A DNA stretch of 64,000 nucleotides, from the NCBI GenBank assembly GCA_009380025.1, contig WHSP01000002.1, positions 39,475 through 103,474 on the forward strand. Direction: 5' to 3'. Below, piece after piece: positions 1-64,000 of this stretch. Both the position numbers and the translations under genes were made by a program. Source of the DNA: Gemmatimonas sp. Lineage in GTDB: Bacteria > Gemmatimonadota > Gemmatimonadetes > Longimicrobiales > Longimicrobiaceae. The notes under the pieces are model-generated. The model was given only the letters and a program-made list of their open reading frames with translations, had not been told where the DNA came from and searched no databases. Every line of letters starts with the position of its first letter. Position 1 is the first letter of the stretch.

Positions 1-381
1 GTCCAGCACTTCGTCCGGGCCTGGCTGCCGCGACGGCAGCTCGCCGGAAAGGCGCTCCTCCTGCCAGCGGGACCAAACGGCGAGCCGCTTGCGGGCGACG
101 TTCCGGGCGATCTGGTAGAGCCAGGGTGCGAAGGGCCGTCCGGGGTCGTAGGCCTCGATCGCGCCGAGCGCGCGGAGGAAGCTCTCCTGAGCCGCATCCT
201 CGATGTCCGCAGGTTCCAACAGATACGACGCCGCGATCGCGTGAATGGCGCGCAGGTAGCGCCGGACGAGCTGCTCCATCGCTTCCCTGTCCCCACGCTG
301 GACCCGTCGCGCCAGGGCGTCATCGGGTTCAGCTTGGAGCGGCTGCGCTGAGCCGTCTCTGGGGCTCTCTCCTGCCGCCAT
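1..381 (-). CDS. ECF-type RNA polymerase sigma factor, truncated by left window edge
   Basis: Not in ORF track. Reverse complement from ATG at 381 reads MAAGESPRDGSAQPLQAEPDDALARRVQRGDREAMEQLVRRYLRAIHAIAASYLLEPADIEDAAQESFLRALGAIEAYDPGRPFAPWLYQIARNVARKR..., a sigma70 region 2 (DIEDAAQESFLRAL, PWLYQIARN). Open to position 1. Confidence 0.88.
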   Translation of the reverse strand, partial: MAAGESPRDGSAQPLQAEPDDALARRVQRGDREAMEQLVRRYLRAIHAIAASYLLEPADIEDAAQESFLRALGAIEAYDPGRPFAPWLYQIARNVARKRLAVWSRWQEERLSGELPSRQPGPDEVLD

Positions 382-1224
382 CGGAGCTCGTCAGTGTGGC
401 TACGGAGTGTCACCCGGGCACGGCCCGGTACGGTCGTGATCGATCACGTCATGATCCCATATCCGTACTCCGTTCCGTCAACTCATTCGTCCCTCGCCTT
501 CTTCTCTATCCCCGAAGTCCCAAAACGTTGAATCCGACCCGAGTAGAATCGAAGTGCACGGCGACGCAACCGTTCTTCCCCTAATAGTGCCCCCGTCGCC
601 TCCCCCACGCCCGCCTCCGCACCCTCCATGGTCTCCGATAGCGACGCCTTCGACGGTGACGCCCTCCGATAAGTCTCCAGGGTTCTCCAGGAGGCCGCGC
701 AGACTGCGGTCTTTCCCTTTCTTCCTCCTGCTCCTTTACGCAACCGCCTTTGGCGTTTCGTTCACCCCCTTTACGGATCAGTTCTGCGAGCGTGCCGGGC
801 ACCGCGGCTCGGCGGCGAGGACGGGTAAAGCGGGGGCGCTGGCTGCCAAGGCGGGCGCGGGGGTGGGCCGTGTTGTCGCAGGAGCAACCTCATCCCGGGA
901 CCCCGCGTACGATGCACAGCCCCGCACGCGTCCGACCTGAGTCGGCAGTGCGGCTATCGGTTGCTGGACGCGGAGCGGGACGCGGCCAGACTCGAGCCGG
1001 TGAGCTTCAACCCGCACCGGGCGGGTACATCGTGGGGACGGGCGACGCACTAACCGTTCAAGATGGCTTGGCGGCCGTCCAAGGGTTGGGCGAGGACGCC
1101 TGGAGGAGCTCGCTGCAGCGCTCTCGGACACTATCGAACTGCGAGCGGTTGGCTGCCCGCCATCCGCTCAACCCGACTGGATTTGACCCAGATCATGAAG
1201 GCTAGCGCTGCCCATTACCCATAA

Positions 1225-3600
1225 GTGGGGCTGGACAAACGCCGCTCGGTCCGTTATCCTTGGGGCATGGCTTCCCAGCGCCGGATCCAGCGGCGGCTCG
1301 CAGAGCCCGATGCCCTCGCGCGGGTAGGTGCCCTGCTCGAGGCGGAGCCGAGCTTGCACCGCACGGCGCTGGCCGACCGCCTCTGCGCGGAGTACGAGTT
1401 CTTCGATCCCGCCGGACGCCTCCAGCGCAGCAGCTGTCTGAAGGCGCTGCGCACGCTGGCCGGGCGCGGGCATTTTGTGCTTCCGCCGCCGCGCACCTCG
1501 ACTGGCCGGCCGCACCCTCGTCGACTGGGATCTCCCGTGCCTCCGCCGCAAGGGGTGCCTGAGAGTGCCGGCGCCGTTCGGGATCTCACGCTGGTGCGCG
1601 TCGAGACCGAAGAGCAGCGGCGCATCTGGAACGAGCTCTTCCTTGGGGAACACCCCCGCGGCGCGGGTCCCCTCGTGGGGCGCCAACTGCATTACCTCGT
1701 GCACTCGGCCCACGGCTGGCTCGGCGGGCTGGCCTTTGCGGCCGCCGCGTTGCAGCTTCACGCCCGCGACCGCTGGATCGGCTGGGAGGTGGAAGACAGG
1801 AGAGCCCACCTGGACCGGGTCGTGGGGCTGAGTCGCTTCCTCATCCGTCCCATGCTGCGCTGCCAGAATCTGGCGTCGCAGGTGCTCGGCCGGGCCCTGG
1901 CACAGCTGCCGGAGGATTTCGAAACACGCTACGGGTATGCGCCCTGGCTGGTGGAGACCTTTGTCGATACCGCCCAGGTGGCGGGCACCTGCTTTCAGGC
2001 CACCAACTGGACGCGGGTGGGTACCACGCGGGGGCGCGGCCGGCAAGACCGGGACCGGGAGCAGGCGGAAAGTGTCAAAGAGATTTATGTGTACCCGTTG
2101 GTTCCTGACTTTCGAACACGGATGGGGATCCCGCTTCGGCGAGGCCAGGGTCCGCTCCCGCTGGACGCCGGCCTGGAGGGCGGCGAATGGGCAGAGCAGG
2201 AGTTCGACGGTGCGCCCTTGGGCGATGCGCGCTGGAGTCGGCGGCTGGTCGAGAGCGCCCGCGTCCAAGCTCAGAATCCGCTGGGCTCCTTCACCGGTGC
2301 GGCCCAAGGAGACCGTGCGTTGGTGAAAGGCTACTACCGCTTCATCGACCAGCCGGACGAGTCGGCGCTCACGGTCGAGAATGTCCTGTTGCCTCACCGC
2401 GAGCAGACGCTGCGCCGCATGCAAGCCGAGCCTACGGTGCTCTGCATCCAGGATGGTACGGATCTGAACTTTGACGGCCTGGCCGAGTGCGAGGGGCTGG
2501 GCGTGATCGGCACGAATCAAACGGACGCGACCACGCGCGGCTTGCACCTGCATTCGACGCTCGCGGTGAATGAGGAGGGCGTCCCGCTCGGCGTGCTGCG
2601 CCTGCAGTGCGAGGCGCCCGTGTCCCGGTCCCCCCAAGACACCCGTCCCGCGTACGAAATTCCGATCGAGGAAAAGGAGACGTATGCGTGGATCCGGGGG
2701 CTCAGGGACCTCAGAAGCGCCGCCGCGGCCATGCCCCATACCCGCCTGGTGAGCGTGATGGACCGCCACGCCGATCTCTTCGAGCTTTTCGACGAGTGGC
2801 GTCACGATCCTTCGGTCGACCTGCTGGTGCGCGCTCAGCACAACCGCGGCACCACAGCAGAGAAGAACCTCTTCGATGCGGTCCGCACCCGTGAGCCACG
2901 CCTCAAGCTCGAGCTGGTCATTGGCCGCCAGAGCGCACGTCCGAAGCGAAGCAAACAGAAGGCCCGGCCCCGACGTCCGGCCCGCACGGCCGCGGTCACC
3001 CTGCGCTATCGAAAGATCGAAGTGGCGCCGCCGTTCTACCACCATGACAAGGCCCCGGTCCCGCTCTGGATCATCCAGGTCTGTGAAGAGGACCCGCCCG
3101 CCGGCGTCCGGCCGATCGAGTGGTTCCTGCTGAGCACCCTCGAACTCGCTTCGCCTGAGCAGGCGCTGCGCTGTGTCGAGTGGTACTGCCTGCGCTGGCG
3201 CATCGAGGACTGGCACCGCGTGCTCAAGAGCGGCTGCGAGATCGAAGAGCTCGGCCACAAAAGTGCCGAGCGGCTCGGGCGCGCCGTCGCCATTCACGCC
3301 GTCATCGCCTGGCGCATCATGCTCATGACGCTCCTGGGACGCGAGGACCCCGAGCTGCCCCCCGACGTGCTCTTCTCCGACCTGGAACTCCAGGTCCTCC
3401 ATGCCTACGCCCAGAGCCGCAGGGACCTGCCCGCCCCCAACACGGTGAAGAACGCGGTCTGGATCGTCGCCTCCATGGGCGGATATCTGCGTCGCAAGAG
3501 CGACCCGCCGCCCGGTCACCAACTCCTGTGGCAGGGCTATCTGCAACTCCACTTCATGTGTATCGGCTTCTCGCTGCGCCCTACCGGTCCCGACCCCTGA
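1225..3600 (+). CDS. Transposase with N-terminal DUF4338 (DruA-like) domain fused to IS4/Tn5-like DDE transposase
   Basis: N-terminal half: RIWNELFLGEHPRGAGPLVGRQLHYLV..GWLGGLAFAAAALQLHARDRWIGWE..RFLIRPMLRCQNLASQVLGRAL..WLVETFVDTAQVAGTCFQATNWTRVGTTRGRGR (DUF4338-like). C-terminal half: ARWSRRLVESARVQAQNPLGSFTGAAQGDRALVKGYYRFIDQ (Tn5-like N-terminal), VLCIQDGTDLNF, WYCLRWRIEDWHRVLKSGCEIEEL. Start may be the internal ATG at 1267. Confidence 0.85.
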   Translation: MGLDKRRSVRYPWGMASQRRIQRRLAEPDALARVGALLEAEPSLHRTALADRLCAEYEFFDPAGRLQRSSCLKALRTLAGRGHFVLPPPRTSTGRPHPRRLGSPVPPPQGVPESAGAVRDLTLVRVETEEQRRIWNELFLGEHPRGAGPLVGRQLHYLVHSAHGWLGGLAFAAAALQLHARDRWIGWEVEDRRAHLDRVVGLSRFLIRPMLRCQNLASQVLGRALAQLPEDFETRYGYAPWLVETFVDTAQVAGTCFQATNWTRVGTTRGRGRQDRDREQAESVKEIYVYPLVPDFRTRMGIPLRRGQGPLPLDAGLEGGEWAEQEFDGAPLGDARWSRRLVESARVQAQNPLGSFTGAAQGDRALVKGYYRFIDQPDESALTVENVLLPHREQTLRRMQAEPTVLCIQDGTDLNFDGLAECEGLGVIGTNQTDATTRGLHLHSTLAVNEEGVPLGVLRLQCEAPVSRSPQDTRPAYEIPIEEKETYAWIRGLRDLRSAAAAMPHTRLVSVMDRHADLFELFDEWRHDPSVDLLVRAQHNRGTTAEKNLFDAVRTREPRLKLELVIGRQSARPKRSKQKARPRRPARTAAVTLRYRKIEVAPPFYHHDKAPVPLWIIQVCEEDPPAGVRPIEWFLLSTLELASPEQALRCVEWYCLRWRIEDWHRVLKSGCEIEELGHKSAERLGRAVAIHAVIAWRIMLMTLLGREDPELPPDVLFSDLELQVLHAYAQSRRDLPAPNTVKNAVWIVASMGGYLRRKSDPPPGHQLLWQGYLQLHFMCIGFSLRPTGPDP

Positions 3601-3697
3601 ACGGCGATCGCCCCCCGCCGGCCCCCACGCCCGCGTCCGCCAGCCACCCCCCGAGGACGGGGCGGATCAGGCGAGCTCCATCCCTGGGATCCGCCGC

Positions 3698-4009
3698 TTA
3701 CGTCTCGCGCCGGGCGTAGCTCTGCTTTACGAACTTGCTGATGAACGTCGCCAGGCCCTCCCCGGAAGCGGCCAGCACCTTCATCCGCTCCACCTGGAAC
3801 TCCCCCGTCGACGCGTAATCGTACGCGTAGGTGCCGCCGTGCTTGAACTTCACGCGGATAGAGTCGGCTCCCGTGTCGTAGGCGACCACTCCCGAGTCGC
3901 CTCGCAGGTCTCGGTAGCGTTGCACTGAATCCCCCTCGGGCCTTGCTCTGCCGCCGCAAAACACCTCGAATTTGTCGTTCGTACTCACCCTTCGTCTACC
4001 CTTGCCCAA
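3698..4009 (-). CDS. Small KTSC-like hypothetical protein, passenger inside the IS TIRs
   Basis: YRDLRGDSGVVAYDTGADSIRVKFKHGGTYAYDYASTGEFQVERMKVLAASGEGLATFISKFVKQSYARRE resembles KTSC-like small proteins. Lies between the two TIRs, opposite strand to the transposase. Confidence 0.65.
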   Translation of the reverse strand: MGKGRRRVSTNDKFEVFCGGRARPEGDSVQRYRDLRGDSGVVAYDTGADSIRVKFKHGGTYAYDYASTGEFQVERMKVLAASGEGLATFISKFVKQSYARRET

Positions 4010-4165
4010 TCCCTATCCTTTTACATCCCCATCCCCAATCTCGCCATGACCAGGGAGCAACTCCGCGAGTCCCCCCACCGCGCCCTGCTGGCTACAAGCG
4101 ACTTATGGGCGCAGGGCAGAGCTAGGCCGCTAGAGGCGGCCACATCGTGAAAAGATTGACGATGT

Positions 4166-4771
4166 TCAGGCTGCGATTCCCAGGGTCTGGTTCAAGGCTC
4201 TCATTTCGTTGTGCACGGCGTGGTAGCGGGCATCGAGCAAGCTGGTGACGCGAGGTTCACGTTTGGCCGTGCGGCTGGAGGCGGCGGCCAGGAGTGGACG
4301 AATGACCTTCTCGCGGATCAGGAGGAGCGCCGCGACGGAGCGCAGGGCCACAGGGTCCAGCTGCGTCGGGAATGGGGCACTTTGGCGACCAACTGCTTGG
4401 CGCGCAGCTTTCGCAGATCGTACGCTGCTCGGCTCGCTGAGTACTGCTCGTCCCCCAGGAAGGTGCGTACCTTGCCGGCCAGGTCCGACGTGGTGAAGCC
4501 CCGCGGTGAGAGAGCGAAAGTGCCAGCACGGCTTGCATGACCGCTCGGACGCGAGGGCGATTCATGTCGATGCCCCCGACGCGAACGGCGCCCAATTGGC
4601 CCGGTTGGCAGAGGTCATCGAGCAGGCCGGCATCGACGAAGGTGGTATCGAGGCAGTCCAGGACCTGGGCAAAGCGCTCCACCATCTTCCGGAGGGCTGC
4701 GACGGCCTCCGGAAAGTAGTCTGCACGGACCCGGCAGCGCAGGTCGCGGGCATTGTGGGCGATGGCCTCAT
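4166..4771 (-). pseudogene. Frameshifted, 5'-truncated C-terminal remnant of a multicopy transposon-associated hypothetical protein family
   Basis: Across three frames the minus strand reads IAHNARDLRCRVRADYFPEAVAALRKMVERFAQVLDCLDTTFVDAGLLDDLCQPGQLGAVRVGGIDMNRPRVRAVMQAVLALSLS / PRGFTTSDLAGKVRTFLGDEQYSASRAAYDLRKLRAKQLVAKVPHSRR / MALRSVAALLLIREKVIRPLLAAA...LGIAA*. Contiguous homology interrupted by at least two frameshifts. Confidence 0.6.
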
Positions 4772-5006
4772 GCGGACCGATGATGAACAGCTGATCTATG
4801 CCACGTATCGGGGCATGATCGACGGAGACCCCGTTGAAGTCCCGACGGCCACCGGAGCGTCCGCAGTCGAGGGCAGCTACTGGCGGATCGTCCCGATCTT
4901 TGAGACCGGATCGGAGCGCTACGCTTGGCTGAACCGGATCGTTTGCGTCGGCGTTGGATCCGCCGCCGAAGGTGGGGTCGACTACGCGGTCTACGCCCTG
5001 CGCTGA
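4769..5006 (+). pseudogene. DUF3237-like C-terminal fragment (5'-truncated)
   Basis: MRTDDEQLIYATYRGMIDGDPVEVP...EGSYWRIVPIFETGSERYAWLNRIVCVGVGSAAEGGVDYAVYALR resembles the DUF3237 C-terminal half; sequence upstream is the antisense of the neighbouring remnant. Confidence 0.55.
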
Positions 5007-5200
5007 TGGCCGAAACCCAAGTACGCTTGCCATGAAGGCAACTATTCGATAACCGGGATCCTGCAGGGAGCACGCGCTCAGGAGCGGGCCCCTGTCGAGG
5101 ATCAGTAGGTCCAGATTGCTGCGATCGATTTCATTCTGCATAACACCATATAGTCGTTTTCTTTACTATCGGTAGAACCGAGCCTCGAACGGACGCAACC

Positions 5201-8200
5201 GTGCAGTCTATCCCATACAAAACGCTTGCGCGGCCGAAACTTTTCCGCATCATTGGTCCACGTTGGGTGGGCCCGATGATCCGGCCTGACCCCTCCCGAG
5301 CAATCCCCGAAGCGCACTGCTCCTCCTCCGATCGTGCCGGTCGGGAGTGCGCCATTTTCGTCCTCCTCCTCGGAGGTGCCGTATGCCGCCAACGGTGTCG
5401 GCCCCAATGCCAACCTATTTGGCTCGTCGTCGTCGCAGCACTCATCCCCGCCGTCGCCGGCGCCCAGGAAACGGGCACGGTCATCGGGCGAGTAACAGAC
5501 GCCCAAACGCTCCAACCCCTCGCATCCGCGCAGGTATCCATCGGCGAGTTGGGGATCGGCGCCCTCACGCAGCAGGACGGGAGGTTCGTCCTCATCAACG
5601 TGCCCGCGGGCTCACACAGCGTTGCCATCCAACGGATCGGGTACCGGCCCGCAACACAGGCGGTGACCGTCGCTGCCGGCCAGTCGAGCACCGTCGATTT
5701 CGCGATCACGGAGGAGGCATTGGCGCTCGATGAGATCATCGTAACGGGTACGCCGGGCGGTACTCAGAGGCGGGCCATCGGGAACACGGTGACACGCGTT
5801 CCGGCGGCCGAGATCACCGAGCAGGTCGCGATTTCGTCGATGCAGGATCTTCTGACCGCGCGAACCCCTGGGCTCGGCTTCGCTCGAGTTAGCGGAAGCG
5901 TCGGAACGGGGTCGGGACTTCAGATACGGGGAACGGGCAGCTTCAGTCTCGGCTCGCAGCCGCTCATCTATGTCGACGGCGTGCGGATCGACAACAGCAA
6001 CCGGGCCGGTCCCGCCACCAACTCCCCGTTCCAGATGAACGACACCGAGAACCGTGGTGGCGAAGCCAGCATCCTGGACGACTTCAACCCCGAGGACATC
6101 GAGAGCATCGAGGTCATCAAGGGCCCGGCTGCTGCGACCCTGTACGGCACGGAAGCGTCAGCCGGTGTGATCCAGATCATCACGAAAAGGGGTGAGGAAG
6201 GCGCCCCCCAGTTCAACCTATCGGTTCAGCAAGGAGCCAACTTCATTCGCGATCCTGCCGGGAGGCTTGGAGACCAGTTCGCGTGTCGGACCCGCACTTC
6301 GCCTCCCTGCGAGGAGTCCGAGGTCTTCCGCTACAACATGTACGAGGAGGCCAACAAGTACATCAGCGGCGAGACCCCGGGGCCAGACGGCGGCGTCTAT
6401 TTTCCCTGGCCCACGGACCGCCTGTTTCAGTACGGCCATGCGCAGCGGTACAACCTGGATGTCCGTGGCGGGAGCTCCGCCGTGCGGTATTTCCTCTCCG
6501 CCGGCATCCAGGACGACGAGGGCGCAGTCTGGTACAACTGGGACAAGACGAACCGCTTCCGCGCCAACGTGAGCGCGGTCCTCAACGACGATCTCTCCGT
6601 CGATGTCTCGACCGGGTACATCCAGGGCGAGGCCAGGCTGGCGGACCCGAGCTACCGCGAGGGAGGCCACTGGCAGGACATGCTGTGGAACAACGGCTAC
6701 TACCTGCTGAGCAACAACCCGACCGCGGACCAGCGGCGGGGTGGGTTCCAGGAACGGCTTCCATCGGATGTTGCCAATATCGAAGCCCTGCGCGACTACA
6801 GCCGGTTCACGGGCAGCGCGACGATCAACCACAACCTCGGTGAGTGGTTCACGCAGCGCGCGGTGGTCGGAATCGACAAGGGGTGGGAGATCAACAACGT
6901 GATCTACCCGATCGATACGACCGGTCAACCCGTCTATCCGCAGACCGCCGCCGGCGAGCACGACTATGGAAAGCCGGTTACGTCCAACACCAGCTTCGAC
7001 TATGCCGCGAGTGTCCGCTACTCTTTCCGACCCGGGCTGCAAACCACGACCTCCGTGGGCGCGCAGTACTACGTGGAGAGCTTCGAGGAAGTGGACATGC
7101 AGGGCTTCGGATATGCCTCCGCCCTGTCGCGGTCGATCGACCAAACGGTGATCGAGCGGCTCTCGCTGAGCCACGAGTACATCGAGAACAAGTCGCTCGG
7201 CGTCTACTTCCAGGAGGAGGTGTCGTTCGGTGATCGTCTCTTCCTGACCGGGGCCGTCCGCTTCGATGATAACTCGGCGTTCGGTACGGACTTCGACGCT
7301 CTCATCTACCCGAAGGTTTCGGCAGCCTGGGTGATCTCCGAAGAGGGGTTCTGGCGGAACAATCTGGTCAACCAGTTGCGGCTCCGGGCCGCTCTCGGGC
7401 AAGCCGGTCGTCAGCCTGACATCTTCGCCGGCGCATATGTCTACAGCGTATTGCCTGGACCTGGGGGGACGACGGCTCTATGGCCCGACAGCCCGGGCAA
7501 CACGGAGGTGGGTCCGGAGACGAGCACCGAGCTGGAAGCCGGCTTCGATTACGCCCTCTTCAATGATCGAGTGTCGGGTGAGTTCACTTACTTCTATCAG
7601 AAGAACGAGGATGCGCTGCTCGGACTCGAGATCGCGCCGAGCGTTGGGTTTCCCGGTTCGGTCGAGCAGAACGTCGGCCGCATCGATAACTGGGGGTGGG
7701 AGGCTACGCTCAGCTCGACTGTCGTGAACCGGCCGAACTTCGGTCTCGATCTGCAGCTGTCGGGCGACCACACGATGAACGAAATCAAGGAGCTCGGTGC
7801 CTACCCGGGTTCGTCTTCGCTGCGGATCGGCTACCCGTATCCCGCCCAGATCCTCGGGACCTATATCGTCGACGCGGATTGGGATCCGGACGGCGTGATT
7901 CGAACGGCGTATGGACAGGGTGTCAGTGGTCTGTGCGACCCCGGGGTGCCTCTCGGCCCGACGGAGCAGCACGGAGTCGTTCCTGGCGGAGAGCCCGTCG
8001 ATTGCCTGGAAGCGCAGGGTTCGAACCTGCTGCTCGGCCCGAATTTCTTCACTTATACGTGGAGTGTCGCACCCACCGTGCGACTCTTCGGCAACAGCCT
8101 ACAACTCTTCGCACTCGCCGAAGGAAAGTATGGGCGAGAGGCCTACGCCGGGGTTGAGCAATGGGGCCACGAATACAATACGACCCGGGCGTCGATTCTG

Positions 8201-8518
8201 GAGGACGATCCGTTCTGGGTGCTTGGCGATCGCCTCAGCGACATGCGCTCCAAAGCGGTCTACGATGCCGACTTCTGGAAGCTGCGGGAGATCGGGGGAC
8301 GCTTCAACCTGCCTCAGTCGATCGTGAATCGAATGGGAGCAGACCGGGCTTCGCTCGCCGTCTCCGCCCGCAACCTTCAGATGCTGTGGCGCGCTCAGTC
8401 TGAGGTCTTCGGGCGCCAGATCGCCGATCCCGAGTTCGAAGGTCCGACCGGATTCGGCAACTACTACCAGCAGCCGCCGCTCTCGAGCTTTACGGCTACG
8501 CTGCGGGTCACCTTCTAG
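5201..8518 (+). CDS. SusC/RagA-family TonB-linked outer membrane protein
   Basis: Carboxypeptidase-like repeat (GTVIGRVTDAQTLQPLASAQVSIGELGIGALTQQDGRFVLINVPAG), plug (SSMQDLLTARTPGLGFARVSG...IRGTGSFSLGSQPLIYVDGVRID), IEVIKGPAAATLYGTEASAGVIQIITKRG. Start uncertain. Confidence 0.93.
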   Translation: MQSIPYKTLARPKLFRIIGPRWVGPMIRPDPSRAIPEAHCSSSDRAGRECAIFVLLLGGAVCRQRCRPQCQPIWLVVVAALIPAVAGAQETGTVIGRVTDAQTLQPLASAQVSIGELGIGALTQQDGRFVLINVPAGSHSVAIQRIGYRPATQAVTVAAGQSSTVDFAITEEALALDEIIVTGTPGGTQRRAIGNTVTRVPAAEITEQVAISSMQDLLTARTPGLGFARVSGSVGTGSGLQIRGTGSFSLGSQPLIYVDGVRIDNSNRAGPATNSPFQMNDTENRGGEASILDDFNPEDIESIEVIKGPAAATLYGTEASAGVIQIITKRGEEGAPQFNLSVQQGANFIRDPAGRLGDQFACRTRTSPPCEESEVFRYNMYEEANKYISGETPGPDGGVYFPWPTDRLFQYGHAQRYNLDVRGGSSAVRYFLSAGIQDDEGAVWYNWDKTNRFRANVSAVLNDDLSVDVSTGYIQGEARLADPSYREGGHWQDMLWNNGYYLLSNNPTADQRRGGFQERLPSDVANIEALRDYSRFTGSATINHNLGEWFTQRAVVGIDKGWEINNVIYPIDTTGQPVYPQTAAGEHDYGKPVTSNTSFDYAASVRYSFRPGLQTTTSVGAQYYVESFEEVDMQGFGYASALSRSIDQTVIERLSLSHEYIENKSLGVYFQEEVSFGDRLFLTGAVRFDDNSAFGTDFDALIYPKVSAAWVISEEGFWRNNLVNQLRLRAALGQAGRQPDIFAGAYVYSVLPGPGGTTALWPDSPGNTEVGPETSTELEAGFDYALFNDRVSGEFTYFYQKNEDALLGLEIAPSVGFPGSVEQNVGRIDNWGWEATLSSTVVNRPNFGLDLQLSGDHTMNEIKELGAYPGSSSLRIGYPYPAQILGTYIVDADWDPDGVIRTAYGQGVSGLCDPGVPLGPTEQHGVVPGGEPVDCLEAQGSNLLLGPNFFTYTWSVAPTVRLFGNSLQLFALAEGKYGREAYAGVEQWGHEYNTTRASILEDDPFWVLGDRLSDMRSKAVYDADFWKLREIGGRFNLPQSIVNRMGADRASLAVSARNLQMLWRAQSEVFGRQIADPEFEGPTGFGNYYQQPPLSSFTATLRVTF

Positions 8519-8645
8519 AGGCCATTGAGCCTCCTGGCTCCGAGCTGCCGCTGCATGTGGATTGCACCGCGACGGGGGCTTCCTTGCGGTGCGCCCTGGC
8601 GGCTCGCTCGCCGAACCAATGGACTTACGAACCCGTCCTACTGCA

Positions 8646-10154
8646 ATGACATACAGTATGAGCCAAGCTTGCCAAGCGCTGCGGAGACCGTTTGCTGTCG
8701 CCGGATGTGTCGTCGCGCTCGCTGGCTGCGATGGACTGCTCGATGTCGAGCTACCTTCGCAGCTGACCGATCAGGCGCTGAACGACCCGAATAGCGCCGC
8801 CGATCAGGTGAACTCTGCGATCGCGCACTTCGAGTGCGGGTACTCGACGTTCGCCTACTGGATCGGTGGGGCCGAGGACGTCATGGACCCACAAGGCGCC
8901 GTGTACTACGCCAGCGGAGCTCACGTCTACGATCCATTCCCCAACTCCGGCGACTGTGACCAGACCCCGCAGGCCGTCGCGTTCTATAGCCAGTTCACCG
9001 TCACCAGCGCGATGGCCAGAAGCGTCTACGACCTCATGAACGGTGAAGGTGGCTGGACGGACGCCGAGGTTCCGAACAAGCAGCAACTCTCGACGATTTC
9101 CGCGCTCTACTCGGCGGCGACCCTCGAGTGGTTCGGCGAGTTGTTTTGCGAGATGACAGTCGATGAGGGGCCGCTGATGACACCGGATCAGACGCTCTCG
9201 CTCGCCGACGAGTGGGTGGGTCGGGCCCTGGGACACATCTCCACTTCCGGCGACTTCCCAATGCCTCACGAGATCACTCCAGGCCCGGGCGGCGCGGAAG
9301 CCCTGGCCTACGCGCTCCGTTCACGGATCCTTTGGGCGCAAGGAGATCTGGTGGGGGCAGCGGAGGCTGCCCGGATGGTCCCCCAGGGGTTCGAGGCTCG
9401 CGTTACCCGTGGGGGTGGATTGACGCGACGTAATAAGGTCTACCAGCAAGGTACAGAAACACGGTACGCGAGTGTCGCCGGCGTCAACGACTGGTGGGGG
9501 GGCCTGCCGAACCCGGCGACAGGTGCGGCGTGGCCCGAGGTCATCCCATTCACCGGGTATCTGCACCTTGGCATCCTGCCCGATGGTCGCGCAGTTCGCG
9601 ACGACGGCCTCCCCGTTCGTGTCGACGGCCCGTATCGCACGACAGCCGAGGACGCGGCGGTCGCTGATTCCCGCGTTCCCGTCGAGTTCAGCAACGCCCT
9701 CCAGGGAGGTGGCACGGGGTACGTGCCGGTGAAGTACACGTCTGACAGTGACCCGATACCGTTCGTGAATTGGGAGGAGATCTGGCTCATCCGTGCCGAG
9801 GCCGAGGGCGGACAGGCCGCGATCGACCTCGTCAACGAGATCCGCGCAGCGCACGACCTTCCGCTCGTCTCGTATGCCGATCCCAGCGATGCCGCGCAGA
9901 TCCGGCAGATGATCCTCGAGGAGAAGCGCCGCAGCCTCTGGCTGGAGGCGCGTTACATCGCAACCAAGATCCAGAACACGGACCTGGTGTGGTTCCCCAG
10001 AGCACAGGGGACGACGCCGTCCCAGGGCGTACAGTATCTCGGGGGCGTGCGGATGCTCATGCCCAACGACGAGTTCGACTTGAACGAGAATATCAGCCGA
10101 ACGGACCGCGCCACCGGGTGCGCGGAGGGCCAACGCCCAGTCCAGTTCCAGTAG
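8646..10154 (+). CDS. RagB/SusD-like lipoprotein
   Basis: Lipobox-like signal (CVVALAGCDGLLDVELPSQLTD) and SusD-like content (EEIWLIRAEAEGGQAAIDLVNEIRAAHDLPL...MILEEKRRSLWLEARY); directly downstream of SusC. Confidence 0.85.
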   Translation: MTYSMSQACQALRRPFAVAGCVVALAGCDGLLDVELPSQLTDQALNDPNSAADQVNSAIAHFECGYSTFAYWIGGAEDVMDPQGAVYYASGAHVYDPFPNSGDCDQTPQAVAFYSQFTVTSAMARSVYDLMNGEGGWTDAEVPNKQQLSTISALYSAATLEWFGELFCEMTVDEGPLMTPDQTLSLADEWVGRALGHISTSGDFPMPHEITPGPGGAEALAYALRSRILWAQGDLVGAAEAARMVPQGFEARVTRGGGLTRRNKVYQQGTETRYASVAGVNDWWGGLPNPATGAAWPEVIPFTGYLHLGILPDGRAVRDDGLPVRVDGPYRTTAEDAAVADSRVPVEFSNALQGGGTGYVPVKYTSDSDPIPFVNWEEIWLIRAEAEGGQAAIDLVNEIRAAHDLPLVSYADPSDAAQIRQMILEEKRRSLWLEARYIATKIQNTDLVWFPRAQGTTPSQGVQYLGGVRMLMPNDEFDLNENISRTDRATGCAEGQRPVQFQ

Positions 10155-10249
10155 GTGTCACGCCACTGCGGCATATCCCGGAGACCGCGTTACCGCCGCA
10201 GACGTTTGATTCGATACCGCCTTGCTCGACAACACCGGAGGACAACGCC

Positions 10250-11629
10250 ATGAAAGAGCCGAGATGGTGCGCTAGTGATCGATCCCACGTGGTAGGCATA
10301 CCTGTGACGGTTCTTCTTGCTTTTGCGGTTCTGCCGAACGCGGCGAACGCTCAGGCGTCGTTGGCATTGGCCGAAGGCGAGAACATAACGTTCGCGCGTG
10401 ACGTCATGCCGATCCTCCAGGACAACTGCCAGGTCTGCCATCAGCCTGGGGCAATCGGCCCGATGTCGTTGATGACGTACGAGGAGGTACGCCCATGGGC
10501 GCAGGTCATCAAGGAGCGGGTCGCAGAGCGCGAGATGCCTCCGTATCACTACGATACCGACATCGGCATCCAGGAGTTGAAGCAGGATAAGCGGCTATCC
10601 GTAGAGGAGATCCAGACCATCGTCCAGTGGGTCGACCAGGGACTCGAGTTCGGTGATGCCGAGGACATGCCTGCTCCGGTCAAATGGCCCGACGCCAGCG
10701 AGTGGCGTCTCGCTTCGGTGTTGGGTCAGCCCGACCACGTGATCTCATCCACTCCCTACACGGTACCGGCAGCGGGTCAGGACCTCTGGCACAAGCCTGT
10801 AGTTTCATCCAACATCAACGAGGTCCGCTGCATCAAGGCGCTCGAAGTGAAGCCGAGGGCGGATGGTCGCGCGGCGGTACACCATTCGAACCCGTACTGG
10901 CGATATCCCGACGAGGACGGCGTCGTGCAGCTCCTCGGTCCTGGTGGCGAGTCGATCACCGAGTACGCGCTCGGGAAGCTCGGCGAGATCGTCCCCGACG
11001 ATGCCTGTCGGGAAGTGCGTCCCGGCGCGATGGTCGGCTGGGACATCCACTACTATCCGTCCGGTGCGGAACTGGCCGATCACACGGTCGAGTTGGGCAT
11101 CTGGTTCCACGAACCGGGTGAGGAGCCCGAGTACAAGCAGAACCTGAGGCTGTATCTCCTGCAGGGCGGGATCGACATCCTGCCGCCCAATGAAACGGCC
11201 ATGACGCAGGGCTTCCACACCTTCGACCACCCGGTCCGAATCGACAGCTTCCAGCCACATGGACACTTGCGCCTGGTGGCGAAGTCGCTGGAAGTCTTCT
11301 ACCCGGAGACGGGCGAGCGCGAAGTCATCAGCATGGTCTCGAACTGGAACCCGCGCTGGCACCTCAGCCACATCTACGAGGAAGATGTCGCGCCGCTCCT
11401 TCCGAAGGGCGCGGTCATGATCCTGACGGCCTGGTACGACAACACGGAGAACAACCCGCACAATCCGGATCCCGACATGTGGGTCGGGCGCGGCAACCGA
11501 ACCACCGACGAGATGTCGCACGGCTGGATCGCCGTCACCCATCTCGACGAGGAGCGCTATCAGGAGCTGCTAGCCGAGCGCCCGACGGAGGAGGAAGACG
11601 GCGCACAAGAACGTGCGACCTCGAACTGA
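10250..11629 (+). CDS. Secreted CxxCH cytochrome / Cu type II ascorbate-dependent monooxygenase-like protein
   Basis: Signal peptide, FARDVMPILQDNCQVCHQPGAIGPMSLMTYEEVRPWAQVIKERVAEREMPPYHYD (heme c motif CQVCH), then a His-rich domain (FQPHGHLRLVAKSLEVFYPETGE). Confidence 0.78.
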   Translation: MKEPRWCASDRSHVVGIPVTVLLAFAVLPNAANAQASLALAEGENITFARDVMPILQDNCQVCHQPGAIGPMSLMTYEEVRPWAQVIKERVAEREMPPYHYDTDIGIQELKQDKRLSVEEIQTIVQWVDQGLEFGDAEDMPAPVKWPDASEWRLASVLGQPDHVISSTPYTVPAAGQDLWHKPVVSSNINEVRCIKALEVKPRADGRAAVHHSNPYWRYPDEDGVVQLLGPGGESITEYALGKLGEIVPDDACREVRPGAMVGWDIHYYPSGAELADHTVELGIWFHEPGEEPEYKQNLRLYLLQGGIDILPPNETAMTQGFHTFDHPVRIDSFQPHGHLRLVAKSLEVFYPETGEREVISMVSNWNPRWHLSHIYEEDVAPLLPKGAVMILTAWYDNTENNPHNPDPDMWVGRGNRTTDEMSHGWIAVTHLDEERYQELLAERPTEEEDGAQERATSN

Positions 11630-11724
11630 GTAAGTGCCCGAAGGAACCTCCGCCAGATCCCCCTGGGAGCGCGGGCGTCTCGCACGCCCGGCCCGAGGCC
11701 GGCGCTCCCGGGGTTTGCCCGATG

Positions 11725-11803
11725 GTCATTCTCGCCGAAGGCGGGAATCCAGTGCAGGTTAGGCGGCGGAGCAACTGGATCCCCGCGTCCGCGGGGATGA
11801 CAA
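11725..11803. repeat. REP-like palindromic repeat, copy A
   Basis: gtcattctcgccgaaggcgggaatccag ... ctggatccccgcgtccgcggggatgacaa; same layout as copies at 28983, 44652 and 60264. Confidence 0.8.
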
Positions 11804-11845
11804 CCTCGCCACACCGCCGTTCATTCGTCTTCGGAGATTCGAGAG

Positions 11846-12658
11846 ATGTCGCAACGCATCACAGTCGTCATAGCCGGCCTGATACTCTTGAGCCTGTCTG
11901 TTGCGCCTCTGTACGCACAGGCATTTCAACTCTCTCCGGTGCCGTCGGGCGGGCACTACGTGCCACCCTGGTTCGAGGGGTGGTATGTGAACCCAGACAG
12001 CTCGCGCACGTTCTCGTTCGGATACTACAACCGGAACGAGGGTGACACCCTCGCGATCCCGCTCGGCCCGGACAACTACGTCGAGCCAGCCCAATTCGAC
12101 GGCGTCCAGCCGACGTCCTTCCCGCCGGGCCGGGAGGCAGGGGTGTTCGCGATTACCGTCCCGGCCGACTTCGAGGGAGACGTGGTCTGGCACCTGAATA
12201 CGATGGGTCGGCAGAACGAAGTCCCGGGGCGCTCGACCTCGCCTGCGTACGAGTTGAGCTATCGGCCGATGGCGCTCGGGTCGGTCCCGCCATCCGTTCG
12301 TTTCGAACGGGCAGGTGCAGAAGGACGAGGCGTATCCGGTCTGGTCGGGTCCGAGAAGCAGGTTCGTGTCGGCGAGCCGCTGGAGTTGACCGTGTGGGCG
12401 GTCGACGAATCGGTGCGCGAACGCGAAGCAGCCATCGGGATCGCCTGGTACAAGCACCAGGGGCCAGGAGGGGTCACGTTCTCGGATGCTGTCGAGGAGG
12501 CCGACCTGGAAGGTCGGGCTACCGCCACGGCCACGTTCAGTGAGCCCGGTGAGTACATGCTGCGAATTCGAGTCGACAACTTCGAAGCTGCCGACAGCAC
12601 GCCAGCCGACCAGTGCTGTTGGACGAATGCCTTCCAGCCGGTGACAGTTGCGCAGTAG
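11846..12658 (+). CDS. Secreted hypothetical protein
   Basis: Full ORF with signal peptide (MSQRITVVIAGLILLSLSVAPLYAQ); no family recognised. Confidence 0.7.
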   Translation: MSQRITVVIAGLILLSLSVAPLYAQAFQLSPVPSGGHYVPPWFEGWYVNPDSSRTFSFGYYNRNEGDTLAIPLGPDNYVEPAQFDGVQPTSFPPGREAGVFAITVPADFEGDVVWHLNTMGRQNEVPGRSTSPAYELSYRPMALGSVPPSVRFERAGAEGRGVSGLVGSEKQVRVGEPLELTVWAVDESVREREAAIGIAWYKHQGPGGVTFSDAVEEADLEGRATATATFSEPGEYMLRIRVDNFEAADSTPADQCCWTNAFQPVTVAQ

Positions 12659-12709
12659 GCACGGCTCGTTCATACAGTCAAACCCCACCCCTGAGCGGAG
12701 ACCCCACGA

Positions 12710-12934
12710 ATGACCAACCGACGATCATTCCTCGCCTCGATCGGCGCACTCCTGGTCCCGCTGACGCTCTGGAAACGCGGCGATGCGCCGGTGCCTTCCG
12801 GTGCAGTGCCTCCCGCGGCGTCCGAGTCATCACCGAGGTCATCGGCCAATACGGAGTTCCGTCGCTATCGTCGCCAGGCTGCTCGCGCCCAGGGCCAGCA
12901 CGCCGCTACCCCTGAACCCCCCCTGGAGCGATGA
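12710..12934 (+). CDS. Short Tat-signal-like protein overlapping the next gene by ATGA
   Basis: MTNRRSFLASIGALLVPLTLW begins like a twin-arginine signal; stop TGA (12932-12934) overlaps the ATG at 12931. Confidence 0.4.
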   Translation: MTNRRSFLASIGALLVPLTLWKRGDAPVPSGAVPPAASESSPRSSANTEFRRYRRQAARAQGQHAATPEPPLER

Positions 12935-13992
12935 TCCAGACTATCTCCCGCCCACAGGTAAGCCGCCGCATAGTCCTCGCCTCGCGACCCCGCGGTGAGC
13001 CGGTCGGCAGTGATTTCCGCACCGAGGAAGTCCCGGTTCCGGAGCTCAGCGAGGGCGAAATTCTCCTGCAGACGCTCTGGCTATCGCTCGATCCCTACGT
13101 CCGGGGCATGATGGACGAAGAATCGGACGATCCCACCTACGCAGTCCCGATGGAGATCGGTGCTGTCATTGTGGGTGGCACCGTCAGCCGAGTCATCGAG
13201 AGCCGCAACGCGGAGTTCGATGAAGGTGACCTCGTGGTCTCGGGGTCCGGTTGGCAGGAGTACGAGATCAGCCCGGGCCGAGGCTTGCGGAAGCTCGAGC
13301 CGGACATGGACAATCCCCAATACTCCCTGAGCGTCCTGGGGATGCCCGGCTTCACGGCGTACCATGGGCTGATGAACATCGGCAGGCCGCAGGCTGGCGA
13401 CACGCTGGTGCTTGCCGCGTCGACGGGCGCGGTCGGGTCGCTGGTCGGCCAGATCGGGAAGCTGCAGGGCTGCCGTGTCGTCGGGATCGCCGGCGGCCCG
13501 GTGAAGTGCGCCTACGCCGTGGACACCCTCGGCTACGATGCCTCGGTCGACCACCGCGACCCTCGGATGCCAGAGCTCCTCGCCGAGGCGTGCCCTGACG
13601 GGATCGATGTCTACTTCGAGAACGTGGGCGGTCCGGTCTTCGACGCCGTTCTCCCCCTTCTCAACAACGGCGCTCGCATTCCCCTGTGTGGGCTGATCGC
13701 CCAGTACAGCATGGAGTCGCTGCCCCCTGGCCCGGATCGGATGCCGCTCCTCCAGATGGCGATCCTGGCGAACCGCCTGCTCGTCCAGGGGTTCATCATC
13801 AGCGACAACTACATCGTCGATGGGGTGGACAACCGCGAGATCTGGGCGGCCGAAATCGGCGGCTGGCTGGACGAGGGCAGTATCCAGTACCGCGAAGACA
13901 TCACCGATGGGCTGGAGAACGCTCCCGCCACGTTCGCCGGGATGTTGGTCGGTGATAACTTCGGGAAGACGATAATCCGGATGGCGAGCTGA
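12931..13992 (+). CDS. NADP-dependent medium-chain oxidoreductase (CurA/PTGR-like)
   Basis: LSLDPYVRGMM...GAVIVGGTVSRVIES...LGMPGFTAYHGLMNIGRPQAGDTLVLAASTGAVGSLVGQIGKLQGCRVVGIAGG. Confidence 0.9.
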   Translation: MIQTISRPQVSRRIVLASRPRGEPVGSDFRTEEVPVPELSEGEILLQTLWLSLDPYVRGMMDEESDDPTYAVPMEIGAVIVGGTVSRVIESRNAEFDEGDLVVSGSGWQEYEISPGRGLRKLEPDMDNPQYSLSVLGMPGFTAYHGLMNIGRPQAGDTLVLAASTGAVGSLVGQIGKLQGCRVVGIAGGPVKCAYAVDTLGYDASVDHRDPRMPELLAEACPDGIDVYFENVGGPVFDAVLPLLNNGARIPLCGLIAQYSMESLPPGPDRMPLLQMAILANRLLVQGFIISDNYIVDGVDNREIWAAEIGGWLDEGSIQYREDITDGLENAPATFAGMLVGDNFGKTIIRMAS

Positions 13993-14033
13993 GGCTGAGC
14001 GGGTCGCCACCCCGTTCGGAAGTTCACGAGAAG

Positions 14034-14066
14034 GCGCGAAGACGCGAAGCGGGACCGTCTTCGCGC
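14034..14066. terminator. Perfect 11-bp stem-loop between oxidoreductase and HAD gene
   Basis: gcgcgaagacg (14034-14044) / cgtcttcgcgc (14056-14066), loop cgaagcgggac; no clear T tract, so terminator role is tentative. Confidence 0.45.
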
Positions 14067-14083
14067 TTTCGCTTGGGAACAGG

Positions 14084-14863
14084 ATGACAACGAATCCGGA
14101 GCTGCAGGCCGTGCTGTTCGATCTGGACGGCACGCTCTACGTCGGCGACGAGGCCGTGCCAGGGGCAGTCGATGCCGTCTCGCGAGTCGCGGATCTCGGC
14201 ATCCCTAGAAGATATCTGACGAACACCACACGCTTCTCGCGTCGAGCGCTGAGAGAGCGCCTGGTGAGCATGGGATTCCCCGTCGAGGAAGACGAGTTGT
14301 ACACGGCCTCGGTTGCGGCCACGTACTGGTTGCAGGCAAGGGGGTTCCGACGGGTCGCGGTTTACCTTCCGGAGGCGGCGAGATCGGACTTCGCCGACTT
14401 TGAGATCGTTGAGGAGTCGCCGGAAGCGGTCGTCGTCGGTGACCTGGGCCCCGGGTGGAGCTTCGAGCGGCTCAACCATGCATTCCGCCAGGTATTGGAA
14501 GGAGCGCACCTCGTAGCCCTGCAGAAGAACCGCTACTGGCGCACGCCGGAAGGGCTGATGCTGGATGCCGGTCCGCTGGTCGCCGCACTCGAATATGCGA
14601 CGGGCCAGACGGCAACGATCGTGGGCAAGCCGAACGGCGAATTTTTCGATCTAGCAGTGCGCGCACTCGGCGTAAAGCCGGGGCGCGCCGTGCTGATCGG
14701 AGACGACATAGAGGCCGATGTGGGCGGCGCTCAGCGGGCGGGGCTGCGGGGTGGCCTGGTTCGCACCGGCAAGTTCCGCGAAGAGGCACTGGCGTCCAGC
14801 GGCGTTACTCCCGATTGGACCGAGGACTCGGTCGCCGAGATGGTCGAGAGGCTTTGGCCCTGA
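14084..14863 (+). CDS. HAD-superfamily hydrolase (HDHD2/LHPP-like)
   Basis: AVLFDLDGTLYVGDEAVPGAVDAV...YLTNTTRFSRRAL...VGKPNGEFFDLAVRALGVKPGRAVLIGDDIEADVGGAQRAGLRGGLVRTGKF. Confidence 0.9.
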   Translation: MTTNPELQAVLFDLDGTLYVGDEAVPGAVDAVSRVADLGIPRRYLTNTTRFSRRALRERLVSMGFPVEEDELYTASVAATYWLQARGFRRVAVYLPEAARSDFADFEIVEESPEAVVVGDLGPGWSFERLNHAFRQVLEGAHLVALQKNRYWRTPEGLMLDAGPLVAALEYATGQTATIVGKPNGEFFDLAVRALGVKPGRAVLIGDDIEADVGGAQRAGLRGGLVRTGKFREEALASSGVTPDWTEDSVAEMVERLWP

Positions 14864-14877
14864 AGGAGGCAATCCAC

Positions 14878-16905
14878 ATGCGCGGGCACGGTGACCACCA
14901 CGGCGGGGACAACAAACATGCCGGCCACAGCGTGGAGATGTTCCGCAGCCGGTTCCTGTTGTCGTTGGTGTTGACGGTTCCTGTGGTGTTCTGGTCCGAG
15001 CACATCCAGACACTCCTCGGGTACACGGCGCCGGTCTTCCCAGGGTCCGCCCTCCTCCCGCCCGTCTTCGGCACCGTGGTATTCCTCTACGGGGGAGTGG
15101 TCTTCCTCGAGGGAGCCTGGCGAGAGCTGAAGGCGCGGCTTCCAGGGATGATGACGCTGATCGCGTTGGCGATCACGGTGGCGTTCGTTTTCTCCTGGGT
15201 CGTCGCGCTCGGCTTGATCGCGGCGGAAGCCCTGTGGTGGGAGCTCGCGACCCTGGTGACCGTGATGCTGCTCGGCCATTGGATCGAGATGCGATCGATC
15301 AACCAGGCGCAGGGAGCGCTTCAGGAGCTGGCGAAACTCCTCCCGGACACCGCGAGGCGGATCACGGCGACGGGCGAGGAGGAAGTCGCCGTCGATCAGC
15401 TCGAGGTCGGCGATGTCGTCCTCGTCCGGCCTGGAGAGAGCGTGCCCGTCGACGGCATCGTTCGCAAGGGAGAGAGCTCTCTCGATGAATCGATGATCAC
15501 GGGTGAATCCCGACCGGTAAAGAGGAGGGAAGGGGACGAGGCGATCGCCGGCACCATCAACGGCGAGGGCTCTCTGCGCGTGGAGGTGACCGGTACTGGA
15601 GAGGAGACGAAGCTGTCCGGCATCATGCGGCTCGTTGCCGATGCGCAGCGTTCGAAGTCGCACGCTCAGGATCTGGCCGACCGGGCGGCCCTGCTGCTGA
15701 CTGGGGTGGCGATCGCGGCCGGGTTGGTCACGCTTATCGCGTGGCAGCTGGCTGGCGCGCCAATCGATTTCTCCATCGTCCGGGTCGTGACAGTGCTGGT
15801 GATCGCCTGCCCGCACGCCCTTGGCCTCGCCGTACCCCTGGTGGTGGCGATCTCGACGACGCTGGGTGCCCGCGAGGGCCTCCTGGTGCGCGACCGCCGT
15901 GGGCTCGAGGAGGCCCGGAACGTTGATATCGTCATTTTCGACAAGACCGGCACGCTGACGCTCGGCGAGTTCCGGGTCGTCGAGCTGAGCACGGCCGACG
16001 GCGTAGGGGAGGCCGAGGCGTTGCGCATCGCTGCTGCGGTGGAGTCGGAGTCCCAGCACCCGATCGCCCGTGGCATCGTCAAGACTGCCGAGGAGCGTGG
16101 AATCGAGGTGCCCCCTGCCGATCGATTCCGTGCGATCACGGGCAAAGGCGTCGCGGCGGTCGTCGACGGGGTCGAGTATAAACTAGGCGGTCCGTCGCTG
16201 TTGAAGGCCGAGCGAGCAGACGTCCTGGGCATCCTCGAGCAGGCCGCTCGCGGTGCCGCGAGCCGGGGTCAGGCGGCGATCTACCTGGTCCGCGACGGAA
16301 GTGCGATCGCCGTGTTCGCCGTCGCAGACGCGATTCGGGAGGAAAGCCGCGAAGCGATCCGGGCGCTGCACGAGGGTGGGGTGGAGGTGGCGATCCTCAC
16401 CGGCGATGCCCGCGCGGTCGCCGAATCGGTCGCTGAGGACCTCGGCATCGATACCGTCCTCGCTGAGGTTCTCCCTGAGGACAAGGCATCCAGGGTTCGC
16501 GAGCTACAGAGTCAGGGGAAGCGGGTTGCGATGGTTGGCGACGGGGTCAATGATGCGCCGGCATTGGCGACGGCGGACATCGGCATCGCTGTCGGTGCCG
16601 GAACAGATGTGGCCGTGGAGGCGGGAGACATCGTTCTCGTCCGCTCCGATCCGCGCGACATCCCGAAGATTATTTCCCTATCCCGCGCCACCTACCGGAA
16701 GATGGTACAGAACCTGTGGTGGGCGGCCGGCTACAACATCGTGGCGATTCCGCTGGCCGCCGGAGTCCTCGCCCGATGGGGGATTCTGCTGACACCTGCG
16801 ATCGGGGCCGTCCTGATGTCGGCGAGCACAGTGATCGTCGCCCTCAACGCGCAACTCCTGAGGCGCGTCCACCTCACGCCGGGTCCGCGGCCTTCGACAG
16901 GATGA
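14878..16905 (+). CDS. copB: Heavy-metal translocating P-type ATPase, CopB-like (CPH motif)
   Basis: His-rich N-terminus (MRGHGDHHGGDNKHAGHS), TM motif CPHALGLAVP, FDKTGTLTLGEF, MVGDGVNDAPALATADIGIAVG. Confidence 0.93.
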   Translation: MRGHGDHHGGDNKHAGHSVEMFRSRFLLSLVLTVPVVFWSEHIQTLLGYTAPVFPGSALLPPVFGTVVFLYGGVVFLEGAWRELKARLPGMMTLIALAITVAFVFSWVVALGLIAAEALWWELATLVTVMLLGHWIEMRSINQAQGALQELAKLLPDTARRITATGEEEVAVDQLEVGDVVLVRPGESVPVDGIVRKGESSLDESMITGESRPVKRREGDEAIAGTINGEGSLRVEVTGTGEETKLSGIMRLVADAQRSKSHAQDLADRAALLLTGVAIAAGLVTLIAWQLAGAPIDFSIVRVVTVLVIACPHALGLAVPLVVAISTTLGAREGLLVRDRRGLEEARNVDIVIFDKTGTLTLGEFRVVELSTADGVGEAEALRIAAAVESESQHPIARGIVKTAEERGIEVPPADRFRAITGKGVAAVVDGVEYKLGGPSLLKAERADVLGILEQAARGAASRGQAAIYLVRDGSAIAVFAVADAIREESREAIRALHEGGVEVAILTGDARAVAESVAEDLGIDTVLAEVLPEDKASRVRELQSQGKRVAMVGDGVNDAPALATADIGIAVGAGTDVAVEAGDIVLVRSDPRDIPKIISLSRATYRKMVQNLWWAAGYNIVAIPLAAGVLARWGILLTPAIGAVLMSASTVIVALNAQLLRRVHLTPGPRPSTG

Positions 16906-16961
16906 CGACCATTGTCGACTCGCTCGGAAACGGGAGCTGTTCCAACTCGGTTAGCCGAACA

Positions 16962-17070
16962 ATAACTACAATTCTACCGCAGAGGCGCCGAGGGCGCAGA
17001 GAACGACAGCTGTTATGCGTTGTTGTTCCCTCCGCGTACTCTGCGTCTCTGCGGTAGATTTTGTAGTAAT
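16962..17070. repeat. Long imperfect inverted repeat between convergent genes
   Basis: Left arm ataactacaattctaccgcagaggcgc and reverse complement of right arm attactacaaaatctaccgcagagacgc. Confidence 0.65.
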
Positions 17071-17095
17071 GGCCGGACGACCCCGACGTTGCCTT

Positions 17096-18676
17096 CTACG
17101 GAACCCGCAGGATGGGATAGTGGCTGGCGCCGTCCATCACATCGCCGAGCGTTCCCCAGGTGGCGAGCCCGTCGGCGGACCGAGGTTCGAGCAACGCGAA
17201 AATCAGCCGGCCGAGGGGCTGGTCGAGAGGTATCCGGAACCAACCTTCGGGCAACGGGACCGAGTCCGACTCCCAATTTCCCTCGATGGTGCGCTCGATA
17301 CGTCCCTCGAACTCCTGATCGGCGATATCCTGCTGCTCGATGATAAACCGCTCGACCGCCAGCTCATCGCCCGTCGTCAGCGCCTCCATCGACACGCCGT
17401 GCGTCTCCAGCGTCGCGAGTACCTCAGCGAGCTCCGGAGGAACCAGGTACGCCGCGGGGACGCGTTCCTCCACTGTCGGAGCGAACGTCAGGTATTCCGA
17501 CATCCGCTCCGCTCGACGCTCGTCGGTCCGGCGTAGCATGGGCGCCCCGGAGTAGGGGTTCCGTTCCTCGGTGGTGCCGCCGAGCAGGATCTCGACGGGC
17601 TCGGCCGAGCGCTCCGGCTCCGCGCGCACCGTGAGCGTCTCCCCGACGAGTGATGTGCCGTCCACCTCTTCCACCAGTCGGCGGATCTCGGTGGCGTTCT
17701 CGTGGGCGAACCCGAGCGTCTCCTCGACGAAGAGCTTGGTGGCTACGATTCGCTCCTCGAAGGTTGCGTACGAGTATGCCTCGCTCAGCACCCCGAGCCG
17801 GTTCCTCAGGCCGAGGTAGTTGTTGTTGAACAGCGCGCGATAGTCGAAGGTGTACCACCCGCGCGACTCGCCCTCCCCCTGCAGGTTGCCATAATCGTAG
17901 AATTCCCATCCGTAGCGGCGGCGCACCTCGTCCCGCAAACGGGGAAAGAGCTCCTGATTCAGGATGCCGGTGACTCGAGGATCGGTGCTGGGGTGTAGGG
18001 GCGGCGAATAGGTGAGGTGATAGGCGTGGCGGGTGCCGTTCGTGGTGTGCAGGTCCACACCGATGTCCGGATCGTACGCGTTCAGCATCTGCGCGAACGA
18101 CCGGGCCTCCGGCGTGTCCAGCTTCATGTGGTCGCGATTGATGTTCAGCCCCTGCGCGTTCGCGCGGGTTCCCATCCCCCCGATCGGCCCGTGTTGCAGC
18201 GGCCGATTCGTGAGCTCCACTCGCTCGTTCCCGTCGGCATTCAAGACGGGGGCGACGAGGAGCACCAGCGAGTCGAGCAGCTCGCCATGCTGACCCTGCG
18301 CGACCTCTCGGAGGAGCATGAGCAACACTTCCTTGCCCTCGACCTCCCCCGCGTGGATGCCGCCCTGGAGGTAGATGACCGTCCGACCCGAGGCCCGCAC
18401 CCCCGCCGGCGATGGATCGGCAATTCGCCCCACCACGGCCAGGGGCAGCGCCCGGCCCTCCATCGTGTAGCCGAAGGTCGTGAGATGGATCAGCGGTGAG
18501 GCGTCCGCCACCGAACGCATGAAATCCCGTACGTCGACGTACCGGGTCGTCTCGATGAAGTCGGTTCGTTCTGGTGCGGTGAGCAAGGGGTCGGGAGCGT
18601 TCGTCTGAGCATCCGCGCGCGCTACGGAGAGCAGGACCGCCAGCGCGACTGCAGTCAAGGTCCGCAGGATCGTCAC
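17096..18676 (-). CDS. Secreted M14-family zinc carboxypeptidase-like peptidase
   Basis: Signal peptide; YLQGGIHAGEVEGKEVLLMLLRE (HxxE), NADGNERVE, NINRDHMKLDTPEARSFAQMLNAYDPDIGVDLHTTNG. Confidence 0.9.
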   Translation of the reverse strand: MTILRTLTAVALAVLLSVARADAQTNAPDPLLTAPERTDFIETTRYVDVRDFMRSVADASPLIHLTTFGYTMEGRALPLAVVGRIADPSPAGVRASGRTVIYLQGGIHAGEVEGKEVLLMLLREVAQGQHGELLDSLVLLVAPVLNADGNERVELTNRPLQHGPIGGMGTRANAQGLNINRDHMKLDTPEARSFAQMLNAYDPDIGVDLHTTNGTRHAYHLTYSPPLHPSTDPRVTGILNQELFPRLRDEVRRRYGWEFYDYGNLQGEGESRGWYTFDYRALFNNNYLGLRNRLGVLSEAYSYATFEERIVATKLFVEETLGFAHENATEIRRLVEEVDGTSLVGETLTVRAEPERSAEPVEILLGGTTEERNPYSGAPMLRRTDERRAERMSEYLTFAPTVEERVPAAYLVPPELAEVLATLETHGVSMEALTTGDELAVERFIIEQQDIADQEFEGRIERTIEGNWESDSVPLPEGWFRIPLDQPLGRLIFALLEPRSADGLATWGTLGDVMDGASHYPILRVP

Positions 18677-18685
18677 GTCGCTCCC

Positions 18686-21010
18686 TTACTGCTGCTCGGG
18701 AAGCTCGCCGATCCGATACTCCCTGGGGGGCTCTGCGCCCATGAGGTGTCGGACGAAGTAGTCCCAGCGTCGCCGCATCATGTAGTTGCCCGCTTCGCCA
18801 TAGCCGTGTCCGGCGTTTGGGAAGATGAGGAGGTCGAAGTCCTTGGCGGCCGCGATCAGAGCGTCGACGACGAGCATGGTGTTGTACGGAGGGACGTTGC
18901 CGTCCATGCCCCCGTGCGCCAGCAAGAGCTTGCCCTGGAGATTCCCGGCGTAGATGGGATTCGCCTCGGCCTCGTAGCTATCGCCACCATCGGAGGGGAC
19001 AAGCAGCCCCTGGTACCGTTCGCCCCAGTCGTCCTCGTAGTTCCGATTGTCGTGATTGCCGGACTCCGAGATGCCGACCTTGAAGAAGTCCGGGTGCTTG
19101 AACATGGCGGCCGCCGCTGCGAACCCGCCGCCGGAGTGTCCCCAGATTCCTGCCCGCCCGATGTCGATGAAGGGATACTGCTCGGCGAGCTCCCGCATCC
19201 CCGCGATCTGGTCGGGCAGCGTGTTGTCGCCCATACTCCCGAAGTATGCGTCCGCGAAGGTCTTCGACCGTCCCGGGGTGCCCATCCCGTCGATCTCGAC
19301 GACCACGAAGCCGAGCTCCGCGAGCGCCTGATTGTCGCCCCGCGCCGGCGTGAAGCTCCGCGAACCCACGCTGCCCGACTGTGGGCCCGGGTAGATGTTG
19401 TTCACGATCGGGTACTTCGCCGTCGAGTCCATCGAGGACGGCGTGTACATGAGCCCGTAGATGTCGGTGGTCCCGTCACGCGCCTTCATCCGGATCGGCG
19501 TTGGGGGCTTCCAGCCGGTCGCGAGCAAGCGCGAGGCATCGGCCTCCTCCAGAGTCATGAGCTGGTTGCCCTCACGATCGCGGAGCACCGTCACCGGCGG
19601 GGTATCGGGAGTCGAGTAGCTGTCGACGAAAAAGCTACCGTCTGCGGACATCGCGACAACGTGGTTCGCCTCTTCCGGGGTCAGCAGCGTCTCACTTTCG
19701 CCGTCGAAGCCAATCCGGTAGAGGTGATCGAAGTAGGGATCTCGCCCCGGCTGCTTGCCGGCGCCAAGGTAGTAGATCGTCCGTGCGGTCTCGTCGACGT
19801 GAACGATCTGCTCGACGTTCCCCTCGCCCGTCGTGATCCGGTTCTTCAGCCCACCGGTCGTGAGGTCGTAGAGGTAGAGGTGAACCCAATCATCCCGCTG
19901 CGACCACCAGATGAGCTCGCTGCTGGACGGCAGGACGCGCCACAGGTCCGACGACAGCGATGCATTCCCGATCTGGGTCGGCATCCGCTCCTCGAACAGC
20001 GTCGTCACCTCGCCCGTCTCGGCGTTCGCGACGCGGAACCACGCGGTTTTGTGGTCACGCGAGCTCGAGACGAACGCGACGTGCGAGCCGTCTGGGTACC
20101 ACTGGAGATCGCAGATGGACCCGCCACACGCGATGTGGTCGCTGACAGTCGACCGGTGAGCATCCGGCGGCATCTCCAGCTGCACTACTCGCGGTCCACC
20201 GGGCGCCTCCAGATCGACGATCACGCGGCTGATCCGAAAGATGACGCTGTCGCCGGGCAGCGGATATTTCCATGCCTCGAGCTTCGGCTGCCCGACGTTC
20301 GTGGTGACGAGGTACATCTCGCCGACGCCGCGCCCATCGTGCTGGAAAGTTGCGATCTTCTTCGAATCGGGTGACCAGGTGATAACCGGCGAGTCGCTGC
20401 GGGTCCACCCGGCGTTGTCGGTCGCGTATCCGAAGTCTTCGATTCCGTCTGTCGTCGCCTGAACCTCGACCCCCGTCGAATCGACGACCCAAAGGTTGTG
20501 GTCACGGATGAACGCAGCAGCCTGGCCATCAGGAGACAATCGCGAGCTTCGCGGCGCCCAGTCGGGGACGGTGTCCTCTTGTGCGCAGGTATAGTCGTCG
20601 AGATCGCAGCGCCAGCGCTGACCGTCGTCCAGCCGAACCGAGATCGAGCGCGCGTCGTCCCCGACGTCGACGACCTCCACGTTGCCATCCGCCACTTCGC
20701 CGTTTCCCGACGCCTCCACCAAGGCCGCTCCCAGCCGATCGGGCTCGAAGACAGAATCTCGTGTCGCATCGGCCGGATCGACGATGAACAAACCCTCTCC
20801 GTCCTCTGTGGTCGTCCGGTACCAGAACCGACCATCGTCCATCCAGGTCGGCCGTATGCCTATTCCAGTGACAAAGGGCGTCACATGCTCCGATAGGAAC
20901 CGCTCCGCCCGCGCATAATCCTCCTCCGTGAGCTGCTGCGGTTGCTGGGCGCGGACGGGTCCGACCGTCCATAGAACGGCGACCGACAGTGCGAGGAGCT
21001 GAGTGCGCAT
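18686..21010 (-). CDS. Prolyl oligopeptidase family S9 (DPP IV-like) peptidase
   Basis: DPP IV N-terminal propeller features and catalytic region IGRAGIWGHSGGGFAAAAAMFKHPDFFKVGISESGNHDNRNYEDDWGERY...LLLAHGGMDGNVPP. Confidence 0.92.
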   Translation of the reverse strand: MRTQLLALSVAVLWTVGPVRAQQPQQLTEEDYARAERFLSEHVTPFVTGIGIRPTWMDDGRFWYRTTTEDGEGLFIVDPADATRDSVFEPDRLGAALVEASGNGEVADGNVEVVDVGDDARSISVRLDDGQRWRCDLDDYTCAQEDTVPDWAPRSSRLSPDGQAAAFIRDHNLWVVDSTGVEVQATTDGIEDFGYATDNAGWTRSDSPVITWSPDSKKIATFQHDGRGVGEMYLVTTNVGQPKLEAWKYPLPGDSVIFRISRVIVDLEAPGGPRVVQLEMPPDAHRSTVSDHIACGGSICDLQWYPDGSHVAFVSSSRDHKTAWFRVANAETGEVTTLFEERMPTQIGNASLSSDLWRVLPSSSELIWWSQRDDWVHLYLYDLTTGGLKNRITTGEGNVEQIVHVDETARTIYYLGAGKQPGRDPYFDHLYRIGFDGESETLLTPEEANHVVAMSADGSFFVDSYSTPDTPPVTVLRDREGNQLMTLEEADASRLLATGWKPPTPIRMKARDGTTDIYGLMYTPSSMDSTAKYPIVNNIYPGPQSGSVGSRSFTPARGDNQALAELGFVVVEIDGMGTPGRSKTFADAYFGSMGDNTLPDQIAGMRELAEQYPFIDIGRAGIWGHSGGGFAAAAAMFKHPDFFKVGISESGNHDNRNYEDDWGERYQGLLVPSDGGDSYEAEANPIYAGNLQGKLLLAHGGMDGNVPPYNTMLVVDALIAAAKDFDLLIFPNAGHGYGEAGNYMMRRRWDYFVRHLMGAEPPREYRIGELPEQQ

Positions 21011-21389
21011 TGCAGGGTCTGAGGTACGATCGTCGAGGAGGCCGTCGCGCTCTGAGTAGCGGGCGGGGATTCGATGCATGGAGATGATGGGGGCGGGGAT
21101 CCCCGCGCGGACGGCGAGATAATGGCCGAATCATGCCCCCCGCGATATGCTACGGTGTGGTCGGACCGATCACAAGCTACCTGCCAGTTTAGCTTGAACT
21201 TCCCGTTGACGGGACGGTCCGCGATCACGCTCCCGTTGTCGGGCTTAGGCCCTGAAAGTGTGGCCACGTTCCTGCTGTCGTAGGGTTCTGCGGCTGATGT
21301 GGAGGGGGTGGGGTAGCCGCGGAAAAGAGAAGGTCGTTCCGGTCGTACAGTATAGACTAAACGATTCCTCCCGGCTACCATTCTTTGCA

Positions 21390-21863
21390 ATGAACGACCA
21401 AGCATGGACGAAATCGGCTCGCTCGGAGCAGTTCATCGAGCTCATGGGCCGTCACCTCGAGGAGGACGGCCTACCCCGGATCGCGGGTCGGCTGATGGGG
21501 GCCTTGCTGCTCAGCGCATCCCCACGGTCGCTGGACGAGCTGACGGAGGGGCTCGCGGTGAGCAAGGCCAGCATCAGTTCCAATGCGCGGCTCCTGGACG
21601 TCCTCGGTGTGGTCGAAAAGGTCACCGTTCCCGGCGACCGGCGCGACTACTATCAGATCAGCGACGACGCGCTGAGGCGGATCCTTCTTCGCCAGATGGA
21701 GCGGAGCCGACTCTTGCTCGATCGTCTCGACGTCGGGATGGCTGCCGTCCCGGACTCGCGACCGGAGTTACAGAGGCGGTTGGCGTCATGGGCGGAGTTC
21801 ATGGGGCGGATGACCGGACGTTTGGAGGAGGAACTCGAGGGAGCGCAGAGCGAGCAGCGCTGA
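21390..21863 (+). CDS. MarR/GbsR-like transcriptional regulator
   Basis: GRLMGALLLSASPRSLDELTEGLAVSKASISSNARLLDVLGVVEKVTVPGDRRDYYQIS; winged-helix with wing GDRRDYYQ; start of an efflux cluster. Confidence 0.85.
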   Translation: MNDQAWTKSARSEQFIELMGRHLEEDGLPRIAGRLMGALLLSASPRSLDELTEGLAVSKASISSNARLLDVLGVVEKVTVPGDRRDYYQISDDALRRILLRQMERSRLLLDRLDVGMAAVPDSRPELQRRLASWAEFMGRMTGRLEEELEGAQSEQR

Positions 21864-21979
21864 CGGCGAGGGTCGGGCAGAGGTCCAACGGGCACTGTGT
21901 TCGCTTTGTATTGTACGTCGCGTACTAAATGGCCGATCGCGCGGGCACACGTGCGGGCAGAGAGAGCGAAGAGAGAGCG

Positions 21980-23578
21980 ATGGGAGCTTTGAGATATAGG
22001 ACATGGATGTTGGCGGGCTTGCAGGTGGTTGGCGGGGCGGTGCAGGTCGCGAGCGGGCAGGAGGCGGATCTCCCGGCTCGGGAGCCATCGGGAAGTGGGC
22101 TGGAGCTAACCCTGGACCAGGCGATAACGAAGGCGCTGGGAGAGAGTCAGGAAGTGGCGCTGGCGCGGTCGCAGGTGACGGTGGCGGACGCCCAGGTGAC
22201 CGCGGCTCGCTCGCCGATGTTCCCGCAGATCAGCGCGAACTTGGGGTATACGAAGACCTTCGCTTCGTCGTTCGATACGGGCGGAGGGTTCGAGCTTCCC
22301 GACTCGCTCCAGTTCAACCCCGACCCGAGTCTGCCGCTGGAAGAGAGGGTGAGTTACTTGGAGCAGAATGCGCCGCTAGCGGGCCTGAGCGGGTTGGGTG
22401 GGCTGTTTGGGGACCTCCCGTTCGCGCAGGAGAACGCGTATTCGGCGACCTTGAACGGCCAGCAGGTGCTGTGGTCGGGCGGGCGGCTGAGGTCGGGAGT
22501 GAACATCGCGCGCAATGCGAGGGAAGCTGCGGAGTACGCGCTCATCGAGGAGGCGGCGGAGACCGAGCTGCAGGTAAAGACGGCGTACTATCAAGTGCTG
22601 TTGGCGGATGAATTGGAGACGATCGCCACCGCCGCGCTCGAGCAGGCACAGGCGTTTCTGGATCAAGAGGAGCTGCGATTCGAGGCTGGTCAGGCGTCGG
22701 AACTGGACGTAATGCGCGCGGAGGTCACGCTCGAGAACCTCCGGCCGCAGCTGATCGAGGCGCAGAACGCTGCCGAGCTTGCCACCCTGAACCTGAAGCG
22801 GCTGACCGACATACCCGCGTCGGTGCCGCTCACGCTGACGACGGGCTTGATGGAGAACCTCCCGGCGGAGCTGGAGGAGCCCGGTCTGGATCCAGAGGTG
22901 CTGACGGCGCAGCGGGCGGCGGTCCGTTCGGCGCAGGAGCAGATCGAAATCCGGGAAGGGGAGGTGGATATCGCCAGGGGGGCCTTCCTGCCGAACGTCG
23001 CGCTTCAGATGAGCTACGGGCGGCAGGCGTTCCCCGTCGATGTCTTCGGCTTCAGCAACCTCGACTGGCGTACCGATTGGACTGCCACGCTGAGCGTGTC
23101 GGTTCCCCTCTTCACGGGCTTTCAACGTATGGCGGACGTGGAGCGAGCGCGCGCACAGCTCGAGCAGGCACACCTGCAGCTCGTGCAGCTGGAGGAGTCG
23201 GTGCAGTTGCAATACCAGCAGGCGCTGGGGGAGAAGCGGCGGGCGCAGGCCGAGATCGCCGCACGGGAGCGAACGGAGGAGCAGGCCCAACGGGTCTACG
23301 ATCTGACCGTCTTGCGCTACGACCAGGGCCTCGCGACGCAGCTGGAGGTTTCCGACGCCCGGCTGTCGCTCCTCGAGGCGAGCACCAACCTGGCCCAGGC
23401 GGTGACCAGTTTCCATGTGGCCGATGCAGGTGTATCCCGGGCGATGACGTCCGATGCCGCTGCATTGCCTAGCGTGCCGAGCACCCTGGACACGGGACCG
23501 ATCCCGGGGGCCGACGGGACACCGCAGGTGCCGGCCATTGACAGCGACCCGACCCAGCCCGCGGCTGGCGGTGTCTGA
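21980..23578 (+). CDS. TolC-family outer membrane efflux protein
   Basis: LTLDQAITKALGESQEVALARSQVTVADAQVTAARSPMFPQISANLGYT... and repeat half RAQLEQAHLQLVQLEESVQLQYQQAL. Confidence 0.92.
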   Translation: MGALRYRTWMLAGLQVVGGAVQVASGQEADLPAREPSGSGLELTLDQAITKALGESQEVALARSQVTVADAQVTAARSPMFPQISANLGYTKTFASSFDTGGGFELPDSLQFNPDPSLPLEERVSYLEQNAPLAGLSGLGGLFGDLPFAQENAYSATLNGQQVLWSGGRLRSGVNIARNAREAAEYALIEEAAETELQVKTAYYQVLLADELETIATAALEQAQAFLDQEELRFEAGQASELDVMRAEVTLENLRPQLIEAQNAAELATLNLKRLTDIPASVPLTLTTGLMENLPAELEEPGLDPEVLTAQRAAVRSAQEQIEIREGEVDIARGAFLPNVALQMSYGRQAFPVDVFGFSNLDWRTDWTATLSVSVPLFTGFQRMADVERARAQLEQAHLQLVQLEESVQLQYQQALGEKRRAQAEIAARERTEEQAQRVYDLTVLRYDQGLATQLEVSDARLSLLEASTNLAQAVTSFHVADAGVSRAMTSDAAALPSVPSTLDTGPIPGADGTPQVPAIDSDPTQPAAGGV

Positions 23579-23598
23579 CCCACATAGACGACTTACTG

Positions 23599-24732
23599 AT
23601 GATTCGATCGATGCGATCGTTCGCACATATGACGGGCATCGGCCCGCTCCTGCTCTTGAGCTTCGCCGCATGCGACGATGGCGAAATCGAAGGAGCCCCG
23701 GTCGATGGGCTGGTGATCCTCGGGGAGCAGGATGTGGCCACCGCGAAGCTGAGTACCCTCACGACTGGTGTAGCCCTGACCGGTAACCTGCAGCCGTACC
23801 AGATGGTCGAAGTGAAGGCGCAAGTCGCGGGAGTGGTGACGGGCGTGGCGGCCGAGGAGGGTCAGGCGGTCGACGCTGGTGCTGCGCTGGCCCGGATCGA
23901 GGCGGAGGGTATCGTGAGCCAGGCTGCGGGGGCGCGATCTGGCGTGGCAGCGGCACAGGCGAACCTGGCTCTTGCGAGACGGCAGCACGAGTCCGCCCGG
24001 ACGCTGTTCGAGGCGGGCGCGATGTCCGAGATCGAATTCCGCACGGCGCAGGCACAGCTCGAAGCGGCGCAAGCGCAGCTTGCGACCGCGGAAGCTCAGG
24101 CCGCGGGAGCCGTCGAACAGGCTCAGCGGACCACCGTGGGTTCGCCGATCGCCGGCGAGGTCAGTGACCGCTCGGTGAACGAAGGAGAAGCGGTGAATCC
24201 TGGGCAGACGCTGTTCACGGTCGTCAACTCCGCGTTTCTCGAGCTCCAGGGCCAGGTCCCGGTCGATAAGGCAGCGCAAGTGCGCGAGGGGCAGTCGGTC
24301 GTCTTCCAGCTGGACGCGTATCCGGCCCAGGAGTTCCGCGGCTCCGTGGAGCGACTATCCCCGGTGGCGGACCCCGGAACCCGACAGGTTGGGGTCACTT
24401 TGCGCCTCCCGAACGAAGACCGGCGCCTGATCGGGGGCCTGTTCGCGACCGGCCGGGTGCTCACCGGCCCAGAGACGGAGGCTGTCGTCGTTCCGGAGTC
24501 CGCGGTCCGCGGCACGGGCGCCGATTCCCACGTCTGGGTGATCGAAAAGGGCTTGCTGGTGCGTCGAGCGGTCATGGTCGGGGCGAAAGACGACGAGCGC
24601 GGTGTGCTCGGTATCACGTCTGGGGTCCGTGCGGGTGAAATGGTGCTGGTGGCGCCTGGCGATGTGGCAGAGGGCGCGCCGGTCCAGATGGAGTCGGCTC
24701 CATCGGCGCCCGTCGAAGGGGAGGAGGGGTAA
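23599..24732 (+). CDS. RND efflux periplasmic adaptor (MFP) subunit
   Basis: TGNLQPYQMVEVKAQVAGVVTGVAAEEGQAVDAGAALARIEAEG...TTVGSPIAGEVSDRSVNEGEAVNPGQTLFTVVN; lipobox SFAACDDG. Confidence 0.93.
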   Translation: MIRSMRSFAHMTGIGPLLLLSFAACDDGEIEGAPVDGLVILGEQDVATAKLSTLTTGVALTGNLQPYQMVEVKAQVAGVVTGVAAEEGQAVDAGAALARIEAEGIVSQAAGARSGVAAAQANLALARRQHESARTLFEAGAMSEIEFRTAQAQLEAAQAQLATAEAQAAGAVEQAQRTTVGSPIAGEVSDRSVNEGEAVNPGQTLFTVVNSAFLELQGQVPVDKAAQVREGQSVVFQLDAYPAQEFRGSVERLSPVADPGTRQVGVTLRLPNEDRRLIGGLFATGRVLTGPETEAVVVPESAVRGTGADSHVWVIEKGLLVRRAVMVGAKDDERGVLGITSGVRAGEMVLVAPGDVAEGAPVQMESAPSAPVEGEEG

Positions 24733-24733
24733 C

Positions 24734-27700
24734 GTGGACGAGAACAGAACGGGACCCCGTCACGATCTCGAGGAGCAGGAGGCGCGTCGGAAGGTCACGG
24801 AAGGAGGCGGCGTGAGCGGCCTGTCGATCCGGCGGCCCGTCTTCACGGCCATGGTGATGATTGGGCTCATAGTGCTGGGTCTCTTCAGCTTCCGGCGCCT
24901 CTCGATCGATCAGTTCCCCGATGTGGACATCCCGATCGTCGCCGTGCAGACGGTCTATACCGGGGCCTCTCCCGAGACGGTGGAGCGGGAAGTCACGGAG
25001 CGGCTCGAGGAGGCGTTCAATCCGGTTCAGGGGGTGGACCGGATCACCTCGACATCGCTGGAGGGGGTCTCCTCGATCGTCGTGGAGTTCGAGCTCGGAA
25101 GGGTTGCCGAGGAGGCGGCGCAGGATATCCGCGGCCGTATCGACCTGGTCCGTAGGGACCTCCCGACGGACATCGAGTCTCCCGTGGTGCAGACCTTCGA
25201 CCCTGGAGCCGAGCCGATCCTGTCCCTCGCTCTGTCGTCGACCGAGCTCTCGGTGCCGGAGCTGACAATCCTTGCGGAGAGGGTCAGCGAGCAGTTGGAG
25301 GCGGTTTCCGGTGTGGGTCAGGTCCAGGTCGCGGGCGGACTCGAGCGCGAGATCCGGATCTTCCTGCGTCCAGATCAGATGCAGGCGCTCGGGGTCAGTG
25401 CGCAGGATATGCTCGGAGCGCTCCAGCAGCAGAACCTCGAGGTCCCGGCCGGCCGGGTCGAGCGCGGACCTGCCGAGCAGCTGGTGCGCGTCGTCGGCCG
25501 GATCACGGATGCGGAGCAGTTCGCCGACATCGTCGTCGCGACCCGCGACGGGCAGCCGGTTCGGATTCGCCAGGTCGCCCGCGTGGAAGACGCCACGGAA
25601 GAGGAGCGGTCGATCGCACTCGTCGATGACGACCGTGCGATTTCGATGGACGTCGTGAAGGTCTCGGGCGCCAACACAGTCGAGGTCGCGGACGAGGTCA
25701 AGGAGATGGTCGCGGAGGTGCAAGCGGGACTATCCGCGGGCACGACGCTGAATCTGATCCGCGACAACTCCGAGATGATCCGTCACTCGGTCGAGGACGT
25801 CATCTTCGAGCTCCTCCTGGGCGCGCTCCTCACCGTCGTGGTCGTCATGCTGTTCCTGAACGACTGGAAAGCCACGGCGATCACTTCCCTCGCTCTTCCG
25901 GTCTCGGTGGTCGCGTCGTTCATCCTGATGGACTTCATGGGCTTCACGCTCAATATCCTGACGTTGATGGCGCTATCCCTCTCGATTGGAATCTTGATCG
26001 ACGACGCAATCGTCGTCATCGAGAACATCGTTCGCCATCGCCAGATGGGACGTGACCACTTTTCCGCCGCCGCCGTCGGCACGAAGGAGATCTTCCTGGC
26101 GGTGATGGCGACGACGCTCTCCATCGTCGCCGTGTTTGTGCCCGTCGCGTTCATGGGCGGCATCGTGGGGCGCTTCTTCTTCCAGTTCGGCTTGACGGTC
26201 GCCTTCGCCGTCTTGGTCTCTCTCTTCGTCTCGTTCACGCTGACGCCGATGCTGGCCGCGTGGTGGGGCGTCGATCCGCACGACCCGGCGCACGCCACCG
26301 GGAATCGGCTCTCGCGCGGAATCGCGCGCTTCAACGCCTGGTTCGATCGCACCGCGGAAGGCTATCGGGGGGTGATCGGCTGGGCTCTGGGACATCGAAG
26401 GACCACCATTGGCCTCGCCGTCGCCGCCATGTTCGGTGCCGTCGCCCTCTTCCCGTTCATCGGCGGTGCGTTCACCCCGGAGCAGGATGAAGGCCGCTTC
26501 AGTGTCACGTTCGAGACCCCTGAGGGTTCCAGCCTGGCGTTCACCGAAGCGAAGGGCAGACAGATCGGCCGGGTGCTGCGTCAGTTGCCCGGCGTCGAGT
26601 TCACCTACACGACGATCGGCGCCGGGGTGACCGGCACCGTCACGCAGGGCAACGTATACGTCGAGATGGTTCCGTCGGGAGAGCGGGATCTTACGCAGCA
26701 GGAGGCGATGGTGCTCGCCCGCGAGCAGCTCGTGCCGCTGGTCGGAGTGAGCCCGTCGGTGTTGGTTGCCGGAGGCCTCGGCGGCGCGGCGAAACCCCTT
26801 CAGGTCAACGTCGGAGGGCCGGACATCCAGGAGCTACAGGAGATCTCAAACCAGATCGCGATGGCGCTGGGCGAGATGCCTGGAATCGTCGATATCGAGA
26901 CATCATTGGGCGATCCCCGGCCAGAGTACCGGATCGAGGTCAACCGTGCGCTGGCCAGCGAGCTCGGGCTCGACATCGGTCAGATCGCCAACACCGTGCG
27001 GCCTCTGCTCGCCGGGCAGACGGCGACGACCTGGCAGGATCCGACGGGTGAGGAGCGCGACGTAGTCATTCAGGTCGCGCCCGAGCAGCGAACGAACCTC
27101 CAGAACCTGACGAACCTTCCGATCGCGACGCCGGAGGAAGCGGAGACAGGCGGTGTGGTGACGGTGCCGCTCGGCCAGATCGCTCGGATCGAGGAAGGGA
27201 GCGCACCTTCGCAGATCGATCGGCAGGATCTGGCTCGGGTGGGTACGGTCGCCGCCAATGTCGGCCCGGGGACGTCACTGGCGCAGGCCTCCACCGAGGT
27301 TCGTGAAGCGATCACCTCGCTGAACCTGCCCACCGGCTACCAGGCGACCCTCGGTGGGGAGACGGAGCAGTTAGAGGAAACCACCGGCTACGTCGTCGAG
27401 TCGATCTTGCTCGCCGTCATCCTGATCTTCCTCATCCTCGCCTCGCAGTTCGAGAGCGTTTCGCAGCCATTCGCGATCATGTTGAGCCTCCCGCTCTCGC
27501 TGATCGGCGCGCTGCTTGCCCTGCTGATCACCGGCGACACGCTCAACATGATGTCCATGATCGGCGTGATCATGCTCTTCGGGCTCGTGACCAAAAACGC
27601 GATCCTTCTGATCGACAACGCCAACGAAAGACGAACCATGGGCCACGATCGGTGGTCCGCTCTCGTCGAGGCGGGGCGTGTCCGGCTCCGACCGATCATC

Positions 27701-27991
27701 ATGACCACGCTGGCGATGATCTTCGGCATGCTCCCCGTCGCGATCGGCATGGGCGAAGGGGGTGGCTTCCGCGCGCCGATGGCGCGAGCCGTGATCGGAG
27801 GGTTGATCACCTCGACGTTGCTTACCCTGATCGTCGTTCCGGTCGCCTACACCTACTTCGACGACTTCGGGGGCTGGCTGAAACGTCGGCTGGTTTCGCG
27901 GGGGCGTCGCAGCGAGATCGAGGGGGAGCGCCACGGTCCGACCGGTGCGCCGGAGCCCCGCCACGAGCCGCAGCCTGCCTGGGGGGACTGA
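24734..27991 (+). CDS. RND efflux permease (AcrB/HAE1-like)
   Basis: SGLSIRRPVFTAMVMIGLIVLGLFSFRRLSIDQFPDVDIPIVAVQTVYTGASPETVEREVTERLEEA...; MTTLAMIFGMLPVAIGMGEG. GTG start at 24734 or 24812. Confidence 0.95.
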   Translation: MDENRTGPRHDLEEQEARRKVTEGGGVSGLSIRRPVFTAMVMIGLIVLGLFSFRRLSIDQFPDVDIPIVAVQTVYTGASPETVEREVTERLEEAFNPVQGVDRITSTSLEGVSSIVVEFELGRVAEEAAQDIRGRIDLVRRDLPTDIESPVVQTFDPGAEPILSLALSSTELSVPELTILAERVSEQLEAVSGVGQVQVAGGLEREIRIFLRPDQMQALGVSAQDMLGALQQQNLEVPAGRVERGPAEQLVRVVGRITDAEQFADIVVATRDGQPVRIRQVARVEDATEEERSIALVDDDRAISMDVVKVSGANTVEVADEVKEMVAEVQAGLSAGTTLNLIRDNSEMIRHSVEDVIFELLLGALLTVVVVMLFLNDWKATAITSLALPVSVVASFILMDFMGFTLNILTLMALSLSIGILIDDAIVVIENIVRHRQMGRDHFSAAAVGTKEIFLAVMATTLSIVAVFVPVAFMGGIVGRFFFQFGLTVAFAVLVSLFVSFTLTPMLAAWWGVDPHDPAHATGNRLSRGIARFNAWFDRTAEGYRGVIGWALGHRRTTIGLAVAAMFGAVALFPFIGGAFTPEQDEGRFSVTFETPEGSSLAFTEAKGRQIGRVLRQLPGVEFTYTTIGAGVTGTVTQGNVYVEMVPSGERDLTQQEAMVLAREQLVPLVGVSPSVLVAGGLGGAAKPLQVNVGGPDIQELQEISNQIAMALGEMPGIVDIETSLGDPRPEYRIEVNRALASELGLDIGQIANTVRPLLAGQTATTWQDPTGEERDVVIQVAPEQRTNLQNLTNLPIATPEEAETGGVVTVPLGQIARIEEGSAPSQIDRQDLARVGTVAANVGPGTSLAQASTEVREAITSLNLPTGYQATLGGETEQLEETTGYVVESILLAVILIFLILASQFESVSQPFAIMLSLPLSLIGALLALLITGDTLNMMSMIGVIMLFGLVTKNAILLIDNANERRTMGHDRWSALVEAGRVRLRPIIMTTLAMIFGMLPVAIGMGEGGGFRAPMARAVIGGLITSTLLTLIVVPVAYTYFDDFGGWLKRRLVSRGRRSEIEGERHGPTGAPEPRHEPQPAWGD

Positions 27992-28116
27992 CTACCGCGT
28001 AGAACACACGGCTTCTTCATCAGGCCAGCATCGGGGCGTAACGACAGAGGCTCACGCGAAGCCGCGAAGGACGCGAAGGACGGAAGGATGGTAGGCAGGA
28101 GCTGTGCGCTTCCATC

Positions 28117-28533
28117 TCACGCCTCCGTCCATGGGTTGAGAACGGAAATACCGCGATCTCGGCAGTCGCCTTCGTTGCGGGTGACCAGCGTGAGGGCATG
28201 CACCGAGGCGGTCGCAAGCAAAAGTCCGTCGACGACCGGGAGTTCCCGACCCGCCTGACGGCCCGCCGCCGACAGCCGACCCCACGCGAGCGTATCAACG
28301 GCCAGGACACGCCCGCTGAACTGCCGGGGGAGGTCGGAGGAAAGCCACGCCTCGAGTGCCTCCCGTCGACGTCCTGCCGGGAGGAGCTTGACCCCTTTCT
28401 CGATCTCTCCTAGCGTGAGCGCGCTGATCGCAAGGTCGAGAGTCGACTGCGCCCTTATCCACGCCGCAACGCGGGCCGCCGGCTTCTGCCTCGCAAGCTC
28501 GGAGAGCACGTTCGTATCGAGCAGAAATCGCAT
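28117..28533 (-). CDS. PIN-domain toxin (VapC/FitB-like)
   Basis: MRFLLDTNVLSELARQKP...ISALTLGEIEKGVKLLP...LPVVDGLLLATASVHALTLVTRNEGDCRDRGISVLNPW with conserved acidic residues. Confidence 0.92.
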   Translation of the reverse strand: MRFLLDTNVLSELARQKPAARVAAWIRAQSTLDLAISALTLGEIEKGVKLLPAGRRREALEAWLSSDLPRQFSGRVLAVDTLAWGRLSAAGRQAGRELPVVDGLLLATASVHALTLVTRNEGDCRDRGISVLNPWTEA

Positions 28534-28542
28534 TCCGGATAG

Positions 28543-28800
28543 CTATAGGTCGATGTCCCTGTCGTAGTCAGGTGCGCGGTCCAGCTTCAGTTCGTCTGTG
28601 GCAAGCGCCTCCGCCAGCGGGGACTCCTGGAGGAACTCCACGAGGTCCCGCGGTGCAACGAGGCGCTCATAGTCCTCAGCGCTCATCACTACCACCGCAT
28701 CCCGTCCGTTTCGGGTCACCCGTTGAGGCTCATGTCGCAACGCTCGCCGAACGACCTCGCTGAAACGGTTCTTTGCATCTTCTAGCTTCCAGGTATCCAT
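28543..28800 (-). CDS. Phd/YefM-type antitoxin
   Basis: MDTWKLEDAKNRFSEVVRRALRHEPQRVTRNGRDAVVVMSAEDYERLVAP; immediately upstream of the PIN toxin. Confidence 0.92.
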   Translation of the reverse strand: MDTWKLEDAKNRFSEVVRRALRHEPQRVTRNGRDAVVVMSAEDYERLVAPRDLVEFLQESPLAEALATDELKLDRAPDYDRDIDL

Positions 28801-28982
28801 GATGCTTTCCTGAAGACGGGCAGTACTCGCAGGAGCGATCTGTCTAGTCTGGACAAAAAGATGAGCAAAAGTCGTTCTCCCAGCAAGATGAGCTAGCCAT
28901 TCACCACTCCGTCTACGGTTGAGTCGGGTTTCTGAGTACACCGTGACTGAACTATGTCGACGTATTCCTGGTCATTCCATTC

Positions 28983-29060
28983 GTCATTCCCGCGCAAGCG
29001 GGAATCCAGAGCACGGCAGCCGACTGAGCTACTGGATCCCCGCCTGCGCGGGGATGACGA
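28983..29060. repeat. REP-like palindromic repeat, copy B
   Basis: gtcattcccgcgcaagcgggaatccag ... ctggatccccgcctgcgcggggatgacga. Confidence 0.85.
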
Positions 29061-29505
29061 CGCCGTCCTCGCGGACATAACCGAAGCCTGTTGCCACGAC
29101 GACGGCGAGCGCGCTCGGCTCGCCGGATTTTGTCGTGTCCACCCGCTGCGCGAAGCGCAGCAGGTTAGCAGCAGCCTCGTCGATATTCGCGGCACCGAGC
29201 TTGACCTCAGCGGCAAACCACCGGCCGTCAGTCGCCTCAATGACCGCATCGATCTCGAGACCCGTGTTATCCCGGTACTGGAAGACCGATGCGCCCGTGG
29301 CCTGCGCATAAACGCGCAGGTCGCGAATCACCAGAGATTCGTACAGGAAGCCGAACAGCTCAAGATCCTTCACGAGACGTTGGTGCGTCGCGCCGAGCGC
29401 GGCTGCGGCCAGTGAAGGATCCACGAAATGCCGCTTCGCCGCGTTGCGAACGACCGAACGCGAGCGCAGGTGGGGAGCCCAGGCCGGCTGGTCCTCGATG
29501 ACCAT
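29029..29505 (-). pseudogene. 5'-truncated DUF4143-type ATPase C-terminal fragment; its 3' end is encoded by REP copy B
   Basis: DQPAWAPHLRSRSVVRNAAKRHFVDPSLAAAALGATHQRLVKDLELFGFLYESLVIRDLRVYAQATGASVFQYRDNTGLEIDAVIEATDGRWFAAEVKLG; lacks the P-loop AAA part. Confidence 0.78.
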
Positions 29506-30077
29506 CAGTCTTTCGAGCGCGCAGTCCTCCCAAGGTTCACCGGCCAGCCCCTACCGACACCTGCTTCGCCAGATCCAGGATCGTGAGGGATGGCGCGGGA
29601 CTTCGCGGCGACGCTCCATCAAGAAGGTCGCGCACGGATACGGCGCCCGTCGAATGCCCCGTTTCTGTCCACACAAACGTGGCAAATTTAGGCACACAAA
29701 TATTTCTCGACCAGTCACACAAAGCAAATCTTTATCTTCCCTCGGATGTCCAGCCGTGGCTCAACTCGCACGTGCACTTCGACCACGCGGGCGGACGGGC
29801 CAGCCCTGACGTCGGCGATGGCGAAGCCGAGGGCCGATGACTCTCCAATATCATCAGGGCCGTTCCACGAAAGCCGCCGCCGATGACTCCGGGGGTCCGG
29901 TGAGCGGAACGCACTGGTTGCCGACGATGCGGAACGGTTTCGATGGGCGTCTGCCCACCGCTGTTCACTATGGATCGCCACCGGATGCTGCATTGCTTGC
30001 GCGTTCCTGGCATTCTATCTTCCGGCAGAATATATTCCAGTCGAGGTGCGATTGTGGCTAAGCGGACGGACACACAA

Positions 30078-30425
30078 ATGAGGACGTATCCACTGCCCTT
30101 GGGGAACGACGTGCTGTATCTGCTGCTCGCACTCGACCGGGGGCCGCGCCACGGCTACGCGCTGCTGCGCGAGGTCGAGGCGGTCTCGGGCGGCGAGGTC
30201 CGCATCCTGACCGGCACGTTGTATCGGCGTTTGAGGCGGATGCTCGATGACGGGCTGATCGAGGAGGTGCCGGCGCCGGCGGGCGAGGCTTCGGCGGACG
30301 AACGTCGGCGCTATTACGCGATTACGACGTTCGGTCGTGAGGTCGCATCTGCGGAGGTGAGGCGTATGCAAGGCGTTGTGCGTGCCGCTGCCGGCCGGCT
30401 CGGCGGGCGTCCGAGGACGGCATGA
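30078..30425 (+). CDS. PadR-family transcriptional regulator
   Basis: LYLLLALDRGPRHGYALLREVEAVSGGEVRILTGTLYRRLRRMLDDGLIEEV...RRRYYAITTFGREVASAEVRRM. Confidence 0.92.
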   Translation: MRTYPLPLGNDVLYLLLALDRGPRHGYALLREVEAVSGGEVRILTGTLYRRLRRMLDDGLIEEVPAPAGEASADERRRYYAITTFGREVASAEVRRMQGVVRAAAGRLGGRPRTA

Positions 30426-33136
30426 AGCAGGGCAAGGAAGGAAACGACGGGCGAGAATCTCGCCTGCTCCGCGCGCTCGTGCGGCTGTTTCCCCGAGCCT
30501 TCCGCGAGCGGTTCGGCGATGACGTGCTGCGTACGCTGAGTGCGGCTCATCTTGCGGCGTCCGCGTCGGGCGCACGGGGGCGCGTAGCGTTCTGGCTTCG
30601 CAACATTCCCGATCTCCTCGTGGGCGCGGTTCGCGAGCGGATCGGGGGCTCGGGCGGACGACAGGAGAAGGAGGCGGGCATGCGACCGAGCAAGACGGGC
30701 GTGGTCTCCTGGCTGGACTTCAAGCTGGGATTCCGGATGCTGGTCAAGTACCCGGGCCTCACGGTCGTCGGCGGCCTAGCGATGGCATTCGCGATCGCGG
30801 TCGGCGCCCTCGGATTCGAGGCGATCATCACGCTGATGCGACCGTCGCTACCGTTCGAAGGAGGAGATCGCGTCGTCTCGGTGCGCAATTGGAATGCGGC
30901 GGAGAGCGAGGAGGCGGTGCGCGCGGCGCACGATTTCGTGGATTGGCGCGCGCAGCTTCGAACTGTCGAGGAGCTGGGCGCGTACCGAACCGTCGAACGG
31001 AACCTGATCGCGGCGGCCGGTCCCAGCGGTCCCGTCGCGGTCGCCGAGATCAGTGCATCGGCGTTCCGGCTGACGGGTGTGCGTCCTGTGCTGGGTCGCA
31101 CGCTGTCGGAAGCCGACGAGCGACCGGGCGCGCCACGGGTTCTGGTGATCGGTGAGGCTGAGTGGCGGACCCGATTTCGTGGTGATCCGCTCGTGCTGGG
31201 CCGGGAGGTCCGGGTCGGAGCCGACGTGCACACGATCGTGGGTGTGTTGCCGGAGGCGTACGGGTTTCCGATCGCGCACCGCTACTGGGTTCCACTCCGG
31301 TTGAACGTCCTGGATTATCCACGCGGCGACGGGCCGGCGATCGCAGTCTTCGGCCGGCTGGCTCCGGGTGCGACACTCGAGGAGGCGCAGGCGGAGCTGA
31401 CGGCGTGGGGCGACCGCATGGCCGCGGCATACCCGGAGACGCACGAGCACCTGCGGCCGCAGATGCTGCCGTACACGGAGTCGCTCTTTCCTTTCAGACC
31501 CGGCAACCTGCTGCGTGCCGGTCTGTACTCGACGAACCTGCTGTTCATCCTGTTCGTCGGGGTGATCTGCGCGAATGTCGCGGCACTCGTGTACGCACGG
31601 ACGGCGACGCGCGAGAGCGAGCTCGTCGTGCGCAGCGCGCTGGGTGCGAGCCGGCATCGGATTATCATGCAGCTCGTGGGCGAGATGCTGGTCCTGGGCG
31701 CGTTCGCCGCTGTCGTGGGCCTACTGGTCGCGCGGTTCGTCGCGGATTGGATCCTGGCGGTCGTGGATTCGGAGTTCCTGGACGCGATACCGTACTGGGT
31801 CGATCCCGGCCTTTCGCCAAGCACGGTGCTGTACGCGGCCTTGCTCACCGCGTTCGCGTCCTTCGTCGCGGGTGCGCTACCGGGCTTCAAGGTTACGCGC
31901 GCGTCGGGCGCCCGCCTGCGCGAGGTCAGTGCTGGCGGCGGCGGGCTCCGGTTCGGCCCGCTTTGGACGGCGGCGATCGTCGGGCAAATGGCGCTCTCGA
32001 TCGTTCTCGTGTTTTTCACCGTGTACACGATCCAGCTCACGCTTCGCATGCGCACCGCTGATATGGGGTTCGCCGCGCACCAGTATTTGACCGCTCGGAT
32101 TGCGATGGACCGGCCCGAGGCATCGCAGATCGCCGCGGACTCGGCGGAAGCAGCGTTCTTGGCCCGCGGCCGCGACAGGTACGCCGAGCTGGAACGGCGG
32201 CTGGCGGCGGAACCCGGTGCGGCGGGTGTCACGTTCGCGAGCGTCCTGCCCGGCGTTTATCGCGACCGCACGAGAATCGAGGTGGATGGTATCGAGCTCG
32301 AGCACCGCGTGCAGCCCGCGACCGTCGGTGTGAACTTCTTCGAGACGCTCGATGTCCCGATGCTGGCCGGTCGAGGCTTCGAATCCGGCGATCTGGCAGC
32401 CGACCGGCACGTCGCGATCGTCAACCCTTCGTTCGTCCGGCTCGTGATGGGCGGACGCAACCCGATCGGCCGGCGGGTGCGGTTGGGGGTTTCGGAGAAC
32501 GCGTCCGATCCGTGGGGACGGTGGCACGAGATCGTAGGCGTGACGAGCGAGTTGCTGATGACGAACGACCCCGAGCTGCGCGCGGGCGGCATCTACCTGC
32601 CGGCAGCGCCCAGTCCTGCGGCGCCGAACGCGATCGTGCACGTTCGCGGCGAGCCGGCCGCGTTCGCGCCGCGCCTGCGCGAGATCGCGACCGCGGTCGA
32701 TCCCGCGTTGCGCGTCTATGGCATGCTCGCGGCCGATGACGTGCCGCACGTCGAAATGCCGTTCTACATGTTCTGGATTCATGTCCTCGTCATCGGCACG
32801 TCGATGGCGCTTGGTCTCTCGCTGGCCGGCATCTACTCGGTCATGGCGTTCGCAGTGGCGCGGCGGACGCGCGAGATCGGCATCCGCCTAGCGCTCGGCG
32901 CCGATCGCCGTCGCCTCGTCACGTCGATCCTCACGCGGCCCTTTGCCCAGGCCGCCCTGGGCGTGGTCATCGGCGTCTGTCCCTTGCTGGTGGCCGGAGG
33001 TGTCGCCTCGCTCGAGGCCGCCGCCTACGTGCTCGGCTTCACGACCCTCATGTTGGCTGTGTGCCTGCTGGCGTGCGTCGTGCCGATCCGACGCGCGCTC
33101 CGGGTGGAACCGACCGAGGCGCTGCAGGGGGAATAG
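30422..33136 (+). CDS. ABC transporter permease, ADOP-type (MacB/FtsX-like)
   Basis: N-terminal RLFPRAFRERFGDDVL helper region; two FtsX/MacB_PCD halves (MLVKYPGLTVVGGLAMAFAIAVG..., IYSVMAFAVARRTREIGIRLALGADRRRLV), C-terminal CVVPIRRALRVEPTEALQGE. Confidence 0.92.
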   Translation: MKQGKEGNDGRESRLLRALVRLFPRAFRERFGDDVLRTLSAAHLAASASGARGRVAFWLRNIPDLLVGAVRERIGGSGGRQEKEAGMRPSKTGVVSWLDFKLGFRMLVKYPGLTVVGGLAMAFAIAVGALGFEAIITLMRPSLPFEGGDRVVSVRNWNAAESEEAVRAAHDFVDWRAQLRTVEELGAYRTVERNLIAAAGPSGPVAVAEISASAFRLTGVRPVLGRTLSEADERPGAPRVLVIGEAEWRTRFRGDPLVLGREVRVGADVHTIVGVLPEAYGFPIAHRYWVPLRLNVLDYPRGDGPAIAVFGRLAPGATLEEAQAELTAWGDRMAAAYPETHEHLRPQMLPYTESLFPFRPGNLLRAGLYSTNLLFILFVGVICANVAALVYARTATRESELVVRSALGASRHRIIMQLVGEMLVLGAFAAVVGLLVARFVADWILAVVDSEFLDAIPYWVDPGLSPSTVLYAALLTAFASFVAGALPGFKVTRASGARLREVSAGGGGLRFGPLWTAAIVGQMALSIVLVFFTVYTIQLTLRMRTADMGFAAHQYLTARIAMDRPEASQIAADSAEAAFLARGRDRYAELERRLAAEPGAAGVTFASVLPGVYRDRTRIEVDGIELEHRVQPATVGVNFFETLDVPMLAGRGFESGDLAADRHVAIVNPSFVRLVMGGRNPIGRRVRLGVSENASDPWGRWHEIVGVTSELLMTNDPELRAGGIYLPAAPSPAAPNAIVHVRGEPAAFAPRLREIATAVDPALRVYGMLAADDVPHVEMPFYMFWIHVLVIGTSMALGLSLAGIYSVMAFAVARRTREIGIRLALGADRRRLVTSILTRPFAQAALGVVIGVCPLLVAGGVASLEAAAYVLGFTTLMLAVCLLACVVPIRRALRVEPTEALQGE

Positions 33137-33488
33137 GCGGGTACGAGCGGTCGGCGCGCATCGGAGATAGCACTTGCGGAGACAGCGCCATCTGCAATCG
33201 CCCACCGGAACATCGGGGTGCTTGTGAGAGAATGGGGCGGGTCCGCCATTACACCTTCCGGCCGCGACATCCTCCCCCTATTAGCGACCGCTTGCGAGGG
33301 GCAGGAGGGAGTCGCAGATTAGCTCCGATAACTGCACAATATCGGAACTAATCGACCCGAGAATCGATGCCCGCAGCAACTTACCGACCGGTGGGTGGCG
33401 CAGCTTGATAACCAGGCGATGCTTCCCGTGGCCGAAGCGCAGGCCGAGCGGGCCTTGATGCGGCTGTCCACGATCCAGCGGCAGGAGC

Positions 33489-33710
33489 ATGACAAAGCGG
33501 TTTGGATCGCGGCGGGCTGTGCAGAGGAGCGCAAGGCGCTACGCAGGCCACTCGCTGCGTGCCGGGTTCGTGACGAGCGCGGCCGCCGCGGGTGCTCGGG
33601 TGGATGAGATCATGGACCACACGGGAAACACGCGCGTGGATACGCTCACGCACTACATTCGCAACGCCAAGGAGATTCGCACGAGCGCGGCGGCGAAGCT
33701 GGGTTTGTGA
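33489..33710 (+). pseudogene. Tyrosine recombinase (integrase) C-terminal fragment
   Basis: YAGHSLRAGFVTSAAAAGARVDEIMDHTGNTRVDTLTHYIRNAKEIRTSAAAKLGL has the HxxR...H...Y C-terminal catalytic layout; N-terminal domain missing. Confidence 0.68.
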
Positions 33711-33806
33711 CACTCCACGTGATGACTCCATCAGATGAAGCGGACGGAGGCGAGTCGCCGAACTGATCGGGGCACGCACCCGCAGGCGACCCCTGCCGTC
33801 TGGGGC

Positions 33807-34031
33807 CTACAATAGGCCCACGAACTCGTCCACAGTGAGGCCGCTCTGTCGAATGATCGCCCGGAGCGTGCCTCTGGCGATCTCTCGGTGATCGGGTACG
33901 GTGATACGTCGGAACGGCGAGGTGGGCTGGCGCAGGATTATGTGGCTGCCCTTCTGGCGGTCGAAGGCGTAACCGACCTTCCCAAGCATTCGGACGACAT
34001 CCCGAGCGGAGACGACCGGCAGCTTTGCCAC
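33807..34031 (-). CDS. hicA: HicA-family mRNA interferase toxin
   Basis: MAKLPVVSARDVVRMLGKVGYAFDRQKGSHIILRQPTSPFRRITVPDHREIARGTLRAIIRQSGLTVDEFVGLL (catalytic GSH). Confidence 0.95.
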   Translation of the reverse strand: MAKLPVVSARDVVRMLGKVGYAFDRQKGSHIILRQPTSPFRRITVPDHREIARGTLRAIIRQSGLTVDEFVGLL

Positions 34032-34034
34032 CGG

Positions 34035-34241
34035 CTACACCTCGATGATCTCTTCGGTGATTGAGGGTGGAATGGGATCGCCGTGATCGTCCAAGCTCTC
34101 AAGATACAGCGCCACCGCTTCGCGCACGTTCTGGAGAGCCTCCTCGCGTGTGCGTCCCTGGCTGATGCAGCCGGGCAGTGACGGCACCTCAGCTACGAAC
34201 TTCCCGTCTTCGTCCTGCTCAATCCAGGCCCGGTACTTCAT
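34035..34241 (-). CDS. hicB: HicB-family antitoxin
   Basis: WIEQDEDGKFVAEVPSLPGCISQGRTREEALQNVREAVALYLESLDDHGDPIPP; directly upstream of HicA. Confidence 0.93.
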   Translation of the reverse strand: MKYRAWIEQDEDGKFVAEVPSLPGCISQGRTREEALQNVREAVALYLESLDDHGDPIPPSITEEIIEV

Positions 34242-34527
34242 GTCCAGCTCCGTGGTTTTAGCCCAAGCAGTATTCCCTCTAATGTACCGCTTCGGTAGCC
34301 GGAAGTCATGTCAGATAATTGCCCGCCGATCCCGCGGCGAGGAGTCTTCCCCGCAGGGCAAGGGCGCGCATGCGCCGATCGCTGAGCACCAATCCATAAA
34401 CTCTTGGCGACTAGCGGCCCGTTCCACAGCTCCTGGGCTCAGCGCCTCGACCTTGTCGCCTCGCCGGCGTCTTGCGCCTTTCTCCTCGCCCTCTACCGGT
34501 TCGTTTGGCGCTGTGATCGGTAAGCGC

Positions 34528-35130
34528 TCACTCGATGCAGGTCTTGAGCGCTTCAACAGGAACGTCCTCGGCCTCGTCAAAAATGATTGCCCGATTCCCT
34601 TCGGACCTGAACTCGTGCGGGAAGGCGGTTCGGAACCTTTCTACCAGGCTAGTTCCGCAGTGGAAGTACATGGCATACTGCGTGTCGCTGGACTTCCTTC
34701 GGTCGATTCGGATCGTGCTACCACTCTTCGATTCTGAGGTAATGTATGCGGGCTCTCCCCATCTGAGGGATTCTTCTAGCTCGCCCACCCCGTCGATATC
34801 TGCTGCGGTGTCGAAGATCAACTGACGCAGCTGCATGAGCCGGCCACGCATCGACCGGTCGAGCATCTGCCGCTGTCGCGGCTGCAGTCCCGCGAGCTGC
34901 TGGCCAAGCCGTTTCTCAAGCTGTGCCCGTCTCGGACCTCGTTCGAGTTCGCCATCAAGCGTCTTGATATGGCGCTCCAGGTGCACGACAGTGGCTCTCG
35001 CCTGTCGGTACTCCGCCCGGTTCGCCCAGGCTTCCCGTACCCGACGAACGTGCTCGCTCCCTAAATGCTCAAGCTTGGGCGCGGCCTGGAGCGCGGCTGC
35101 CCGTTCGGCGGATCGGTCGGAAGAGGCCAC
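34528..35130 (-). pseudogene. DUF1801-domain protein with N-terminal coiled-coil extension, ended by a premature stop
   Basis: LRQLIFDTAADIDGVGELEESLRWGEPAYITSESKSGSTIRIDRRKSSDTQYAMYFHCGTSLVERFRTAFPHEFRSEGNRAIIFDEAEDVPVEALKTCIE*; reading through the TGA gives ALTDHSAKR where family members usually read ALTYHR. Confidence 0.6.
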
Positions 35131-35156
35131 GCCGAGAGCCTGGGCGACCCATCTAC

Positions 35157-35290
35157 TCGATGCGGAGCGCGATGATTAGATCGACGCGCGTCGCACGCCA
35201 AGCGGGGAACGTGACGGCGGCCGCGCGGATGAGTGTGATGGCGGCGAGGCGCCCGTCTGGAGAACGTGTGGTCGACCTCTGAATGAACGC
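35157..35290 (-). pseudogene. ADOP/FtsX-like permease C-terminal tail remnant
   Basis: Reverse complement reads IQRSTTRSPDGRLAAITLIRAAAVTFPAWRATRVDLIIALRIE*, matching the PAxRAxRVDPxxALRxE tail of ADOP permeases. Confidence 0.5.
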
Positions 35291-35365
35291 CTAATGGGAA
35301 TCACATCGACGAATGGCTCAGCAGGCTGGGCGGGCTCCGACACGCTGGCACCAGCGGACAAACGT

Positions 35366-35640
35366 CCTCAGCCCGTCTTGAGTGCCTCCACCGGATCGAC
35401 GACCGCTGCACGCCGGGCCGGAAGGTATCCGGCAACCAGTGCCATCACACCCAGTAGACGACCACTCCCAGATATACCTGCGTGTCGACCGGTTGGACCT
35501 CGAACAGCATGGTAGAAAGGAGCCGTGTCGCTGCAACCGCGGCGGCCAGCCCTAAGGCCAGGCACTCGTAGCGCTCGGCGTCACGAACGTCGCGACGACC
35601 GAGGAGACGGAGGACATTGATCGGTAATGGAGTCGATTCG
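35366..35640 (-). pseudogene. Second ADOP/FtsX-like permease C-terminal remnant, frameshifted
   Basis: LALGLAAAVAATRLLSTMLFEVQPVDTQVYLGVVVYWV / LLGVMALVAGYLPARRAAVVDPVEALKTG* in two frames. Confidence 0.65.
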
Positions 35641-36484
35641 CACCAGGCCGAGCCGCGTGCTGATCGACATTGCGGAGGATCTCGAGCACGCCTTCGAGCA
35701 TCACGGCCCTCTGGCGCGCCGCGTCGATGCGCGGTCGGCGATCCAACGGCTGGAATCCGTACCAGCCGAATTGCGAATGATTGCCGCCCTCGATCCAAAT
35801 CCAACGGGTCTGAGGCGGAAGGAGCGCGGCGTTTTGACGCACCTCGTTCGGAGATGCAAGACCATCACGAGTACCGACGATCTTCGTGACGGGTATCGTG
35901 AGCGAGCTCAGATCGTGGTCTCGAGGGTGAGAGCTGCCAATGATGACGAGCCCGCTGACTCTCGGCGTGTTGGTCGCGGCGATGCGTGAGGCGACGACGG
36001 CGCCTCGGGAGTGTCCGCCTACCACGATCGCCTCGCGCTTGGCGGCGGCTGGCAGAACCGATCTGATGCGCGAATCCAGTTCCGGCGAATCGGCGCTGTT
36101 GAACGCACCACGTCGCGGTAGCTCGACGAGGGTCGCCGGGTACCCTGCCTCCGCCACGGAGCGCGCGAGCGGAGCGTAGGCGCGCGGATCGACCAACGCG
36201 CCAGGAAAGAAGACGAGAGTCGTCCTCGCAGGTGCACGGCCATTCGGCACGAAACGCCACACGCCGTCTGTGTGATCGACTGTCACGAGTGAATCCGACA
36301 GCGCCGCGTTCCTCGCGACGGAGCTCGCACGGTACGCGATCAGAGACCACCCAATGAAGACGATCGTTCCGCCCACTCCGAGCGTGATCCAGACGCGGCT
36401 CACGAGCCGCCATACTCGGTGATTTGCCATCTGATCGGTTGTTGAAGATGCGACCGCGGACAACAGCCAACGCGATTTCGACAC
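35552..36484 (-). CDS. Alpha/beta hydrolase with C-terminus running into an ADOP permease remnant
   Basis: TLVFFPGALVDPRAYAPLARSVAEAGYPATLVELPRRGAF...EAIVVGGHSRGAVVASRIAA (GHSRG nucleophile elbow)...GGNHSQFGWYG. Likely start is the internal ATG in MANHRVWRL. Confidence 0.78.
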   Translation of the reverse strand: MSKSRWLLSAVASSTTDQMANHRVWRLVSRVWITLGVGGTIVFIGWSLIAYRASSVARNAALSDSLVTVDHTDGVWRFVPNGRAPARTTLVFFPGALVDPRAYAPLARSVAEAGYPATLVELPRRGAFNSADSPELDSRIRSVLPAAAKREAIVVGGHSRGAVVASRIAATNTPRVSGLVIIGSSHPRDHDLSSLTIPVTKIVGTRDGLASPNEVRQNAALLPPQTRWIWIEGGNHSQFGWYGFQPLDRRPRIDAARQRAVMLEGVLEILRNVDQHAARPGANRLHYRSMSSVSSVVATFVTPSATSAWP

Positions 36485-36563
36485 GGTCGCGTAGCACGTC
36501 GGGTGCGCCAGGGTCCATTAAGGATAGGACCTCACGATGGGCGTGGCACCCCGTGCCGCGACG

Positions 36564-37020
36564 TCAAGTGCGGTCGCTCGTGAGCAGCCCTCGGCGAACG
36601 AACGTCTGGATCGCGAGCCGCGACGCCTCCATGCCGTCGACGCTGTGCTGCGGGTGCCAGACCGCACTCGCGAATACGTATTGACGGCTCAACGGTGAGC
36701 CGACCGACGAGCCAGCTCACGCCGGTGCCGTCCTCCATCCGAGTAGCGCCGGTCTTGGCATTCAGGCGCAGGCCGTCACGCGAGCTGACGCCGAGATCAT
36801 GGATGCCGGCCGCGTTCTCGACGGTGCCGCCGGCCTGTTCGAGCGCGCTCCGGATATCGCGTACGTGATCGCCGGAGAAGGGTAGCCCTCCCTCGTAGAA
36901 CGGGCGCAGAGACCGTACCTGACCGGGGCAGATCCCCGCGCTTGGAAGCATCCGGAATGCTGAGGCTTCTGGGCCGACGTGGCCTTCGGCGCTGTGCGCC
37001 TCCAGCCTCGACTTCCCCAC
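36564..37020 (-). pseudogene. Class D beta-lactamase/transpeptidase-like C-terminal remnant, frameshifted
   Basis: LRPFYEGGLPFSGDHVRDIRSALEQAGGTVENAAGIHDLGVSSRDGLRLNAKTGATRMEDGTGVSWLVGRLTVE / SRQYVFASAVWHPQHSVDGMEASRLAIQTFVRRGLLTSDRT*; KTG box then GWxVG-like segment; frameshift near 36693. Confidence 0.5.
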
Positions 37021-37177
37021 TGGACGTGGATACGGATTACCATATCAAGCGAACCGACGACAGGATCACCGTTCACGAGCCATCAACCGTCCCCCAAACC
37101 GAAACAGGTCCAGGGGGACGCTAGACACGAGGAGGGCTGTTAAGTCAGATTGTCCACCGTCACGCCGCTGAACTCAC

Positions 37178-37226
37178 TGGGGAATCATTTTGAGAAACCG
37201 GTGGGGAAAGGTTTTGAAAATCGACA
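37178..37226. mobile_element. Possible solo IS21-family end
   Basis: Two imperfect direct repeats TGGGGAATCATTTTGAGAAACCGG / TGGGGAAAGGTTTTGAAAATCGACA resemble IS21-type terminal repeats (GTGGGGAGTTTTGAAxTGxCA); no istA/istB seen. Confidence 0.4.
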
Positions 37227-37684
37227 GGCCACGGCGTCACGTGAAGAGTAACAATGCGGCGGCGGCCCCACGGAGTGTTCCATCGCGTTGGCGCTGATAC
37301 GTATCATTGGCGTCGAACGCTTCTCATCGCGGGACCGGCAGGCAAGCAAAGGCACGTTGAAAACACGCCGCGGAGATCAGCCTCTTGGTGCTGTAGGGTG
37401 TTGCCTCTTAGGGACTTGACCCCACTTCCAACCGCGCCTCTGAGCCTTGTACCACAACATCTAGTAGCCAACGCGTTCCAAACCACTAGGCAAGGTACTT
37501 GTCCATCGCGGCCGGCACCCGCATCCTACTGAGGGTCGCTGTCTCGCTAATCTGGATACACACATGACCGGGGGGTGCAGTTGCCGGATCCGAAGCGAAT
37601 CGGCATCGAGTCGTCCTGGCGCTCTTCGCTCCGCCGCACCGGATTGACAGCCTAATCCCGGCGCCGCTCTACCTCCTGGAGCTG

Positions 37685-38285
37685 GTGCCCGGGACTCTTA
37701 AGACGAGCTATCGCACCAACGAGCGGGGCTTCATCGTCAACGATGAGGACTCGCACTTCGAGCGCACCATCGCGTATCCGGATGGCAGTCGCTGCACGGT
37801 GAACGTGCAGGGCAGCCAAAAGCTGGGCCTTCCGAATCAGTTCGATTGGGACTACCTGCTCGCGCTCCTTCGAATCGCCGATGAGGGCGGTGTGGATGCG
37901 GATGGGACCGTACGCGAACCCTCGTTCCGTGCGATCCTCCGCGCCGCAGGACGCAGCGACGATACCGGAAAGAACTACAGGACCGCGGCGAAGCGCGCGT
38001 TGGCGCGATGGCAGCCGGTCACGGTCCGCACCCAGTGGGACATCGACTTTCGGGAGATCGCGGACCGGGTGCGTGCCGGTGACGCCTATCCGCTGCTCCC
38101 GGACGGCTACCCGGACCGCGGCAAGCGCGATCGGGGCCATTACATCCTCGAGTACGACCTCTCGAGCATTGACCGCGCGGGAACAGAGGTCACCCGGATC
38201 GACATGCTGCGCATCAATCCGGTTTGGCTCGACCAGCCGCTGGTGGGGCTAACGACATGGCTGGATGTCGAGGTGCACAATTCAC
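37685..38285 (+). pseudogene. Plasmid replication initiator A (RPA)-like protein, 3'-truncated
   Basis: ERTIAYPDGSRCTVNVQGSQKLGLPNQFDWDYLLALLRIADEGGVDADGTVREPSFRAILRAAGRSDDTGKNYRTAAKRALARWQPVTVRT; after about 38285 the frame is antisense to the HAD gene. Confidence 0.6.
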
Positions 38286-38286
38286 T

Positions 38287-38814
38287 TCAGCCCCCGCCCG
38301 AGGAATCCTCCGAGAGCTCGGCCTGTTCGATATCCAGGATCTCGAGCGCCTCGGCAGCCGCCTCGGCCCCCGCTCCGTACAGGAAGACCGGGACACCGCC
38401 GTTCCTCAGGTGCTCCGCCACGTCGATTCGGTCCTCGAAGGCACAGAGCACGTCGTACTCGTCTCGCAGCCCGTCGACGACTTCGATCTTGAACTCACCC
38501 GCCGGACGGTGCTCACCTTCGGGTCGCATGAGCAACCGGTCGTAGTCCTCGAGGCCGTTGGCCGTCAACCAGCGTTCCGTCCCCGGTCGCGTATATTCGG
38601 GTCGCCCCGTCAGGAAGATCACCCGGAAACCATCCTTGTGGAGCGCGTGCAGGATCGCGATCGAGGCCGCGATCGGTGGATCCTCCTCGATTGCATCGAA
38701 ATAGGAATGCCAATCCCGCTCCCTTCCCTCCTCGACCTCGAGGAAGTGAGCCCTCGCCTGGTCATCGGCGAGGGTCCCGTCGAGATCCCAGATCACCGCT
38801 CGCTGCTTCGACAT
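38287..38814 (-). CDS. HAD-family phosphatase, polynucleotide 3'-phosphatase-like
   Basis: AVIWDLDGTLADDQARAHF...RDWHSYFDAIEEDPPIAASIAILHALHKDGFRVIFLTGRPEYTRPGTERWLTANGLEDYDRLLMRPEGEHRPAGEFKIEVV. Confidence 0.8.
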   Translation of the reverse strand: MSKQRAVIWDLDGTLADDQARAHFLEVEEGRERDWHSYFDAIEEDPPIAASIAILHALHKDGFRVIFLTGRPEYTRPGTERWLTANGLEDYDRLLMRPEGEHRPAGEFKIEVVDGLRDEYDVLCAFEDRIDVAEHLRNGGVPVFLYGAGAEAAAEALEILDIEQAELSEDSSGGG

Positions 38815-38847
38815 ACTTATAGGGGTCGTGTTCGCTTCAACGGCCTG

Positions 38848-39576
38848 CTACCGCTTCGGCGGCTTGCTCGGCCTCATTTCGACCCGGGATGGCAGGGCCC
38901 TCGCGGAGAACGACAGGAGATCGAGGGTCATTTCGGCGACGTCTTCCGGCTGCAGCTTCCACTCCGTCGACCCGTGAGAACCAGGGCCGCTGAAGTGCGT
39001 TGCGACGCTCCCCGGCATGATGCAGCTGACCCGGATATCGTCCTGCCGTACATCGAGCATCATGGCTTCAGAGAAGCCCAAAAGGCCGAACTTGGAGGCG
39101 TTGTAGGCGGCTCCTCCGGCGAAGGGGTTCTTACCCGCGAGGGAGCCGATATTGATGATCCACCCACCACCGCCCCGCCGCATGTGCGGGACCGCGGCGT
39201 GGCAGGCATAGAAGACGCCGTTCAGATTGGTCTCGATCACCTGGTGCCAGGTCTCGATCGACAGCTCGTCGATCGGGCCAAAGGCTCCGATGCCGGCGTT
39301 GTTGATCAATATGTCCAGGCGATCGAAGCGATCGACCGCGCTCGTGATCAGCCCTTCCACCGACTCCGGTCGACGCATGTCACAGCGAACGCCGAGGACG
39401 CTGCCGCGGTTCTCCTCGTCGAGCCGTTTCGCCACCTCGGCGACCGTCGCCTCGTCCCGCGCGCACAGAACCACGTCCGCGCCCGCCTCCGCCAACGACT
39501 TCGAGATAGCGTAGCCGATTCCCTTCGTACCGCCCGTCACGACTGCGGCTTTCCCACTCAGATCCACGCTCGTCAT
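38848..39576 (-). CDS. SDR-family oxidoreductase
   Basis: GKAAVVTGGTKGIGYAISKSLAEAGADVVLCARDEATV...ILINNAGIGAFG...YNASKFGLLGFSEAM (YxxxK). Confidence 0.95.
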   Translation of the reverse strand: MTSVDLSGKAAVVTGGTKGIGYAISKSLAEAGADVVLCARDEATVAEVAKRLDEENRGSVLGVRCDMRRPESVEGLITSAVDRFDRLDILINNAGIGAFGPIDELSIETWHQVIETNLNGVFYACHAAVPHMRRGGGGWIINIGSLAGKNPFAGGAAYNASKFGLLGFSEAMMLDVRQDDIRVSCIMPGSVATHFSGPGSHGSTEWKLQPEDVAEMTLDLLSFSARALPSRVEMRPSKPPKR

Positions 39577-39606
39577 CGTCTCTCCCGTCCGGTCCCTCGA
39601 TCGTCG

Positions 39607-40329
39607 TCAGTGAATCGGCGGCGGTACGATCGGTAGCTCCCCATTCAACACCTGTTCGCTCGTGATTCGGACGGCACCCCGTCGCTCCCATTCCGCCAAC
39701 AGGGTCTCCCTGTCCTCCAATCCCAAACCCCAAGTCGCGTCTTTTACGATCAAGACCGTGAGACCTCGATCGAGAAACCCCTCGACCGCGTACTTCACGC
39801 ACACATCGAGGGCGACACCGTAGACGACGATCGCCTGTGGAGCAAGGGCCTGCAGCAGCGCATCGGTAGCCGGATTCCCGACAAAGCAGCTGAACTCCTC
39901 TTTCTGGACGAAGATGTCTCGGCCTTCCCGTACGGCGCGACGGGTGATGTCCCATGCCATGCCAGGGTCTGCGCCCAACGGGAGGAGTAAGGGGTCCCGC
40001 AGCGCCGTCTCCGGTATCTTCGTCGCCCCTACCTCGCCCGCCATGCAATGTGGGGGATACGTCGTCCGAAAGTCGGGATCCTCCGGATCGATCTCGCGGT
40101 GCTCGAGGACGTGCCAGTCGCCTGTCGCGACACGAAGCACATCGTGGGTCCGCGCGTACTCCGAAAGCCGTTCGAGCACGGGAGCGATCTGAATCGCTCC
40201 CTCGTCGGTATCATCCTGCGGGTCACGGACGTACAGGCGACCGCCCTGTTCGGGAGGCGTCATGAAATCGAACTGCGTATCTACGTCCCAGAACACGAGA
40301 TCGCTGGAATGTTGTCGTGGATTGATCAT
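39607..40329 (-). CDS. Isochorismatase-like cysteine hydrolase (nicotinamidase-related)
   Basis: LVFWDVDTQFDFMTPPEQGGRLYV...GDWH...YPPHCMAGEVGATKIPE...QAIVVYGVALDVCVKYAVEGFLDRGLTVLIVKDATWGL. Start placed at ATG 40329. Confidence 0.9.
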   Translation of the reverse strand: MINPRQHSSDLVFWDVDTQFDFMTPPEQGGRLYVRDPQDDTDEGAIQIAPVLERLSEYARTHDVLRVATGDWHVLEHREIDPEDPDFRTTYPPHCMAGEVGATKIPETALRDPLLLPLGADPGMAWDITRRAVREGRDIFVQKEEFSCFVGNPATDALLQALAPQAIVVYGVALDVCVKYAVEGFLDRGLTVLIVKDATWGLGLEDRETLLAEWERRGAVRITSEQVLNGELPIVPPPIH

Positions 40330-40456
40330 AGGAACCCGGGGGATCACCTCTTGCGACAGACGTGGGTCGAAAATAGAATGCCGCGTCCTCCATTCAACCT
40401 GACGAGCTTCGGTTTCGGAACGAAGCTTGGTGTAATATCGGAACCGGGCTTTCTCA

Positions 40457-40636
40457 ATGAAGATAATGCTCCTTGCCGGAGCGATGATCACCCTGCCGGC
40501 AATCACCGTCGCCACCTTCTTCTTCGGAAGGTCGATGATGTGGCCGGCGGTGGCGAGCCTTGCGCTCAATCTCCTTCCGTTCGTGGTGGCCGGCCTCCTG
40601 CTCCGCGGGAACTCGAGCGAGATGACGCAGCACTGA
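40457..40636 (+). CDS. Small hydrophobic two-TM protein (59 aa)
   Basis: Not in ORF track. ATG at 40457: MKIMLLAGAMITLPAITVATFFFGRSMMWPAVASLALNLLPFVVAGLLLRGNSSEMTQH*. Confidence 0.5.
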   Translation: MKIMLLAGAMITLPAITVATFFFGRSMMWPAVASLALNLLPFVVAGLLLRGNSSEMTQH

Positions 40637-40639
40637 GAC

Positions 40640-41653
40640 TTACTCGAGGCGGCGCAGCTCGCCTCTGACGAGGAGGAACGGCCGATCGGCCCGATCGAAC
40701 CCGATGTCGAGGGCGGGACCGCGGAGGCGCTCGATGGTTCTCCCGTCGCCGGTGTCGAGTAGGTAAAGTCCACTCTCCTGCTCGATACCGAGGATTGCAA
40801 GTAGCCGACCAGAGGGCGAAAGCGCAGCGCGGACCGGCGATTCGACGTCGAAGTCGCCAAAGGAGCGCTGCCACTGCCGTTCGAGCTCACCGTCCCTCCA
40901 ACCAAAAGCAGCGACGCTCCCGCCGTCCCGCGACCCTCCAACGGCGTAGACTGAGCCATCCCTTGTCGAGAAGAGCGTTCGCGCGGGGTCGGAAAGCTCG
41001 ATTCTGCGAAGGATACGCCCGGTTTGCACGTCGCGCACCAAGAGTTCGGGCTGCTCTTCGACGGTTGTGGTCGCTTCGAAAAGATAGTCCCCGCCTGGCG
41101 AGAGACTGAGCGCCGTTCCTTCGGCGCCGACTGCTGCCCAACCCCAACGGGGAATCAGGCTATCCAGGTCGTGCGCAACGAGCGATCCCGCCTCGGCCGT
41201 TCGATAGAGGAAACGTCCGCGGGGGTCTACCGCGACCGCTTCCGCGGGCCACTCGATAGGTTGGAGCAGGGGCTGCGGAAGGGAGGTCGAATCGCTCGCC
41301 GCTCCGAGGTCGAGCATCCCGAGCGTTGAGGCGACCTGGAAATAGACGTGCTCCTCTCCTCCGGACAACCAGGTGGGGGCGGCCGGAGTCCGGAGTCGCA
41401 GGCGAGCGGGGGCGGCAATCATCGAGTCGAGGCGGACGATCTGGCCAGGGCCGCTCAGCCAGATTCGATTGTGTTCATCGATGTCCAGCCGGGTCGACAT
41501 CGAGTCCGGCAAGGGTAGGCGTTGCCGGACCGTCAGCGTATCGGCGATGTCTCGAGAGCATCCGACGAGCAGGCCGGATACCAGGAGTGCCGCCAGCCAA
41601 CGGACCGGGCCGGGGCCCACTTGCGTCGACGCCTGCCGCCTGTTACTTGCCAT
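40640..41653 (-). CDS. Beta-propeller-like lipoprotein
   Basis: Lipobox ALLVSGLLVGCSRD then repeated propeller-like segments (SPSGRLLAILGIEQESGLYLLDTGDGRTIERLRG). Confidence 0.7.
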   Translation of the reverse strand: MASNRRQASTQVGPGPVRWLAALLVSGLLVGCSRDIADTLTVRQRLPLPDSMSTRLDIDEHNRIWLSGPGQIVRLDSMIAAPARLRLRTPAAPTWLSGGEEHVYFQVASTLGMLDLGAASDSTSLPQPLLQPIEWPAEAVAVDPRGRFLYRTAEAGSLVAHDLDSLIPRWGWAAVGAEGTALSLSPGGDYLFEATTTVEEQPELLVRDVQTGRILRRIELSDPARTLFSTRDGSVYAVGGSRDGGSVAAFGWRDGELERQWQRSFGDFDVESPVRAALSPSGRLLAILGIEQESGLYLLDTGDGRTIERLRGPALDIGFDRADRPFLLVRGELRRLE

Positions 41654-41911
41654 CGAGGTTGCGACTCCTTCCTCTCTGCCTCGTTGGCATCCGGAAAGTC
41701 GGATACAAACGGTGTAGTTTCCAGGCCGGAAACGAGGGATTTTTCGCAAGGTCAAGGAGCGCAAGGGTTTGCGCGGAGGCGTATTGAAGTACGCCGCACA
41801 AGCGAACACCCGGCGCGACGCCGAGATTGCGGAAAAGAACTGTTTCCGGATGGAAACTATCTCGTTGGCCGAGCATCGTCCGTACCCTCGTTCTCGAACC
41901 CCTCGCTCTCG

Positions 41912-42532
41912 ATGGACCGCAGGCTCCTCTCCCTGATCGACTCCGCGCTGGAAGACTCCGCCCGCGTCAAGGAGGCGCTGCGGAAGGAAGCGTCCAGCAT
42001 TCTAACGATCGCATATCGACTCGCCGACACCTTTCGCGACGGAGGCAGACTGTATGCATGCGGGAACGGTGGCTCCGCGTGTGACGCGATGCACCTCGTC
42101 GAGGAGCTGGTTGCCCGATATAAGCGGGATCGTCCCGGACTCCCCGCCCATCACCTATTGGACGCACCGACGCTGACTTGCTGGAGTAACGACTACGAAT
42201 TCGCGACTGCCTTTCGCCGACAGGTCGAGTCCATGGTCCGCCCGGGTGACGTGCTGGTGGCGATCAGCACGAGCGGGAACTCGCCGAACGTCCTGCTCGC
42301 GGTCGAAGCGGCTCGGGAACGTGGTGCGTGGACGCTCGGCCTCACCGGCCGTGGCGGGGGCAAGCTTGCGCAGCTCGCCGACGAAGTGCTCACCATGCCG
42401 GCAGACTCCACAGAACGGATCCAGGAGGGCCACATCACCGTGATCCACCTGCTTTGCGAGCTCATCGAACGTCTTCTCTTCCTTCCGGACCCGGTGGTTG
42501 GAATCGACCCCGAACCGGAGGGCGCTGCATGA
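41912..42532 (+). CDS. gmhA: SIS-domain phosphoheptose isomerase (GmhA-like)
   Basis: LADTFRDGGRLYACGNGGSACDAMHLVEELVARYKRDRPGLPAHHLL...AISTSGNSPNVLLAVEAARERGAWTLGLTGRGGGKLAQLADEVLTMPADSTERIQEGHITVIHLLCELIE. Confidence 0.92.
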   Translation: MDRRLLSLIDSALEDSARVKEALRKEASSILTIAYRLADTFRDGGRLYACGNGGSACDAMHLVEELVARYKRDRPGLPAHHLLDAPTLTCWSNDYEFATAFRRQVESMVRPGDVLVAISTSGNSPNVLLAVEAARERGAWTLGLTGRGGGKLAQLADEVLTMPADSTERIQEGHITVIHLLCELIERLLFLPDPVVGIDPEPEGAA

Positions 42533-43032
42533 CGCGGCGCTGGCGGTACGCGATCGTCGGGCTGACGATGATGGTCGTCGCAGCATGTGATGCGCCGGAA
42601 GACCGCGGACCGACTCCAGCGCAGCTCGCCCTGAGAGAGAACGCATGGCGGCAAGCCTGCGCCGCGCGGGAGCTGGTCGCGATCGCTGAGTCGGACGTCG
42701 TAACGCTGGAGGGGACGATCGGAGGGCTCGACCGAGCGGACCCGGTCGGCAGCATCAGCCTCAGCGCCGCAGCGGCCGCCCTGGAGTTCGGCAACGCCTT
42801 CTATCGCCACGCCGAGCTCCGCACCCGAGCGTTCGCTCAACTCGATTCAGCCGTCAACTACGCCGAGGCAACGGCCGATTCGACACGCTATGTCGAGCGT
42901 GCCGCGGCCTACACCATTCGTGTCCCGGAACCCGGTACGGTCGAGGCAAACGTCGTGGATTCCTACGTTGAACGCTTCGAGGCGATTCTGGCGGACGACG
43001 ATCATCGATGCAACTGGGACACGCCGTTCTAG
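42529..43032 (+). CDS. Hypothetical lipoprotein
   Basis: MTRRWRYAIVGLTMMVVAACDAPEDR lipobox; ATGA overlap with upstream SIS gene. Confidence 0.7.
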   Translation: MTRRWRYAIVGLTMMVVAACDAPEDRGPTPAQLALRENAWRQACAARELVAIAESDVVTLEGTIGGLDRADPVGSISLSAAAAALEFGNAFYRHAELRTRAFAQLDSAVNYAEATADSTRYVERAAAYTIRVPEPGTVEANVVDSYVERFEAILADDDHRCNWDTPF

Positions 43033-43833
43033 GTGCCAGGCCAGGGAGTCAAGTCGAAACGCACCTCTCCTCCTCATTCTTTGTCAGGGCTCTACGTGAA
43101 GCAGTTGACGATCGGTGACAAGCTCAGAGGGGGAATCCGACGTGTTGGTGCGGAATTTCGCCGCCGTGTCAGGAAGGACCGATTCATGGACGCCCTCGTT
43201 CGCCACCTGAGCGATACCCGGACGTCGTGTGTTATCGACGTTGGGGCGAACTGTGGCCAATATGGTTTGTTTCTGCGCAGCCTGGGCTACCGAGGCGAGA
43301 TCATTTCGTTCGAGCCCGTTCGAGAGAGTTTCGACGAGCTCCTCGACAGGACGCTCTCTGATCCCGGCTGGAAAGCATTCCCTTTGGCGTTGGGCGAAGT
43401 AGCGGGAGAAATGCCAATCAATATCGTGCCGAGATCCGATTTCAATAGCCTCAAGGAGCCGAACGACCTGGCGCTCCGCGAGTACCAAGGCGTCGAGCCG
43501 ATCGGGACGGAATCGGTACAGGTGGAACGCCTCGACCGAGTGTTGCCAGACTTGCTCGGCGCCCCCCCCCGATCACTGCTGCTCAAGACGGACACGCAGG
43601 GATTCGATCTCGAAGTACTACGCGGGGCGGGCGATCTCGTCACAGCGTTCAATGGACTACAAGCTGAAGTTTCGGTTACCCCGATCTATAAGGATGTTCC
43701 GAGCCTCGCTGAGACCTTGACCGAGTACGCCTCGTTTGGGTTCGAACCCGTTGCGTTTCGCACGTTCGCATGGAGCGCAGGAAAGTTGATCGAAATGGAT
43801 GGTCTTTTCCGAAACACCAGGGAACTTCAGTAA
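43033..43833 (+). CDS. FkbM-family methyltransferase
   Basis: CVIDVGANCGQYGLFLRSLGYRGEIISFEPVRESFDELLDR...LLKTDTQGFDLEVLRGAGDLV...LQAEVSVTPIYKDVPS. Confidence 0.93.
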   Translation: MPGQGVKSKRTSPPHSLSGLYVKQLTIGDKLRGGIRRVGAEFRRRVRKDRFMDALVRHLSDTRTSCVIDVGANCGQYGLFLRSLGYRGEIISFEPVRESFDELLDRTLSDPGWKAFPLALGEVAGEMPINIVPRSDFNSLKEPNDLALREYQGVEPIGTESVQVERLDRVLPDLLGAPPRSLLLKTDTQGFDLEVLRGAGDLVTAFNGLQAEVSVTPIYKDVPSLAETLTEYASFGFEPVAFRTFAWSAGKLIEMDGLFRNTRELQ

Positions 43834-43845
43834 GACGGCTTTCTG

Positions 43846-44586
43846 ATGCCCGATCTCCATCTGCTTGGGACCGGTGCGGCACTCGCCGACGGCGACCGAA
43901 CGACGACCATGCTCGCGTTCGAGGGTCGTTCGGTCATTGTGGTCGACTGTGGGGGTGATGTAGTGCAGAGGCTGCTCGCCGTCGGGATCGATCTGGATCG
44001 GATCGCCGCCTTGATCGTCACTCACGAGCATCCCGATCACGTCAGCGGCTTTCCCCTCTTCATGGAGAAGATCTGGCTCGCCCAGCGCCAGCGCCCGATC
44101 CCCGTGTGCGGCCCAAAACCCGCAATCGACCAAGCCCGCCGGATCTTCGACGCCTTCGATACGCGCTCATGGAAGGACCTCCCGCCGATCGAATGGGTCG
44201 AGGTGCCACTGGAGGCGGGGGCCGCGGTCTGGAGCGACGACGAGTGGCAGTTCACAGCGGCGCCGGGAATACACAGCGTCCCCGTGGTGGGGCTACGGGT
44301 GGAGCACGAGGAAGGAGGTAGCGTGGCGTACTCCTCCGACACGGAGCGCTCGGAAGCCATCGTCGACCTTGCTCGTGATGTCGACTTGCTGGTCCACGAG
44401 GGCACGGGCGATGTCAAGGGCCACATCTCGCCGGCGGGTGCCGCCGGGGTCGCGCGGGACGCGGGGACGAAGCAGCTCGTGCTCGTGCACCTTCCGCCCG
44501 GCTTCTCGGAGGACGACCTGCGCTCGGCGAGGGAGGTCTTCGAAGCCACGGTGGTCGGGAAGGACGGCGATCGGTACCCATTCTGA
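43846..44586 (+). CDS. MBL-fold metallo-hydrolase (RNase Z-like)
   Basis: LHLLGTGAALADGDRTTTMLAFEGRSVIVVDCGGDVVQRL...ALIVTHEHPDHVSGFPLFMEKIW...VAYSSDTERSEAIVDLARDVDLLVHEGT. Confidence 0.92.
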   Translation: MPDLHLLGTGAALADGDRTTTMLAFEGRSVIVVDCGGDVVQRLLAVGIDLDRIAALIVTHEHPDHVSGFPLFMEKIWLAQRQRPIPVCGPKPAIDQARRIFDAFDTRSWKDLPPIEWVEVPLEAGAAVWSDDEWQFTAAPGIHSVPVVGLRVEHEEGGSVAYSSDTERSEAIVDLARDVDLLVHEGTGDVKGHISPAGAAGVARDAGTKQLVLVHLPPGFSEDDLRSAREVFEATVVGKDGDRYPF

Positions 44587-44651
44587 ATCTCGGATCTGAC
44601 TAGGTACACCGGGTCTGAACTACGTGACGTGTTCGAGGTTCTCCCCACAAA

Positions 44652-44734
44652 GTCATTCCCGCTCATAGGAGTTGGAATCCAGAAGGCTCGGAGCCAACGG
44701 GACGGCTGGATCCCCGCCTTCGCGGGGATGACAA
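44652..44734. repeat. REP-like palindromic repeat, copy C
   Basis: gtcattcccgctcataggagttggaatccag ... ctggatccccgccttcgcggggatgacaa; followed by a partial unit aatgcgtcgcgggaatgacaag. Confidence 0.75.
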
Positions 44735-44944
44735 ACTCTTGGTGACCCGGAATGCGTCGCGGGAATGACAAGAAGGGGCGGGAACGACAACTGCTGGGGC
44801 CCTTAGGTGCCTGACCTTTGCGTCGACTCGATATGCGTCGCGAGTTTGTCACAAGAAGTAACAAGAAGTATCAAGACGCTACCGCGAAAGTCCACGGCCG
44901 GAGAATATTGTAGAAGCGAACCGTTTCCCCAACCCGCCAGGTCG

Positions 44945-46714
44945 ATGGTTCGAAGCCCGCTCGTCCTCCTCCTCGCGTTTAGTGCGCTAGCGGCCGATCC
45001 ACGCCCCCTCGCGCCACAGCTGGCAGCCCCCGGCTCGACGGAAGGACCGGTCACGGAGGAGGATTCAACTCGGCTCGTCGCCGCCGCCCGGCGTGATCAG
45101 GCGAGCTTCGAACGCTTCCGTCGGAACCGTCTCCCCGATACTTGGGGGGGAGGCAGCTCGCGGTGCGACGAGCGGATCGGGCGATTCTGCCTGACTCACG
45201 GAACTGGGCAGAATGATTGGGTGGCGCCGGCGGAGGACGAAGAGATCGTCGCGAACCGTAGTCGGCTGATCGACGGGCTCGGACAAGTGGCGGAGCGGAT
45301 CCCGGGGGACGTCTGGAGCGCCGGGCAGCACGTTCGCTACTTGGTGGAGGCACGCCGGTTTGACGAAGCGCTAGCGGCAGCCGAGCGTTGCGCGGGCGAG
45401 CGTTGGTGGTGTGCAGCGCTTCGCGGCTACGCCTTCCACTACCTGGCCCGGCCAATCGCGGCCGATACGGCGTTCGACGAAGCCCTCGCCGCGATGGACG
45501 AAGAGCAGCGAGAGGAGTGGCTGGATCTCACCCTGATCCTCGATCACCGCAGCGCCCGCGTGTATCGCCGGTTCGAGGAAGAGGAGCAGGACGCCTTCGA
45601 GGAAAGGTTCTGGCGTCTCGCAGACCCATCATTCACCCGCCCCGGGAACGAGCTCCGCTCCGAGCACTTCTCCCGCCACGTCATGAACGAGTTCCAGTAC
45701 CGGGCACAGTCACCGGACGGGATCTCCTGGGGCTACGACCTGCGCGAGATCCTCATTCGTTACGGTTGGCCCGCCGGATGGGAACGGACCCGGAGCACCG
45801 GGATGACGATGGGTCCAGCGCCCCTCGTAAGCCACTACAACAGCGCGCCTCGCCACTTCCTACCACCACCGGAAGTGCTCCTCGGAGAGTCCGGGACGAC
45901 CGCCGACTGGGGCGAGGAGGTCCCCGGTGCGCGAACCGGCTACAGCATCCCGCTCGAGGACACGATCGCGAAGTGGTTCTCGCCCCTCGCCCATCAGTTC
46001 GCCGTCTTCCGGCGTGGGGACAGCGCTCTCGTCGTGGGAGCCTACGACCTTCCCGAGGACAGCATCGCAGACGGCAGCCAGGTGACCGCCGGCCTCGCCG
46101 TGTTGGCCACCACGGATTCGGATGTGCCGCCGGTGGTAACGACTGATGAGGAGGCGGGGCTGACCCAGGCCCTCATGGCCGAGGTGCCCGCCGAACCGTC
46201 GGTGATGAGTCTGGAGATCGTCGTTCCGGCCGAGCACCGGATGGCCCGGGCCGAGTACGGCATCGAGCTCGCGCCCGCCGAACCGGGTCTCATCTCTGTG
46301 TCGGACCTCCTCCTGGTGCGCGGAGCCGAAGCGGGATTGCCCGATTCGCTTTCCACCGCCATCGAGACCGCTCGCGGCTCGACCGAGGTGCGCTCCGGCG
46401 AGCAAGTCGGCATCTTCTGGGAGATCTATGGCCTGGATGCGGAACGCGCCCCGGAGGTCGGCATGTCGCTCCGGCTGCTCGAAAGCCGTACGGGCTGGCT
46501 TCGACGCCTCGCCGAGCGAGCGGGGATTCTTCGCGAGGTCATGCCAGTCCGACTTCGTTGGCAGGAGCCGGTCACCAGCGGACCCTTCATGCCGAGATCG
46601 TTGGATGTCGAGATCCCGGAGCTCAATCCCGGCAGCTACACCCTCGAACTGACGGTCGAGGCCAGTGGTCGCGAGCCCCTCTCGGTTCGTCGCGAGATCG
46701 AAGTCGTCCCCTGA
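44945..46714 (+). CDS. Secreted hypothetical protein, GWxTD-like region
   Basis: Signal peptide; FEERFWRLADPSFTRPGNELRSEHFSRHVMNEFQYRAQSPDGISWGYDLREILIRYGWPAGWERT resembles GWxTD-type segments. Confidence 0.65.
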   Translation: MVRSPLVLLLAFSALAADPRPLAPQLAAPGSTEGPVTEEDSTRLVAAARRDQASFERFRRNRLPDTWGGGSSRCDERIGRFCLTHGTGQNDWVAPAEDEEIVANRSRLIDGLGQVAERIPGDVWSAGQHVRYLVEARRFDEALAAAERCAGERWWCAALRGYAFHYLARPIAADTAFDEALAAMDEEQREEWLDLTLILDHRSARVYRRFEEEEQDAFEERFWRLADPSFTRPGNELRSEHFSRHVMNEFQYRAQSPDGISWGYDLREILIRYGWPAGWERTRSTGMTMGPAPLVSHYNSAPRHFLPPPEVLLGESGTTADWGEEVPGARTGYSIPLEDTIAKWFSPLAHQFAVFRRGDSALVVGAYDLPEDSIADGSQVTAGLAVLATTDSDVPPVVTTDEEAGLTQALMAEVPAEPSVMSLEIVVPAEHRMARAEYGIELAPAEPGLISVSDLLLVRGAEAGLPDSLSTAIETARGSTEVRSGEQVGIFWEIYGLDAERAPEVGMSLRLLESRTGWLRRLAERAGILREVMPVRLRWQEPVTSGPFMPRSLDVEIPELNPGSYTLELTVEASGREPLSVRREIEVVP

Positions 46715-46783
46715 GAACGCCTTGTCCCCGTCTGCTTCAATCCACAGATTCCTCGCGCTCAGTTACCTCACAAGACGATTGCG

Positions 46784-47398
46784 TTGGTTGAAATCCGGAT
46801 CACTGTCTTCTCCGATTTCTCGTGCCCGCATTCGTATGTGACCGAGTCCGGCCTCCGGCGAATCCGCGAGCCCGGGTTGGAGATCGAATATCGGGCTTTC
46901 GAGCTCTATCCGGAGCCTTACCCGCTCCCGGACCGGCCTCTCGAGCCTCCGGAGTGGGAAGCGCTGAAGCGCCTGGCCGAAGTCGCTGAGATCCCCCTCA
47001 CCGAGCCCGGCTTCGTTCCTCGTACGACGAAGTCGCACGAAGCGTCTCGCTTCGCCCGGGAGAAGGATTGCGAGGCTGAGTTGCGGGCAAGAATCTTTGA
47101 CGCCTACTGGATCGATGGCCGAGATATCGGGCGAATCGACGTGTTGACGAGCGTCGCCGAGGGCGTGGGTCTCGACCCCGACGAACTGAAGATTGCCCTG
47201 GACATCGATCGCTACGCCGACGAAGTCGCGCACGATCAAGACGTCGCCCGGCACCTACGAGTTCCCGGCTCCCCAACCCTCTTCATCGGGACGGGAGCCT
47301 CCGCTCGCGTCGTCGTGGGCGCGCGCGATGCGCGCCAGCTCCGCCATTTGATCCACGATACTGCACGATCCTGGGCCCAACCACCCGACGATGGCTGA
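46784..47398 (+). CDS. DsbA-family (FrnE-like) thioredoxin-fold protein
   Basis: VEIRITVFSDFSCPHSYVTESGLRRI...TKSHEASRFAREKDCEAELRARIFDAYWIDGRDIGRIDVLTSVAEGVGLD...VPGSPTLFIG. Confidence 0.88.
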   Translation: MVEIRITVFSDFSCPHSYVTESGLRRIREPGLEIEYRAFELYPEPYPLPDRPLEPPEWEALKRLAEVAEIPLTEPGFVPRTTKSHEASRFAREKDCEAELRARIFDAYWIDGRDIGRIDVLTSVAEGVGLDPDELKIALDIDRYADEVAHDQDVARHLRVPGSPTLFIGTGASARVVVGARDARQLRHLIHDTARSWAQPPDDG

Positions 47399-47678
47399 CT
47401 ACGAGAGAAACACCGTTCTACCGATCTCCCAGGTCCTGGAACTCGCCGAAGAGATCCTGACGACCCGTGCCGGCCTCCAGCGCATGAAAGAAGATCATCA
47501 CAACGCCACCTACACCGGAGGGGAAGGAACAGTCGGTCTGGCGGCTCATCGACACGGGACGATGACTACGGTGACCATCCGGACCAATCAGCTCCGCACG
47601 TCCAAGGTGGACATCGTCGTACGGCATCTGATGAACCAGCTGCCGTACCAGCCGGGCGATCCAGGGCGGGAGTACTGA
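47391..47678 (+). CDS. Hypothetical protein (95 aa)
   Basis: Intact ORF overlapping the upstream DsbA-like gene by 8 bp. Confidence 0.6.
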   Translation: MADYERNTVLPISQVLELAEEILTTRAGLQRMKEDHHNATYTGGEGTVGLAAHRHGTMTTVTIRTNQLRTSKVDIVVRHLMNQLPYQPGDPGREY

Positions 47679-47726
47679 AGGGCCCACTCCCAGACAACCC
47701 GGCGCCTAGGCTTCTCTGCCGCCCAG

Positions 47727-49196
47727 CTACCTTGATCCGGTGACCTCTGTGTCAGCAGGCGCGGCGGCCCCAGGCGCACGGATGCGGCCGAAGTAGTCGC
47801 GCGTCTCCCTGCTCACGACACCCGCGAGGAGTAGGAGACCGACGAGATTGGGGAAGGCCATCGCACCGTTCATCACATCGGCGAAGGCCCAGACGAGATC
47901 GAAGCCCTGGGTGCCCGGGAAGCTGATGACCCACGCGCCGACGAACGCAGCCGCAATGAAGGCGATGCGATAGGGCAACACCGCTCGCGTTCCCACGAGG
48001 TATTCGATGTTCTTCTCGCCGTAGTACGACCAGCCGAGGATCGTAGAGAAGGCAAACAGCGCGAGACCGAGGGAGACGATGTATCCGCCCCACTGGCCGG
48101 GTAGTCCCGTGCTGAAGGCCTGGATCGTCAGGGGAGCTCCGGTGAAGCCGGCACCGGTGAGCGGGTCGATCTGCGTCCACGAGCCGGTTGCGATGATCGC
48201 GAAGCCGGTCAGAGTACAGACAATGATTGTGTCGATGAAGGTCTGGGTCATCGACACGAGGGCCTGCGTAACGGGCTCGCGAGTCTCCGCTGCGGCCGCT
48301 GCAATCGCCCCGGTCCCCAAACCGGACTCGTTCGAGAACACCCCGCGGGCGACGCCCTGGCGGATCGCCATCATCAGACTGGCACCGATGAAGCCACCCG
48401 CGGCCGCCGCAGGCGAAAATGCGTCGCGGATGACGAAGGTGAAGATCGACGGAATTCCCCGCCAGTTGATCGCCAGAACGACGATCGCGCCCGCCATATA
48501 GAACGCGATCATCAGGGGCACGAAGAACCCTGTGAAGCGCCCGATCGACTTGATCCCCCCCAGGATCACCAACCCCGCCAACACGGCGATCACGATGCCG
48601 GTCCAGAGCGGCGGAATCCCGAACGAGCTCTGCAGAGCGTCGGCGACGGAGTTCGACTGAACCATGTTGCCGATGCCGAACGCGGCGACGGCTGCGAAGA
48701 GGGCGAAGATCGCGCCCAGAAACCGTCCGAAGGGCCCGCCGATCCCGCGCGATAGATAGTACATCGGTCCGCCGGCCATCTCGCCTCGTTCGTCGATCAC
48801 GCGATAGCGGACCCCAAGAACCGCCTCCGAGTACTTGGTTGCCATGCCAACGAGGCCGGTCATCCACATCCAGAAAAGAGCGCCCGGACCTCCCGTGGCG
48901 ATCGCGGCGGCGACCCCGGCGATGTTGCCGGTGCCGACAGTTGCAGCGAGGGCGGTCATCAGCGCCTGGAAGTGCGAGATGTCTCCCTCGACTCCCGATC
49001 CCTCCTCACGCCGCTTTATCAGGGCGAGATAGAGAGCGCGGCCGAGCTCGCGGAACTGTATCCCTCTCAGCAGCACCGACAGGTAGAGCCCGGTCCCGAC
49101 CAGCAGGATCAGGAGCGGCGCTCCCCAAACGTAGCCGCTGACCTGGTTCGTGAAGTTCAGCGCGTCTTCAACCCAGGTGGCCTGAGCTAGCGGCAT
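47727..49196 (-). CDS. Alanine/glycine:cation symporter (AGCS family)
   Basis: [59 protein letters not shown]...[33 protein letters not shown]. Confidence 0.95.
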
Positions 49197-49498
49197 GCGT
49201 CCTCGACTCGGATACGAGGTGAACGGTAACACGGGCCAGCAGCTGGCATCAGCGCCAACCGTCGGTCTCGATCTCGATCGTGTGCTCGCCGACGGCCGGT
49301 GGCGGACATCGCAACGTCGGCAGACGATAGCCGAAAGCCAACGGCAGCGTCAAGAAAGGTCGCTCCTCCTGGAGTTCTTCGCGTCTTCGCGCGAGGGGTT
49401 TTCCCGCCCTCGATGGGGCGTGCAACTTGCGCCCTGTGGAGCGCACGATCCACATTACGCCCCAATCGAAGCCGGCCCCGAGCCAATCGCTTTCAAGA

Positions 49499-51145
49499 AT
49501 GCAATCGTTCGAAGATATCGGTCTTCGCGAAGAGCTCCTTCGCACGCTCGAAGAGGAGCCTTTCGGCGACCCCACCTCGCTCCAGCGGGCCGTGATTCCG
49601 GCCCTCCGGCGTGGTGGCAACCTCGCAGCACGCGCAAGCGCCGGCTCGGGGAAGACTCTTGCGTACACGCTAGGCGTGCTGGACGGAATCAGCGCTACTG
49701 CTGTAGAGGGTGGTGACGAACAGCCGTCCATGCGCGTTCTGGTGTTGGCGGCGACGCCAGGGCAAGCGGAAGGGATCGGCCTTTCGATGGTACCGTTCGC
49801 TCAGAGTGTCGACCTGCCTGTATCGGTGCTTGGAACGGGCTGGGGAACCACCCCTGACGATGCCGCAATCGTCGTTGCTGACGCTGCGACGATCATGCGT
49901 GCCGTTCGCGCTTCGGAGATCAAGCTCGATCGGCTCGAGGCCATCGTGGTCGATGGTGCGTCCGCCATACTCGAGCTGGGTGACTGGGAGAAGGTCGACG
50001 CCCTTCTCGACCTGATCCCGCGGGATGCCCAGCGGGTCGTTTTCTCGGCATCGTTCCCGGAACCCGTCGAGGATCTCATCGCAAGACGCGTCAAGCGAGC
50101 GCTCCGTTATCCAGCCGAGCCGGCCATCGCGGACGGGCCCAGCCATCAGCCCGGGGCCGGCGGCGTGGTCGGGTTCGTGATCGCGTCCGTGGTCCGCAAG
50201 CTGGCGATCTTGACACAGCAGCTCCGAGCGCGGAATCCGGAGGGCCCGCCGCCTACCATCTTCTGCCGGGACGAAGAGCGCGCGGCGGAGCTCACCGAGA
50301 GCCTGACGGTCCGTGGATTCCTCGTCGGAGCGCCGGGAGACGATGATGCCGACGTCGCGATCGCTGCCGACCCGTTCCTTCGCAAGGAGAGCGAAGCCGA
50401 CCTCGGCCAGACCATCAGCTTCGACGTGCCCCCCGATGTCGAGACGCTCCGCGCTCGACATGAGGGGGATCCGGATGCCATCGTCCTGCTCGAGCCCCGC
50501 GAGCTCGCTCATCTCCGGGAGGTGGCGCAACAGGCAGGGTTCGAGGCGCGATCGACCCCTCTGGATGAAGTGATCCCGGCCGTCGTGTCCGACCTCGATG
50601 GCTTCCGGACCGAGCTCCGAAAGGCGATCCTGGAGGAAGATCTCAGCGCCCAGATGCTGATCCTCGAGCCGCTGCTCGACGAGTTCACCGCAACGGAGGT
50701 CGCCGCAGCGACCGCCGCAATCCTGCGCCGTCGTCGCCCGCGCGATCGTGAAGCGGAGGCCCGCGCCGGAGACGTCGCACCCTCCCGCAAGGCCGAAGCC
50801 AAGAGCCCTTCGCCCGGCGCCGCACCCGTCACCTGGGCCCGTCTCTTCGTCAGCATCGGCAGCCGCGACGACGTCGGTCCCGGCGACCTGGTTGGTGCCT
50901 TCGCTGGCGAAGCCGATATCCCCGGATCTCGGATCGGCAAAATCGAGATCCGGGATAGCTTTTCGATCGTGGAAATTCAGGCCGACGTCGCCGAAAAGGT
51001 CATCCGGGCGGTGAATGGAACAACGCTGAAGGGCCGTAGCCTGCGTGTAGATTTCGATCGAGGAGGACCGCTTCGCCGCCCACCGGTCCGAGGCTCGGGG
51101 TCGCCCCGGCGGGCTACTCGGCGGCCTCCTCAAGGCGATCGCTGA
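49499..51145 (+). CDS. DEAD-box helicase-like protein with degenerate motifs and C-terminal DbpA-like RNA-binding domain
   Basis: Q motif and Walker A kept (PTSLQRAVIPALRRGGNLAARASAGSGKTLAY); motif II position reads IVVDGASAI; motif III FSASFP; no HRxGRxGR; C-terminus TWARLFVSIGSRDDVGPGDLVGAFAGEADIPGSRIGKIEIRDSFSIVEIQADVAEKVIRAVNGTTLKGRSLRVDF. Confidence 0.82.
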   Translation: MQSFEDIGLREELLRTLEEEPFGDPTSLQRAVIPALRRGGNLAARASAGSGKTLAYTLGVLDGISATAVEGGDEQPSMRVLVLAATPGQAEGIGLSMVPFAQSVDLPVSVLGTGWGTTPDDAAIVVADAATIMRAVRASEIKLDRLEAIVVDGASAILELGDWEKVDALLDLIPRDAQRVVFSASFPEPVEDLIARRVKRALRYPAEPAIADGPSHQPGAGGVVGFVIASVVRKLAILTQQLRARNPEGPPPTIFCRDEERAAELTESLTVRGFLVGAPGDDDADVAIAADPFLRKESEADLGQTISFDVPPDVETLRARHEGDPDAIVLLEPRELAHLREVAQQAGFEARSTPLDEVIPAVVSDLDGFRTELRKAILEEDLSAQMLILEPLLDEFTATEVAAATAAILRRRRPRDREAEARAGDVAPSRKAEAKSPSPGAAPVTWARLFVSIGSRDDVGPGDLVGAFAGEADIPGSRIGKIEIRDSFSIVEIQADVAEKVIRAVNGTTLKGRSLRVDFDRGGPLRRPPVRGSGSPRRATRRPPQGDR

Positions 51146-51198
51146 GACCGTGAGGAGCGCCCTACTGCGGCTTGCACGAGGCACCAACAAGCACTACT

Positions 51199-51681
51199 CT
51201 ACTCCGTTTCGCCGGATCGCCCTTTGATGATTCGCCGGACTTCTGCCTCCAACAGCGCGGGCGTGGGCGCGATTCCGAGATCCGCCAGCTTCTCTGCGGC
51301 CTCCCGCAGCACTCCCGGTTCGGCCTCCGGGATCGTCCGGTCGGCTGGGGCCTTCCGGCGTTCCCCTTTCGTCAGTCGGATCCGATACGCGCCTCCGCCA
51401 GGCTCGGGTTCATAGGTCTGCACCACGGATCCGCGTAGCCGGCTGAGTAGCCCCTCAATCGCCCCGGGCAGGATCGGCGAACCCACAGAGTGTAGACCTC
51501 GACCGGTCACCAGCCGCACCATGGTCTCTCCCTCGAATCGCTGGTCGATCAACCACAACTCGGCCTCGCGTTCGGCCTCGGGCGCCGTGCGGCCATGCAG
51601 ATCCAGCGTCGGGTACACCGATCCCCAGGAGTTCCGGATCGAGCGGGGATCGCGGGACGGCGACTTGCGGCGGCGACTCAT
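51199..51681 (-). CDS. Smr-domain protein
   Basis: YPTLDLHGRTAPEAEREAELWLIDQRFEGETMVRLVTGRGLHSVGSPILPGAIEGLLSRLRGSVVQTYEPEPGGGAYRIRL (LDLHG and TGRG motifs). Confidence 0.92.
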   Translation of the reverse strand: MSRRRKSPSRDPRSIRNSWGSVYPTLDLHGRTAPEAEREAELWLIDQRFEGETMVRLVTGRGLHSVGSPILPGAIEGLLSRLRGSVVQTYEPEPGGGAYRIRLTKGERRKAPADRTIPEAEPGVLREAAEKLADLGIAPTPALLEAEVRRIIKGRSGETE

Positions 51682-51695
51682 GCACGGCGAACCAA

Positions 51696-51726
51696 GAGAG
51701 CCACGGCAGCGTTCACCGTGGCTCTC
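51696..51726 (-). terminator. Stem-loop downstream of HU gene
   Basis: gagagccacgg / ccgtggctctc perfect 11-bp stem, 9-nt loop, between HU stop and Smr start. Confidence 0.6.
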
Positions 51727-51750
51727 GAAAGTCGCTTGGGGTCGAAATCT

Positions 51751-52035
51751 TCAGTTGACCGCGTCCTTGAGGCCCTTGCCGGCACGGAACGCAGCGCTGG
51801 TCGATGCGCCGATTCTGATCTCCTTGCCCGTGCGTGGGTTACGACCCGTGCGAGCTTCCCGTTTCCGGGATTCGAAAACGCCGAAGCCGGTGATCTGCAC
51901 CTTCTCCCCACTCTTGAGCGCCCTGGCGATGATCCCGTCATCGACGGAAAATAATGCGTCCACAGCCCGCGACGCCTCAGCCTTGCTGAGGTTGGTGCGC
52001 TCGGCAAGCTTCTGAGTGAGTTCCGATTTGTTCAC
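51751..52035 (-). CDS. hup: HU-family DNA-binding protein
   Basis: MNKSELTQKLAERTNLSKAEASRAVDALFSVDDGIIARALKSGEKVQITGFGVFESRKREARTGRNPRTGKEIRIGASTSAAFRAGKGLKDAVN (GTG start). Confidence 0.97.
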   Translation of the reverse strand: MNKSELTQKLAERTNLSKAEASRAVDALFSVDDGIIARALKSGEKVQITGFGVFESRKREARTGRNPRTGKEIRIGASTSAAFRAGKGLKDAVN

Positions 52036-52143
52036 CGCGGGCCTCCTGGCTGGAGTTGTAGGAAAACGCAGCAAAATCAACGGCAGCGCCGCTACGCCAC
52101 CAACAGTACGGGGGGGGCGCAATCCCGTCAAGAGAGAGTTCTT

Positions 52144-53499
52144 GTGCCTGTTGAGCCGCATTTAAGGCCGGCTATGCCGTTTGCAAGCGTGCGCGAACTG
52201 AGAATCGCGGGCGAGATCGCCCAGGCGTTTCTCACCGCCCGGCGACCCATCGAGGTGTACCGCATGGCCCTCGAACGCGTCGCACCTCTGGTCGGCGCCG
52301 CCTTCGCTTGCGTCTTCCTCCGGGACGACGACCCTGAGCTCCTACGCGTCGTCACCGCCTACAATTGGCCCCAGCGATACGCCAACTACCTCGGCTCGAT
52401 GCGCGTCCGAGTCGGAAATGGGCCGACCGGCCGCGCCGTCTTCGAGAACCGGCTCATCGATGTCGAAGACGTTTTCGCCGATCCGGAGCTCTCCGACTGG
52501 TGGGACTCCGCGAAGGAGCTCCGTTTCAAGTCCGCGATCGCGCTTCCGCTGATCGTCGGCGAAGCGCCGCTCGGCTCCCTGACGTTCTATTACCGCGATC
52601 ACGACGCCTTTCGGGAAACCGATCGCGGGTTGCTGAAGCTGGTCGCGGATCAGCTCGCCGCCACGGCCGACAAGGCCCGCCTGATCGAACATCTGGAACA
52701 GATGAACGCCGAGCTGGCCGAGCGGAACAGCGAGCTGGAAGCGCGACAGAGGGAAGCCGAAAACGCGATGCGGATTCGGACCGAGTTCCTGGTCAACGTC
52801 TCTCACGAGCTACGCACTCCCCTGACGGCGATGCTCGGGTATGCCTTCATGCTCAAGGAGGGCCTCACCGGTCGGCTCAGCGACGCGCAGGCCGGCACGG
52901 TGGCCAAACTGGAGGTCGCGGGTCGTGAGCTCGTCAGCCTCATCAACGGGTTGATGGACTTGACGAGCCTCAAGCTAGGACACATGCACGCAAAGCGAAC
53001 TCTCTGCGATGCGATCGCCATGACGCGCGCCGCCTTCGGCGACATGCCCAGCCCAACGGACGGGGTCGAGTTGAAGCTCCAGATTCCAGACGGGTCGATC
53101 CCGATCCATACTGATCCGGCGCTCGTCCACCGCGTCCTCCAGAACCTCCTCGACAACGCGGTGAAGTTCACGAGCGAGGGAAGCATCACGGTTCGCCTCC
53201 GGATTGATCCGGAGAAGGAGGTCGAAGGAAGGCGGTCGCGAGGTGGAGAAGTCGTCTGGGAAGTGGCCGACACCGGAATCGGGGTGGATCCGAAGAACCA
53301 CGAGCTGATCTTCGAGGAGTTCCGCCAAGCGGACGGGTCGGCGACGAGGAGTTACGTCGGGGCGGGTCTGGGGCTCGCCGTCGCACGCGGTCTGGCGGGC
53401 AGGCTGGGTGGGGAAATCGGCGTCGAATCCGAACCGGGTAAGGGCTCGGTCTTCTCCCTCCGGCTCCCGTCTTCGGTGATCCGATTGGGGGCCCGCTGA
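52144..53499 (+). CDS. GAF-domain sensor histidine kinase
   Basis: N-terminal GAF; H-box FLVNVSHELRTPLTAMLGYAFML; N-box VLQNLLDNAVKFTSEGSITVRL; VADTGIGVDP; GAGLGLAVARGLAGRLGGEIGVESEPGKGSVFSL. Confidence 0.95.
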   Translation: MPVEPHLRPAMPFASVRELRIAGEIAQAFLTARRPIEVYRMALERVAPLVGAAFACVFLRDDDPELLRVVTAYNWPQRYANYLGSMRVRVGNGPTGRAVFENRLIDVEDVFADPELSDWWDSAKELRFKSAIALPLIVGEAPLGSLTFYYRDHDAFRETDRGLLKLVADQLAATADKARLIEHLEQMNAELAERNSELEARQREAENAMRIRTEFLVNVSHELRTPLTAMLGYAFMLKEGLTGRLSDAQAGTVAKLEVAGRELVSLINGLMDLTSLKLGHMHAKRTLCDAIAMTRAAFGDMPSPTDGVELKLQIPDGSIPIHTDPALVHRVLQNLLDNAVKFTSEGSITVRLRIDPEKEVEGRRSRGGEVVWEVADTGIGVDPKNHELIFEEFRQADGSATRSYVGAGLGLAVARGLAGRLGGEIGVESEPGKGSVFSLRLPSSVIRLGAR

Positions 53500-53638
53500 A
53501 AGGCCGAAGTCCATCAATCAGCAAGGTGCCATGGGCGGCGCGCAACCGTTTTTCGACCCGGGATCTGGCGCACGCGCCGCGCGCCCCCATCTTCATCGAC
53601 CAGCTTTCGTTGCACCGACAACCTGACTCCAAAACCAT

Positions 53639-54829
53639 ATGCTCGAGCTATCCTCCAACGTCGCTGCCCTGCAGCCGTCCGCCACGATGGCGATCTCCAC
53701 ACGGGCCAAGGAGCTGATCGCCGAAGGCAAGGACGTCGTCGATCTGTGCGTCGGCGAGCCCGACTTCCCGACGCCCGGCTTCATCTCCGAGGCTGGAATC
53801 CAGGCGATTCGGGACGGCAAGACCCGGTATACGCCCGCAGCCGGGATTCCTCAGCTCAAGGCCGCGATCGCCGCGGACATTCAGCGACTGTCCGCCGGCT
53901 CGATCGAAGCCGACGCTGGCGGCGTGGTCGTCAGCGCTGGCGCGAAGCAGGCGCTCTTCAACGTCATCTTCAGCCTCTTCGGCCCGGGCGACCGGGTGCT
54001 CATTCCGGTCCCGTACTGGACGACCTATCCGGAACTGGTGCAGCTGGCCCGGGCCGATCCGGTGTTCGTCGAAGGGGACCCGCAGCGGAGCTTCAAGGTG
54101 ACGACCGATGATCTCGATCGCGCGGCGGGCGGTGACCGCGTCAGCGGGCTGATGATCAACTCGCCGAGCAACCCGTCCGGCGCCGTATACTCGCGGGAGG
54201 AGCTCGAGGAAATTGCGCGATGGGCGGCGGACCGCCGCGTGTGGCTCGTCTCCGACGAGATCTATCGGCGAATCTACTTCGGCGGCCAGCTGGCACCCGG
54301 AATCTTCGACCTTCCACCGGAGATCCTCGAGCGTGCGGTGCTCATTGACGGGGCATCGAAGGCCTTCGCAATGACCGGATGGAGGCTCGGTTTCTCCTAC
54401 ACCTCGCGAGAGCTGGCCTCGAAGATCACGGCGCTCCAGAGCCAGACAACGTCCAATGCGACCAGCCTGACGCAGTGGGCCGCCCTCGCCGCGTATCAGC
54501 GGACCGAGGTCGCTGATGTGGAGGTCGAGCGGATGCGGGCGGCTTTCAAGCGCCGGAAGAATCTCCTGGTCGAGCAGTTCCAGGCGCACCTCCCCGAAGT
54601 CCCGTTCGTGGAACCCGAGGGTGCCTTCTACTTCTGGGTAGGCATCCGTGGCCTCGCACGGGACGGCGAGGGTTCTATGGAGCTCTGCGAGCGACTGCTG
54701 GGGGAGGCCGGCGTCGCTCTCGTGCCGGGTGCCGCGTTCGGCGACGATGACTTCTTCAGGATTTCCTACGCATACCCCGAGGACACTCTTCGCGACGCGG
54801 TGCAGCGGCTGGCGGCTTCCCGCAAGTGA
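53639..54829 (+). CDS. Class I/II PLP-dependent aminotransferase (aspartate aminotransferase-like)
   Basis: MLELSSNVAALQPSATMAISTRAKELIAEGKDVVDLCVGEPDFPTP...INSPSNPSGAVYSREELEEIA...VSDEIYRRIYF...LIDGASKAFAMTGWRLGFSY. Confidence 0.95.
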   Translation: MLELSSNVAALQPSATMAISTRAKELIAEGKDVVDLCVGEPDFPTPGFISEAGIQAIRDGKTRYTPAAGIPQLKAAIAADIQRLSAGSIEADAGGVVVSAGAKQALFNVIFSLFGPGDRVLIPVPYWTTYPELVQLARADPVFVEGDPQRSFKVTTDDLDRAAGGDRVSGLMINSPSNPSGAVYSREELEEIARWAADRRVWLVSDEIYRRIYFGGQLAPGIFDLPPEILERAVLIDGASKAFAMTGWRLGFSYTSRELASKITALQSQTTSNATSLTQWAALAAYQRTEVADVEVERMRAAFKRRKNLLVEQFQAHLPEVPFVEPEGAFYFWVGIRGLARDGEGSMELCERLLGEAGVALVPGAAFGDDDFFRISYAYPEDTLRDAVQRLAASRK

Positions 54830-55560
54830 TGGGTGTGCAACGACTGGGCTTCCGCTCCGTGGTGTTCGATTGCGATTCGACCCTTGCCAGCGTCGAAGGC
54901 ATCGACGAGCTCGCGGCGGACTATTTGTCCGAAGTCCGTGCGTTGACCGATGCCGCGATGCGCGGCCAGGTGAAGCTCGAGGAGGTCTACGGCAGACGGC
55001 TGGAGATCATCCGGCCGTCGCGTAGTCGCGTAGAGGCGCTGGGGCGCCTCTACGTGGAACGGGTCGTCGACGACGCCCGCGAGACCATCGACGCTCTGCA
55101 GTGGCTCGGGAAGGACGTCCGGGTGATCTCCGGAGGCCTTCGCCCGCCCGTCCTGGCCTTGACTCGGGAGCTTGGCATCCGGCCTCGGTCTGTCGCCGCC
55201 GTCGACATCGAATTCTCGGACGATGGCGCCTATCTTCGCTTCGAGAACGGCTCGCCACTCGCTCGCAGCCAGGGTAAGGCAGAGGTGATCCGCAATTGGA
55301 ATCTGGAGCGGCCTTCATTGATGGTCGGTGACGGAGCGACGGACCTCGAGGCCCGGCCAGAAGTGGATTCCTTCGTGGCGTATATGGGGGTCGTATATCG
55401 CGAGAACGTGGCCTCTGGCGCGGACCTGGTCATCGAGTCGAAGTCGCTGGCGCCGATATTGTCCATCGCTGCCTCAGAGTCGGATCGAAGCAGACTCGCG
55501 ATCTCGCAGTGGCACCCGCTCCTCGCACATGGCGACGCCTTGCTCGGTAACCCGGTGTAG
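54829..55560 (+). CDS. serB: HAD-IB phosphoserine phosphatase-like
   Basis: SVVFDCDSTLASVEGIDELAADYLSEVRALTDAAMRGQVKLEEVYGRRLEIIRPS...VRVISGGLRPPVLALTRELGI...KAEVIRNWNLERPSLMVGDGATDLEARPEVDSFVAYMG. Confidence 0.85.
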   Translation: MGVQRLGFRSVVFDCDSTLASVEGIDELAADYLSEVRALTDAAMRGQVKLEEVYGRRLEIIRPSRSRVEALGRLYVERVVDDARETIDALQWLGKDVRVISGGLRPPVLALTRELGIRPRSVAAVDIEFSDDGAYLRFENGSPLARSQGKAEVIRNWNLERPSLMVGDGATDLEARPEVDSFVAYMGVVYRENVASGADLVIESKSLAPILSIAASESDRSRLAISQWHPLLAHGDALLGNPV

Positions 55561-55678
55561 ACCATTCTACCGCCGGCAGCAGTTTCAATACTCGATGGTG
55601 AGCGATGGATCTGTGGCCGAACCGTGGCGTTCGACTGCAGGTTTTTCTTTTTAGACTTCGACACCCTGATTTCCAGGT

Positions 55679-56788
55679 TTGGGTACTTCGATCTCCTTCG
55701 GGAAGTTCTTTCTTCCCGGCCCTACCGAGGTGGATCCGGCGGTATTGCGGGCTATGGACCGGGCCGTGATCGGTCACCGGACCAGCGATTTGAGCTCGCT
55801 GCTGGCCGAGATCGATCCGATGCTCCGGCGAATCTTCCGCACCGAGCGACCCGTCTACGTTTCCAGTTCCTCCGCGACCGGCTTCATGGAGGCCGGTGTC
55901 AGGAATGGCGTCCGCCGACGGGCACTAGCGCTGGTCAACGGAGCGTTTAGCGAACGTTTCCGCGACCTCGTGACCGCCTGCGGCCGAGAGGTCGAGGTCT
56001 ACGATGTGGAGTGGGGCGGAGCCCATGATCCGGAAGAGGTCGAGAGGCGGCTCCGGGTTGGGGGTTTTGACTCCGTCACGGTGGTCCACTCCGAGACCTC
56101 GTCGGGTGTCCTCAATCCCTTGCGGCAGATCGCCGATGCGGTGCGCTCTGCCGAGCACCGCGTCGGTGAAGAGATCCTTCTCCTCGTCGACGGCGTGACG
56201 AGTGTGGGCGGCGGGCTCGTCGAATCGGGCGAGTGGGCTCTCGACTGGATCCTGACGGGTTCGCAGAAGGCGCTCGCCTTACCGCCTGGCCTCGCGTTCG
56301 GGTCCGCGAGTCCACGCATGCTCGCGCGTGCTGAGACGCTGCCTGGACGTGGTCAGTACTTCGACCTTCTCGAGTTCGACCGCTACTGGAAGAAGCATCA
56401 GACGCCGAATACGCCGGCCGTGCACCTGTTGTTCGCGCTGAAGACACAGATGGAGCGCATCGAGGCGGAGGGCATCGAGGCCCGCGCTGCCCGCCACCAG
56501 GCGATGGCGCGGCGGTGCTGGAGCTGGGTGGAATCGACGGGCGCAGCGCACGGTCTCTCGCTCTTTGCTCCGGAGGGTGCACGATCCCTCACGGTGACGG
56601 CCATCAGCCTCCCGACGGACCTGCGAGGGACCGAAATCACAGCGAAGCTCAAGCGTCGAGGGTACACGATCGGCTCCGGATACGGGAAACTCCGGGACCA
56701 GACAATCCGAATCGGTCATATGGGCGATCATACGATGGAAGGACTGAACCAGCTCCTGACAGAGCTCGAGGAGGTGCTCGGGGAATGA
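55679..56788 (+). CDS. Class V aminotransferase (SerC / alanine-glyoxylate type)
   Basis: FFLPGPTEVDPAVLRAMDRAVIGHRTSDLSSLLAEIDPMLRRIF...VVHSETSSGVLNPLRQIADAV...LLVDGVTSVGGG...ILTGSQKALALPPGLAF. Confidence 0.93.
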   Translation: MGTSISFGKFFLPGPTEVDPAVLRAMDRAVIGHRTSDLSSLLAEIDPMLRRIFRTERPVYVSSSSATGFMEAGVRNGVRRRALALVNGAFSERFRDLVTACGREVEVYDVEWGGAHDPEEVERRLRVGGFDSVTVVHSETSSGVLNPLRQIADAVRSAEHRVGEEILLLVDGVTSVGGGLVESGEWALDWILTGSQKALALPPGLAFGSASPRMLARAETLPGRGQYFDLLEFDRYWKKHQTPNTPAVHLLFALKTQMERIEAEGIEARAARHQAMARRCWSWVESTGAAHGLSLFAPEGARSLTVTAISLPTDLRGTEITAKLKRRGYTIGSGYGKLRDQTIRIGHMGDHTMEGLNQLLTELEEVLGE

Positions 56789-58404
56789 CGGATCCACAAT
56801 ATCGAGTCTTGGTGACCGATGAAGTCGATGCGGAAGGTGTGGCACTCCTTCGCAACCACCCATCGATCGAAGTCGTCGAGCGGCCAACGCGTCCGATCGA
56901 GGAATTGCTCGAGGAGATCGACCAGTACGATGCGATGATCGGCCGAAGCGCGACGAGGATATCGGCCGACGTGCTCGACCAGGGGACGCGCCTCCGCGTG
57001 ATCGGCCGGGCCGGCGTCGGGGTCGACAACGTGGACGTCGAGCGGGCGACGGAGTTGGGAATTGCGGTGATCAACGCTCCGGGCGGCAATACGGTCTCCG
57101 TCGCGGAGATCGTGTTCGGCGTCCTCATCTCCCATCTCCGTCACATCCCCGCCGCGGCGAGCTCGATGAAGGCCGGAGAATGGCGCCGATTGCAGTTGGG
57201 CGGTGCGGAGTTGCGCGGGCGTACGATCGTGATCGCGGGCCTGGGTCGGATTGGCAGTGAAATCGCCCGACGCGGGCGGGTATTCGGATTGAAGGTTCTC
57301 GGCTATGACCCGTACGTCTCCGACTCGCGCTTCGAGGAGCTGGGAGTCGAACGAGTCGTGGACTTCCAGACCGCACTCGATCTCGCCGACATCCTCACGC
57401 TTCACGTTCCCCTTACCTCCGAGACCAGGGGCATGGTCGGGGCGAACGAGCTTGCGCGGCTGGGTCCCCGCGCGATCGTCCTCAACTTCGCCCGTGGTGG
57501 CATCGTCGACGAGGCGGCGCTGGTCGAAGCCCTCCAGCAAGGTCGAATCGCTGCAGCGATGGTCGACGTGTTCGCGAAGGAACCTCTGGCGAAGGATCAC
57601 CCGCTCCGAAATCTCCCCAACGTTCTCCTTACCCCCCACCTCGGGGCATCGACAGCCGAAGCTCAGCGGAACGTCGCTCTCGAAGCGTGCGCCGCAGTAC
57701 GCGACGCGCTGGTTACGGGAGACTTGAGCGCGGCGATGAACGCTGCTGGTGTCGGCGGTGCCGCCCTGGGGGAAATCCGGCCACTCCTTCAGCTCGCCGA
57801 AAGACTGGGTCGCCTGGGGCGCGCCCTTCTCCCGACCGGCCTCAGCGCCATGGAACTGAGGTACTCGGGCCCCAGACCTACTGCCGCACGTCCCCTGCTT
57901 CTCTCCGCTCTCCAGGGAGCGATGCAGAACGTCGTCGAACGACGGGCCATCAACCTCGTCAATGCCCAACACGTGGCGGCCGAGCGAGGCATCGAAACCG
58001 CCTGGACCCACGTTTCGCCCAGCCACGAGCTGGGAGAGGAGATCGAGCTGCGCATCGAGGGGGGCGCGCGAAGCCTACGCATCGGCGGGGCCCTCCTGGG
58101 TGAGTCGCACGGCCGGATCACCAGGATCGGGGCCTTCCGTGTCGACATCGCTCCGAGGGGTACACTGCTCGTCATGCGAAACCGCGACGTCCCGGGCGTC
58201 ATCGGCCGCGTCGGCACCCTGCTCGGTGAGCTCGGCGTCAACATCGCCGAGTATCATCAGGCTCGCCTCCAGGCAGGCGGCGAGGCGCTCGCCGCGGTGC
58301 AGATCGACGGGTCCCTCGCAGCCGAGCAGATGGAGATGCTCTGTGCGCTTCCGGAGCTGCTCGACGCAAAGCAGGTGGAGATGGGGTGGGATTATCGGCC
58401 ATAA
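56785..58404 (+). CDS. serA: D-3-phosphoglycerate dehydrogenase
   Basis: YRVLVTDEVDAEGVALLRNHPSIEVVERPTRPIEELLEEIDQYDAMIGRSATRISADVL...GRTIVIAGLGRIGSEIARRGRVFGLKVLGYDPYVSD; ACT domain LVMRNRDVPGVIGRVGTLLGELGVNIAEYHQAR. Confidence 0.97.
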   Translation: MTDPQYRVLVTDEVDAEGVALLRNHPSIEVVERPTRPIEELLEEIDQYDAMIGRSATRISADVLDQGTRLRVIGRAGVGVDNVDVERATELGIAVINAPGGNTVSVAEIVFGVLISHLRHIPAAASSMKAGEWRRLQLGGAELRGRTIVIAGLGRIGSEIARRGRVFGLKVLGYDPYVSDSRFEELGVERVVDFQTALDLADILTLHVPLTSETRGMVGANELARLGPRAIVLNFARGGIVDEAALVEALQQGRIAAAMVDVFAKEPLAKDHPLRNLPNVLLTPHLGASTAEAQRNVALEACAAVRDALVTGDLSAAMNAAGVGGAALGEIRPLLQLAERLGRLGRALLPTGLSAMELRYSGPRPTAARPLLLSALQGAMQNVVERRAINLVNAQHVAAERGIETAWTHVSPSHELGEEIELRIEGGARSLRIGGALLGESHGRITRIGAFRVDIAPRGTLLVMRNRDVPGVIGRVGTLLGELGVNIAEYHQARLQAGGEALAAVQIDGSLAAEQMEMLCALPELLDAKQVEMGWDYRP

Positions 58405-58517
58405 TCGGCTATCGGCTCCAGGTACAGACTGATCGCCGATAGCCCTCTTCGGTACGCCCTTTGCGCTGCTTGGGCTGGTGTTCTCCGGCGGATCGGTAAC
58501 GAGAGCCGCATGTTGTC

Positions 58518-59021
58518 ATGGGTATTCGCCATTGGTTCCGCGGTCGGGTGCTCGGAAGTGACGCCGAGGGAGACGACGTTCCACCGAGAGCGGCCCTGCT
58601 GAACACAATCGTACGTCGAAGGGACGGGGGCACCGGGTCGCTTGGCGAGTACAGCTCCGAGAGCTACCCGGCCGATCTTCGTGATCTCCTCATACGGCGG
58701 GCCGAGGTCGCAAAGGAGCTGCTCCGTCTGGAGGTTGCCGAGCGTTCGAAGAGGATCGAGGCGATCCCCCAGATCCGCGACCTTCTGCGAACGTATCCTC
58801 ACCCTCTCGCCTACGAGTCCCTGATCCACGCCTACCTCGACGTCGGTCGCTTCGACGAGGCACAGGGTGTCGCCTTTGCGGCACGTCAGAGGCGCATCGA
58901 GTGTGCGGCGTCGGAGCATCCCGAGATTCGGGCCGAAATCGAAAGCCTTCGCGAATGGAGCTCGAACGAGATCGACGAGCTGAAGATCAGGCAAACCCCG
59001 CCTCCCAACCTCATCGACTGA
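58518..59021 (+). CDS. Hypothetical protein (167 aa)
   Basis: Intact ORF with helical, TPR-like character; no family recognised. Confidence 0.65.
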   Translation: MGIRHWFRGRVLGSDAEGDDVPPRAALLNTIVRRRDGGTGSLGEYSSESYPADLRDLLIRRAEVAKELLRLEVAERSKRIEAIPQIRDLLRTYPHPLAYESLIHAYLDVGRFDEAQGVAFAARQRRIECAASEHPEIRAEIESLREWSSNEIDELKIRQTPPPNLID

Positions 59022-59095
59022 CCTGAGCGGTCGAACTGCGCCCGCATCCCTCGCCAGATCCTGCCGTACGTTCCGCCCCCTCTACCCGAACCGCC

Positions 59096-60193
59096 ATGTC
59101 TACGCCCACCTCGACGATGGCCGGCCCGCCGCCTTCCCCCTCTCCTTGGCTTCACGCCCTGGTCGCCAACGTTCAGGATGCGATCGTACTTCTCGACGCG
59201 AACGGCCAGGTGACGTACGAGAGTCCTTCCGCCTGCGAGATCCTCGGCATCCCGCCCGACGACGTCCTCGGGGCGTTCGGGATCGGACGAATCCACCCCG
59301 ACGAGCGCGACGCAGTCATCCAATCGTTCGAGCGGACGATCGCCGTTCCGGGGTCTGTCGCCCGGGCAACGTACCGCTTTGAGCGGGCCGACGGGAGCTG
59401 GCGGCACCTCGAAGCACTTGCCAAGAACCTGCTGGATGACCCGGACCTTCGGGGGGTGCTCATCACCTTCCGCGATGTAACGGAGCGGATCCAGGCTCTC
59501 GAGGCCGCCGAGCGAGCCGCACGGTCGCGGGATCAGTTCGTCGCACGGATGGGAAATGAGTTGCGCACGCCCCTTGGTGAGATCATCGGTTGGGCGCAGC
59601 AGGCAGCCTCCCACGGGAGCCCAATTGTCGACTCCCTGGAACGAATCAGCGCTACCGCGAGCCAGCTCCTTCGTTTGATCGACGAAGCTCTCGAGCTGGC
59701 AGCCGTCCAGGACGGTCGGCTCGATCTGGAAGCGACGAGGATCGATCTTCGGAGCGTTGTGGCGGAAGCCGCCGAGCGGGTCGAGCGGCTCGCGAGCCAA
59801 CGAGACGTCGTGCTTCACTTGCCCCCGCCCCAGGCGGACGAGAGTGTCGCTCTAGCCGACCATGCCCGACTTCGGCAGGTGCTGGTCAACCTCCTCTCGA
59901 ATGCGATCAGGTTCAACCGTTACGGAGGAGAGGTGGTCATCGGTTGGGAGACGATGGCCACGCAGCAGGTGCGGCTTTCGGTCAGCGATACGGGACCCGG
60001 AATGCCGCCGGCGATGCTCGACCGGGTCTTCGACAGGTTCGAGCGGCTCGGAATGACGGAGGCAGGCATGGAGGGCAGCGGTCTTGGCCTTGCCTTCGCG
60101 AACCGGATCGTCGAGCTGATGAACGGAACGATGAGCGTCGAGAACCATCCCGGACGCGGTGCTACCTTCCGCATCGACCTTCCAGCCGCGTAG
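59096..60193 (+). CDS. PAS-domain histidine kinase-like protein lacking the phosphoacceptor His
   Basis: PAS: VQDAIVLLDANGQVTYESPSACEILGIPPDDVLGAFGIGRIHPDER. DHp H-box reads FVARMGNELRTPLGEIIGW. HATPase_c: VLVNLLSNAIRFNRYGGEV, SDTGPGMPP, GSGLGLAFANRIVELMNGTMSVENHPGRGATFRIDLP. Confidence 0.92.
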   Translation: MSTPTSTMAGPPPSPSPWLHALVANVQDAIVLLDANGQVTYESPSACEILGIPPDDVLGAFGIGRIHPDERDAVIQSFERTIAVPGSVARATYRFERADGSWRHLEALAKNLLDDPDLRGVLITFRDVTERIQALEAAERAARSRDQFVARMGNELRTPLGEIIGWAQQAASHGSPIVDSLERISATASQLLRLIDEALELAAVQDGRLDLEATRIDLRSVVAEAAERVERLASQRDVVLHLPPPQADESVALADHARLRQVLVNLLSNAIRFNRYGGEVVIGWETMATQQVRLSVSDTGPGMPPAMLDRVFDRFERLGMTEAGMEGSGLGLAFANRIVELMNGTMSVENHPGRGATFRIDLPAA

Positions 60194-60263
60194 CGTTAGC
60201 GGTTTCAGGGAACTCGAACTCGATGGTGGAGGCAGTGCCGCCCCGCTCTCGAAGTCTCAGATG

Positions 60264-60337
60264 GTCACGCGAAGGCGGGAATCCAGTGCAGCTCCGCCGA
60301 CGGAGCGACTGGATCCCCGCCTTCGCGGGGATCACGA
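60264..60337. repeat. REP-like palindromic repeat, copy D
   Basis: gtcacgcgaaggcgggaatccag ... ctggatccccgccttcgcggggatcacga. Confidence 0.85.
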
Positions 60338-60380
60338 TGCCGTCGGCTCGCGAGACTTCCTGGCAAGCTTGGCTCGACTA

Positions 60381-61691
60381 CTAGGTGGTTGGCCGACCCG
60401 CGAGCAGCTTCCGGGAGAGGCGGCGTGCGAGGGCGATGATAGTGAGCACGGTCGGCCGACAGAGCGCCTCCGGGAAGACACTGGCGTCACAGACGTAGAG
60501 CCCCCCAATCTCGGTCTCCAGGTCGGAGTTGACGATCTCGCCGATCCTGACCGTGCCGGAAGGGTGGGTGCCCCTGAGCGGGGTCGTGAAGATGGAGTCG
60601 TATTCACAGCCCGCGAGCCTCAGGATTTCTCCGGCAACAGTCTCGGCCTGAGACAGGCGAGCGCGATCGGACGGGGTCAGGCCCTTCCTGATCGTGGCGT
60701 TCTCCGTGACCTCCCCGCTGATCTCGTCCTTCAACTTGATCATCACGCCCATCGTTCGACCCCAGCGGCGCCAGGTAAGCGGATAGCCGGGTCCCTTGGC
60801 CGCCATGACGATCGGGTACATCAGCCAGGGGTCGATCAGGGTGGAATAGAGCACACCGAGGTCATCGTCCGGGAAGCTCCAGGTCATCGGTGGCTCAGCA
60901 CCCTGCCCCTTGGTACGCGAGTAGCCGTACACCATCACGGTGGTATCCATCGTCATGCCACGGCCTGCTCCTTCGATGCCACTTCTACGAAGGAGCGCGG
61001 CCGATCCGATGCCCCCGGCCGCCACCACCACACGCTCGGCACCCAGCTCGAAGGGTCGGCCATCCACTCGACCCAGCACCGCCGTCACGCACCCTTCTTC
61101 GATACGTAGCTGGTCGACCTTTGCCCGCGTCCAGACCTCCGCACCGGCCTGTACGGCATCGTCCACCCACTCCGCAGCGTTCCACTTCGCACCGCACCGG
61201 CACCCCAGCATGCAGCGCGCGCCGCAGTCGAACTCGGCCGCCCGGGCCGGCTGCATGAACTTGTCCTGCGCCTCCCACCTCATCCCGAGCTCACCCGCTG
61301 CCTCGGCGATTCGGGTGGACGCCACTCCGCACAGCTCCGGGGGGAGTGGGGCGACTTTCAGCTCGCCGGCCGCCGCGACGGCATCCTGCTCGAGGTCGAT
61401 CCCATACCGATCCAGCCACCACGATCCAGGCGGCGACGAGCAGCCACAGTACATACTCGTCGCCCCCCCGAGCATGAGCGGCCGGATCACGTTCATGCCC
61501 TCGTCGGTGAAGAGCAGCCCACCCTTCTCCGCATAGAGCAAGGACCCGGGATACGTCCCGTACAGCCGACTGGGCCTCCAATCCCGCCCTCGTTCGAGTA
61601 GCAGGACTGGTTCGCCCGCGCGTGCCAACTCGCGAGCGACCGTCGCCCCTCCGGGCCCCGATCCGATTACGATCGTACGTTCAGACGCCAT
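60381..61691 (-). CDS. GMC-like FAD-dependent oxidoreductase
   Basis: RTIVIGSGPGGATVARELARAGEPVLLLERGRDW (Rossmann FAD motif)...VVAAGGIGSAALLRRSGIEGAG...GTHPSGTVRIGEIVNSDLETEIGGLYVCDASVFPEALCRPTVLTIIALARRLSRKL. Confidence 0.9.
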   Translation of the reverse strand: MASERTIVIGSGPGGATVARELARAGEPVLLLERGRDWRPSRLYGTYPGSLLYAEKGGLLFTDEGMNVIRPLMLGGATSMYCGCSSPPGSWWLDRYGIDLEQDAVAAAGELKVAPLPPELCGVASTRIAEAAGELGMRWEAQDKFMQPARAAEFDCGARCMLGCRCGAKWNAAEWVDDAVQAGAEVWTRAKVDQLRIEEGCVTAVLGRVDGRPFELGAERVVVAAGGIGSAALLRRSGIEGAGRGMTMDTTVMVYGYSRTKGQGAEPPMTWSFPDDDLGVLYSTLIDPWLMYPIVMAAKGPGYPLTWRRWGRTMGVMIKLKDEISGEVTENATIRKGLTPSDRARLSQAETVAGEILRLAGCEYDSIFTTPLRGTHPSGTVRIGEIVNSDLETEIGGLYVCDASVFPEALCRPTVLTIIALARRLSRKLLAGRPTT

Positions 61692-61855
61692 CTCAATGCA
61701 GACTCTATCCTCGTGCTCGTACCCAGATTGACGAGCGGCCGAAGGCGGGGAGTCGGGCCCGTTTGCCCGGTTGGCCGCCGGAACTTGTCCGGTCGTCCGC
61801 GGTATTTTGGCCCGGTACTCTTATCGATTGACCCACATCGCATTATATCCGACGG

Positions 61856-63937
61856 ATGAGTCGCACCCGGCAAGCCGTCGTGACCGCCGCTCTTCTCGTC
61901 GGCTGCTTCGCACCGCTCGTAGCACAGCAACCCGACGGCCGGCAGTGGGACGACGACCGCGTCCTCGAGCTCGTGAACAACGGCATCGAGAGGCGAATGT
62001 CCGAGGTCGTGGACACTGCGCTTCAGAACTACTCCGCCGACGCGCGTGGCTTCGTCTACTTCATTCTGGACGCTCCGGAGCTGGACCGTCAGACCCTGGT
62101 CCGCACGGACCAGGTGGCCGTCGAAGTCTACTGGCGCGCTCCCAACGAAGTGCGGCAGCGGATCGTCGGTCTGCGGGAGCGCCGTGAGCTGCCTGTCTCC
62201 CGGCTCTACTACTACCTCGACCGCTTGACCGTCGTCCAGGACAACTACGGGCAGGGGATCGTCATTGCGGATGGCGACAATGTCAGCGACGTACCCCACC
62301 CGGTCGGTGCCGGCGCTCCGGAACACTACCACTACAGCCTGGTCGACTCGCTGACGCTTCGGCTTTCGGGCATTGACGAGCCCGTGCAGGTCTACGAGGT
62401 CCAGGTCCGACCGCGGGACCCCGACTCGCCGGCGGTTATCGGCACGGTCTTCCTGGAGGCGGCGACCGGCGCGTTGGTGAGGATGAACTTCACCTTCACA
62501 CCGTCTGCTTACGTCGACCCGCGACTGGACCAAATCAGCGTCACGCTCGAGAACGGCCTCTGGAGAGGTCGCTATTGGCTTCCCTACGAGCAACGTCTCG
62601 AAATCCGAAGAGAGATACCTGAGCTGGATCTTCCCTTCGGAACGTTGATTCGAACCCGCATGCAAATCGGCGAGTACCGCTTCAACGAGGGAGTTCCGGA
62701 CTGGATCTTTGCTAGCCCTCTTCCGATCACTATGGCACCGCCGTCCCAGCGGGAGTCGTTTCCCTTCGAGCAACCGATCGACGCCGAGTGGCGCCTCGAG
62801 GGGATTGGACAGCCGATGGAAGTCGAAGAGATCCGGGAAGAGGCGCGGGCGCTCTTGAGTGAGCAGCTGATCAGCGGATTGCCGCAGACCCGTCTCGGCT
62901 TCGGATCCGCATCGGATCTCTTTCGCTACAATCGGGCGGAGGGGCCGACAATCGGGTTCGGCTGGGGCTTGCGACCTGACGAAGAGTCCACCGTTCGGCT
63001 TCACGGTGGTTGGTCTTTCGGCGCCGAGCACCCGACGCTCGCCGCGGGGATCACAACGCGAGGCGATACCCAGGGGCAGCTGGAAGCGCACCTCAACGAG
63101 CCTCGGGACGTTGGCGGAACGGAGCCGTCGGCCGGCTTGACGAACTCCCTGGCCGCCCTGCTTTTCGGTGAAGATTGGCTCGACCCGTATTACGCCAGTG
63201 GTGTGCGAGGGAGCGGTCGGTTGTGGCATCCCGAGGGTTGGTCGCTCTCCATCGAGGCCACGGCCGAGCGTCAACAATCGGCAGAGCTGACCACGGACTA
63301 CTCGGTATTCGGTGATCCCGATTCCTTTCGAACGGTCCGGGAGATCGACCAGGGAAACCACTTTTCCGGGGACCTCGTACTTCGTCGTGCCGAGCCCGAC
63401 GTTCCCGGCGGCTGGTCGGCCGAGGTCCGGGGCGGCGGAGGACGCCTCATCGGCCGTGAAGGGGGTCCCTCCTTCGACTTCGGGCGCGTCGAGGGGGCTG
63501 CCTCCTTACGCTGGGCATGGTCGGCACGCCGCGCAAACCTTGATCTCCACGGCTCGGCTGGGTTCCTGTTCGGCGACGTGCCGCGGCAGGAGCTCTACCT
63601 GCTGGGTGGGCGTGGGCCGCTCCCCGGCTACGCGCATAGGGCCTTCGGTGGCAACCAGCACCTCCTCGCTCGGCTGGACGCATCGGCGGATCTCACTCAC
63701 CCCTGGCTGCGCGCCCGGGCCTTCACCGGCGTCGGCTGGACCGGCGCGAGCGGCAGCGGCGACGAAGCCCTTCGCCTGTGGGGGACTGGCACGTCCGACG
63801 GGCTCCGACCTGCCTTCGGCGTAGGCCTCGGTGTGTTCTACGATGTCATCCACGTCGATGTCGCGCGCGGCCTGGGTGACGCCGCGCGCACGCAGCTGAT
63901 CATCGAAGTACAGCGGCCTTTCTGGGATTTCCTCTAG
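61856..63937 (+). CDS. Secreted/outer membrane beta-barrel-like hypothetical protein
   Basis: Signal peptide (MSRTRQAVVTAALLVGCFAPLVAQQ) and alternating amphipathic beta-like C-terminal half ending DVARGLGDAARTQLIIEVQRPFWDFL (terminal aromatic, OMP-like). Confidence 0.7.
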   Translation: MSRTRQAVVTAALLVGCFAPLVAQQPDGRQWDDDRVLELVNNGIERRMSEVVDTALQNYSADARGFVYFILDAPELDRQTLVRTDQVAVEVYWRAPNEVRQRIVGLRERRELPVSRLYYYLDRLTVVQDNYGQGIVIADGDNVSDVPHPVGAGAPEHYHYSLVDSLTLRLSGIDEPVQVYEVQVRPRDPDSPAVIGTVFLEAATGALVRMNFTFTPSAYVDPRLDQISVTLENGLWRGRYWLPYEQRLEIRREIPELDLPFGTLIRTRMQIGEYRFNEGVPDWIFASPLPITMAPPSQRESFPFEQPIDAEWRLEGIGQPMEVEEIREEARALLSEQLISGLPQTRLGFGSASDLFRYNRAEGPTIGFGWGLRPDEESTVRLHGGWSFGAEHPTLAAGITTRGDTQGQLEAHLNEPRDVGGTEPSAGLTNSLAALLFGEDWLDPYYASGVRGSGRLWHPEGWSLSIEATAERQQSAELTTDYSVFGDPDSFRTVREIDQGNHFSGDLVLRRAEPDVPGGWSAEVRGGGGRLIGREGGPSFDFGRVEGAASLRWAWSARRANLDLHGSAGFLFGDVPRQELYLLGGRGPLPGYAHRAFGGNQHLLARLDASADLTHPWLRARAFTGVGWTGASGSGDEALRLWGTGTSDGLRPAFGVGLGVFYDVIHVDVARGLGDAARTQLIIEVQRPFWDFL

Positions 63938-63947
63938 AAGGCCGCTG
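63911..63947 (+). terminator. Stem-loop overlapping stop codon of the outer membrane protein gene
   Basis: cagcggcctt / aaggccgctg perfect 10-bp stem. Confidence 0.5.
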
Positions 63948-64000
63948 ATAAATCGCGCAGCTCTGCGTGTTAACAGATGCTTCCTTCGGGCGCCCGCTTC

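Follow-up and report, generated by a model that had tools for sequence, protein, structure and literature searches.

A degenerate DEAD-box helicase relative with a DbpA-type RNA-binding domain in Gemmatimonadota

The window, i.e., the complete stretch of 64,000 nucleotides of Gemmatimonas sp. that was analyzed here, harbors the gene of a 548-aa pseudo-DEAD-box protein (P0001) in which a degenerate helicase core is combined with a DbpA-type RNA-binding domain (RBD; Table 1). Judged from its sequence, P0001 lacks both the catalytic glutamate of motif II and the arginine finger of motif VI by which an active DEAD-box RNA helicase is defined. Orthologs are present in 109 of 119 genomes evenly drawn from its class of Gemmatimonadota, according to a hand count from tables that includes a few contig-edge fragments. 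The conservation of the helicase fold, the loss of the catalytic motifs and the signature of selection characterize the members of this family as putative pseudohelicases. The protein is probably an ancient DeaD duplicate that turned into an ATP-independent RNP scaffold or chaperone.

Domain structure and motif degeneration

The reading frame of P0001 is uninterrupted from the ATG to the stop codon, as the original prediction of a full-length gene without frameshift had stated. Pfam recognizes the DEAD domain (PF00270, 3e-14) at residues 26–193 and the DbpA RBD (PF03880, 8.4e-24) at residues 448–517, the latter with 83.8 bits at a gathering threshold of 25.6, which confirms the predicted type of RNA-binding domain. 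PF03880 is matched by all 25 orthologs of the profile alignment, and the PDB matches of the P0001 RBD are the RBDs of DbpA, YxiN and DeaD. The guanine-contacting backbone motif IGxI, which recognizes guanine in YxiN and Hera (PMC3695512), is conserved, and its glycine is found in 56 of 56 orthologs; for the proposed binding to 23S rRNA hairpin 92 the check covered this motif. The DeaD dimerization domain PF25399 scores 0.002 at residues 367–417 (18.6 bits, under the threshold of 23); it is matched at E<0.01 in 10 of the 25 orthologs and is by Pfam absent from most members, and the corresponding segment shows 35% identity between families. The best NCBIfam match of P0001 is DbpA with 131.6 bits, far under the cut-off of 524 bits, and an Rfam search of the whole window gave no match.

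Table 1. Location of P0001, its domains, its motif sites and two neighboring genes in the window
Feature	Position	Strand	Evidence and remarks
95-aa conserved protein, family not assigned	47391..47678	+	Neighbor comparison; Na:Ala symporter gene between it and the pseudo-helicase gene here
Pseudo-DEAD-box protein P0001, 548 aa	49499..51145	+	ORF (ATG 49499, stop ends 51145), Pfam, orthologs
Degenerate RecA1 domain, residues 1–208	49499..50122	+	PF00270 match; profile match to 5IVL
Walker A ASAGSGKT, kept	49634..49657	+	Alignment to L079; lysine kept in families f1 and f9 only
Motif Ia site, ATPGQ instead of PTREL	49751..49765	+	Alignment to L079
Motif II site, DGAS instead of DEAD	49952..49963	+	Alignment to L079 and orthologs
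Motif III site, SAS instead of SAT	50045..50053	+	Alignment to L079 and orthologs
Degenerate RecA2 domain, residues 209–364, motifs V and VI lost	50123..50590	+	Alignments; profile match to 5IVL
Motif VI site, LRARHEGD, without arginine finger	50447..50470	+	Alignment to L079 and orthologs
DeaD-dimerization-like helical segment, residues 365–420	50591..50758	+	PF25399 sub-threshold; aligned to CshA C-terminal region (5IVL)
DbpA-type RBD, residues 444–521	50828..51061	+	PF03880 8.4e-24; PDB matches; IGxI
Arg-rich basic tail, residues 522–548, net charge +7	51062..51142	+	Sequence composition
HU-family DNA-binding protein gene, convergent neighbor	51751..52161	-	PF00216; synteny

A profile of the 25 orthologs matches chain residues 1–425 of 429 of the CshA crystal structure 5IVL (E 1.4e-55). 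Because this match runs end to end, RecA2 and the dimerization segment appear to be present though degenerate, and P0001 has, by profile homology, a tandem RecA fold. Structure prediction, which had been proposed as a check, was uninformative for the core: AlphaFold confidence was low outside the RBD, with a mean pLDDT of 42 and 46 for single-sequence and two-sequence inputs. These core models are unreliable, and the fold assignment of the core thus rests on the profile alignment.

The motifs were compared with those of the intact DeaD paralog of the same genome (L079, contig C113), namely AATGTGKT, PTREL, DEAD, SAT, TDVAARG and HRIGRVGR. This alignment confirmed the initial readings of a retained Walker A, of replaced motifs Ia, II and III and of an absent motif VI. 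It also revealed the substitution of TPGR by DAAT in motif Ib, of TDVAARG by ADPFLRK in motif V and, in a gapped alignment, of HRIGRVGR by RARHEGDP in motif VI. The Q-motif glutamine (Q29) and the first aspartate of motif II (D152) are retained in P0001. Its motif losses recur in every ortholog group tested and are not due to chance.

The extent of degeneration was counted in an aligned subset of 56 orthologs from seven host families (f1, f2, f3, f4, f6, f7 and f9). This check for intact DEAD and HRxGRxGR motifs upheld the original prediction: the catalytic glutamate is missing in 55 orthologs and the second arginine of motif VI in 54, the second and third arginines each being present in only two. 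The Q-motif glutamine is found in 37 of the 56 sequences and the Walker lysine in 13, all from f1 and f9; it is lost in f2, f3, f4, f6 and f7. Retention of Walker A is hence true for P0001, but as a general feature it applies to only two of the seven aligned families. The Q-motif glutamine and the P-loop are conserved in f1 and f9, and nearly all members of these two families have kept the first aspartate of motif II as well. One pseudo-helicase of f4 (L068 in G083) exhibits DEAD at the motif II site while its other motifs are lost, which represents either a reversion or chance. ATP-driven strand separation is not expected of P0001-type proteins, which have lost the catalytic glutamate and the arginine finger as well as the residues by which motifs Ia and Ib contact RNA.

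Distribution, origin and selection

Matches to P0001 were found in all 61 relatives' genomes searched, in a few of them only to other DEAD-box proteins. A DbpA RBD is present in 106 of the 119 class genomes, and 100 genomes contain a degenerate RBD-bearing copy. An intact DeaD gene, defined by at least 55% identity to L079, occurs in 22 genomes, 21 of them with a PF03880 match; an intact DeaD-RBD gene is thus present in only about 21 of the 119 genomes. It coexists with a degenerate RBD-bearing copy in 15 genomes, and in six the RBD is found on the intact enzyme only, their degenerate copy being devoid of it. Three more f7 genomes without any RBD contain a degenerate copy that lacks the domain. 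As an active DbpA-type helicase is absent from most genomes, the pseudo-helicase is usually their sole DbpA-RBD protein. Among separately read, previously unaligned copies, 39 of 40 fetched loci proved to be degenerate, and the single intact gene (G154) stems from outside the 119 genomes. The DbpA domain was not found in the sampled sister class (f11, five genomes), nor in family f5. A DeaD-like active helicase in G133 (G133:C8:12510-13907) has no detectable DbpA domain, and neither helicase of the pair has one in this genome.

In a tree with active helicases all 56 pseudo-helicases form one clade with an SH-aLRT of 100, and its subclades correspond to the host families. A single origin and a vertical spread of the pseudo-helicase are documented on these phylogenetic grounds. 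The clade is separate from active DeaD and adjoins the class's own DeaD clade, a placement that long branches could distort. The loss of the glutamate and of motif VI is common to all families and hence most simply regarded as ancestral. About four independent losses were counted for the Walker lysine (Dollo counting on the tree, no regain), as would be expected once ATP turnover no longer matters.

Pairwise dN/dS values of close pairs, obtained by Nei and Gojobori counting, range from 0.07 to 0.29 for the whole gene and from 0.06 to 0.31 for the dead core, documenting purifying selection at the codon level. Together with the motif losses in the orthologs, they lend support to the proposal of a selected, ATPase-impaired helicase relative. 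The core identity between families is 27% and 22% for the pseudo-helicases versus 65% and 66% for active DeaD, and that of the RBD 47% versus 51%. Identities and dN/dS values thus suggest that the core was freed of catalytic constraint, yet not of all constraint, and that the constraint on the RBD was kept.

The original prediction of an RBD kept beside a dead helicase holds for P0001, but not for nine f7 genomes (L197–L205), in which the RBD behind the dead core and its dimer-like segment is replaced by an Arg/Gly/Pro-rich tail (16–25 arginines within the last 90 residues). This loss occurred three or four separate times, the tree of core columns requiring four changes (bootstrap range 3–4), and the core is present in all f7 genomes examined, whether the RBD is kept or not. 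Both the degeneration of the core and its persistence where the RBD was lost are evident from the alignments. Since the core stayed while the RBD was lost repeatedly, the dead core itself is probably functional, and to regard the protein as an RNA-binding domain to which a dead appendage is attached would be an oversimplification. The core outlasting the RBD in f7 is the strongest argument that it would have a job of its own. Compensation by an intact DeaD was considered as well, but DeaD is present in six of nine RBD-less and in eight of 11 RBD-bearing f7 genomes, without any pattern.

The gene neighborhood is also partly conserved. In f1 to f3 the pseudo-helicase gene comes after the genes of a DsbA-like protein and of a protein of about 95 aa. 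The DsbA-like gene of the window (46784–47398, plus strand; no NCBIfam match) lies upstream of that of the 95-aa protein, for which neither a Pfam nor an NCBIfam match was found. The sequence of the latter is conserved and linked to the pseudo-helicase in f1, f2 and f3, and more distant relatives are located nearby in f4 and f9. In most f2 and f3 genomes the small gene adjoins or overlaps the pseudo-helicase gene, the distance lying between -53 and +19 in most cases; these overlaps are approximate, as the first start codon was taken as the start. A convergent HU gene is situated downstream in six families (f1, f2, f3, f4, f6 and f9), and genes resembling those of thymidine kinase and CoaE (named by eye from sequence) follow in f6 and f7. 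In 12 of 14 f3 neighborhoods (L122–L128, L147–L149, L151 and L152) the gene of an intact DEAD-box helicase, without RBD and similar to RhlE in length, is located within about 3–8 kb of the pseudo-helicase gene. Conserved neighbors of this kind are leads on partnership, not proof.

Proposed role and alternative explanations

Nearly all relatives in the class have retained the dead motor as a functional component, which argues for a job other than ATP-burning RNA unwinding. We propose that a duplicate of a DeaD-type (DbpA-RBD) helicase would have lost the residues for ATP hydrolysis and strand separation in the ancestor of the Gemmatimonadota class, and would then have been kept as an ATP-independent RNP scaffold or chaperone. 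An RNA may be held by the C-terminal RBD or, in some lineages, by the Arg-rich tail, and the dead tandem-RecA core without canonical RNA-contact residues would provide a protein-binding platform. A dimer could be formed via the DeaD-like helical segment. In f1, including the window protein, and in f9 ATP may bind to the P-loop as a switch without turnover. The net charge of the core is about -26 in f1, -16 in f3 and -14 in f4 versus +2 in active enzymes, and f9 and part of the f7 members show little or no acidic character. The acidic core of f1, f3 and f4 speaks against RNA lying on the core and for a protein-binding role. RNA binding, dimerization and scaffolding are what we infer, and that the bound RNA might be rRNA or a ribosome-assembly intermediate is a guess. 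It is conceivable, if rather doubtful, that the class-wide protein assumed a role in RNA assembly for which an ATP-driven DbpA/DeaD helicase is required elsewhere, so that in most members a DbpA-domain protein would exist without a DbpA-type ATPase.

A scaffold or chaperone is favored, and the regulation of an active helicase by partnership is ranked second. The dead protein would then heterodimerize with, recruit or restrain an active DEAD-box enzyme, i.e., DeaD in genomes that have it and an RhlE-like enzyme in the others. The retained DeaD-dimer-like segment and the helicase close by in f3 would fit such a role, which we nevertheless regard as unlikely: the RhlE-like linkage is confined to f3 and missing from the neighborhoods of other families, and in f7 the RBD was lost irrespective of whether DeaD is present. 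An obligate heterodimer with DeaD is ruled out, because most genomes with a pseudo-helicase are without an intact DeaD-RBD gene.

A sensor or switch that binds ATP without hydrolysis, its affinity for RNA or a partner changing with the ATP level, would agree with the nucleotide-binding residues conserved in f1 and f9, but it is improbable as a family-wide explanation: given about four independent losses of the Walker lysine, affecting f2, f3, f4, f6 and f7, the function that the family conserves cannot consist in ATP binding. Some P-loop proteins have their catalytic residue at unusual positions, and a helicase that still hydrolyzes ATP through replaced residues would be in line with the intact Walker A and Q motif of f1. 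We consider this highly improbable, as the motif VI finger, motif III and the Ia/Ib contacts are gone and most of the clade has no P-loop. A decaying pseudogene or an annotation artifact in the source genome, which the motif losses by themselves would fit, is practically ruled out, given that the reading frame is open in about 100 of the sampled genomes, that dN/dS stays well below 1 and that the clade is single and deep.

Relation to known systems and significance

The order of RecA1, RecA2, dimer-like segment and RBD is the same as in DeaD/CsdA-type and DbpA/YxiN helicases (PF00270, PF00271 and PF03880), and the RBD of the pseudo-helicase is 40% identical to the DeaD RBDs of the class. Unlike these enzymes, P0001 is devoid of the catalytic motifs Ia, Ib, II, III, V and VI. 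A conserved DEAD-box fold without working motifs and a motif-independent role, which for P0001 we infer, are also known from Utp25/Def, a pseudohelicase of the eukaryotic SSU processome (PMC9539457). The likeness is one of kind only, since Utp25 is eukaryotic, carries an N-terminal instead of a C-terminal extension and has no DbpA RBD. The PriA pseudohelicase of Deinococcus (PMC4504706) is likewise bacterial and reported to be still conserved despite the loss of helicase function; it differs as a replication-restart DNA helicase outside the DEAD-box family and without RBD. Hera of T. thermophilus shares the RecA core, the dimerization domain, the RBD and the Arg-rich C-terminal tail, but it is an active ATPase and unwindase; without ATP, its affinity for RNA depends mainly on the RBD and the tail (PMC3695512).

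No prior description of the P0001 family was found in the open-access papers searched. Pseudo-enzymes are well studied among kinases and, to our knowledge, hardly among bacterial RNA helicases. The family described here is a large DEAD-box clade of free-living bacteria that is inherited vertically and, judged from its motifs, has lost catalysis. Surveys that demand all conserved motifs, e.g., PMC8190605, would omit such proteins. Their natural variants separate the parts of the protein, with the P-loop kept or lost and the RBD kept or lost, so that the role of a DEAD-box core without ATP hydrolysis can be addressed.
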